Origin: Onthophagus taurus
Taxonomy: Eukaryota > Arthropoda > Insecta > Coleoptera > Scarabaeidae
Direction: 5' to 3'
DNA: 64,000 nucleotides
Assembly: GCF_036711975.1 (NCBI RefSeq)
Contig: NC_091966.1
Coordinates: 36,897,501-36,961,500 of the forward strand
Positions 1 to 64,000 of the stretch are shown in pieces (position 1 is the first letter of the stretch; each line of letters opens with the position of its first letter). The notes below the pieces were generated by a model. The model was not told the origin of the DNA and ran no database searches. It saw nothing but the letters and a program-made list of their open reading frames with translations. A program made the position numbers and the translations under genes.

Positions 1-1354
1 AGAAATATTTATCCAAAAACTTATCCTGTGAATTTTAACATAACAATACTAAGAAAATCAGAAAAATATATATTATGTACTACATATTTTTCAAGAAGGA
101 ATTTGAAATAAAAAAATAAAATTACATGCGAGTATATTTTTATTGAAAACTTTTAAAAATTGTACTTATTCGTTCAATAGCACTTTCTCTAAATCAAAAA
201 GAAATATAATGAAAATAAAAAATGTTAATACCAAGGACAAAAATATTTATTTACCGTGACTTTAACCATCCTGTTATATTTTTATGTGACCAAGATTTTG
301 GTAACAGAAAAAAATAAAAAATTCTTCAAAGAAATATACGTTCCAAAAAACTGGCTCGAAGTAATTAAAACGGCTCGAAAAAGGCAACCATTCAAGATAA
401 TGCTGGATTCCAAATCGCTGGAAAAAATATAACCAACAGAAAAATTTCGGTTAGTAACACCAAGATGGAGTGGTTAAAAGTTCAGTGGCTAAAATTCCAT
501 AAAATTCATCAATTCTCAATTTTTTATAAGTATTCTAACAATGAAGATATTCTCTTTAACGAAGTCAGTGTTAAAAAAAGGCAGTCAGTCGACATAACAC
601 AACTGTATGCATTGGAAAACCCAACCATATTTGAAAAAAAGAAAGGACCTTCTTGAATTGTTGCATTAAATCACACTTTTTATAACAACCTGAATTGCTT
701 CAACAGTGTCAGAGAAGAGGTGTATTATGATGAGACAGATGATGAATAGCTCTTGTACTATGTATTTTGATTGATTTCTTTATAAACTTGTCCTAAAGTG
801 GTGTAACTTGTTTATTATTTTAAATTGAACCAAAATATTAGAAGTGCAGAAGTGGTGTAACCCACATTTTTTCCTATAATATTAACTTAATAAATACAAA
901 AATACACAGCAATTGTAAATTTGAAAGTTCTTTTTATAAATTAAAAATAAAACAAAAGGAGTTAATTCAAAAAAAATATTTATCAAATTTAAAAACCCCA
1001 TTCTCTCCTACCTAACTAGTTTGGGGTTACACCACTTTTGCGCTAACGACCTTAATTATAAACTTAATTTATTTTTGACGTTATATTGCGTTATATTTTG
1101 ATTTTGTTGTCATTTCCTTTCACTACGCAACCAAACTTGCGCGCACATTTTTTTTAATTTCTGACAATATCTAATAGGTAAACCCTCAACCAGTACTTCA
1201 ATCTGGTGGGTATCAGAGACAAGGAAGGATAGAGATGGCCAACTCTACCTTATTAAATTGTACCTTGCGTACAGCGCCATCCGATGCCACCGCAGAGTAC
1301 TAATCATAGATTAAAACCAACTTCCACTAGGATAATGGTGTAAAACTGGGCTAA

Positions 1355-1420
1355 CCAACGATCTGGCAACATTGTTCGCTGCGCATCGAAGCGAAGCGAG
1401 CGACGTTGCCAGATCGTTGG
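1355..1420. repeat. Perfect 16-bp hairpin inside the P-type element
   Basis: CCAACGATCTGGCAAC at 1355-1370 is the exact reverse complement of 1405-1420. The 34-base loop contains GAAGCGAAGCGAGC, a string that also occurs near 23761-23775 in an integrin intron. Confidence 0.85.
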
Positions 1421-1596
1421 GGCTAACTTTAACCGCCAAATTTAAAAATAACACAATTAATATTGCTTTGAAGAAAGGAAATAAATATATTTTAAATGAA
1501 AGATCTAATTTCAACATAATAATTTATTATTCTTAAAACTAATAAAATTTGGTTACATAAATAGAATATAAGTACGAAGGCTTTCACTGCCGGTGT

Positions 1597-1715
1597 AATT
1601 AAACTAGAACTAATAGTAGCACCATCGAAGACGACTCGAAATCACTTCGAAAGTTTGTAGCTCGTGTTAGTTCTAATGATAGTGCTATTATTAGTTCTAG
1701 TTTTAGTTCAATAAA
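1597..1715. repeat. Foldback related to the CTAGAACTAA palindrome family
   Basis: Arms reading AACTAGAACTAATAGTAGCA and TGCTATTATTAGTTCTAGTT face each other across a roughly 70-base centre. The arms resemble those of the palindrome clusters at 33900-34455 and 60905-61590, but the TTTAGCCG core of those clusters is absent here. Confidence 0.7.
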
Positions 1716-1739
1716 TACAATAATGTTACATTTTGTTTA

Positions 1740-2866
1740 CCCTAACAGTTTTTGTAGCGTCTTCCTGGATGGTAATGAAAAAAAATTTGATAAGAACCGG
1801 TATCCTTTACCACTTTGTTTGTAAATGGAAATAGCCAGCACTTCTTTTTTCTGATTTCGGGACTGGCTGCTAAAGAAATTTCTAGTTTCTTTATTCAAAT
1901 ATTTGAGGTTCACCAATACCTGAGGATTTTTCCTCAATTGTATTAGCTTTTGCCTTATTATTCTGGCATTTTTCTCAGCGCGACACAACGTATTTTTTTG
2001 CTCCAGTTAGGTTGCAATTGCTGCAGTTCTTTGTAAAAGGTAATTTCCTCCGTTTCTTATCTACAAAAATAAAGATAATTTGAAATAAGAATGATTATTC
2101 AGTTTTTATGGTATTTACCAATTATTTCTTTTTCATCACTTAGATGGAACCGTTTCCCATTCATTTCTGATGAAATGACAAAATTTTCCTCACAAAATGA
2201 GGTTGAAGCAACTTCGCAACCTTGTTGTTTACTACATCCAGGATAGACTTGCATAACAGTTGAACTAGTTATACCAAGCAGTTTATCGGGGCATACATAT
2301 TATGTGGGGGTATGAATATATATATATATATGGCATGTCGGGGTATAAACATACATAATATGGTATATATTGAATTACATAATTATGAATTATGAAACTA
2401 AATAATTCATTTCATACCATGCAGCATACCTGAAGTGTCTTCTGTTGGTTGATCTTGTGGAGACAAAAAGCAATTATTTGTAGTTTCTTCTTACAAATCT
2501 AAATGATTTAAAAAACATATATAGATTAAGAAACAAACTTTTTATGCAAAATTTCATTTACCTAGTAAGCATAATGTAGGTAGCTTTTTCAATTTCTTCT
2601 CAACATATTTGCACATTGTTGCAAAATGGTTGGGGTAAACACAATAGTTACTTAGACGCTTATCATTAATTAATTCAAATAATTTTGAATTGTGTTTTCC
2701 AGAAAGCCAAGCCATTCGAATAATAGGGTCGGTCGGAAAATAATATCTAGAAAAGCAGAATGAAAGTAATTATGCTGTATTAATTAATAATTTTTATAAT
2801 TTACCTTTTAATGTCTATCATCGCAAGATGGTACACAGCAAGGAATAATAACCGACATTTTTATCA
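1740..2866 (-). pseudogene. P-element-like THAP transposase remnant
   Basis: A first exon near 2820-2850 begins MSVIIPCCVPSC, giving the first cysteines of a THAP zinc finger. A second, about 2570-2750 after a TTTTCTAG acceptor, carries FPTDPIIRMAWLSGK and NYCVYPNHF, matching the FP...W...C..HF layout of THAP domains. A third, near 2119-2290, reads SSEMNGKRFHLSDEKEII. The last block, 1737-2065, includes LSNFFSLPSRKTLQKLL, the conserved 'YRFLR..F.LPS..TL' stretch that opens the catalytic region of P/THAP9 transposases. The first exon carries a stop before its donor, there is a frame change around 1980, and everything after the LPS motif is absent. This is a decayed gene inside the P-type element, not a host THAP gene. 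Confidence 0.7.
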
Positions 2867-3260
2867 TTTAAAAAATTTTATATGTTTTTTACACTTTTTT
2901 CCACTTAATTACAAAATTACACTCATAAATTACACTTATTAAAAAAATTAACTGATTTATCAATATCATTTATATTTGACATCACTCAAAAAAGAAATGA
3001 AATATAAGCCGCCTTAAAAGTTGTTTAAATTTAAATTTGTGTAGAATTAGTTATCGACGGTGACATCGGATGGCGTTGACGATGGTTACAATTTTCATTC
3101 ATTTGAGATCCCCCCCCATGGTGGGTATCCAAATGTCATATTTACTTATAAGATGACCCTAAACTACAGGTGGATAAACGGTTCGTCGACGTTATCTATC
3201 AGCTACAATTTTAATTGACAGATAAATCGTTTTAACTAGATATTGATAAACCGGCCCTTA

Positions 3261-3446
3261 GGTCCACTTTTACCATCCTCCTGATAAACTATCTATGGGA
3301 TAATTATAATGGTTACACCGGTTTTAAGCCCTCTCATTGGTTAAGGCCCACTTTTACCACCTCTTGATAAATTTATCCGATAGATAAATCCAGCTCTTTA
3401 ATTTATCTATCGGATAAATTTATCAAGAGGTTGTAAAAGTCGGCCT
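3261..3446. repeat. Compound palindromic MITE, copy in unit 1
   Basis: Starts GGTCCACTTTTACCATCC and, after a TTAA at 3341-3344, restarts as GGCCCACTTTTACCACC, ending in the inverted form before TTTAA. The second half is an almost perfect palindrome (3345-3446) centred near 3395. Related copies are 7631-7816 and 37940-38075. TTAA next to the ends suggests a piggyBac-type origin, which is inference. Confidence 0.75.
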
Positions 3447-3818
3447 TTAATAGCGTTTTCTCTGATAATTTTTGTGAATTTTTATTATTATCTACTATTA
3501 ACTTGTTAATTGATATTTTATTTTCTTGCGTATTATTAGTGGATGCTGGGCATGTCGTGTTTGCATCCCAAAATATATAACACTCGGAGATTCGTAGATT
3601 GTAACTTGTAAAAGTTAAAACATTTGGCAACAGTTTAAATTAGTTTTCTTTAATTTTCTCAACCTCTGCGTTAACATGTAATTTAGTGATATTTTTGGTG
3701 GCACATAAATCTTTAACAGAAATTTCAAGATGCTAATTTTCACGACAGTTTTAAAATAAATTGACGTAAGTGTATTAGAATTTAATATATAATTTAAATT
3801 ACATTTATTAGCATTTCA

Positions 3819-3959
3819 ATGAATACAATTTTATATTGGCTTTTAACATATTTAAGTATAATGAGTTGTTCTTTTATAATAGGAGATTCGAAGATTCCTG
3901 AAGATGGTTTTGTAAATAAGCCGAAACCGGTAGAATTTATAAGAGTGAATCCATTTTAA
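3819..3959 (+). CDS. 46-codon open frame of unknown function, unit copy 1
   Basis: ATG at 3819 opens a 46-residue frame starting MNTILYWLLTYLSIMSCSF and ending FIRVNPF before TAA. The N-terminus is hydrophobic and could act as a secretion signal or membrane anchor; the rest is short and charged. The second tandem unit (8185-8325) keeps the frame open, with one conservative change (Ile to Val) and one silent change. An AATAAA follows at once. No family is recognised, and a chance frame at a transposon 3' end is equally possible. Confidence 0.3.
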   Translation: MNTILYWLLTYLSIMSCSFIIGDSKIPEDGFVNKPKPVEFIRVNPF

Positions 3960-4848
3960 TAAAAGTACAGACAGATAAAAGTATTTTACTTTATTTAAAT
4001 CTTTTATGTCACTAACTTATTTCTGGTGCTAAATGTAAGAAATATTTATCCAAAAACTTATTCTGTTAATTTTAACATAATAATATCAAGAATATCAGAA
4101 AAAAATATATTATGTAGTACATATTTTTCAAGGAGGAATTTGAAATAAAAACAAAATAGAATTACATGCGAGTATGTTTTTATTGAAAATTTTTAAAAAT
4201 TGCACTTATTCGTTCAATAGCACTTTCTCTAAATCAAAAAGAAATATAATGAAAATAAAAAATGTTAATACCAAGGACAAAAATATTTATTTACCGTCAT
4301 TTTAACTATCCTGTTATATTTTTATGTGACCAAGATTTTGGTAACAGAAAAAAATAAAAAATTCTTCAAAGAAATATACGTTCCAAAAAACTGGCTCGAA
4401 GTAATTAAAACGGCTGGAAAAAGGCAACCATTGAAGATAATACGTATGAGTGGAAGTGATTTTTTCTCTTCCAAATCGCTGGAAAAAATATAACCAACAG
4501 TGGTTAAAAGTTCAGTGGCTAAAATTCCATAAAATTCATCAATTCTCAATTTTTTATAAGTATTCTAACAATGAAGGTGTTCTCTTTAACGAAGTCAGTG
4601 TTAAAAAAAGGCAGTCAGTCGACATAACACAACTATATGCATTGGAAAACCCAACCATATCTGAAAAAAAGAAAGGACCTTCTTGAATTGTTGCATTAAA
4701 TCACACTTTTTATAACAACCTGAATTGCTTCAACAGTGTCAGAGAAGAGGTGTATTATGATGAGACAGATGATGAATAGCTCTTGTACTATGTATTTTGA
4801 TTGATCTCTTTATAAACTTGTCCTAAAGTGGTGTAACTTGTTTATTAA

Positions 4849-7087
4849 CACTATGCCGTCCGGCGACACCACAGTGGTGTCGCGCGAAAAATATCACTCA
4901 ACGGCCGGCGTCACCACATTGGTGTCGCCCGCTTACGTATGGATCTACTATCCGTGCAAAAAGTCAAGGCCCCTCACTTTAGAGATCGATATCTTCGCAA
5001 CCGATCGATGAAAAAAATTGCGACAAAGTTTGTTGTAATCACTGAACATTTCTACGTAACATATGTTAATTTGAAAATGTTCGGATCCGCGGTTTTTTTT
5101 TTATCGCGAGTTAAATGAAAAAAGTACCCGATTTTTGAGTGTGCCGGCAACTTTGTCAACTTTGCGATTTATTTTCTCGAAAACTATTTGACGAAAAAAT
5201 TTCAAATTTGAACTGGTGGTAAACCGATGTGTTCTTAATGTGGGGCATATTTTATTTTTTCAATATTCCATATAGTTTCGCGGAAAATCGCGGTTTAGTA
5301 GGATGCGGTTATTTCGGAAACGACCTGGCGGATTTCAACGCCGTTTTTACCAAAATATGTTAAATCATGTCGGTTGTCGAATTCCGTTATCAGTTTTTCA
5401 AAATCAGGGCCCCCTATTTTGTTAAGGATGATTTAATGGAATTACAAATTAAAGAGAAACAGAATTAAGCCATGCGGGGAGGGGTGGGGTTCCGGCCAAT
5501 CGGAACAGAGTTGAAGAGATGTTGCTGGCTTACGCTTCGGACGGGCCGTGGCGAATAATATTTAAAATTTTAGATAAAATTATTTTATTTCAAATTCAAT
5601 AAGTATGTTTCATTTTTGTATACAAGACATGAATAATGCATATAAATTTAAACAATAGCTTGGGCACTATTTTCTTCAAAATTTTTTATTTTGTTTTTAC
5701 ATAATATATCACTTATACATGGACAATTACTACAATTGTGTAGAACTTGCGGAGAATTTACTTACAAAGAAAATTCGAGTCTGTGGAACGATGCGACAAC
5801 ATAGAGGATTTCCAGAAAAATTAAACTTCGTAAACGAAGAAGATGCCGTGTTTGTTCCAAAAACAAAAAAAGAAGGACAACGAATTTAACGTGCAAGTTT
5901 TGTGGAGTTGCGTTACATCTCGGGGATCGTTTTGCTTCATATCATCAAAAAGAGAAATACTAAGTAGGTACCAAAGAAAATATAAATCAAGAAACATATA
6001 TGCCAAAATACGTATTTATTTGTTGTGTGGTTTACGTATTAGTTTATTGTTTATTGTTATTCTTACTATTGTTTTGTTGTATTTATTTTGTGGTATCAAT
6101 AAAAGTACATTATTATTATTATTATATAAAACATACAAATTTTACATTTATTTACATTTATTCGAAATTTCGTGAAAATAGCTAGACAGGATTGAAAATC
6201 AGGAGAACTAGCAATAAGATTAATATAACATAATAAAAATAAAATAATAATAATAATTATTAATATTCTTGATATATGTTGAAAAACAAAATAAAAAATT
6301 TTGAAGAAAATAGTGCCACGCTATTTTGTTTAAATTTATATGCATTATTCATGTCTTATATACAAAAATGAAACATACTTATTGAATTTGAAATGAAATA
6401 ATTTTATCTAAAATTTTAAATATGATTCTCCACGGCCCGTCCGAAGCGCACGCCAGCAATATCTCTTCAACTCTGTTCCGATTGGCCGGAACCCCCATGG
6501 CATATTTCTGTTTCTCTTTAATTTGTAATTCCATTAAATCGCCCTTAAAAAATTAGGGAGCCCTAATTTTGAAAAACTGATAACGGAATCCGACAACCGA
6601 CATGATTTAACATATTTTGGTAAAAACCGCGTTGAAATCCGCCAGGTCGTTTCCGAAATAACCGCATCCTACTAAACCGCGATTTTCTGCGAAACTATAT
6701 GGAATATCGAAAAAATAAGATATGCACCACATTAAGAACACATCGGTTTACCACCAGTTCAAATTTCAAATTTTTTCGTCAAATAGTTTTCGAGAAAAAA
6801 AATCGCAAAGTTGACAAAGTTGCCGGCACACTCAAAAATCGGGTACTTTTTTCATTTAACTCGCGATAAAAAGAAAACCGCGGATCCGAAAATTTTCAAA
6901 TTAATATAGGTTACGTAGGAATGTTCAGTGATTACAACAAACTTTGTCGCAATTTTTTTCATCGATCGGTTGCGAAGATATCGATCTCTAAAGTGAGGGG
7001 ACTTGACTTTTTGCACGGATAAGTAATCTGAATATTCTGCCGGCGCCGAGCGAATAAATTTTTGCGAAACGTGCGGACGGCAAAGTG
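4849..7087 (+). mobile_element. Foldback piggyBac-type element with transposase fragment
   Basis: The element is bounded by TTAA at 4845-4848 and 7088-7091. Its ends are CACTATGCCGTCCGG and, read inward from the right, CACTTTGCCGTCCGC. Unit copy 1 has the uninterrupted sequence near 841, one base away from a clean TTAA site. The left arm (4849 to about 5710) is a near-complete reverse complement of the right arm (about 6271-7087). Only a roughly 560-bp centre is unique, and it contains a piggyBac transposase fragment. The simplest explanation is that one terminal region was copied in inverted orientation, giving a non-autonomous foldback derivative with arms over 800 bp. Confidence 0.88.
5719..5889 (+). 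pseudogene. piggyBac transposase fragment
   Basis: The frame from ATG 5719 gives MDNYYNCVELAENLL, then VCGTMRQHRGFP, matching the DNYY.S..LA..LL and CGT.R..R..P stretch of piggyBac transposases. The first Asp corresponds to one of the three catalytic acidic residues (D346 in the moth enzyme). The frame stops at 5889. The N-terminal two thirds and the end of the catalytic domain are missing, so no activity is expected. Confidence 0.75.
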
Positions 7088-7630
7088 TTAATTTAAATTG
7101 AACCAAAATATTAGAAGTGCAGAAGCCACATTTTTTCCTATAATATTAACTTAATAAATACAAAAATACACAGCAATTGTAAATTTGAAAGTTCTTTTCA
7201 TAAATTAAAAATAAAACAATTAAAATACTGTTCACAAAAGAAGTTAATTCAAAAAAAAAAATATTTATCAAATTTAAAATCCCCATTCTCTCCTACTTAA
7301 ATAGTTTGAGGTTACACCACTTTTGCGCTAACGGCCTCAATTATAAGCTTAATTCATTTTTGACGTTATATTGCGTTATATTTTGATTTTGTTGTCATTT
7401 CCTTTCACTAAGCAACCAAACTTGCGCGCACATTTTTTTTAATTTCCGACAATATCTAAAAGGTAAACCCTCAACCAGTACTTCAATCTGGTGGGTATCC
7501 AAATGTCATATTTACCTATAAGATGACCCTAAACTACAGGTGGATAAACGATTCGTCGACGTTATCTATCAGCTACAATTTTAATTGACAGATAAATCGT
7601 TTTAACTAGTTATTGATAAACCGGCCCTTA

Positions 7631-7816
7631 GGTCCACTTTTACCATCCTCCTGATAAACTATCTATGGGATAATTACAATGGTTACAGCGGTTTTAAGCG
7701 CTCTCATTGGTTAAGGCCCAGTTTTACCACCTCTTGATAAATTTATCCGATAGATAAATCCAGCTCTTTAATTTATCTATCGGATAAATTTATCAAGAGG
7801 TGGTAAAAGTTGGCGC
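7631..7816. repeat. Compound palindromic MITE, copy in unit 2
   Basis: Near-identical to 3261-3446 and at the same place in the tandem unit, so it predates the tandem duplication. Confidence 0.75.
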
Positions 7817-8184
7817 TTAATACCGTTTTCTTTGATAATTTTTGTGAATTTTTATTATTAGCTACTATTAACTTATTAATTGATATTTTATTTTCTTGCG
7901 TATTATTAGTGGATGCTTCTGGGCATGTCGTGTTTGCATCCCAAAATATATAACACTCGGAGATTCGTAGATTGTAACTTGTAAAACATTTGGCAACAGT
8001 TTAAATTAGTTTTCTTTAATTTTCTCAACCTCTGCGTTAACATGTAATTTAGTGATATTTTTGGTGGCACATAAATCTTTAACAGAAATTTCAAGATGCT
8101 AATTTTCACGACAGTTTTAAAATAAATTGACGTAAGTGTATTAGAATTTAATATATAATTTAAATTATATTTATTAGCATTTCA

Positions 8185-8325
8185 ATGAATACAATTTTAT
8201 ATTGGCTTTTAACATATTTAAGTATAATGAGTTGTTCTTTTATAATAGGAGATTCGAAGGTTCCTGAAGATGGTTTTGTAAATAAGCCAAAACCGGTAGA
8301 ATTTATAAGAGTGAATCCATTTTAA
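8185..8325 (+). CDS. 46-codon open frame of unknown function, unit copy 2
   Basis: Duplicate of the frame at 3819-3959. The residues are the same except Ile26 to Val, and AATAAA again follows the stop. Retention in both copies may reflect only the recent age of the duplication. Confidence 0.3.
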   Translation: MNTILYWLLTYLSIMSCSFIIGDSKVPEDGFVNKPKPVEFIRVNPF

Positions 8326-8695
8326 TAAAAGTACAGACAGATAAAAGTATTTTACTTTATTTAAATCTTTTATGTCACTAACTTATTTCTGGTACCAAAT
8401 GCAAGAAATATTTATCCAAAAACTTATCCTGTGAATTTTAACATAATAATATCAAGGATATCAGAAAAACATATATTATGTAGTACATATTTTTCAAGGA
8501 GGAATTTGAAATAAAAACAAAATAGAATTACATGCGAGTATGTTTTTATTGAAAACTTTTAAAAATTGCACTTATTCGTTCAATAGCACTTTCTCTAAAT
8601 CAAAAAGAAATATAATGAAAATAAAAAATGTTAATACCAAGGACAAAAATATTTATTTACCGTGACTTTAACCATCCTGTTATATTTTTATGTAC

Positions 8696-9008
8696 AATAC
8701 TTTTTCACGTAATAAATAATAAAAATTATAAAATAAAAACGTGTACTCTTTTTGAAAGTGTATAAAACACAAAAATTTGTAACTAATTATATTATGTAAA
8801 AATAATCTATGCACAAAAGAATAACAAAAGAAAACGATTCTTTTGTATAATTACAATAACATTACATTTAATAAGCTATATGCAAGTTTTAGAAAAAGTA
8901 CTTCAATCCGGATATTTCTTAAACCTATTACAAAAATGTTCATTCATTGTTTTCATGCCTTCTTTTAAACACATATAGTTCAGAAATTTTCTCGCATCAT
9001 TTGACTAA
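8696..9008. other. RER1 3' flank
   Basis: AT-rich sequence between the end of the tandem repeats and the RER1 stop codon. It should include the RER1 3' untranslated region. Nothing else is seen. Confidence 0.5.
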
Positions 9009-10185
9009 TCACTTTGGTGCACCCGGTGGTTTTATTAATGGTTCCTCATGACTTTGATATTTAGGTTTTCCATGTGTAAATGGTAAATACCTATATTTGA
9101 TCATGTGCTAAAATATAACATTTATAAATAAAAATGTAGGTTTTAATTAACATTGAAGTACCTTTATTTGACGTTTCATCGTAACGCAGAATAACGTCAG
9201 GAAATACATGACGAGGATCGGCCAAAATACTGGAATATTAAAGCAATCGAAGAATGTACAAATAATTGCAAAAACTGTACTTTTTGTCACCGAATACCAA
9301 AATTTAAACTCAGGCAACCTTCTAATAAACGGCCGAAACTCTTCATTTGCTCTAGTTGGTAATTCTGGACCATTTTCATCAGCTGTATTTAAAAAATTAA
9401 TGAAAATAATTAATTAGAAAAGGATAAATAAATAAATTTTACCATCAAAATCCATGGCTGGATCAATTTTAGGTGTCAAAAACGCTATGAATAAGTTTAA
9501 GTGATAAATACCGAGCGCATAAGTCACGATATACCATCCCTGAAACACAATAACATAAAATTGTCCACAACATTAATTCCCCCATAATAAATTAAAAAAG
9601 AAATCGTCTATGTTGGTTTGATACTAAAAAAGTGGTGGAGAGGTACAGTTTTTGTAGCCATTGATGACATAAAGCTTCTGAACAAAGGTAACAAAATGAA
9701 AGAGAACTTAAAAAACTGAAATAATAATACCTGAACAATCAAGACCCTTGCCATAAAAAGCGCGATGAGCAGCAGGGCCCCGACCCATCGGGATTTTTTC
9801 CAAGGTACCGTCCTATCCACCACTCCTTGGTACCACTAAAACATAGAAAACACATCAATCTACCTTCATCAAGAATATTCTCAATCCGAATAATATCAGT
9901 AACGATAATGTGAAGCCCCAACGCCACCTTGTGTATGGTGTCCATTTATCCAATGTACTTTGGAATATCTGTAGTTTTAAGCACCAAAAAAGTAAGATGA
10001 TTTAAAATGAAAAATTTTAATATTCCCAAAATTCCCAAAGTAATAGTTTTAAAGCAAATAATATACTCCATATAATAATGATAGCCCATAAAATAATTAA
10101 TCCTGTAATCACTAACCTGTGATAACCTTGTCCATGCTTGTGAGATGACACTTTTTTTCTTTGGTTGTAATAAATCGTCATCCAT
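9009..10185 (-). CDS. RER1: RER1, Golgi-to-ER retrieval receptor
   Basis: RER1 is a multi-pass early-Golgi membrane protein that returns ER proteins and unassembled subunits in COPI vesicles. Coding exons: 1, 10117-10185 (starts [10 protein letters not shown]); 2a, 9864-9968, or 2b, 9731-9835; 3, 9443-9539 ([20 protein letters not shown]); 4, 9162-9382 ([17 protein letters not shown], then [18 protein letters not shown]); 5, 9009-9107 ([17 protein letters not shown]). All phases agree and give 196 residues with either exon 2, the usual family length. [16 protein letters not shown] and KRQIKHMIKYRY.PFTHGK are diagnostic. The 5' leader appears interrupted: an acceptor lies just upstream, giving an exon that begins about 10211. 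Exons 2a and 2b look mutually exclusive. NDUFB6 starts 570 bp away on the opposite strand. Confidence 0.95.
9731..9835 (-). other. RER1: RER1 alternative exon 2b
   Basis: Also exactly 35 codons and phase 0, from a TGTTTTAG acceptor to a CAG|GTATTA donor. It encodes [17 protein letters not shown], then [15 protein letters not shown]. It aligns with exon 2a without gaps; by eye 10 of 35 residues are identical, including Q, D, P, RW and a late R. It begins 28 nt after exon 2a ends. Confidence 0.88.
9864..9968 (-). other. RER1: RER1 alternative exon 2a
   Basis: Exactly 35 codons, phase 0 at both ends, from an ACTACAG acceptor to an AAG|GTAGAT donor. It encodes [17 protein letters not shown], then a hydrophobic stretch ending GLRIFLMK. 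This is the more canonical version of the first transmembrane region (family pattern Q..LDK.TPY...RW). Confidence 0.9.
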
Positions 10186-10754
10186 TGTAAAGGTCTACGT
10201 AATATACCATCTAAAAAACAAAGATTTCACGTAATAATTATTAATTAATAGAAACCGATAAAACTAATTAGCAGGTTAGTTAATAGTTAAATTAAACAAT
10301 TGTGTAACAGTCAAATCGATAATACACGAAACGGAAATGTGTAACTCACCAATTAATGCTATTTTTATTTTACTACACGCTTAATTTATAAGCCGTATAT
10401 TAATTAAATAACATTTTTACTAAAACATCCACGTCAAAGAAGCTCAACTTGGTTTTATGGTGACAAATGTGTCACCCGAAAAAGTTAGGGATTTTTTTTT
10501 AAATTTTGAACGTTCAAAAAGTACTTAATAATAATTTAATTAATAAATAAATCGCAAAATTATAAAAAAGAACCCAAAGAGATTTAACCCAAACAAGTTT
10601 ACAAATTAATTTTTAAAAATTGAATTGTTTTAATTTTTTTAGTTCCTTTTATATTTCTATCTTCACCTCATTGATCTGTCAAATATTAACCTTAAAATCA
10701 CCATTCAAAACATTTCGAAATTACGTAATTTATAACCCTTTTTAAAAGGAAAAA
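10186..10754. promoter_or_regulatory. Shared upstream region of RER1 and NDUFB6
   Basis: The 569-bp space between divergent start codons probably acts as a bidirectional promoter. It contains the RER1 leader splice sites (acceptor near 10212, possible donor near 10348) and, at 10676-10683, CTGTCAAA, whose complement TTTGACAG begins the core shared by the nearby satellites. No TATA box is obvious. Confidence 0.5.
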
Positions 10755-11255
10755 ATGGTGAAATCCTCCCCAACCGGGGGCGTAATGCCCATGGATCTCG
10801 CGGGTCGCCTCGCCCGCGAAAGAGAACGTCTCCTGGGCATGACAGACGCCGAAAGAGCCTTCCGTAAGCAATACTTAAAAGATCAAGAATTAGCCCATGG
10901 AGAACCAAAATTCGTTCCGGAACTCTACAGGGAAACCGTAAACCCCATCCGTCGACTTTACCGTGCACCCTTAGACGCATTTCGTGTAATGATCACCCCG
11001 ATTGTTGGCGCACAAAGGGCCCTTCATATTCGTTACTTCGCCGGAAAATTCTTGATGATTACACTTTTTGCTTATGGATGCACTTATTATTTTAAGTATA
11101 ATGGAAACGATTGGACTCGCCCTGGAGGTTGGAGAAAAGTTGAATCGCGAATTGCAGTATTCCCCGGTGATCCTGAATTTCCTAAAGTTTCAGAACGAAC
11201 AGTCGGAGCTGATTATGCTTCTAGAGGATTTAAAGATGTAAAAGTTAATTTGTAA
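10755..11255 (+). CDS. NDUFB6: NDUFB6, complex I B17 subunit
   Basis: A single-exon frame of 166 residues. The protein is an accessory, single-span inner-membrane subunit of mitochondrial NADH:ubiquinone oxidoreductase. Recognition rests on RKQYLKDQELAHGEPKFVP near residues 36-55 (family RR.WLKDQEL...EP), a hydrophobic span KFLMITLFAYGCTYYFKY near 97-115, and the tail RKVESRIAVFPGDPEFPK (family VE..S.IFPGD). It is longer than the mammalian protein at both ends, as is common in insects. The start chosen is the first ATG after an A-rich leader (AAAAATGG); a second in-frame Met follows at residue 11. AATAAA lies 42 bases after the stop, at 11297. Confidence 0.93.
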   Translation: MVKSSPTGGVMPMDLAGRLARERERLLGMTDAERAFRKQYLKDQELAHGEPKFVPELYRETVNPIRRLYRAPLDAFRVMITPIVGAQRALHIRYFAGKFLMITLFAYGCTYYFKYNGNDWTRPGGWRKVESRIAVFPGDPEFPKVSERTVGADYASRGFKDVKVNL

Positions 11256-11329
11256 ATTAAGAAAAGGCGAATAATTGTGTAGTTATTTGTTATGTTAATA
11301 AATTATAACGAAATATATTTTAATTTATT

Positions 11330-11830
11330 TTGACAGATACATAACCTCAATTTAATCCTTAAATTATAATTAATATAGAAGGAAAGTGTTATTTTAGGAT
11401 GTAAAATTTGTTTTTTATAATTATTATAATAAAATTAAAGCTTTAATTATAATGTATTAATGTAAAATTAAAAAAATTTGATAACTCAAAACATAACCTC
11501 AATTTAATCCTGAAATTATAATTAATATAGAGTGTTATTTTAGGATGTAAAATTTGTATTTATAAGTCTTATTATTTGTAATGTTATAATTAAAGCTTTA
11601 ATTGTAATGTATTAATATAAAATTAAAAAAAATTGACAACTCAAAACATAACCTCAATTTAATCCTCAAATTATAATTAATATAGAAAAATTGTTGTTTT
11701 AGGATGTAAAATTTGTATTTATAAGTCTTATTATTTGTAATGTTATAATTAAAGCTTTAATTGTAATGTATTAATATAAAATTAAAAAAATTTTGACAAC
11801 TCAAAACATAACCTTAATGTATAAATAATA
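11330..11830. repeat. ~153-bp tandem array, three copies plus a partial
   Basis: ATAACCTCAATTTAATCC recurs at 11341, 11493 and 11647, with a weaker fourth start at 11808, giving spacings of 152, 154 and 161. Each unit also carries TTTTAGGATGTAAAATTTG and TTAAAGCTTTAATT. The array lies between NDUFB6 and the TRM10 gene and its last part is within 100 bp of the TRM10 start, so it probably includes promoter DNA. Confidence 0.88.
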
Positions 11831-11890
11831 ATGTGCTTTAACCTCAAAAAAAATAAGTTATCCTGTTTTTAATTGAAATTGACTATAAAA

Positions 11891-12993
11891 ATGGATGAAT
11901 TAAGTAATTTAGGAGTAAAAAGAAAATTAGAAACATCTAACGATGCCCCATTAGAAGAAAGTAAAAAGATTTTAATTGAAAATGACACCAACACGTCCTC
12001 AAACATCGACACAGAAAAACAAGAATATTTTAACGGAGTAGAAATTTCTAAATTAACTAAACGACAACTTAAAAAGTATAATAAAATGTTAAAATGGCAA
12101 GAAACGAAAAAATTAAAACGAGCTAATGAACGTATCAAAACTAAAAGGAAAAAGATTGAAGCGAAGCTAAACAACATTGATTTGGGACCCAGTCGAAAGC
12201 AATTAAAAAGAAGCACCATGGCAAATAGTTCTTGTAAAATATCAGTGGTTATAGATTTAAGTTTTGATGATTTAATGATAAGTAAAGATTTGGGAAAAGT
12301 GATTAAACAAATATTAAGGGTTTATACCGATAATCGAAGAGCTAAAGCTCCAATGCAATTGTATTTAACCAGTTTTGAAGGAAAAGCTAAAGAAGAAATG
12401 GGGAAACACCACGGCTATGAGTATTGGGACATTAATTTTTGTGAAGATGAATATTTAAAGATTTTTCCAAAAGAAAAATTGATTTATTTAAGTAGTGAAA
12501 GCGATAATGTTATTAATGAATTGGAAGATGATAAAGTTTATATTATAGGAGGATTAGTTGATCATAATTCGCACAAAGTAAGTTTAATAAAAAAAAATAA
12601 TTTCTTAAATCTTTTATTTTTGATTTAATAAATATTAATTAATACAAACTAAAATACTATTCAAAAAAGAAACTAAATTTATAAATAACTCACAGGGTAT
12701 TTGCTATAAGAAAGCTGTAGAACAAGGAATATCCCACGGTCAATTGCCAATTGGAGAATATTTTAAATTAAAACATAGGAAAGTATTTACTATAAATCAA
12801 GGTAACTAATCAATCAATTTCTAACTTAATTTTTAACTCAATTATTTTAGTTTTTGAAATTCTTCTAAGAGTATCCGAAGGTAAAACATTCAAAGAAGCT
12901 TTCGAAACGACTTTACCTAAACGCATAAATATGCAACCAACTCAAAACGAAATTCAAGAAACGAAATTAATAGAAGTAGAAATTAATAAATAA
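11891..12993 (+). CDS. TRMT10A: TRM10-type tRNA (guanine-9-N1) methyltransferase
   Basis: The enzyme transfers a methyl group from S-adenosylmethionine to N1 of guanine 9 in tRNA. Exons 11891-12577, 12696-12801 and 12851-12993 join in phase to 311 residues. The N-terminus is Lys-rich and acidic (to about residue 75) and includes KLTKRQLKKYNKMLKWQETK. The SPOUT-fold domain begins near 118 with ISVVIDLSFDDLM and continues through KAPMQLYLTSFEG, IYLSSESDNVI and YIIGGLVDHN, whose Asp is the conserved catalytic-site residue. It ends GISHGQLPIGEYFKL and VFEILLRVSEGKTFKEAF. No mitochondrial presequence is evident, so it fits the cytosolic/nuclear A/B branch better than TRMT10C; A versus B is not certain. 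The ATG at 11891 is used; the frame is open only a little further upstream, without an ATG. Confidence 0.93.
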
Positions 12994-13241
12994 AACTAAA
13001 ATAACCTTATCCATATTTTTGATTCGTATCGATAAAAACCACAACAAAATTTTACATTGAAAGGAGTTTTACAAGGGGAGAGCAAGAAAAAAAAAACACA
13101 AAAAAGTACACCATAAATCTAAACAAAACAAGAAAAAATCACAATAAATAAACTACTACACTAATTTTGGCGCAACATGTATATAATAATAATAATAATA
13201 TTTATCACAAATATCCTCTCCATCATATTTAAAAAAAAATT
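12994..13241. other. Convergent 3' space between TRM10 and RETREG genes
   Basis: 248 bp shared by the 3' ends of the two convergent genes, including an (AAT)n run near 13185-13200. Polyadenylation of both genes must occur here. Confidence 0.6.
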
Positions 13242-16200
13242 TTAATTCATATCAACTTCGTCCGAATTAATAAATTCAAAATCGCTATCGCTATCGTGCC
13301 TTCGAGGCCTTTCCTCTTGAGTACCTTGTAGTTGTTGAGTCAGCACATTCGTAACTAATGCTTGTCCCATTGAAGTTAAATTACTCAACAATCCTGAGGC
13401 TAGATTTCTCGCAATCGTTTGCGTCCCCCCTAAAGGATCGTCAGTAAATTGTAGTCCCACGGTGTAGTTTATTTCTTCATCAGAAGAACTATCTTTAAAA
13501 TGGCCCGATTCAAATTGAAGACCTTTACTGTCCGAATCTGAATCGCTCGAGTAATTATCAACAGCGGTGAAAGAACCACGAGGTTTTGGTTGTTGTGTTG
13601 GAAGAAGATCGTCTTCTTCTAAACCATCGACGCTACCTTCACCTTCCATATGGGACGGCATTGTACTTATTCCACTTATAAATGAACTTGTTATCGAATC
13701 TTAAAAAAAAAATTAATTGAAATATAAAAGTTATATAAAGAGAATAAAATAATAACTTACCAACAGTTTTATCCGTTAATACACTTTCTATTTCGTCCTT
13801 GTCATTTAAATCTTTCTCTGATATATAGGGAATTAATTCATGTTCAGCTACAACACCTCAAAATTAAAATAAAAAATTAATTTGCTAATTTAAATGCGGT
13901 TTATAAGTAAAGTAGGGTAAAAGCTAAATTTAATTTTTTGCCAGATTTGAGATAATCTGAGTATTTGAACTGGATGATACATCAATTAATTCGTTATCAT
14001 CAGAATCCAATAACACGTGTATATGTAAACGATTTAATCTGCACATCTATGATGTAAAAAATAAATCATCCTATTGCCTCATTTTTTAGTAATGCACGAG
14101 TTATTAAAATGGATTAATCAATCATTTATGACTAAACATTTTGTTACGTTTAATTTTCTCGTTATAATGTTTTAAATATAAATGGTTTACAAAGATACAC
14201 CAGAAATTGTGTTATAACAATACTAAAACCAATAAAATCAACCTTCTTGAAGAACTCAATAACACTGTTTAATATCCAATTAAAATAATCTAGTTTTTTC
14301 TTTTTTATCTCTTCCAATGCGATAAAAAAGTAAACTATTTTTAATGCTGTTCATAAAAAAGGCTGATATCTTTTATTCACGGAAGCAGAATGTTTGATTT
14401 AATAGTATGATGAAATCCTTTAATAATGAAGCAAAATAAAATGAAGAAAAATTGGTTTTGCATGTTGGAAATCGCAAATGTTGAACGCTCATTAACTTTA
14501 ATACTGCGCAGATTGTTTTATACAATAATTATTTCCTTCTGTACATATTAAGTATCTAGAAAGTATTGAGATTGGATGTGCTGACGCAGATTTTAACTTA
14601 AATCAAACAATCAGATTCTACCTAAAAGCACTTCTAAATATTTTGTTTAAAGTTACACTTTAAATTGCAAAATCAAACATATGTTTTCATAGTCGTTATT
14701 AAAATGATGGAAAATTAATAAATATTAAATTTAATAAAAGCGTTTTACTGGAAATAATAGTGATGCTGAGGCAGTGAGAAATTTCTGCAAATAGTATCTA
14801 ATCTTGTATTAGCAGCATTTAGTGTTCTGCAAGCAAAAGGTAGTCTTCTGCTGGCAGCATCCAATCTTCTAATAACACTATCTAGTCTACTAACAACAAT
14901 ATCTAATCATATGGTAACAATATGAAGCCTTTTGACAACAATATTTAATGTTCTGGAAACAGTATCTAGTCTTCTGAAAACAATATCCAATTTTCTGGAA
15001 GCAATATCTAGTCTTCTGACAATATTATCTAATTTGAACCTAAAATAATATCTAAACTTCCAGCGAAAGTCTAGTCTTCCAGTAAAAATATTCACCCTTC
15101 TAGTAATAATGTCAAGTCTTCTGGAAACAATATCTGTGGCCTTTTAACAATAATTAGCCTAATCTTCTTATAATAATATCTGATCTTTTCAGAAACAATA
15201 GTTAGTCTTCAGGAATTTATATCTAGTCTTCTGCAATAGAATCTAATCTTCTTCAAATAACATCTGATCCTCTGAAAACAATATTTAGCCTTCTGGAAAT
15301 AATATGTAGTCTTTCGCAACAATATTCAGCTTTCTGCAAGAGCAACTAATCTTGATATAATATCTGATCTTCTGGAAATAATATCTAGCGTTCTGAAACA
15401 ATATTTAGACTCCTGGAAACAATATCTAGCCTTTTAACAATAATTAGCCTAATCTTCTTAAAATAATATCTGATCTTTTCAAAAACAATAGTAAGTCTTC
15501 AGGAATTTATATCTAGTTTTCTGCAATAGAATCTAATCTTCTTCATATAACATCTGATCCTCTGAAAACAATATTTAGCCCTCTGGAAATAATATGTAGT
15601 CTTTAGGCAACAATATTCAGCCTTCTGCAAGAGCAACTAATCTTCTTGATATAATATTTGATCTTCTGGAAATAATATCTAGCCGTCTGAAACAGAATTT
15701 AGACTCCTGGCAACAATATGTAGCCTTCTGGATGCAACTTCTAGTATTCTAGAAACAATATGTAATCTTCTAGTAGTAATATCTAGACTTTTGATGAAAA
15801 TCTGATCATGAACCATCATGAATTAATATCTAGTCTTATAGATACAACATTGAGTCTTTTCGAAACAATACCTACTCTTCTGCAATAGAACCTAATCTTC
15901 TTGAGGTAATATTTAATCTTCTAAAAACAATATTTAGCCTTCAGGAATTAATATCTAGCTTAAATGTCGAGTCATCTAGAAACAATGTCTAGTCTTCTGC
16001 AATAGAATCCAATCTACTTGAAATAATATCTAGTCTTCTGGAAACAATATCTAGCCTTCTGGATGTAACTTCTAGTATTCTAGAAACAATATCTTATCTT
16101 CTAGCAGTAATATCTAGTCTTTTGGAATCAATATCTAGGCTTCTAGAAATAGTATCTAGTCTTCTGAAAACAATATCTAGTCTTTTGCAACAGCATCTAA

Positions 16201-19129
16201 TCTTCTTGATATATCTGATCTTCTGGAAGTAATACTTAGCCTTCTGGAAACAATATTTAGTCTCCTAGAAGCAATATCTAGTCTTCTGGCTACAATATCC
16301 TGTGTTCTGGAAACAATATCTAGCCTTCTGAAAACAATATCTAATCTTCTGCAACCGCAACTAATCTTCTTGATATAATATCTGATCTTCTGAAACGATA
16401 TTTAGACTATTGGAAACTATATGTAGGCTTCTGGATGTAACTTCTGGTATTCTAGAAACAATATCTTATTTTCTAGCAGTAATATCTAGACTTTTGATGA
16501 AAATATTTAGTCTTTTGGAATCAATATCTACGCTTCTAGAAATAGTATCTAATCTTCTGGAAACAATATCTGGCCTTCTGGAAATAAGTCTAATCTTCTT
16601 GAAATAATATCTGATCTTCTGGAAACAATATTTAACCGCCATGAATATCTAGTCTTATAGATACAATATCGAGTCTTCTTGAAACATTACCTAGTCTTCT
16701 GCAATAGAATCTAATCTTCTTGGAATAATATTTAATCTTCTGAAACCAATATTTAGCCTTCAGGAATTAATATCGCTATAGCTTAAATGTCGATTCATCT
16801 GGTAGCAATATCTAGTTTTATGCAATTTTCTTGAAATAAAATGTATTCTTCTCGAAACAATATCCAACGTTTTACAATAGCACCTAATTTTCTAGAAATA
16901 TCTTCCTGTATCTAGTCTTCTGGCCACAATATCGTCTGTTCTGGATACAATATCCAGCCTTCTGCAATAGTATCTAATCTTCTGGAAACAATATCTAGTC
17001 TTTTGCAACAGCATCTAATCTTCTTGATATATTTGATCTTCTGGAAGTAATACTTAGCTTTCTGGAAACAATCTTTAGTCTCTTAGAAGCAATATCTAGT
17101 CTTCTGGCTACAATATCGTGTCTTCTGGAAACAATATCTAGCCTTCTGGCAACAATATCTAATCTTCTGGAAACTATATCCAGCCTTTTGCAATAGCATC
17201 TAATCTTCTTAATATAATATCTGATCTTCTGAAAGTAATAGCCTTCTGGAAACAATATTTAGTCTCCTAGAAACAATATCTAGTCTTTTAGCTACAATAT
17301 CGTATCTTCTGGAAACAATATCTAGCCTTCTGGAAACAATATTTAGTCTTCTGGAAACAATATCTAGTCTCCTGGAAACAATATTTAGTCTCTTGGAAGC
17401 AATGTCTAGTCTTGTGGCTACATTCTTTTAAAGCTTTTTTAGCAAATCTCACCACGTTCTTTAAAACCCCGTTTCTCAGCCAACGTTCATTCAAAAAAGG
17501 TCTAAATTGGCATGATTACTCTTCAGATGCTATCACATCTATTGTCATTCCTGGTATCAGAGTTTCTCATACAGAGTGGTCAAAAATTGAATTACCATTT
17601 TAAAATCAAAACAACTCAAAAACGAAAAGCGCTAGGTACCAATAACTTTTATCAAAGTCACCACATTTTTTTGCGCATAATTGAAAGGTGTAATAAAAAC
17701 TATAGCATTCCAGTTAAAATAACGAAGTTGTGGTTTACTTCGTTTACTTTCTGTAGACCGGCAGTATTTTAGATCAAAAAAAGTTCTAACAAATCAGTTA
17801 TGAAAGACACCTGTATAAGCTATTAAGAACCCAACTCATTAAATTATTTTAATTTTATTTAACTGCTATTGCACTTTTATAAAACAGGATTCAAGTTCAC
17901 ATAAATAAATTTTAGCGTATTCTGCAAAACCAACAATTTTGCAACTTAGTAAACTACGTCAATGGATCAAATAAAAATTTGCTGAATAAACATAAAGATT
18001 TATCTTGTAAATAAATAAAAACAGAAAAAAGGCTCAGAGTAGGATTTAAATCCACAACTCTTGAAGTTGTCAAATGCTGTACCAACAAGAAAAGAGTTAA
18101 AAAAACAAGTTAAGATGTAAACATATTGCGTGTTATGATAAAAAGTTCAAATACTATTTACGCTTCATCAACTCAATTCTGGCAAAAAAATAGTTTACAC
18201 TTGAACAGTAAATATAATTTTATGGAAATTAAAAATAATTAGGAACCTGACTCAAGTGTTCCTTTATATTTAATCTTATCAAAATCTGGCGTATATTTAT
18301 CATAACAATAATATTTACACGAAATTTTTTTAAATTAAAATAAAGATTAATTACCTTCATTGGTAGTAATCCGAACCATAGCACAACTAATTCCTTTCTT
18401 GTACTTTTCAGGTAGCTTAGAAATAATAAGCGGTAAGAAAAATACAGCTAATATGTTGACGTACGCCAAAAAATAACCAGGTACTTTCTTTGAAATGTAG
18501 GTTAAGATTCCAAAGAAGGAACACATAATAAAAGCAAACTAAAAAAATTCATTTAAAAAAAAAATAAAAGAGTTTATGTTAGATATCTTAAGCTGATTTC
18601 CATTATATACAAAGATTTTGGGGTATCTTAGAGTTGTTTCTTGCATATAATGGAAAGTAACTTTAATAAAAAACTTACTGTAGGTGGATTATGAGCACGA
18701 AAATAATGAAAGTAACCAATACATTTTTTAAAACAAATAATAATTTTTTGTATAGTGTCAGCAGAAGGTGTAGAAGTAGCTAGGAGTCCAATCCTCTCAA
18801 AATAATTGTCGGCAATAAATAATATTAAAATAGTAAAAAATAGGATTCCATATAATTTGAATTGGAAATAAACGATTGCCCTAAAAATACCCATAAATGT
18901 AAAGATAGACCGTCGGAGTTAAAGAATTTCCAAAAACAAAGAAAAAAGATTGTTACCAAAATAACACGTGAACTGCACTTAAAACGGCCCAAGACAATCC
19001 AGGATCCTCCCAAAAAACAATTTTATGGACAGCATTTAAATAGGCGTTCATCCTGGTCATTTCAACGTCTTCTTTCTTAACCACCTCGGTGTTCGCAAAC
19101 CTCCTATAGAGGCCTTTAAAATATTCCAT
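13242..19129 (-). CDS. RETREG/FAM134-like ER-phagy receptor
   Basis: RETREG proteins bend ER membrane with a reticulon-homology domain and recruit Atg8/LC3 through a C-terminal LIR. Exons: 18957-19129 (starts MEYFKGLYRRFANTEVV), 18679-18880, 18355-18538, 13761-13847 and 13242-13699. Phases agree and give 367 residues. Residues about 37-185 hold the reticulon-type domain: two long hydrophobic hairpins, including AIVYFQFKLYGILFFTILIL, and FGILTYISKKVPGYFLAYVN (family G..VPG...SY). The rest is acidic and disordered. The end reads DSDSDFEFINSDEVD; F-E-F-I after an acidic run fits an LIR core and matches DDFELLDQSELD of vertebrate members. Which of the three vertebrate paralogues it matches is not decidable, since insects usually have one. 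Intron 3 is 4.5 kb and mostly satellite. Confidence 0.88.
13848..14780. other. RETREG intron 3, unique part
   Basis: AT-rich intron sequence with no gene or recognised transposon, running into the minisatellite. Confidence 0.5.
14781..17424. repeat. 21-bp minisatellite, about 125 units, with higher-order repeats
   Basis: 2.64 kb of a degenerate 21-bp unit whose + strand begins TCTTCTGGAAACAATATC and ends TAG. Larger blocks are themselves repeated: the stretch at 15138 recurs at about 15429 (291 bp away), and the stretch at 16223 recurs at about 17040 (about 819 bp, 39 units). Because 21 is a multiple of three, the minus strand, which is RETREG sense, reads LDIVSRR over and over in one frame, giving false frames such as 16995-17255. 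It lies wholly in an intron. Confidence 0.95.
17425..18017. other. RETREG intron 3, distal unique part
   Basis: No coding or repeat signal recognised. Open frames at 17412-17603 and 17512-17772 have no family features and lie antisense to the host gene. Confidence 0.5.
18018..18095 (-). ncRNA. tRNA-like SINE head or decayed tRNA
   Basis: Read on the minus strand, GTTGGTACAGCATTTGACAA looks like a D-arm/A-box, ACAAC-TTCAAGA-GTTGT is a five-pair stem with a seven-base loop, and GTGGATTTAAATCC resembles a B-box. CTCTGAGCC and a T-run follow, as at a Pol III terminator. A matching 5' acceptor strand is missing, so this is a remnant rather than a working tRNA gene. Confidence 0.4.
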
Positions 19130-19560
19130 TTTAACACGGTTCTGTCTGTTTTAAAACGAAAATCACGCACCAATGAAAACAAGGATTCGTCTTTGTTTGG
19201 AAAACTCACGTCTCCTCTACCGAACGTGTACCACCTTAAAAATTTACTAAAAAAATTTCACTAAAACAGGGGCGGCATTTGCCAATTGCGTATTATTTAG
19301 GGGGCTTTCCGCGCGCGCGTCTGTTTACACCAGTTCGAGGTAAATAACGCGCATTTTATGACGTTCCCTCGGATAAAATTCGCAGTTTGGCGTTTTCGGC
19401 ACGCTCGGCTACGGTCGTCGTCGACGTCGACATCTCGAAGGTCGTTGTCGTTAATTGATTTTGCAATATGTATTCTCAAACGCTTACGGGCCGAATATGT
19501 AACATAACTATTTTTGTTTATACTTTTTTGACTCTACTCAGGGTCAATTTTGAAATCAAA
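19130..19560 (-). promoter_or_regulatory. RETREG upstream region
   Basis: This stretch is much richer in G+C and CpG than its surroundings, with a GCGCGCGCGT run near 19310 and CGTCGTCGACGTCGAC near 19415-19435, as expected of a housekeeping promoter. The minus-strand open frame at 19297-19479 lacks any family signature and is ignored. Confidence 0.5.
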
Positions 19561-19579
19561 TTTCGAAAGTCATACCGTC

Positions 19580-21790
19580 GTGTACTCGTTTGACAGATAA
19601 ATAACCTCACTTTTATTTCTTTCTTTCAATTGGAAACTGTACATTTTAGGTTTTATATTTATATTATTTTTTTTATCTCATATAATTCCTATTTTTATCA
19701 CACCAAATCATATTATTATTATTTGTTGACTACAATAAAAATTGGATAATTTTGTAATAAAATTTGTTGATCATTTGACACATAAATAACCTCACTTTTA
19801 TTTCTGTCATTTAGAATTGTTCTGTCAATTGTACCTTTATGTTTTTATATTATTTCCTTTTTTTATCACATTAAATCAAATTATTATTAATTGTTGACTA
19901 CAATAAAAATTGGTTAATTATGTAATAAAATTTGTGGATCATGTGACAGATAACTAACCTCACTTTTATTTCTATCTGTCATTTGGATTTGTTCTGTCAA
20001 TTGTACATTTAAGTTTTTATATTATTTTTTCATCTCATTTAATTTCTATTTTTATCACATTAAATCAAATTATTATTAATTGTTGACTACAATATAAATT
20101 GGTTAATTTGGTAATAAAATTTGATCATTTGACAGGTAAATAACCTCACTTTTACTTCAATCTGTGAATTGTAAACTGTACATTTTAGTTTTCATATTCA
20201 TATTATTTTTCTTATCTCATTTAATTCTTATTTTCATCACATTAAATTAAATTATTATTAATTGTTGATTACCATAAAAATTGGTTAATTTTGTAATAAA
20301 ATTTGTGGATCATTTGACACGTAAATAACCTCACTTTTATTTCTATCTGTCATTTGGAATTGTTCTGTCAATTGTACATTTAAGTTTGTATATTATTTTT
20401 TTATCTCACTTAATTCCTATTTTTATCATATTAATCAAATTATTATTAATTCTTGACTATAATAAAAATTGGTTAATTTGGTAATAAAATTTGTTGATCA
20501 TTTGACATATAAATAACCTCACATTTATTTCTATCTGTCATTTGGAATTGTTCTGTCAATTGTACATTTAAGTTTTTATATAATTTTTTTATCTCATTTA
20601 ATTCCTATTTTTATCACATTAAATCAAATTATTATTAATTGTTGACTACAATATAAATTGGTTAATTTTGTAAACAAATTTGATCATTTGACAGGTAAAA
20701 AACCTCACTTTTATTTCTACCTGTCAATTGTAAACGGTACATTTTAGTTTTCATATTCATATTATTTTTCTTATCTCATTTAATTCCTATTTTTATCACA
20801 TTAAGTCAAATTATTTAATTTGGAATTGTTCTATCAATTGTACATTTAAGTTTTTATATTATTTTTTTATCTCATTTAATTCCTATTTTTATCATATTAA
20901 TCATATTATTATTAATTCTTGACTATAATAAAAATTGGTTAATTTGGTAATAAAATTTGATCATTTGACAGATAACTAACCTCACTTTTATTTCTATCTG
21001 TCATTTGGAATTGTTCTGTCAATTGTACATTTAAGTTTTTATATAATTTTTTGATCTCATTTAATTCCTATTTTTATCACATTAAATCAAATTATTATTA
21101 ATTGTTGACTACAATATAAATTGGTTAATTTTGTAAACAAATTTGATCATTTGACAGGTAAATAACCTCACTTTTATTTCTATCTGTCAATTGTAAACGG
21201 TACATTTTAGTTTTCATATTCATATTATTTTTCTTATCTCATTTAATTCCTATTTTTATCACATTAAATCAAATTATTATTAATTGTTGACTGCAATAAA
21301 AATTGGTTAATTATGTAATAAAATTTGTGAATCATTTGACACATAAATAACCTTACTTTTATTTCTATCTGTCACTTGGAATTGTTCTGTCAATTGTACA
21401 TTTAAGTTTGTATATTATTTTTTTATCTCATTTATTTCCTATTTTTGTCATATTAATCAAATTATTATTAATTCTTGACTATAATAAAAATTGATCAATT
21501 TTGTAATAAAATTTGTTGATCATTTGACATATAAATAACCTCACTTTTATTTCTTTCTGTCAATTGTAAACGGTACATTTTAGTTTTCATATTTATATTA
21601 TTTCTTTAAATCTCATTTAAGTCCTATTTTTGTCACATCAAATCAAATTATTATTAATTGTTAACTACAATAAAAATTGATTAATTTTGTAATAAAATTT
21701 ATTAACCATTTGACAGATAAATAACCTAACTTTTATCTGTCAGCTGGGATAAATTTAATTTCATGTTTCACTTCTTTTTAATCTCATTTA
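19580..21790. repeat. ~186-bp satellite, about 11-12 copies
   Basis: The unit start, TTGACAGATAAATAACCTCA or a close variant, recurs near 19590, 19775, 19943, 20129, 20315, 20501, 20690, 20967, 21152, 21338, 21523 and 21710. Most spacings are 184-189 bp; around 20820 one unit is truncated. Each unit also has TGTTGACTACAATAAAAATT and TTATCTCATTTAATTCC. Within a unit, TTGACAGATA and TATCTGTCA face each other about 30 bp apart. The array begins about 450 bp upstream of the RETREG start codon. Confidence 0.93.
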
Positions 21791-22970
21791 TCTCCGGTTT
21801 TGGTTGCAGCCGGGTAAATAAGTTGTTGTTTTGTATTGATATACACGTGTCAATAACACAGTTATAATAGCCCACGAGTTCATAAAGTTGTTTTGACGAA
21901 TAAGAAACAATTCGTATTGTATAATCGCTTCATTACCATGTCGTATTCCTATTTTTATAGGCTGTTAAAAATTAATTTTGATTAAGTGTTATTTTAAAAT
22001 CACAACATTAATTAAATTAAAATTTATGTGTTTAAAAACATGTTGATGTTGTTTAATGGAAAATATTTCATCATAACACATTAATGATTTCAATTTATTT
22101 TATCGGGTAAATATCTGCTTAAAAAGCAAAAATTAAACTAAATTTTAGTGATTTTAATGTTTTTATTCCTCTAAGTTCAAAGACAATATATTTCAGTAAA
22201 TAATTTATAAATTCATGATTAGTCGTCAACAATCTGAAGAATCTTAAAATTGTGATAAAAATCAGCTCTCAAAAGTTATTAATAAACGTTTTTTTTTGTC
22301 AAATCCATAAGTACGTTGATGAAGCGTTTTAAGGCACATTGTACTAAAATTAAGTTAACCACTACAACAAAATTAAATTTTTAATAAGAAAAAAAAAATA
22401 AAACTTACACTAATATTATTATAAATATTATAGGCACATCAACATTTAAATAGATCTACTTATTCTCTATGTACTTAATTACTAAGTAGCTTTAAGGCAG
22501 GACATCAACAAAAAAATCAATATTATTAAGGTTCAAAAAAAAAGTGATCCTTAATTGATATTGATTTAATGTTAATCATCTTAGATTCGTTTTTTTATGG
22601 CAGTCATTTTTAGGCGTTTTTAAAATTATTTTAGATTGGATTGATTTAACATTCATTTTTCAATAATAAACACGAATTAATAAAATAAATAATATAAAAG
22701 TCACAACTACAAAAAGCTGCTAATTTTTTCTATAATAAAATATAAACTTTAAAAAAGGTATTAGAGAGGTTATTTGAAAATAAAATTATCTGACTTAGAA
22801 CAAGTTAATATTTACAAAGCTGAGAGAAGAAGAAAATAGATTATTACATAACGAGAAGATTGTGAAAAAAATTAAATGAGATGACTTTGGTTGTGTAGTT
22901 ACAACATAAAAATAATTAGATCTTTTTTTTTTTAAATTTTAAATAATAAAATAATTCAGATCCTTTTCGC
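21791..22970. other. Spacer between the satellite and the integrin 3' end
   Basis: AT-rich. It should contain the integrin beta 3' untranslated region (minus strand). No other gene, RNA or element is recognised. Confidence 0.5.
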
Positions 22971-25900
22971 TTAACCTTTGCCGGCGTAAGTTGGATTTTT
23001 GAATGTTGAAGTTGCTTGTTTATAAATTGGGTTTTCGCTCTGAAAAAAAGATAAATAAAAAATTATTTCATTAAGGTTTTATAAAAAAGATGGTGGTCGT
23101 GATATAATTCTAAGAACGTTTTTGTAATTATCTACATTGTAATGTCTGAATTGTTAGCAAATGACTTCACGTTTTTTTTTCTTTTTGTAAATTAACTCAA
23201 CATACAATAAAGCATGTTACATCATCAACATATTTACATTAAGATAAGGGATAAATTACATTAAAAACTTTCTGAATAAGTAGAATTTGTTTTATAACAG
23301 ATCTTAGAATATTTCTTTTTTAAAATGTTTATGGAATTTTTTAACTACCAAATTAAGATTAGTAGTGGTGGAACAGTAGTTTAAATTTGCAAAGAGACAG
23401 TTCTCGGAAATTTTCCTTAATTATCTGATGAACAAGGAGGGTTGTTAAGATTAGTTTTTGGACTTTGACTGTTTTCTTCAACGATCTGGATAGGCCATCG
23501 CTATACTTTTATATACGTCTGTTTGTCTCAGACATATACAGTAATCCCCGACCCCCTCCGTCCTCGTTTGTCCAATGCATGTAATCTCTGGCAATTCAAA
23601 ATAATAACTTTACATTCAGTAAATCTATTTATCAATTAGCTTTATCTATTTATAATTAAAAATATTATAAACAAAAGCAAATCAAAACGCTGATACTGTT
23701 TACAAACATTCAGTGTATATCAATAGGACAGTATTTAACACGTTATGGCCTATGCAGAGAGAAGCGAAGCGAGCTCTTTTGAAAAAGTGTTTGTAAACCC
23801 AGAAATGTAAGATTTTCAAGTATAGGAAATTTTTCTTAAGACTTCAGTAAACCTAATTCCACAAAAAATTTATTATTATAGCGAACAATAGTGTATAAGA
23901 AGTTACTTTGAAAACTGTCGAATGCAAGTAGCGCGTGAAACGCTCTCACTATACATTAATGTGAAAGAATAATGCTGAAGTTTTAAGCACTGAAAACGTC
24001 CGATTGAAGAAGGCAAGTTCATACCATTAAAATATCAGAGAGTGTGATTTTGCTTCGTGGAAATTGTAAAATTCTTTACATTTTAACGCGCAACTTTTTT
24101 TCATTAGATGTTAATGACTTGAAATTTTGAGAATTTCTTTATTATGATATAATTAATAATATATTCAAAGGAGGAGGGCCATAATGAACCATAAATTGAG
24201 ATACAACAAAAATTCTGGAATTAAAACTCCAAGCAAATTTTCATTTTCTCTTCATTTTTAATAAAACTTGGTATTGGTGGGATCTTTTGGGGTACTGATT
24301 ACGAATCTGGGGCTCTAATAGTAAACTTTTCAAAAATCAAGATGGCGAAAACAATATACGGGGTGCACAAAAAGTATGGAATAATGGTTAAAAAAAGTGT
24401 TAAATAAAAATTACTTGAAACTATTTTCCGCATATCTTGGCGTAGAAATAAAATAAAAATGATGACGGCAGTCTGAGTTACGACATGGTGAGTGTGTTTT
24501 TTAAATGGAACACCCTGTATATTTTAAGGTTTTTGGATTCCTTTTGACAAGGTGTTGCAAAATGCCATAAGATTTTAATGCTTTAAACTGCATAGTTTTC
24601 GAGATATTGAAACTTTTATTTAAAAAGATTTGACCAAATTACGGCGTCATTATGGAATAGACAACCTAAGCCTTGACGTCACAGGAATGGGCGGAGCTTA
24701 CTCCAAACATCTTCGTTGCTAACGAAAAATCCACATATGCAATTTTTCTTTTTTCTTCCATATTTTTTGTACACCTGTAGAAAACTAAAATTGCGAAAAA
24801 AAAGGATAATTTACGTAAAGGTTGATATCTGGGGGGTATTTAAGGACATTGATATATACAGGGTGTCTCAGCGAAACCGGTCATTAGACGTTTCTGTCCA
24901 ACATAAAAATTGAATTAAAATTGAGAATTCAGATTTAAATATAATCAATTTCGTTCTTTTCGAATAAAATATTTTCAGATTTCTAGCACTTCCGGATATA
25001 CCGGAAGTCGCTACATATATTATTTTTAAATGAAACACCCGGTATATTTTTACATATTTGGATTTGTCTATTTTCAAGGTTTATGAATAACTTTACTTTT
25101 TGTAATTTGATTCGGCCGTTCTCGAGTTATTCGATTTTTTCTAAAAAAATCTGCTCTAGCAGAGATCTGTTCAAAAAATCAGAGAACACTCGATTTTTGG
25201 AATAACAAGTTAGGATTCAGAACATGATTAAGCAACATGAAGGAGTATGTTTTAGTGTCGAGGACGGCTGTCTAGATCGTTTGGTCACTTAACTATGGCA
25301 CGTTAACTTTTCGCAAATTGGAAGTACCATAACTTCATTTTTTTAAATGGCACTCCCAATATATTATTACTTATCGTTAGTCGTCTTCGACGTCTCATTT
25401 TACATCTTTTATGTCCCATGTGTATACTTTATATGTATATTTCTTTTTGGGCAAATTAAATAAATAAATAAATAAATGTGTCCTATATCTAATATTAATA
25501 ATTTGGAAGATAATTAGGGTTTTTTGAATTTTGGTTGGTACATGATGCCTCCCAGCGTACATAAAAGCCTTTTACATGGCTCTTTAGCCATCAAACGTGT
25601 CCTTATTCCAATAGGGCAGCTTTCAGAGTAGGCATAGGAGGCAAGGAATGAAGACATGAGGCAATTCAGAGCCCAGCATAGCCCTTTTTATAACATCAGA
25701 TCCTGTTATTACAGGCATCTATTTTATCTTTCCATTTTATTTTATACCAATTTTTTTCTAAAAAGTATGTGAAAAACCTCAAAATTCTGTTATGAGAATT
25801 AAAGCACCTACTTTTTCCTTCGTACATATTTTTAAGCTATTCTAACTCTTGTTAACCCCATAAAATAATTTTGTAACCTGATGAAGGGGGAGGTTACTCC

Positions 25901-28900
25901 TGAAATTTGTAGTAAGGTTTATTTAGATGGGTAATTTCCATCATATATTTACTTAATGCTTTGTTATGCTCAGTTAGAGTATGTATACTAAGTAATGTAA
26001 AATCAATGTATTGTTTATCAACTAACTGTTGTCAACTTTCTCTTAATTTTCATTTTGATGTTTGTACAATAATTAGTTTTCCAATTGTAGTGTAATTATA
26101 GACTTCTCACTGTAATCAAGGTTCTGATCAACATAATTTAGACAGTTCTTTGAAATCTGGAGTATAGGCAATACAAATCCAGATTTCATATAAAACTGTT
26201 CTTTATGGAATAAGTTTCTAGATCCCTTGTTATATCCGAAATGTATGCAGTGTAATTTCGCATATCCTTATAGAGACTGGATAGTGTAATTCTTGAGTCT
26301 TGTTGAGGTCGGACGTCTAATTAATGCAAATCCAGAATTATTCCTGAATTTAGACTTTGGTCAATGTGATTTCCAACCTTTCTCTTGGAATTTAGAATTT
26401 GGCCAGTATATTTCAATTAATTAAATTTCGTTATTTCCAGCATATCTTAAACTGTAACTTTTTTCGGGAAATAAATGGTTTCTGTTATGGAAGAGAAAAA
26501 ATGGAGGTTTAATTGTTTTTGCAGAAAATTGGTTTTCCTAACATCCTCTCGCTACTATCAAAAGCATTAGCCAATTTTTGAATCTGATAGAATATATTTT
26601 CAGGCCAGGTAAATCCAAAACTGAAACATTCATCCCATTATTGTTGTGTTTTCTACTTTTATACATTTTTCTTCGTCATTGATTGTGTTGCTGTTGTTGT
26701 TAAACCATGATAACTGATCGCTAGTCAAATAACTATTAAAATCCCGACGTCTTCATTATAATGAGTGTAACTCTAATAATAATGTAATCTTATAAAATGC
26801 TTAATTTGATATTAAACGAGTGTTTACTTTGGCGGAGTCGCAATAAATTTTATATCTTAATTAAGACACAATTTTATAAAGCTCATAAAGCTATAAAGCG
26901 CACGTTAAATTCAAGCAAACTTAACAAATCCCTAATTAAATAATGAAGCTTGGTTTACGCATTTTTTTTATAACCCAAATTTAGATAAAATAGTTATACA
27001 TATTACTTACAGCATCCCATTTGGCCATCATCCTTTCTTTTTCAAATTTAGCAAATTCTCTCCTATCATGAATTGTGGTAAGCAATTTCCATAAAAGAAG
27101 AATAGCCATTCCCATCAACACAATTGCAGCAATAACACCAAAAATAATTCCAGTGAATAAAACTTTTGGTGGACACTCCAATTCTTTTTGTGCTTTAATA
27201 ATTTCTTTTTTATTGCTATCAAAGTAATAAACATAATAAAATCGGCAATCGTTTTCATCCAAAAAGGTACAAAGTGTTTCATCATTATCTTCATTTTCTA
27301 TTTATTAAAAAAAAATAAAATTAAATCCTTTAAATCATAATAAAATAAAGCAACTTACTATCTATATATTCAACTGTAATTGGGGTTGTAACATTAACAC
27401 AACTTTCAGTACAATTATCCTTAAACGGCCCAGTTTTCCACATTTGGCATTGAACACAATCTTTCAACTCTTCACATCTATCTGAACAAGTGGGGCACTT
27501 CTCGCAAAACTTTCCTGAATATCGGATTTCATCTGTACTTTCACATTGGCACACCCCGCAAACGCAATCTCCTTTTCCCGAACAAATTTTATCATTTCCA
27601 GGGGCAAAACACGTATCTTGTAAAGTCGTGCATTCGCAAGCTGCTCCAGTCCATGGCGGTTTACACATACATTTTCCACACAAGCATCCCGTCGAGTGAG
27701 TTGGCCCGCTACATAAAAGCCCTTGATGTCGATCGCATGAGAAATTATCACACTCGCAAAATGGACCATCGACTATTTCATCTTCTTTATCACGAGTGTT
27801 ACATTCGCAACGACCACATGTACAAGTTCCTCTTCCGGAGCAATCTACCGTGGCGTTTGCGCTGGGTCTACAACCCTTTTGATCTTGAACTTCGGATTTT
27901 TCAGTGGAACATTCACAAAAACGACCGAAAGCTCCTTTGTGACATTCGCAAATTCCACATTTATATGTTCCTGAATGATGACATATTGGGGAATTTGGTT
28001 CGTAAGACTACAAAAATAATTTTTTTAATACAATTGTTGTTGTAGTTTTATTTTTTATTACCGAATCTGAAGGTAATTCGCAATCACAAGCGCACCACAT
28101 ATTTAAATCGACTATTAAACTCTCGTTTAAACCAACTGGATATATTTGAATCGTTTGTTTCCAATCTTTTGGATTAACTGGACATTCAGTGACTTCAATT
28201 TGAATTTTAAAAGTTACTACATCCCCCACCTAAAAATTTTTAAATTTAATTTTTCTTCTTTATTCTATCATAAAATATTTACTTTCATGTTGCTACATTT
28301 ATTGGTTTTTTGTTCTGGACCGGTCGTGTTTAAACATTGTGAAAAATAAGTCATTTTAACAGCGCTTGTTGCGTTATCTTTCATTTCAACTGTTGACGAA
28401 ATTTGCTGGGCAAAAAAAATATTACTTTAATATTAATAAAGAATAAAATATTCTTACTTCATATTGATTTTTGACTAATTCTACAATATTAGAGGAATCG
28501 TTTGACAATTGTCCACTTGAAGATCCTTCAATATGCTCTTGCAACCTTTTATAAATACTAATTTGGCTTTCAGTTACCGCAAAAATAATATTAATAGCGT
28601 TTTGTTTAACTTTATGGTTTATCTGCGAGATGCTGGGGTAATCTAATAAATCAGAATGAGTGTACATTCCGTGTTTTAAATGGCACTCTCCATCGTTTGG
28701 AGTTATTATTCCACCCAACTAAAAAGGATTTATATAAAAAACATTAATATCATAAGCTATTTTGTTTTCTATACTTTTCCATCCCCAGCGTAATGAAAAC
28801 CAGCGTCTGTTGAAAAAACTAAAAGTCTTCGAGCTTGTTCTCTCCAACCAATTTCATTCCTGCAAACGATCGCTTGCATAATTGCATCAAATCCTCCTTC

Positions 28901-31900
28901 TGGAGCGTCCAAATTTCCCGATACCGAAGCTTTATCTACCATGTGCTATTAATGTTACAAATTTATTTTTTGATTTACACTTAAAAAATGTTAATCATCA
29001 AGCAAATTTTTAGAATTAAATAAAAAGATTAAAAAATAATAAATAAAGATGTGCACTTTTTTTAAGTTAAGGTTTTTAAAGGGTTCGGTTGATATTAAAG
29101 GTGAGACACAAGGATGTGTTTTGGTGAAAAAAATCCCATTAATTCGTTTTAAATATACAGACAAATTCATGCAAAAATCAAATCACAATGAACAGCTTTT
29201 AAATAAATCACCAAAAACCAGTCCAATTAATTGTGCAAAAATTCAGTGCTTCCTATAAAAAAAAAGTAAGAGATAAATAAATCCACCACCGGAAGCAACG
29301 AAAAAAGTACCAAGCCATGCAAAATGTAATAATAATCTCTTAAAGTCGGAGGTCGTCTCGGCTAAAATGTGAACTTACGGAGAATTGCCTAGCGTCCGTG
29401 GATAACCGCATGACATTCTTGAAACCGTACGGCGCCGCGCATCCCATGCAAGGAGCCAGTAAACTATAACCACAATTCGGAACTAACACCAAACATGCTG
29501 AGGCCACGCCGATAATATATCAGTGACATTTGAAAGATATATTCTTACCATCACCCAATGTGTTTGATGTTGTGAATTTGTGTGTGCATAAAAAATGTGA
29601 TATGATTAAAAAAAAAATCATTCAAATGCCATTTTTTTAACATTTAAAAATACATATTGAATATTTTGGAAGAAGAAGTGTTGAGTAATAAAAATAGCTA
29701 TCCTAAAAATATTTAAATACAAGACGTTTCCTAAGTAAAATTTAATTTAGGTCACATTTTGTATGAAAAGTATGCATTCCTACATGCATATGTCGCAATA
29801 ATAATCAAATTCAATTTTTCATAAGTTTTAAAGTTATTTTGAAAAATCCTAGTTAGTTGTCTAGTTCTAATTTATTGAATATTAAGAACTTATTTTTTCA
29901 TATTCAGGTTAAAGATGCGAATTTTAAATTAATACTGCGACACTCCGGGATAATTCAGACCACCATACTTTGGAAAGTTTTTATTCATAAACAATGAATC
30001 CTACAAAGTCAAGCTTTGCGTTCCACACCATAACCCAAGAACTATTAAAAGTTAATGTTTGCAACAATTGTAAAGGAGTCTCGTGACTATTTACTTAGTT
30101 TAGCAATATATTTACGCTGTGTTAATTAATTATCGTAACCCACGTGACCTGTGTAATATTGGCTGCACATCTCAATATGTAGTGGCAGCTTGTATAATTT
30201 TAAATTAGTAACCAGATGTTAACAGCTGATCGAACGTTATTGTTGTGAGTGTTATAGGCTTAGTGAGTTTCCGTATTTTCTTTGTTCTTTAACAGTCTTT
30301 TGCTGCCTTTACATTTTTCGAAATAGTTCTTTTTAGAACTATCCTTGTTTCTAGCGGTTGCTTTAACACATTGGCTGCCACGTCATTCATATATGAATGT
30401 CATTCATGACGCCATCACGTGGCAGCCAATGTGTTAAGCGGTAAGTCAATAAGCAAATTAATATAATGAAAACCTCCGGTGATGCACGCCGGCGTGAACC
30501 TGTTAAAATATTTTTTTAATTATTAAAATATAGAAGTATCTAATATTTTTTAAACGGCTTTTAACGCTAATGAATTGTCGCCATCGTTTTTAGAAACTTT
30601 AGTCGCGTTGCAATACCAATCTGTGATATTGGTTGCATACTTTGTCGGGTACGATAATTAATTAACACACTGTATACAGGTAGCCCTCGGTTTATGCCGG
30701 CTCAATTTACGATGTTTCACAATTATGCCGGTACGCAGTTTGCTGTGTGAATCCCCGATGTCTCGATCGGTCTTTCCCCCTATACTATAATTCGTTGTTC
30801 AATGTAGTTGGTTTTAGTATTTATGTATTTACTGAACGTATTTATTGGTTGTTGGGTATACATCATATTTTTTTAAAATAATATTGAAATAAATAAAAAT
30901 GTTAAAATAAAAATTTAGGTATCCACGTATATAAGAATAAAAAAGGGTTACTATTTCAACTAAAAGAAGGGCATCAAGTTGCATAACAGTGTTAAGAAGG
31001 CACGACAATCTATTTCCCTAGAAACACAGACCCCTAATGTCTGTAGTTCTTTAAATTTGCCTCCATCAACTGTTACTATAATTATGAAAATATAGATAAA
31101 ATTAAACACTCTGCTCAACAGTCCACAGCACTAAATGTTAAACATGTAAGTTATAGCAGAGGTAAAATTTTTGAAAAAATGGAATGGGTGGATTATGACA
31201 TCAAAAAAATGTTCTATTGACTCAAGCTGCTATAACGGAAAATGCAAAATCAATTTTTAATAATCTTAAGGAAACAGATGGAGGTGAGGAAACATTTTTG
31301 GGAAGCAAGGGTTGATTTACTTGGTTTATGAGATTTTAATGCCGAAGTAACTGTCGTTGTGTGGAATTATGTGGTGAAGCAGCAAGTGCAGATGTTGCGC
31401 CGACGGCTGATTTTCTTAAGGAATTTCATGGTTATGTAAAACAAGGCAACTATTCTCTATTCTGGTGAAGAGCGATTTGCTCCAGATTTTAAAGTTGCGA
31501 AAGATAGAATAACTCTTTTGCTGGGAGCGAATGTTTTAAGAACTTTGAAACTTCAACCAATGTTTGTGTACTATTCGCAGACTCCACGTGCTTTAGGGTC
31601 CCAATAAAGACATGTTACCAGTTTATTTTCAAATGGAACAAGAAAGAGTCACACAAGCTATTTTCACAGATCGGTATACAAATTATTTTTGCCCAAGTAC
31701 TTCTTTTTTTGTGAAAAAAATAAATTAACACCCAAGGCACTTCTTCTCATGGACAATGCTCCAGGACATCCTTAAAAATTAGACGAAATCAAAACACCAT
31801 TGGCTGTCAAAGTTGATTACATGTACCCGAATACAACATCCAATACTTTCATAGAAATGATGAGAGTTTAGGACGCTTCAGATAAAACAGTCAACGTGAT

Positions 31901-33856
31901 CGACGTTGGGTCGATCTGACCCAGGGACATATATAAAGTGTATATGAAGGTTATTCACGTTCCCACTGCCGGGTTAATAATGTAAAGTGGGCTTGGGATG
32001 AAATTTTGGCAAAACGTTTAAATGGAGTTTGGCGTAAACTTCTGCCAGCATTAATGCACGAGTTTGAAGTACCACAACAGTAGAATTTAATTGAAGACAT
32101 TACCAGGCTTGCAGGTGTTTTGGGATTGGAAGATGTTACTGCTCAAGAGTCACAGAACCTTTAAAAGTCCAAGATCAACCACTCTGAAATGAAGACCTAG
32201 AAGAATTATACAAAGAATTGGATCGTGAACAGTCAGAGGATAACGAAGAAGAAATTCTAAAAGTGATGAAAACGGCAGATTTAAAGCGTATCCTTTTAAC
32301 CATTGCAACTTTGAGTGATGAACTTTATGCGTGTATGTGTAAACCTGACTGTAAATAGGTTTATTTTTACGCCGATTTCGATTTACGTAGTGGTTTATAG
32401 GAACGGAACTGCAGCTTAAATCGAGGGCCAACTGTATAGTAAAGTTGTTTTTGTTGGATTATGGAACAATACTCTTACCATACATTTAGTTTATCTTTTA
32501 TGGATTCATCGTTTTGGAATAAAAACTGTCATATGTGTCTGAATCATCCCGTATAGTAAACAATTTATAGAAATTTATAATTATTATAACTAATTTACAT
32601 ATTTTACATAGATTCATCATCTACAAATAACAAGAAAGAAACAAAAACATCTCAATTTTGTTGTCCTGGAATTCCCTCGACCTACAAATTTACAGGAAAA
32701 AAACATGCTTTTGTATATTTTAAACCAGATATATAAACATAATAAAGGTGTTTTCAAGGGCGATGCATAAAGGATTACAAAAAATTGGGATTAATAATTG
32801 GATTTGTATAGTGCACAAATATTTGCTTATAAATTTTGTGACAAACTCTTTAAATCAATTTTTAATTATTTTTTTTTTTAATAATTTTGTTAAACTTACT
32901 GAAAATTGGGAAGTGTTAGTGCTGAGAGTCATATGATTTCGATATCCATATGGTGCTTCGCATTGAGAACATGGTTCTTTCAACCTAATGAGTTAATTAA
33001 TAGCAAAAAAATCACTCCAAAAGGTTTAATTAAAATAAAAAACGTTAAAATTATTATAAATAAAAAAAAACTTACTTTGAAGGTACTGTACTAACGTAAG
33101 GCATAACAACTTTATCGACAAAGCTGCCAAAACCCAATCGGAAATTCGACGTTACATTACTCATCGTTTCGACTAGAAGGTTACCGAGTTTCGAAAGTTT
33201 TTCTTTGTCGTCTTCCATCGATTTACTAAGGTCCATAAGGTAATAAAGATCAACCGGATAATCTTCAGCTTGAGTATACATCATCGAAATTGTGTAAGCT
33301 TGTCCTATCAAGTAATAAATTAATCAACAAAATAATTTAAAATTTATCTTCCAAATACGTACTTGCTCGTAAATGTAATGTAATTCTTTGTGGGCTAACT
33401 TGAACGATTTCCGATGATGAAGATGATCCAGATGCGCTGGAAGAACTTGATGAACTCGAACTTGAAGAACTTGAACTACTTCCAGAAGCTCCGAAACTCC
33501 CTTCAGCAGAACCAGAAGAATGCGCTTTTGACAATTCTTTTTGAACCATAATTTGTTGAAGATTATCCGGGTTTACGATGAATTGTTCCGGGCAAATTGT
33601 ACTTTGCGGACCGGATGGTTGAAAACATCTTGTGCGTTGATCGAAATTCTAAATTATAATGTTATTAGAATCGTTGATCAATTCATTTCTGGGGATTTAT
33701 ACAAACCGGTGCTTTACACCAGGCACATGATGGAGTTTGAATACATTCGTGGCATGTTGTTTTGGAAACGCAAGGATTTTGAATTACGTTCGCCGGTGCT
33801 TGACAATTTATGAGGGTAATAAGTAGTGGAAGAAGTAGAAATGATGTGGACTTCAT
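22971..33856 (-). CDS. mys: Integrin beta subunit (beta-PS/myospheroid-like)
   Basis: The beta chain pairs with alpha chains to link extracellular matrix to the cytoskeleton. Exons: 33707-33856, 33363-33648, 33076-33304, one of 32900-32984 or 29379-29463, 28775-28945, 28458-28718, 28283-28405, 28062-28229, 27359-28007, 27011-27297 and 22971-23039. All phases agree, giving 825 residues. In order: signal peptide [20 protein letters not shown] domain ([13 protein letters not shown]); a serine-rich insert; betaI domain with MIDAS motif DLSKS in [15 protein letters not shown] and [20 protein letters not shown]; hybrid domain; four EGF-like repeats in one 649-nt exon; a membrane span after [10 protein letters not shown]; and a tail with [24 protein letters not shown] and NPTYAGKG, the two NPxY talin/kindlin sites. 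The acceptor one base before the ATG (CATTAG|AATG) means the 5' leader starts in an upstream exon. Confidence 0.97.
24354..25370. repeat. Two or more copies of a 'CACCCTGTATA' dispersed repeat
   Basis: TTTTTAAATGGAACACCCTG (near 24497) and TTTTTAAATGAAACACCCGG (near 25023) start similar stretches that both reach a 'TTTTCGAGATATT/TTCTCGAGTTATT' segment about 100 bp later. TATACAGGGTGTCTCAGC at 24855 and TACGGGGTGCACAAAAAG at 24357 look like the opposite ends of the same kind of element. The family is common in arthropod DNA, but I cannot classify this copy. Confidence 0.5.
25373..25480 (+). mobile_element. Probable LINE 3' tail
   Basis: CGTCTTCGACGTCTCATTTT, then about 60 bp, ends in GGGCAAATTAAATAAATAAA with four to five AAAT units. 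A short-repeat tail of this kind is typical of a truncated non-LTR retrotransposon. No coding part remains. Confidence 0.4.
29379..29463 (-). other. mys: Integrin beta alternative exon, proximal copy
   Basis: 85 nt, same phases. It encodes [18 protein letters not shown], then [10 protein letters not shown]. The C..C...PYG..N.M.L core and final QFS are shared with the other copy. Drosophila mys has a comparable exon 4A/4B pair, so mutually exclusive use is expected. It is noticeably richer in G+C than the surrounding intron. Confidence 0.93.
30115..30672. mobile_element. TA-flanked MITE, long form
   Basis: Begins CGCTGTGTTAATTAATTATC after TA and ends with the inverse GATAATTAATTAACACACTG before TA. 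The same ends bound the 146-bp element at 34534-34679. TA duplication and inverted ends point to the Tc1/mariner group. The right part also keeps the TGATATTGGTTGCATACTT segment seen in the short form. Confidence 0.8.
30367..30433. mobile_element. 67-bp piggyBac-type micro-MITE
   Basis: Flanked by TTAA at 30363-30366 and 30434-30437. The ends are CACATTGGCTGCCACGT and its inverse, with only about 30 bp of centre containing CATTCATATATGAATG. It is nested inside the TA-flanked MITE. Confidence 0.75.
30677..32434 (+). mobile_element. Tigger/pogo-like DNA transposon, decayed
   Basis: The 1,758-bp element is flanked by TA, with ends CAGGTAGCCCTCGGTTTA and, read inward from the right, CAGTTGGCCCTCGATTTA, the classic Tigger terminus. 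Inside, on the + strand and in changing frames, are transposase pieces: a [15 protein letters not shown] segment near 31408, [19 protein letters not shown] near 31614, and [10 protein letters not shown] near 31745 (family LLLDNAPGHP, a catalytic Asp). Multiple stops and frame changes show it is dead. It inserted at the edge of the neighbouring MITE. Confidence 0.85.
32900..32984 (-). other. mys: Integrin beta alternative exon, distal copy
   Basis: 85 nt, phase 2 in and phase 0 out. It encodes [18 protein letters not shown], then [10 protein letters not shown], the specificity-loop part of the betaI domain. Acceptor CATTAG, donor GTAAGT. It has the same length and phase as 29379-29463. Confidence 0.93.
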
Positions 33857-33899
33857 TCTAATGAAATAATAAAAGAAGTTTAGGTATAAGTTAGTTAAT

Positions 33900-34455
33900 T
33901 TTAGTTTTACACTAACGCTATCACTAGAACTAACACAAGACCTAGAACCAGAAACATTCGGGTTTAGCCGTGCGTCTGTTTAAGACGGCTAAACCTGACT
34001 GTTTCGAACTGTAGTGACAGTGGTAGTTAGCATAAGATATCACTATGTTGCATATTTTTATAGTACTAAAACTAGAACTAACACTAGACCAAGAACTAGA
34101 ATCATTCGGGTTTAGCCGCACGTCTCTCAAGACGGCTAAACCCGAATGATTCTAGTTCTAGGTCTAGTGTTAGTTCTAGTTTTAAATGTTGTTTAGCGTT
34201 AGATTGTGGTATATTTTTATTGAAAAAAAAGTAGAACTAACCCTAGACCTAGAACCAGAAACATGCGGGTTTAGCCGTGCGTCTTCAGATACTTTCTAGT
34301 TCTAGTATTAGTTCTAGTTTTACACTAGCACTATCACTAGAACTAACATAAGACCTAGAACTAGAATCATTCGGGTTTAGCCGTCTTGAGAGACGTGCGA
34401 TTAAATCCGAATGTTTCTAGTTTTCGGTCTAGTGTTAGTTCTAGTATTAACACAC
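33900..34455. repeat. Palindrome cluster B (CTAGAACTAA...TTTAGCCG family)
   Basis: Four successive inverted repeats of about 100-120 bp. Each arm runs from AACTAGAACTAACACTAGAC through CTAGAACTAGAATCATTC to GGGTTTAGCCG, and the centre is a short GTCTTGAGAGACGTGC-type sequence that can lie in either orientation. Some copies are incomplete on one side. The family recurs at 60905-61590 and, without the core, at 1597-1715. Confidence 0.9.
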
Positions 34456-34533
34456 AGTCTATCTAACGACAGATAGTCAGTCGTTATGCATTGAAAGTCT
34501 AAGAAAAACGAGGGTGTTTCATCCGTAAATATA

Positions 34534-34679
34534 CACTGTGTTAATTAATTATCGTATCCGACGTCATTATTGCAAGTATGCAACCAATATCACAGTTTGC
34601 GTATTGCAATACCAATACTGTGATATTGGTTGCATACTTGCAATGATGACGTCGGATACGATAATTAATTAACACACTG
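34534..34679. mobile_element. 146-bp TA-flanked MITE, short form
   Basis: CACTGTGTTAATTAATTATC to GATAATTAATTAACACACTG, flanked by TA, and palindromic almost throughout (GCAAGTATGCAACCAATATC with its inverse). It is the compact relative of 30115-30672. Confidence 0.85.
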
Positions 34680-35039
34680 TACGTGTAATTTCACCTAGTT
34701 TAGTGAAAATAACTTTACTATTAAGTTTATCAGATTGATTTTGTGGGTGGCTATAAAATAAACAATTTGTAGGTTAGGTGTTGACTAGTTTAATAGGAAA
34801 ATGCATGCTTATCATTACTTGTGACGTCACATCGAAACTTTAATGTGATTTTTTAGTATGTTCTACACTTTTCCGCACGTCCTTTTTATTTTTAACGTGT
34901 CTTTTTGGTCATTTCACATTGATTAAAAAAATCATCGATTTTTAAGCCACATGATTCTTGAATTTTTCTAAAACAACTTTTATTTTAATATTATATTTAT
35001 ATAAATTGTTGTTACATAAAATTAATTAACTTCCTGAAA

Positions 35040-35720
35040 TCAATCTTAAACCGCTACAAACTTAAAATTCTTGAAAACCAATCTCTCTATAAAGCTAAAA
35101 AAGGAAATAGAACAGTTCGTTTCGAAGAAAAGAAAATATCCTCGGTGATTCAAGGAAAACCTCATCACCCGTAATAATATCATATATCAAGCACATAGGT
35201 GATGGTTTATTTTTGGCGATGTGATTCACACCCTCCAAAAACCAAAAATCAATTTTAACGATAAGATACCAAAAACCAGACGAAACTAAACATCCGGTGT
35301 TGACTTTCGGAAAGCTTATTTTAATAAAACAATGAAACCGAGTCGAGTCGAGCTTAATAAGAAAAATTTATGTCCACCCACGTTAGATCGCCACGAAAGT
35401 ATGTTATTTTATTCTCGATTTTTAAGGTTTTCCCCTCGAAATCTCGCCGAATTAAAGCGCTAAATCGATTTTAAAGGTCGAAATTGCGCTGGAATTATGT
35501 AAACAAATATCGAATAAAGTTCTAGTATCGACGAAAACGATAAGTTATCAGTATTGAGGCTATGATAACCACCTAAACTTACCTTATTGGTTCGGTTTAT
35601 CTTAACTAATCAATTTTATCGTAATATCACAACCGATTAATTAAACTTATCTTTCACATATCACGAACACAAACCGAGTCACACCTATCTTATCATTTTG
35701 CTCGGAACCAACTAAAAATG
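35040..35720 (-). promoter_or_regulatory. GATA-site-rich block upstream of integrin beta
   Basis: A block of more complex sequence contains several GATAAG/CTTATC-type sites (near 35260, 35540, 35567, 35600, 35650 and 35690) and CG-containing words, beside the candidate leader-exon donor at 35583. It is a plausible promoter or enhancer of the integrin gene. No coding frame is present. Confidence 0.4.
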
Positions 35721-37939
35721 GTGGATGATATTGGATGTATAGAGACATCTATCGAGGAAAATTGTTAAACACAAAACTTTAAATTATCAAAAGAATAATT
35801 GTTATAATACGTATTATTTTAAATTTTAACGCAATTTAGTTAATTTAATACAATAATTATTAGTTATAAAGTTTTTGAATAAATTAAATTTAAAAAATTT
35901 TGATTGTGTAATTTGGGTTGTCTACACACATAAGTATATCCTTCAAATTAATTTTAATTTATAATTGTTGTTTAAATAATTCATAAACAAATAGTTATAT
36001 GTTAATTTTGCATAAGAACAATATAATTGTTATATTTATTATCACAATATAATTATAACACGCTATTTATTTATGTGTTAACTGTATCGGGTATTCGCGG
36101 TTATAGAAAATAAGAAATTATATATAGCGCATTAAATCTTCATTAAATTTGCTTTAAAATATTCTTTATTTCATGATAACATCTCCATTCGTTCTTGAGA
36201 TACAATTTTTTTTAAATTTATATTTCATGACACAAAAAATAAGGGATGATGCATAATCCAACATCTTGGCTGCTTCGTTTTAATAATTTGTTGGGCACCT
36301 AATTCTTTCGCAGGAAGTGTTAAACATTGAAATTCGATTAGTGCCTTTTATTTTAGTAAAATGACGTAAGTTTTATTTGAAATGTTTCGAGAAAACGAGT
36401 AATTTTTTATTGAAAGGTTGAGTTTTAAAACCAAAAAACGATTTAAAACCGCTTGGCCCCGCCGTCTTTACATTTTTTGTTTATTCACCTCCAGTATTCC
36501 TTCTTCACATAATAAATTAAGGAGGGGATGTTTGGAAGTTGATTCGGTAATAACGCATTTTAGTTGATGTGCGGGCATTGAAGGGCGATAAAGCAGTTTA
36601 GAAAAATAAAATTTATTACTTGAATTAAGTGATAAATACGTGTTATATTTATACTAAGTGTTAGGCGATATTAGTGATGTGATATAGTTGAGATCATCGG
36701 ATTGCTATTTTATGGATGTTAAAAGGTATCGTATTAATTCATTTTTTTGTTCACAATAAATTAATTTATCTTTTCTTTCCAGCTTAGCTTCGAAGTAAAA
36801 TCCAAGGGAAAGCTTTAATTATCAACATTGCCAAAACATGAAATAATTTGAAATTGATTGTAAACCACTCCAAATAGTACTAGTATAATCTAATTCAAGC
36901 TTTTTAATGCGGGAGTCTCTTTTTTTTGTATCAATATGATTTCTTTGGGAATTTTTTGCTGTCAAATTATGTGGTATTTCAATTTAATCTTTTGCATATG
37001 TTTTCATGATATATTTACTCATTTAAAAAGTATTGTTTATAGATAATAATCTTTACATTGTCCCTCAACCAAGTTGGTGCGTGGATTGTCTAAGTTGCTG
37101 GTTGACACAATATCTATCCTTCAAATGATCTAAAACTCAAAAATCAAATGATGTTCTTTTCTATTTTCTATTTTGTTCTTCAAATCGATAAGTTTATTGC
37201 AAAAAGAAACATGTATATATCGTATCAGTTTCTCTTTAGATCATACGATAGAACGATGGTATCTGAAAGTGCAGTTCAAATTTCAAGTCAATCGAATGAG
37301 TAGTTTTTTAGGAATCGTGTTAACCAGATGTAACAAGGATGTTTCGAGAAAACTGCACTTACAGTTTCATGTACTACAATGTTATGTTGATTTAACGTTT
37401 ATAAGTTCTACATTCAGTCAGACGCAAGATTTGAGATATATAACATTAAAATCTGTCAAACCGTTCTTTAGTTATAGCGTGACTAACAATTAACAACATC
37501 TTACCATTATTTTACTATTTATTACCACCCTATTACCACTATTTCTCAGAAATTATTAAATTTTAGACGAACATCAGAGAGACAAAAAAGTTTTAGAATA
37601 GTTTTATCTATCTAACTGAATAGAATAAATTTAATCTAAATTTTTCCAATGTATTTATCATCTGCATAAAAAAATGTTAGCAAAAATGTAAAGGGGATAG
37701 TTACATTTAATAGTTTAGAAGGGTAGGTTGAAAGTACAAATAGGGTCAAAACGTGCCCTATTATGAGTTAAACATATTCCCCAAATTTCATTTTTCTAGC
37801 GTTTATGGTTTTTAAGAAAAAAAAATTAAACCAAAATTTTCCGCCATTTTTGGAGGGGTGTAGCTCCTTAGGGGAGCCGAAGTCGCCCATGGTTCACATA
37901 TCGAAGTACCCTTAAAATTCACTAAAGAATTTCGATTTG
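35721..37939. other. Intergenic, no feature recognised
   Basis: AT-rich sequence. The open frame at 37173-37493 (+) has no family signature and no supporting splice or homologous partner. Nothing supportable was seen. Confidence 0.5.
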
Positions 37940-38075
37940 GGCCCACTTTTACCACCTCTTGATAAATTTATCCGATAGATAATTACCATGGTTACAGCGG
38001 TTTTAAGCGCTCTCATTGGTTAAGAGCTCCAATTTATCTATCGGTTAAATTTATCAAGAGGTGGTAAAAGTGGGC
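37940..38075. mobile_element. Palindromic MITE, third family copy
   Basis: GGCCCACTTTTACCACCTC to its inverse, with the internal GGTTACAGCGGTTTTAAGCG segment also found in the copies at 3261-3446 and 7631-7816. Here the element is single rather than compound. Confidence 0.8.
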
Positions 38076-38099
38076 CTTAATGATTATCAAAAATTATTT

Positions 38100-38650
38100 C
38101 CCAATTATAATAATTATCAAAACTTGTTTCTTTCATTAGAATGTGTATATGTTACAGTTACAGCATTCATTCCGTGAATGTACACATTGTCTAGTCAATG
38201 CATACATTAACAAACTCATCTAGTTAATGTGTATATAAAATACGAAATGTAAACTTTTACTAGTTGATGTATACAATTACTAATGACGCCCAGTTAAAGG
38301 TTAAAGTAGGTTTACTAGTATATTACATAACGAAACTCAACCCAACCCAAAAAATGGTTACTATTATACTTACTTGCATCACATGCAATCCCTTCCATTA
38401 AATTATACCGTAAATTTTCTTTGTTATAACTTTTACTAACTTTAGCATATGCATACACTGCCTAGTTTATATACACATTCACTAGTAAATGTATACACTC
38501 TATGACTGGTAAATACTTTCACTAAAACGTTACGTTTATGTATACATTGACTGGCTAATGTGTTCATTAACTGAAATGCACGCTTTACCTGTAACATATG
38601 TAAGGCTTTGATATGAGCATTGACTATTTTATACCAGACTGCTAACCGCT
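38100..38650. repeat. Degenerate short repeats of an ACTAGT-AATGTATACA motif
   Basis: Words such as CTAGTCAATGCATACATT, CTAGTTAATGTGTATA, CTAGTTGATGTATACA and ACTAGTAAATGTATACAC recur irregularly about every 60-100 bp. The array is loose and its full unit cannot be defined by eye. Confidence 0.45.
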
Positions 38651-39340
38651 ACGTAAAAATTGGTAACGCGTAAAGTGTTATTTTTGGATTTGTCCGCTAT
38701 GGGGGCGCTGGTGGATTTTATAATAATAATGGATATGATTAAGAGATGGCAGCACTATTTTTGATTTATATTTCTTATATAAATCTCTTATAAACCCCTC
38801 TTATATTTTCTTGTACTAATAATAAAAATTGTTTAATATTTCTTTTTTAATTAATAAATAAAATTTTATTGTATGAAAACATTATACGTTTTCCGTAAAA
38901 ACCGGTTGTTTCTACAAGTTTATTTTCATTAAAAAATAATATTAATTTTTAGAGAATTTTTTTCAATACTTTGAACAATTTTAAGAGTTGTTCTATCTGG
39001 TTTTAAGTTAAGTACTTGGGGAAATCCCGAGATAACTGACAGATTGTTTCCACCAGTTTCTACGGAAAAAGTTGGTAAAGGCGGGCTTAACGTCGCAGGC
39101 GGAGTTTATTTTAGTTTATTTGCTTTAAATATCTATAATTATTATTTAAAACTAGTTATTAAACCTAAAATTATTGGTCTTTAATTGTAAACAAGCTTTA
39201 TCTTTTATTAATATTTTGAAATAATATAGTAATAAGGGGTTAAAAGGCACGGAAACAAAATATATTAAAAGGTCGAGCTTGAGCGGAGAGTAGAGGATTT
39301 CCATTAAAGTCCATCCTAAATAAAATATTGAAACATTTAT
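38651..39340. other. Intergenic, no gene
   Basis: AT-rich. Two stretches (38890-38920 and 39040-39100) share CCGTAAAAACCGG/CTACGGAAAAAG-like words facing each other and may be ends of a decayed element. Nothing firmer. Confidence 0.35.
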
Positions 39341-39440
39341 TATAGTACTTGAGGTAGAGGTACTTCAGATAGAGATACTTGAGGTAGTGATAGAGGCACT
39401 TGAGATAGAGATAGAGGTACTTGAGGTAGGGGTACTTGGC
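39341..39440. repeat. Short GAGGTACTTGAG microsatellite-like repeat
   Basis: GAGGTACTT and GATAGAGATACTTGAG variants alternate about seven times in 100 bp. Confidence 0.7.
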
Positions 39441-39649
39441 TAGATATACTTCAATGAAGTGGCGATCCAGTTCGCGTATCGTGTAGATCTAGCTTTATAC
39501 AAGCATATGTTGTTTCTTCTAAGAAGAAAACCTTTCGGAAGAAGAACGCATCCCTGGAAGAGCTAGAGGTCGAGCTAGAGAGATAAAGATAAATAAATAA
39601 ATAAACAAACAAAGATAAAATTATTCTTAATTTTTAAAATGTTACTTTC

Positions 39650-40750
39650 TTTGAAAAAAGTTGATGTCTTTTTTATGTATGACTCTTTATCCAACTCAAC
39701 GAGGCCTGCATTTTTGTCTCCCATGGTAACAATACGATTTTCTATTTTAATTTTATGTTTCAGATTTTTAATGATGCGAAGAATTAATTTAGTATGGAAA
39801 GATTTTATGTTGACGTTCTTATTCCCACTCGTTTTCCCTCACTCTTTCACCTTTATCATCTGGCGAACGTTCCTTATGACCTTCAGTCCCATTTCATCCC
39901 TCATCATGTTGACTCAAGTTATTTAATTTTAAAGGAAATTTTAACGTGTTAATTGTAAGTTTAAAAATTTTCTTTCTTTTTTGATTTCTTATATTTAGTT
40001 ATTATGGTTCTTTCTCTATAGGTTTGGTAATTTGTTTTGTCGTTAATTTTTAACATTTATTTTTAAACACTTTGAAAAACGAGATTTACGATGAATAGAA
40101 AAACGCCATTTTAATTTTTTGGATTTTTCAATTTACTCTTCAAGTTTTTTTACATTTGAATTTTTCGTAAACGGAATCTTTTTGAAGAAATACTCTGAAA
40201 CAATACTCTCTTCACTCTCGATGCTCCTACACCGACGGTAATTATATATATTTTTTATCTGTGTTTTTGTTATATCTGAATGTTCCTTAGTCCTGCCTGA
40301 AGAAGAACGATAATCGTTCGAAATCTTCGAAGATAGCACCGAAATAAAATATTTTCATCGTTTATACGACTTTTAATTTTTTTAGCAGCAAAAAACCATA
40401 CAACTTACCTGGAAAAAAACCACCAAATCGATAATAGAGGCATCTCCAATAGGCCCCGAGATCAAGAAAACCTTAATCCCTCGGGAAAAATCAAGCAGGT
40501 GCCCCAAACTCTATGGTCTGCCCAAAATCCCCTCCCTCAGGAAGGCTGCTCCGGATCGGGGACGGTGTAGGACCGTTTTCCAAATGGCTGACAAGTGCAG
40601 GGCGTCATCTCTCTTGTTGAAGGTACCGTTCTTCTCTATTTCGCTGGACTCGCGGATGAGTCTGGTGCTCCAATGTGGAACGTTGGCTATTTCCATATCT
40701 GAAGCTGCTAGTTTTCCATATATACATATACATAGAATAATCATGCAAAA
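39650..40750 (-). mobile_element. Penelope-like retroelement fragments (fossil)
   Basis: Two minus-strand fragments look like parts of Penelope-type reverse transcriptase elements: around 39650-39760 (an IVTMGDKNAGLVELDKESYI stretch, like the ADKG region) and 40511-40744 (STRLIRESSEIEKNGTFNKR, like the C-terminal region). A palindrome-containing tail, CCTGAAGAAGAACGATAATC, lies near 40293. The order of the pieces is not that of a single simple copy. Old, fragmentary and broken. Confidence 0.4.
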
Positions 40751-41155
40751 TAATTTGATATTAAAATAGTATTATTTAAGTGTTTGCCTAACCTATCCTT
40801 TGATATGGACTCCCCCGCTGATAGAATGAGAGTCATTCAGCTTGCGCATACTACATATCAATCCTATTATTCCACGTGGAAAATAACCATGATGCTCTGA
40901 TCTCAATGAGAGTTAGTACTTTCATGGAGGCATTGTCGTTAGCGAGGCTTCCAAACCCTCCAGCAAGCCTATGAAGTGGGTATAGTTGCATCATGGTTAT
41001 TTTCCACGTGGAACAATAGGATTGATATGCTGTATTCCCAAGCCGAATGACTCTCATTCTGTCAGCGGATGGAGTCAATATCAAAGTATAGGTTCGGCAA
41101 ACACTTAAATAATACTATTTTAATATTCAATTATTTTGCACGAATTTTCTATTTA
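40744..41155. repeat. ~410-bp hairpin, copy 1
   Basis: The stretch from TGCAAAATAATTTGATATTA is mirrored by the inverse ending TCAATTATTTTGCA. Both arms carry TTTAAGTGTTTGCC, AATGAGAGTCATTC and TATTCCACGTGGAAAATAAC. Only about 90 bp in the centre is unpaired. A lone arm fragment lies at 41258-41325. Confidence 0.88.
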
Positions 41156-41529
41156 TATGTACATATGGTACACTGGCTCAAGATATAGAAGTATTCAATA
41201 TATTTTCCACGAGGAATTATAATAAAAATTGCATATATACGTATAACTAAAATATTCGTGCAAAATAATTTGATATTAAAATACTATTATTTAAGTGTTT
41301 GCCTAACCTACCATTTAAATGACTCCACGTATCTATCGACTGGAAGTCTGGCCCCTAGTTAGAAAAAAAATAATTTTGATTAAATTCGCTATAACTAATG
41401 AACGGTTTGACCGATTTTAATGTTCTATATCTCAAACGAAAGCTTGCGTCTGGCTGAATAATTATGTGTCAAGTATATTGAACACTTCCATATCTGAATC
41501 TGCTAGTTTTCCATATGTATATGTAAATA

Positions 41530-41945
41530 GAATAATCATGCAAAATAATTTGATATTAAAATAGTATTATTTAAGTGTTTTTCCTAACCTATCCTTTGAT
41601 ATGGACTCCCCCGCTGATAGAATGGGAGTCATTCAGCTTGCGCATACTACATATCAATCCTATTATTCCACGTGGAAAATAACCATGATGCTCTGATCTC
41701 AATGAGAGTTAGTACTTTCATGGAGGCATTGTCGTTAGCGAGGCTTCCAAACCCTCCAGCATGCCTATGAAGTGGGTATAGTTGCATCATGGTTATTTTC
41801 CACGTGGAATAATAGGATTGATATGCTGTATGCCCAAGCCGAATGACTCTCATTCTGTCAGCGGAAGGAGTCGATATCAGAGGATAGGTTCGGCAAACAC
41901 TTAAATAATACTATTTTAATATTAAATAATTTTGCACGAATGTTC
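41530..41945. repeat. ~410-bp hairpin, copy 2
   Basis: A near-identical second copy about 785 bp downstream of the first, with the same arms, loop and flanks (TATGTACATATGGTACAC follows both). The pair therefore arose by duplication of the hairpin with its flanks. Confidence 0.88.
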
Positions 41946-41999
41946 TATTCATATGTACATATGGTACACTAGCTCAAGATATGGAAGTATTCAATATAT

Positions 42000-42925
42000 T
42001 TTCCACAAGGAATAATATTTTTAATATTTTAATAATAATATTTTATTTCTCCATTTTACAAAAAAGCATAGAGTGCGTCAATTTAACAATAATTACATTG
42101 TGATATAATACAAATTGAATTCAAACATTAAATTGGAAAAACATGTCAATGGTATATATCGGATTTTCCGTGACAATAGCTTTCAGTCTCCTCCGGAATC
42201 TTGGAACTGGCAGATTCTTTAAACATGATTCTTCTCTCGTTTGTGCCCATAGTTTAAGCTAGATTTACGCTAAGTTTTCTTTATTTATTCTCGTTTTCCT
42301 CACCATTACCGCTAATAAGAATTTTTTATTTTTATTTTTGTACCTAAATTAGTTTATGTAAGTAGTCGTTATTAGAGTATATGCGATAAGATAATTTATA
42401 ATAATTAGTATTGTAGCGTCTATGTTCGAATATATGCCTTAAATATTGTATTTTTTCTTTAATTTATTTAAATAGATTATATTTATTTATTTCTTTCATA
42501 ATTTGTTTCAATAGTAGATCCCACGGTTAGGCACGGAGGCCCTAGCGTTTGCTTTACATAACTTTTATTTTATTTAATTTTTTTTTCTTTAATAGATGCG
42601 TGCGCCAATTCACGCCCTCAAATCACTAAACAAGATACATTAAAAGACATTTCCACATTTAAATATTGTTATTATTTCCTTCAGTAAAATGTTTCTTAGT
42701 CCTACTTCATTTTGGTGCGTTTTTAAGATTCTTTCTAAGGAGAATTTTAAATAGTAACGATTGTATCTAAGTAACACCAATGAACTTTATGTATTAATTG
42801 TTAGCTATCGACCCTTAAACATTAAACCCTTGAGCAAAGTGAAAGCATTTTATTCCTCGGATAATGAGAGAAATGAAGAAAACTTTTTCAGATGCTATTT
42901 CTTTGATGTCATTTAGATACAGTGT
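42000..42925. other. Intergenic, no feature recognised
   Basis: AT-rich sequence without recognised coding, RNA or transposon signals. Confidence 0.45.
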
Positions 42926-43677
42926 ATATATATAATAATAATAATAATAATACACTTTATTGTACCAAAAACAAAATACAAATTGCAGAAAAAAAAAGAA
43001 AATTAAACATGAATTATTCTTTTTTGGTACAAACCACAAGGCGCCAATTCAGGAAGCCGAAGCTCCTGTTCTTCCATTGGAACCTCAACAAAATAAAGCC
43101 AAGTAAATTTGAGAATAAAGAGCACAATAAGAAACATAAAAAACAGAAACAATAAATTCGCATTTATAAGTACTGATTATGGCACCAATATCTAAGAATA
43201 TGTAACTAAAAATAAAATAAATAAAGTAAATAACCAAAAATAAATATATATATAATATAATAAAACTAAACAGTAAGCATCATAAAAAAAGCATAAAATG
43301 AATCTTGTAGCCAAATAAAAAAAAAGAAATGGATGAAACAAGAAAAAGCAAAAAAACAAGGGAAGCTATGACGCGTATCCAGCAGCACATTGAGATAAGG
43401 CAACACCTCGTCTCAATGCCTCAGTCTGTGAATCAAACATTCGTCTAAAAAGGCGAGACCTGAAAACCGAGACATTGGCCGTCCAATCCGATTCCATAAT
43501 GAGGTTATAGGACTTATAGATATGATAAGAGAAAGATCTTTGAAATAATGAAGTTCTATGGGCAGGTGGTACAATAAGACAACGCGTTCTCATTTGACGA
43601 GCATTTACATCCTTATTCCTAAATTTAATCTTTTTAAATAAATAATGCGGAGCTTGAGAGATCATCAACCTATGGTA

Positions 43678-43680
<3 letters not shown>
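42926..43680 (-). mobile_element. LINE 3' fragment with reverse-transcriptase C-terminus
   Basis: On the minus strand, 43366-43668 encodes CLIVPPAHRTSLFQRSFSYH, then IYKSYNLI and SVFRSRLFRRMF, the typical 'P.HRT..F..SF...A...WN.L' end of Jockey/CR1-type LINE proteins. A 3' untranslated region follows and ends at a (TTA)n run at 42926-42952. The 5' part is absent, as expected of a 5'-truncated LINE insertion. Confidence 0.7.

Positions 43681-43722
<42 letters not shown>
43681..43722. repeat. (AT)n microsatellite
   Basis: About 18 AT units following an A-run. Confidence 0.97.
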
Positions 43723-44401
43723 TGACGTCCTTTGAGGTCGGGGCTAATTGATCGTCTCTTTTCTTATTATGACTCTATCTCACTTATCTACATTTATTCT
43801 CTTTTTGAGAATAAACAGTGCGTGATGCAACCCAACATATACAGTTGCCGATTTTATACATATGGTTAGCAATCTGGAGTAGTATAATCAATGATATTAG
43901 ACAAAACTTATTATTATCCTGCATCTCATGCGAGAAGTTATAGCCGCAATCTTCGTTGTTCTAGAATAGCTTCAACATCAGGCAAAATCCTATCTTTTTC
44001 AAGACTAGTAGAGGAAATACAGTTGTAAGTGCTGAAGGGGAAGATATAGAGCCCGCAATAAAGGATTGTAATCGTCATATTAAGGTGATGAACGTTGCGC
44101 TAAAGGTAGCCAATACAAGTGGTGAGAAGCACCACATAACCACTTGTGCTACCAGTTGTCCAGAAGAAAATATTGATGAAAATACACTATCGTGTATAAG
44201 AGTACGTTATCATTTATCATGTACTAATTAATAGCTTAAATAGTTTATTCAATTACAATTACATTATTTTACTTACGGTGAATACAAAGAATCAAATGAT
44301 GCGTCCAGAACACAGTACTTACTACAACGGCATCAAGTTTAATTTTTAAACTGTGTTGCTTACACCAGTGATAAGGATTCAAAAATATTTGTATGCCGCT
44401 A
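43723..44401. other. 3' flank of the ionotropic receptor gene
   Basis: AT-rich. It includes the receptor's 3' untranslated region on the minus strand and a small imperfect palindrome (GGTAGCCAATACAAGTGGT with its inverse, about 44107-44155). No gene. Confidence 0.5.
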
Positions 44402-47400
44402 TTAATTTTGTTGCCAATAATATTCATAAAGAAAACAACAAAATGCTAATATTAGTCCTAAAGTCCATAAAGCAAAAGCACCTCCGACGTGATCAAATTT
44501 CAATGGTGTTATTTGCGCTTTAGGTGGTTGAGTGGAAAATTCAACTATCCTTTGAACGGTTTTGTCGGAATGTTTAATAACAGACTAAAATTAGATAATA
44601 TTTAAAAATTATTTCGTACTTTAATTTGATTTGTTTTACATGGTATTCCCAATATTGTACCAATCCACTTTGAGATATTTTCAATAATAAAGCATCCACC
44701 AAAGGTAATAAAACGGACCCTTTTCTAGTGTATAAAACAATAAATCCAGCATAAATATCTTCCTCTAAAATCCGCCTTTGTCTAGCTCCTTCGACACTTA
44801 TATAATCAGCCAAAGCAAAATTTCCTTCTTGTAAATGTTCAATAGCAAATGCAAATTCATCTTTGTTCAATTTCGATAAATTAGCTTCTCCGGTTATAAC
44901 GAAATTTTGAACTAATTTTTTATGAACCGCCTTAAAAAAATTAAATTTTATTTCCAACTAATTTTTTTTTGTTTAAATTACCGAATTGGAATCTGCAATC
45001 GATTCAACCCAAACAATATCAGTAGCGCCCCATTTAAAATCAGAATCAGCGAAATCTTTATTAGTTTTTAATATTCTTGTGTATCTTGGTATCGTCATGT
45101 TACTAGCAAGTCCGCTACTATAAATCGTCGCAACTATTAGACCAAGCGTAAGTAACAAAGCGTAAATAAATCTTGGTGTTAACTTATTCGGGATTGAAAC
45201 CACGTTTTGACTTAAAAAAATTGCCTCGGTTTGGAGAATTGAAATAATTACGTTTTCTCGTATATCAAATCGATTATTGTTGGAAAATAGAACTAAGAAG
45301 ATTGAGAGGAAAGAAAATATTAATGAGAAAACCCATGCGATCCACATTGATGTACTAAATGATATGAATGGGGTTAACCAACCACCTTCTAATCTACAAA
45401 AAAAAAATAAGTAACGAAAATCAATCGATGGTGATCTGGCAATAGCTGCTGATTAACTTTTTATACTGTTTTATTAGATCTACAGTGCGAGACAACATTT
45501 AACGAAACCAATATGTATATTAGGGTAAACGAGTGATTAAATAACAATAAGACGTTGATATCATATTGAAGAGGGGTAACTTTTACATTTTTTAGTACCT
45601 CTTTGTTTCAAAGGTTTTTGTTAAAAGCTGCTTATTATTACATAGCTGTGACCAAGCAGGAATTCACAACATCTTGAAAGATGGATTGAGGAGACTATGT
45701 CAGATAAAGGAAGATCCAGAGATCAAATTTTGGATCTAAGTTAATGTATGATCGTAACAATGAAGATTATTTTCCTTCTTATTATCTGTTTAGTAGCCGT
45801 AAGGGTGATTCACTTTCAGCAAGTGAATCTGAAAAATGTAAGGTAATGCATGAGGTAAGCGATAGCATTCAAAGAAACAATACCGCACATGAGTGAATGA
45901 AAAAATTGCGGAAAAATTGAATGAACCTGAACCTTAGCAAATAAAGCAAATAAATAGACGAAGTTTCAAAGTTTTGGCGAAATTCTAACCAATGAGTGCA
46001 AGCTTTCTTCTTCTTCACAAATCAACGCCTAACTATTTTTTATTGCTCCTGTTAAACTTGATATTTAACCCAATAGCGTTATGTTTATATCTAATCTATG
46101 AAGTTGTAATAAAATATTGTTACTAAGACGATGTGTTATCTGGAGCTGATTCTAGACCGCTACGTCCTTAAGACTTATATCATTGGTTTCAACTATGCTC
46201 CATGGTTTACGCATGATGCTAAACGTTGCTTGATTACTGATAATTAATACTGAATATGATTGCTGTTACAATGAATTTTGAAGTGTGGAAGCTTATGAAG
46301 TCTAAGCTGAAGATTATTCACCAGTGCAGCTTGTCTTGCCAATCTTGTGTGCCTCATACAGGTGCAAAAGAAAATATGATGTACAAAAGCAAAATATCAT
46401 AGGGAGTAGCAAATTATAAGGCGTAAAATCAAAGGATGAGGGTCCGAAATCCAACCATGATTATATAGGTAGGTGACATAGGTAGGAACAAAACAATATT
46501 CTACGTAATCTGTCTTGGGCTGACATAAAATATGATGCTGAGATAGGTACAGATATTAAAATATTAGGCAATAACTAATCATGAGACGTAAAAGCAAAAG
46601 ATGAAGGATAGAAACACAATCATGATCATTTATAAAAAGAAACATCATGCGTAGAAGATATATTGAACACAAATTAACAAATAATGATATTTAACTCAAT
46701 AATATTATGTCTATATCTAATCTATGAGGTTGCGATAAAAGATTGTTACTAAAACGATGTGTTATTTGGAACTGATTCTGTTATTTTGAATTAGGTGAGG
46801 AATTATTTAGGAACATTTACAGCATATTAGGCCGCTACGTCCTTAAGACTTATATCATTGGTGGTAACTATCCTCCATGGTTCACGTTTAGCATCATAAA
46901 CGTTGCTTGATGACTGCTAATTGATACTGAATATGATTGCTATTGCAATGAATTTAAAAGTTTGGAAGCTTATGAAGTCTAAGCTGAAGATTGTTCACCA
47001 GTGCAGTTTGTCTTGCCGAACTTGTTTACCTCATACCTTTGCCATCACCGTAACTACTACTATAGGCGTTTTAGGCAAGTATTCACTGCAAACGCACCAG
47101 TTTCTATAAGTAACAAACAAAAACGATTGGAAGATGTGTATGGAATTCTGTAAGGGATTTGTATGGAGTTACAAAATGGAGAAATTGAATTATTCAGTGC
47201 TATTAAAACCTCTAGAGAAATTAGAAGAAACTCTTATCTATACAAAGATATACAGTTACACACAATATTTTAAAGTTTGCGTAGTTACAAATATTAAGGT
47301 ACTCTGTTATGATCCCAATATGCAACACAAACTATGTTTTAGTGATGAGTTTCAAGATCTTCTTTCAAGTCTTAAGGTATTGACTCCAACTTCAAAATTT

Positions 47401-48696
47401 TTCATGGCAGTATAAGACATCAATTACAGAACAGAAGAAGAAAGATTTACAAACAATACGTGTCATCTGGTATCAATAGTAATGACACTAAATTAAAGTC
47501 AATGACCAATAATTACAACATGGTTTGAGGTTGTTCATATTTTCAATAATTTTGTATGTCATGCCACAGATTCATGCCCTATCTCATACATACGTTCTAC
47601 CATTCAAAGACAAGATGACAATCCTGCAATAAAAAAATGTTTGAACCACTAAATATTTAAATGAAATGTTAAAGTAGTGATATATAAACAAAATCTTTTT
47701 TTTAGTATTTATAGCAATTATTGTCAGATCACTATTAAAAATTTAAATTATGCTTTTGAAAAAGGTATTCATTATTACATTGGTCCTGGTACTAAAACAG
47801 TAACTCCAGATCGAACAAAAGCTTTTGAAACATCTAAATAGTGATAGTCGTGGTACCACATAAACATTCCAGCTTAAAAATAATTTTTTTATTACAAAAC
47901 TAATATCGCTAATAATTTATCTACCAAATCCGATGTCGCATTCATCTTTGGCTATGTTCCCTAAAATTCCAATCCCCGTAAAATTTTCTCTGGCTTCCCC
48001 CCAAAGTTCTTCATCAAAATCTTTTACAATAAAAGTCATGTTGTGTACTTTAGCTAATTCTAAAGCAACCGTTAATTCGGTTCCGTCGAAATAATCGATG
48101 ATCGCGTATGGTTTGTAAGTTATCGTTCCTATTCTTAAAGTTCTTCCGTGTTGATTTGTTAATTTATCGGGGTATAAATCATTTCCGTACAAAAAACTGG
48201 AATTTTTTCCAAACCATTCATCCAAAATATAGATTTCATTAAAATTAATAATCCCAACGTATTTATGCGTATACAATTTCCAAGTTATTTCTTCTTCGAT
48301 TTCGTTATTATCAGGAAATATCGCAACTATATCAGAAACATAATCAATTTCTTTTGAATTAAAAACTTCCGTAGTATTTTTTAAAAATCCTTCTGTAGGT
48401 AAAATTAAATATTTTCTGGTATTAAATCGATTATGACCACGTTTTATGGAAGATTCCACAGTAATAAAATCTTGTTTGGGATTTTTTGTACTTAATATAA
48501 AATTTTCGCAATAAAATTTCGTGTATATTTTTGGATATCTTTTGAATGATTCAACGTTTAATAATACGATAGGTAATTCACCTTTATATTCAAACATCGA
48601 CGTTTCATCGTTAATAACATACAAACAATTTGTTGTTTCTTTATTCAAATAGTTTTCAATTATTATAGTTGATAGAGTTATCAAAATCGAATTCAT
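44402..48696 (-). CDS. Divergent ionotropic chemoreceptor (IR family)
   Basis: Insect IRs are variant glutamate receptors that form cation channels in chemo-, thermo- or hygrosensory neurons. Exons 47925-48696, 47779-47872, 44982-45393, 44640-44930 and 44402-44584 join in phase to 583 residues. The N-terminal part is short (to about 185). Ligand-binding lobe S1 starts TLRIGTITYKPYAIIDYF and ends LDVSKAFVRSGVTVLVPGP. The channel has span MWIAWVFSLIFSF, pore segment SILQTEAIFLSQNVVS, and a span with IYSSGLASNMTIPR in place of the SYTANLAAFLT of glutamate receptors. Lobe S2 follows (VQNFVITGEANLSK, FALADYISVE), then the last span ALWTLGLILAFCCFLYEYYW. Where glutamate receptors have the ligand-binding Arg of the T..RE motif, this protein has Asp (MWYHDY). 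No frame break is seen, so it is probably functional. Subfamily not assigned. Confidence 0.92.
45394..47778. other. Ionotropic receptor intron 2 with an internal duplication
   Basis: A segment at about 46080-46360 (TTATATCTAATCTATGAAG through TGAAGTCTAAGCTGAAGATT) recurs diverged at about 46690-47010, roughly 620 bp downstream. The + strand open frames at 46921-47109 and 47134-47415 lie in and after the duplicate and show no family features. Confidence 0.6.
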
Positions 48697-50235
48697 TTAG
48701 ATGAATTGGTGATCAATGCAATTTTAGTGATGAAAGAAAAAAGAATAAATTGATTTTATACCATTGTAATTGTGTAAATGTTATATAAAATTAATTTCAT
48801 TTCAACATGCAATTTTGTTTGAGTTAATAATCAATAAATGAAACGCATTTAAAAAATATTTTTTTAATCATATTTATTTACGTGTTCGTTTCATTGAACG
48901 ATACTTATTATTTATTGGGTTTCATATTTACCTTGACAATTAATTTATAACGATAAATAACTATAAATATTTTTTTAAATTACACATATTCAATTTATTT
49001 ATTATTTCTTGGTAGAATATACACTAAATTGTACAATTAATAGTATTATAGTGATCAATATTTTTTTATCCACAAATTTAATCTTTTTTGTTTATTTTAT
49101 AAATATAATTTTTAGATATAAATTTTTTAACCATCGTATTTAATATCGTAAATTTTTTTTAAATCGTGTAAATAGTACTTTTTATATAGATTGGTAACTT
49201 TAAAATTAAGAGTTAGACGTTTCTTAACTTATATTATCTTATAAATTTAAAGTTATCAATCTGGATAGGAAAGTCTTCACAAAAAAATTGTACAACATCC
49301 CACACATGTTTAATGCGAATATGATACAGATTTTTTTTAATCTAAATTGGCTCTAGGTACGAAAACTAATAAAGTGTAATGATAAATATTTTCTGTATAC
49401 GTGTAGGAAGCATATTAACGACTTGCTTCTTGCTTTGTATGCAGATATAGTGTCATACGTTAATAATACATTACTAATTTCTTTGGTTATGAGAAATTGT
49501 TGTTTGCAGATGGCCAGAAGATTTTTGCTTCTATTTAGCTAACAGTAGGGTGTGCGATTGTTCAACGTGATCTAATAATACATTCTTTCTTCATGCAACA
49601 TTAGTACCTCAACGTTGCCTGTATTATTAATATGTAGCTATTTCAATATAATATTGGGGAATTGCCATATTTTCATTGACTCTTAATCATTTGTAAAAAA
49701 CCTCGTTTTTGGTAACTTTAAGAAATTTTAAATGAACCTCATTCAAAGCCAAAAACCTGTTCTAAATTTGTACTAAATTTTTAATGTTTCTTGAAGGAAA
49801 AACTCAAAATTGAAAAAAATAGGCAAACTGCTACTCGCCTAATTGTCATAATCAAATTAATTAGAAAATGCGGACAAAGCTACACAGAAGATGAGCTGCG
49901 AGGCATGTTTGGAGTGGTTTCTGTAAGAACTACGCTACGGAGTTTGTTGTTTTAATTAGTAGGGTTATTGCTTTTAGTAAGTATTTGGATTATAGGTTGA
50001 TGTGCAGAACATGAGTAACTTGGTCATAACTTTATGTAGTTGGAATTTGTGCGACTTGTACCACTCTTGTGCATAGAAACAGAGTGAATTTGATTCTACA
50101 AAATCATGCGAATTTGTCCACTTCTATTTTTATCATATCTGTGCACTTGATCTTGTCTTTGAGGCAGAGATATGAAACTATTAGATCTGGGATTTATCTC
50201 TTATTGTTTATCTCTTATCATATATGTAATACAAT
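48697..50235. other. Upstream region of the ionotropic receptor gene
   Basis: AT-rich. The first 300-500 bp is presumably the receptor promoter. No element or gene recognised. Confidence 0.5.
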
Positions 50236-50289
50236 ATGATAACACATATATGTATTCAATTGCTTCCTCCAAGTTTTCAAAACTATGCA

Positions 50290-50430
50290 AAACGTGTCTA
50301 CTTTATGCTTGTATTAGAGAAGGGAGAAAGGAATGATATAAACATTTATCCCCCGATTACCATTCTTTGCAACTTTAGTAAGATTTTTGAGAATGTTCTG
50401 TATACTCAAGCAAAGAAAAGTAATGAAAAG
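50290..50430 (+). mobile_element. LINE reverse-transcriptase scrap
   Basis: The + frame at 50236-50511 contains EKGERNDINIYPPITILCNF, then SKIFENVLYTQ, matching the 'KKGD..D..NYRPIS.L...SKI.E' signature of non-LTR reverse transcriptases. Only this motif region survives. Confidence 0.55.
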
Positions 50431-50599
50431 TTGATGAGAACACTATCTGTAGTATGTATGTTGAGTACACTTGAAGAAAGGCAGTTTGTGAAACTAAAAA
50501 TCCTTGCCTAAGGCACAAAATGGTTAAAATTTCAATATCGTGCTGTTCTAACTTCAAAATTTTCCTATGCCTACTCAAAATTTATACAGTAAGAGTAAA

Positions 50600-53500
50600 A
50601 AATTAAATTGCAAATAAAAATTACAAAGTTATAAATAATGCAAACCTGAAACAAAATTGTTATTCGTTTTCGTTGTATTTTTGATTTATTTCAATGATTT
50701 AATAATTTAATTCTAATTTTTCATTCTAACTCTGTCATTTACTATCACGAACACGTAACATATTCTAGTTTAAGCAAATGTTAAACACGGTGGCAAGGAC
50801 ATTATAATTAATTTTTTGAAATCTAAATTTCGTGCTGCCCCATTCGGATTTATATATAGTCTCCTTTTTCTTCTATTCAATGGAGACACTAGAAATGCGT
50901 AAACTACATTTAGATATTTTTAAACATTGAAGTAACATTCAAGACTTGATTGCAAAAAAGGAATTAATGTGGGTAAAATTTTTTATAAGGACAAACATTC
51001 TTCAAACACTCGCCTTGAAAACCTGTGTTAGAACGTTGTACAAGAAGTTTGGTAGACCACCTACATTTATTTTGAAATATACAGTGTTCCAACTTTTAAT
51101 TAGTAGGTTTTTCTAGGACAAACTCATCTTTTTAAGTTAAATAAATAAATAAATGGTAATAATTCCATTTGAATTATTTTTGTAATAGCTACATTCAAAA
51201 TTGAGACGAATTATTACATTTAAATTTAAATTTTATCAGGAAATAATCTGGAAACTTTGAATTTTTATAGATATATAAGAAGCTCTTTTTTATAGTTATT
51301 TAGTTTAATAGTTTTTATAATTATTTAGTTTAATATTAATGTTAAAAAAATATTATAACAAATTATGAAAGAAATAAATTTTGTGTGATATGAACTTGTA
51401 GAATGTTCAAAATGTCAAGTTATAACATTTTGATACAAGACAAGCAATAAAAATAATTAAAATAAAGAACTCGGATATCTTCAGTTATGATAACCGTATC
51501 AAATATTTTCACATTAGTTACTCTAGTAACAGAGAAAAGTTTTTGGAAGGAAGGTTTTATATTAGAAATACATGTTATGACCTTTTTTCTAAATTTCACT
51601 GTAGTCTTATTTTTAGTGTAGAAAACTAATCAAAAATTCAAAGAGTATTACCAAGTTATCTGTTGATATCGCTGCTTATCGTGTTGTTTTGGATTTATAC
51701 AACTTCGTATCTTTTAGTAAATTTTGCAGTAATATGATGGTGTTGTCATGGTTGTCTCAATATCTTCAGTTTCTTTTCCATTGCTTGTATAAATTTTTAT
51801 ATTTATGTCATCACATACTTAACTTTTTTAAGACTGAAGCTATCATAGTAGATATCATAGATATCAGAGTTGCATCACCTTTAAACACCGTTCTTCATTT
51901 AAATGTTGCAATTGGTACAGAACCTATACATTGTGGAACCATTCAGCCAAATAGAGAATCAAAATCTGTAAAGATCGACATGTCATAAAATTTATTGCAA
52001 CTTCTCCTACGTTTGTCACTGTGAGTACCCGGTCTCACATATACTTGACATTCATTCATTAATAGAGACAATCAAAGCCCTTGAAGATATACGTGATCGC
52101 AGAGCTGTCTGATCTGTAAGCGATCTCGACTTCATTTTTTCAATTGCTGAAGATAACGCAACGCAATCTTGTCATATAAATAACTAGTGCATCGGAAATA
52201 TACATTTGCTGCTCGCCGGTGATTGTAATCTTTAATACAAAACACGATTGATGTACTGAATCGTACTCGTTCTGGGCGTGATATAAATTTTTTGGCTTTT
52301 ATTATTCAACAACGAGGTTCACCGTACAATGCTTAAAGTGATCTAGGTTATAAATGCATCAAAAATTTGGTACTTGCAATTTTGATTCATTTCAAATTAA
52401 AATGTTGTTCATGATATTGTATTTATTACGTGTATATGTCATTATGGACGATATCCATTTCTGTATGAGAGATCAGATCTCTAGGTTGCTAGAACTCGAG
52501 GTTGCTTCTACGGGAGTATTGCTCCAATTTTCCACTTTTGTGAAACTTTATCACTGCAAATCTGTATTGACTCGACACATCTCATGATACTTGGTGCTCT
52601 GAGATTTCTTACCTCATCACATCTTTCTGACCGTATTGAAAACAAATTCTAAGATAATTGTATACTATCGTGATTAGTAGGTAGCTCCATCAATAACAAC
52701 TAATGGGGCATTTAAAGGAATGCACGAAAAGGGTGATGCGGAATCGGTGAGCAACATGTTGGAACTTTAAAGGGAATAATGAATCTTTTGGAATATCAGC
52801 AAACTTCCAATTTAAGTAACAGTCGCACTGAACTTCAGTACTGCTCCCCACAAGTTGGCGACAGAGTAAGTTTTAAAAATATAGAAACTATAAATTATGA
52901 GTGATTACTTTTACTCAAATATGTAATGAATTATGAAATATAATTAAGTATAAGGAAATATTTTCTGACGAGTTTTGAGTCGTTATGAGAACTTCTTAGA
53001 AACCCATATCATATTTAAATACAATTCGAATTTTTGGGGCCAAAATATTCTACACGTTTCGATGTTTAGACAATTTTTAAATGAGTCAGTTAAAATATTG
53101 GATTTTGTTTCCATATGAGTAAATACCCGGCCATTAATTGGACACCTCCAATTTATAATTGGGAAACTTGAAGCCCAAAACTCCATCATGATTGAACATG
53201 TTTGTGCTTTTTCAAAATTGTGCTAGGAACGCTCAAAATCCATCGTCCTCACATTGAACCACAAACTCTTAAAACAAAAATTTGTGACTGCAAAACGATC
53301 GCGGTGTAATTGGTGAAGGAAGTAGTTACGTCGATTTTTACATAAACATAAGTCTGAAGTTACATCGCTCAGATTCCAAACTTGCTGAAATTCTAAACTA
53401 CAAGAATAAGTTAAAAATTATACTGACCAAACTCCAAGTTGCAAGACGAAGGTTGGAATTGGAACAAGTTACGAATTATTTTTCTGCTTTTAATTTAGTG

Positions 53501-54388
53501 TCTTGAATATTCAACGTTCTTAAATATTGGTGTGGTAAGATATGCAAGGTATTAATGTAAATGTTGATAAATATTAAAAAATATTAAATTATACTTAAAA
53601 ATATTAACGCCATTAGTTTATGTCCACAAAAATTAAAAATTTCCAGTTTATTTATAGCTTTAGGCCCAACTTTGAATGATTAAATCTCGAAAGTTTATAT
53701 AAAAACTTCATGTTATTTTGCTTAGTTTTATAATCACCCGATTAAAAGTTATAACATCCTGTATAATTGCATCAAATATAATATATAAACGACATACAAT
53801 ATTTACCAAAACACTATTCAGTGAAAAATTTATACCGTAGCTAATTTATAATTATGAATATAATATTTATGGAAATACCAATCGAATAAGGTTAGCACAC
53901 AAAATTATGGATTGGTTTAAACAATTGATAAAACACAGTTGGTATACTTATTTAGGGACAAGACACATTTACTTATAACTATAAATAGTAAATATATACG
54001 TTACTTTTTTAATCAGATACAGTCTTTTCGTTATGTATTTAAATATAAATTAAAAATATAAAAGATTTGGTATTCAATCGTAACTAAATCGGAGATTTGA
54101 CTCGATATTTAACAAATAACCTTTAATATATATTTAAAACATACTTTATCACACTATGTTATAAAAAAAATCTTAACAAATAAGAAATTATTATAAAATA
54201 CGTTGATTTTAGAATATCATTTATTGCACGTTAAAGAAAAAATTGCAATGCAAATTAATAAATTTCATTTTGCTTATTGCAGCGTTTTTTTTATAAATGC
54301 AAGATTATGTACACCATAAAAAAGTCTTTATACTGACTAGAACATATTTGTATTAACTGACTAGCGTTTAAAGAAATTAAATTTGGTT
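50600..54388. other. Gene desert between the ionotropic receptor and RET
   Basis: Short open frames (51689-51988, 52354-52587, 52983-53189) have no recognised domain and no supporting splice structure; parts may be old transposon DNA. RET's 3' untranslated region lies at the right end (minus strand). Confidence 0.45.

Positions 54389-64000
<9,612 letters not shown>

Follow-up and report, generated by a model that had tools for sequence, protein, structure and literature searches.

Tandem duplication of RER1 exon 2 in Onthophagus taurus and the probable mutually exclusive splicing of its copies

INTRODUCTION

In the alpha-tropomyosin gene, steric interference reportedly prevents two mutually exclusive exons from being joined, a system said to have been described by Smith and Nadal-Ginard in 1989. 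A comparable case is OGDH, whose exons 4a and 4b are mutually exclusive and have a short distance between donor and branch point (PMC7969005). In human, 57 exon clusters (9% of 629) have potential for steric interference, defined as less than 50 bp from donor to branch point (PMC5740500). The RER1 gene of the beetle Onthophagus taurus resembles alpha-tropomyosin and OGDH 4a/4b in having tandem homologous exons that share the same neighbours, with the first donor near the second branch site, but differs in that its whole spacer is just 28 nt.

RER1 (Rer1p) is a sorting receptor that binds its cargo through polar residues exposed in the transmembrane domains and brings it back to the ER (PMC5383021). 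Alternative splicing is on record for the human gene: exon skipping follows the knockdown of exon-junction-complex factors (PMC7470949), and recurrent splicing changes affect RER1 in 9 of 16 tumour types (PMC11591948). The beetle locus has in common with these cases the gene family and alternative splicing; the event seen after knockdown, however, is the skipping of one exon rather than a choice between two homologous exons.

A literature search over titles, the openings of abstracts and RER1 passages of main texts found no description of this RER1 exon pair; it may be listed in supplements or in a Drosophila exome-wide survey, reportedly the work of Hatje and Kollmar (2013). Neither PMC5740500 nor PMC3923563 uses the term rer1 in its main text, and neither isoform, exon nor splic occurs in the main text of a Drosophila Rer1 paper (PMC10919865). 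We place the RER1 exon pair as a known kind of system in a gene for which no report was found. The original prediction, made from the sequence, knew of no description for RER1; the papers covered here contain none either, but automated annotation already contains both RER1 isoforms of O. taurus, as X1 and X2.

RESULTS

The RER1 gene of O. taurus carries two versions of exon 2

The window analysed is a 64,000-nt stretch of the O. taurus genome, and RER1 lies on its minus strand. The features are as follows.

10185 down to 9009, minus strand: RER1, complete coding gene of Onthophagus taurus, 1,177 bp coding span including introns
10117..10185, minus strand: first coding exon (MDDDLL...RLSQ), donor CAG/GTTAGT; the joined models equal P0003/P0004
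9864..9968, minus strand: exon 2a, 35 codons, type A juxtamembrane and first membrane segment, isoform X1 (P0004)
9836..9863, minus strand: 2a/2b spacer, 28 nt, with the 2a donor, a branch-point-like TTGAT, a U/GU-rich tract and the 2b acceptor
9731..9835, minus strand: exon 2b, 35 codons, type B juxtamembrane and first membrane segment, isoform X2 (P0003)
9443..9539, minus strand: exon 3 (starts [17 protein letters not shown]..., second membrane segment)
9162..9382, minus strand: exon 4
9009..9107, minus strand: exon 5, coding part and stop

Joining exon 1 to either 2a or 2b and then to exons 3-5 gives a protein of 196 aa in both cases. The model with 2b equals, residue for residue, the database entry 'protein RER1 isoform X2 [Onthophagus taurus]' (P0003), and the model with 2a equals RER1 isoform X1 of the same species (P0004). 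Over 165 residues the Pfam family Rer1 (PF03248) scores 255.2 bits for the 2b form and 254.6 bits for the 2a form, against a cut-off of 23.9. A form with exon 2 left out still reaches 214.6 bits, so the family match is a weak test of exon 2 itself. A six-frame search of the species' own genome with the same profile returned the stretches 9659-9835, which holds 2b (28.4 bits), and 9834-9971, which holds 2a (27.7 bits; cut-off 23.9), both matches extending into adjoining non-coding bases. The sole other match in the genome had E = 6.9 and lay under the cut-off, so that one RER1 locus was found; the search of 14 control genomes gave one match, also under the cut-off. A scan for ungapped 105-nt matches between exons 1 and 3 on the minus strand found no third copy of exon 2, the best other score (14) coming from an overlapping register of 2b.

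Direct reading and recomputation bore out the predicted positions of 2a and 2b, their 35 codons (105 nt) each and phase 0 at both ends, and both exons have GT/AG dinucleotides. As predicted, their 35-aa products align without gaps, with 10 identities and a BLOSUM62 score of 54. None of 100,000 shuffles of 2b reached this score and six reached 10 identities, in agreement with an origin by exon duplication. The spacer (9836-9863) opens with GTAGAT and closes with TTTTAG, and its retention in frame reads V-D-stop (TGA); the 28-nt gap with its donor and acceptor, and the stop within three codons, had both been read correctly from the sequence. The 2a donor, AAG/GTAGAT, has 7 of 9 consensus matches and the 2b donor 6 of 9, and pyrimidines occupy 12 of 17 positions from -20 to -4 at the 2b acceptor and 9 of 17 at the 2a acceptor. 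Branch-point-like motifs for 2b (TTGAT) place the A at -20, the ninth spacer base, and at -34, within exon 2a; the motif is loose, with 2 to 6 matches near each acceptor examined, and the 2b branch point is accordingly a candidate. The constitutive introns 3-4 and 4-5 of RER1 measure 60 and 54 nt, compared with 28 nt for the spacer, and every combination of 2a and 2b, double inclusion and skipping included, keeps the frame.

Judged against published definitions, 2a and 2b have the similar length, the same frame with compatible splice sites and the homology by which Kassiopeia recognises mutually exclusive exons (PMC3923563). With a whole spacer of 28 nt they also fall within the donor-to-branch-point distance of less than 50 nt used for steric interference in PMC5740500, here with a branch point predicted from the motif. 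PMC5740500 further asks for RNA junctions that bridge the other copy and for none between the two copies: the database isoforms X1 and X2 would fit the former, and for the latter the 28-nt spacer with its stop speaks against joining in O. taurus, whereas gene models of three other species do join the copies.

Exon 2b has a GC content of 53% (63% at third positions), compared with 35-37% in the other RER1 coding exons. Upstream of RER1 (9009-10185, minus strand), an NDUFB6/B17 gene (10755-11255, plus strand; Pfam PF09782, 92.4 bits) stands head to head with it, with about 570 bp between the start codons, and a shared promoter region is possible. The interval that runs from the NDUFB6 frame to the next open frame contains, at 11339-11821, an AT-rich unit in three tandem copies that are imperfect and lie 152-160 bp apart. 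That next frame (11891-12628, plus strand) resembles a tRNA (guanine-1) methyltransferase (PF01746, 67.9 bits), and as the match ends at profile position 120 of 195, further exons are likely.

A and B copies of exon 2 occur in other insects

We examined the exon-2 segments of 121 proteins, namely the best 120 of 5,089 matches and one from a search restricted to exon 2. The 120 were ranked by likeness to the 2b isoform, so that Diptera, Hymenoptera or Lepidoptera may have a B form too. Protein searches limited to the exon-2 region gave 7 and 2 rows, query included. Type A copies have the motif LD-x-WTP-H/Y ... F-G/x-L/I-R and type B copies the motif D-x-V/T-T/V-P ... F-L/M-A/G-R. Among the matches listed, A and B occur as separate proteins in at least nine species, namely eight beetles (Onthophagus, Anoplophora, Brassicogethes, Harmonia, Gonioctena, Photinus, Rhynchophorus and Acanthoscelides) and the caddisfly Arctopsyche. 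Outside exon 2 the A and B proteins are identical in eight of the nine pairs first compared; the first Rhynchophorus pair differs at the C-terminal end, and isoforms X3 and X4 of this species are identical outside exon 2. The longest listed contig was equally long for A and B in all nine pairs, which fits one locus per species.

Gene models of the bark beetle Dendroctonus (P0037), the stick insect Timema (P0081) and the mayfly Cloeon (P0098) contain an A copy followed directly by a B copy, in support of the tandem order A then B. At protein level, the search for the second exon in other insect RER1 genes thus yielded A/B pairs in 11 other species. Six B-type proteins (P0015, P0016, P0019, P0025, P0031 and P0044) come from contigs of 914-1514 bp with uninterrupted frames of 187-197 aa, five of which start with M (P0031 does not). 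Since coding exons and introns together take up 1,177 bp in O. taurus, these contigs look like spliced transcripts, and some could instead be retrocopies. Alignment-based scans found no RER1 relatives in the genomic and viral contig collections.

Variation was also seen at the junction of exons 1 and 2. Two bee proteins (P0095 and P0100) have three extra residues (VYL) there, as if from a nearby alternative acceptor, and P0072 (Rhynchophorus ferrugineus X2) has a nine-residue extension at the exon 1/exon 2A junction relative to P0048.

Both copies appear constrained in beetles

Both copies of exon 2 are conserved in several families of beetles. Nine two-copy beetles were compared, the eight with separate A and B proteins and Dendroctonus. 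Mean identity was 54.6% among A copies and 67.4% among B copies (36 pairs each), compared with 35.4% between A and B of different species (72 pairs) and 33.0% between A and B within a species (9 pairs). Copies are nearer to their counterparts in other species than to their own neighbours, which argues that both are old and constrained within beetles, the group to which we confine this estimate of age. Seven columns (1, 9, 10, 12, 13, 28 and 29) have disjoint residue sets in A and B of the nine beetles, and positions 3, 7, 11, 16, 17 and 27 (Q, D, P, R, W and F) are invariant in all 18 beetle copies. A tryptophan stands at position 9 in A (WTPH/Y) and at position 12 in B (TVPW). Identity over the next 24 residues, in exon 3, is 97.2% in the same beetles.

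The age of the duplication beyond beetles

B-like copies (DDVTPY...F-L/G-A/G-R) are found in many hemimetabolous sequences, and those of Timema and Cloeon are preceded by an A-like copy. When 38 sequences were chosen and labelled by motif, with intermediate ones left out, a tree of their 35 residues separated A from B with support of 99/99. A tree of 123 sequences, comprising 120 of the 121 proteins (P0007, whose model is broken inside exon 2, was dropped) and the three upstream copies, did not recover the split; it requires two changes for the seed copies, gives no support to the forks at its root and has the mayfly A copy among the hemimetabolous B-like sequences. With both copies of the 12 two-copy species the A/B split had support of 92/85 and was not starred.

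Pairwise identities speak against an early separation of A and B. Caddisfly A is 49% identical to Onthophagus B, compared with 37% each for A-A and B-B, and between Onthophagus and Cloeon the values are 37 and 43% within types and 43 and 37% across types. Among four AU tests, a duplication restricted to Cloeon (0.13), Arctopsyche (0.32) or beetles (0.118) was not rejected. A Timema-only duplication was rejected (p 0.007, one of the four tests); in the gene model, the first two residues of the Timema A copy are missing. The tree of 123 sequences neither shows nor rules out a single origin of A and B.

The part of the protein that differs

RER1 has four membrane spans. Exon 2 encodes residues 24-58. 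These take in the last part of a predicted N-terminal helix, then a proline and a single hydrophobic stretch, and it is in exon 3 that the following hydrophobic stretch begins. The earlier proposal that each exon encodes the first membrane hairpin is therefore replaced by a juxtamembrane segment and a single hydrophobic stretch. AlphaFold models of the two isoforms, built on 22-row alignments, were poor (mean pLDDT 61.0 and 61.8, pTM 0.28 and 0.30). The exon 2 region is modelled as helix, with a block pLDDT of 72-88 over residues 11-60, and residues 36-79 or 34-79 are drawn as one long helix over the exon 2/3 junction, so the models leave a separate first membrane segment unconfirmed. A search of solved structures with P0004 gave no match at E up to 1.

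DISCUSSION

We consider it highly likely that exon 2 of O. taurus RER1 was tandemly duplicated and that the copies are spliced mutually exclusively by steric interference; the function of isoform choice is our guess. U1 at the 2a donor and SF1/U2 at the 2b branch site would have no simultaneous fit in the 28-nt spacer, and an intron of 28 nt should be unremovable, so that exon 1 would join either 2a, whose donor would then skip 2b to reach exon 3, or 2b. Since 105 + 105 nt is frame-neutral, frameshift and decay would be unable to police double inclusion, leaving spacing as the likely enforcer; we infer the steric cause from this anatomy. The outcome would be two 196-aa forms that differ only in the juxtamembrane and first membrane segment. 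The conserved pair is very probably mutually exclusive and spacing-enforced, as the original prediction proposed. The proposal of two forms agrees with the X1 and X2 proteins and the A/B pairs of the other species, while exclusivity is deduced from the layout of the gene and the three gene models that join A to B (P0037, P0081 and P0098) count against it; the gap may be longer in those species, or the models may be wrong.

These joined models are also what ordinary cassette exons would predict, a reading under which a 231-aa double-inclusion form and a skip form are made as well and which gains from every exon combination being in frame. In O. taurus, however, it would require removal of a 28-nt intron, with retention leading to a stop, and the topology should be upset by one more membrane segment of this type; we regard the cassette reading as very improbable. 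It is harder still to credit that one copy alone is used and the other is a relic or annotation artefact, because both yield database proteins, B-type frames run uninterrupted on short contigs, and both copies are intact in the window and in the other two-copy species. Somewhat more plausible, if still unlikely, is that RNA-binding proteins or competing RNA structures mainly set exclusivity and choice, with the short spacer secondary. The region of the 2b acceptor is rich in U and GU, and insects are known to have mutually exclusive splicing driven by RNA structure (PMC8042237 and PMC6071210), but a spacer below the smallest RER1 intron (54 nt) should block double inclusion unaided.

Accepting exclusivity by spacing as the preferred reading, the question becomes whether the two forms differ in function. 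We guess that the choice of 2a or 2b depends on tissue or stage and would tune which membrane proteins RER1 retrieves, and we treat a difference in cargo choice between the isoforms as a hypothesis. Both match PF03248; the beetle locus differs from the described RER1/Rer1p in giving two interchangeable first membrane segments. A substantial minority possibility, to which we give real weight, is that the isoforms are functionally equivalent and that the duplication persists through drift, dosage or splicing constraint. The nearly equal family scores of the two forms favour equivalence, as does the faster evolution of exon 2 than of its neighbour in the nine beetles (55-67% identity compared with 97% over the next 24 residues). 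The seven columns with non-overlapping residue sets in A and B weigh against it, as does the fact that A and B remain distinct inside each of the nine beetles (26-40% identity).

A broader scenario is tentative and on balance doubtful: a single duplication in the winged-insect ancestor would have given rise to the A and B classes, used either-or in mayflies, stick insects, caddisflies and beetles and recognising different membrane cargo. If that is true, insects would have a general sorting receptor that comes in two versions, selected by splicing. At the scale of the locus, the gene offers a compact, testable case of exclusivity by spacing, where frame-based decay cannot help. RER1 is commonly regarded as a single housekeeping receptor; here one locus encodes two RER1 proteins that are identical except for 35 residues. 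A conserved splice switch in the first membrane segment, if true, would be a natural experiment on the part of RER1 that reads the membrane segments of its cargo.
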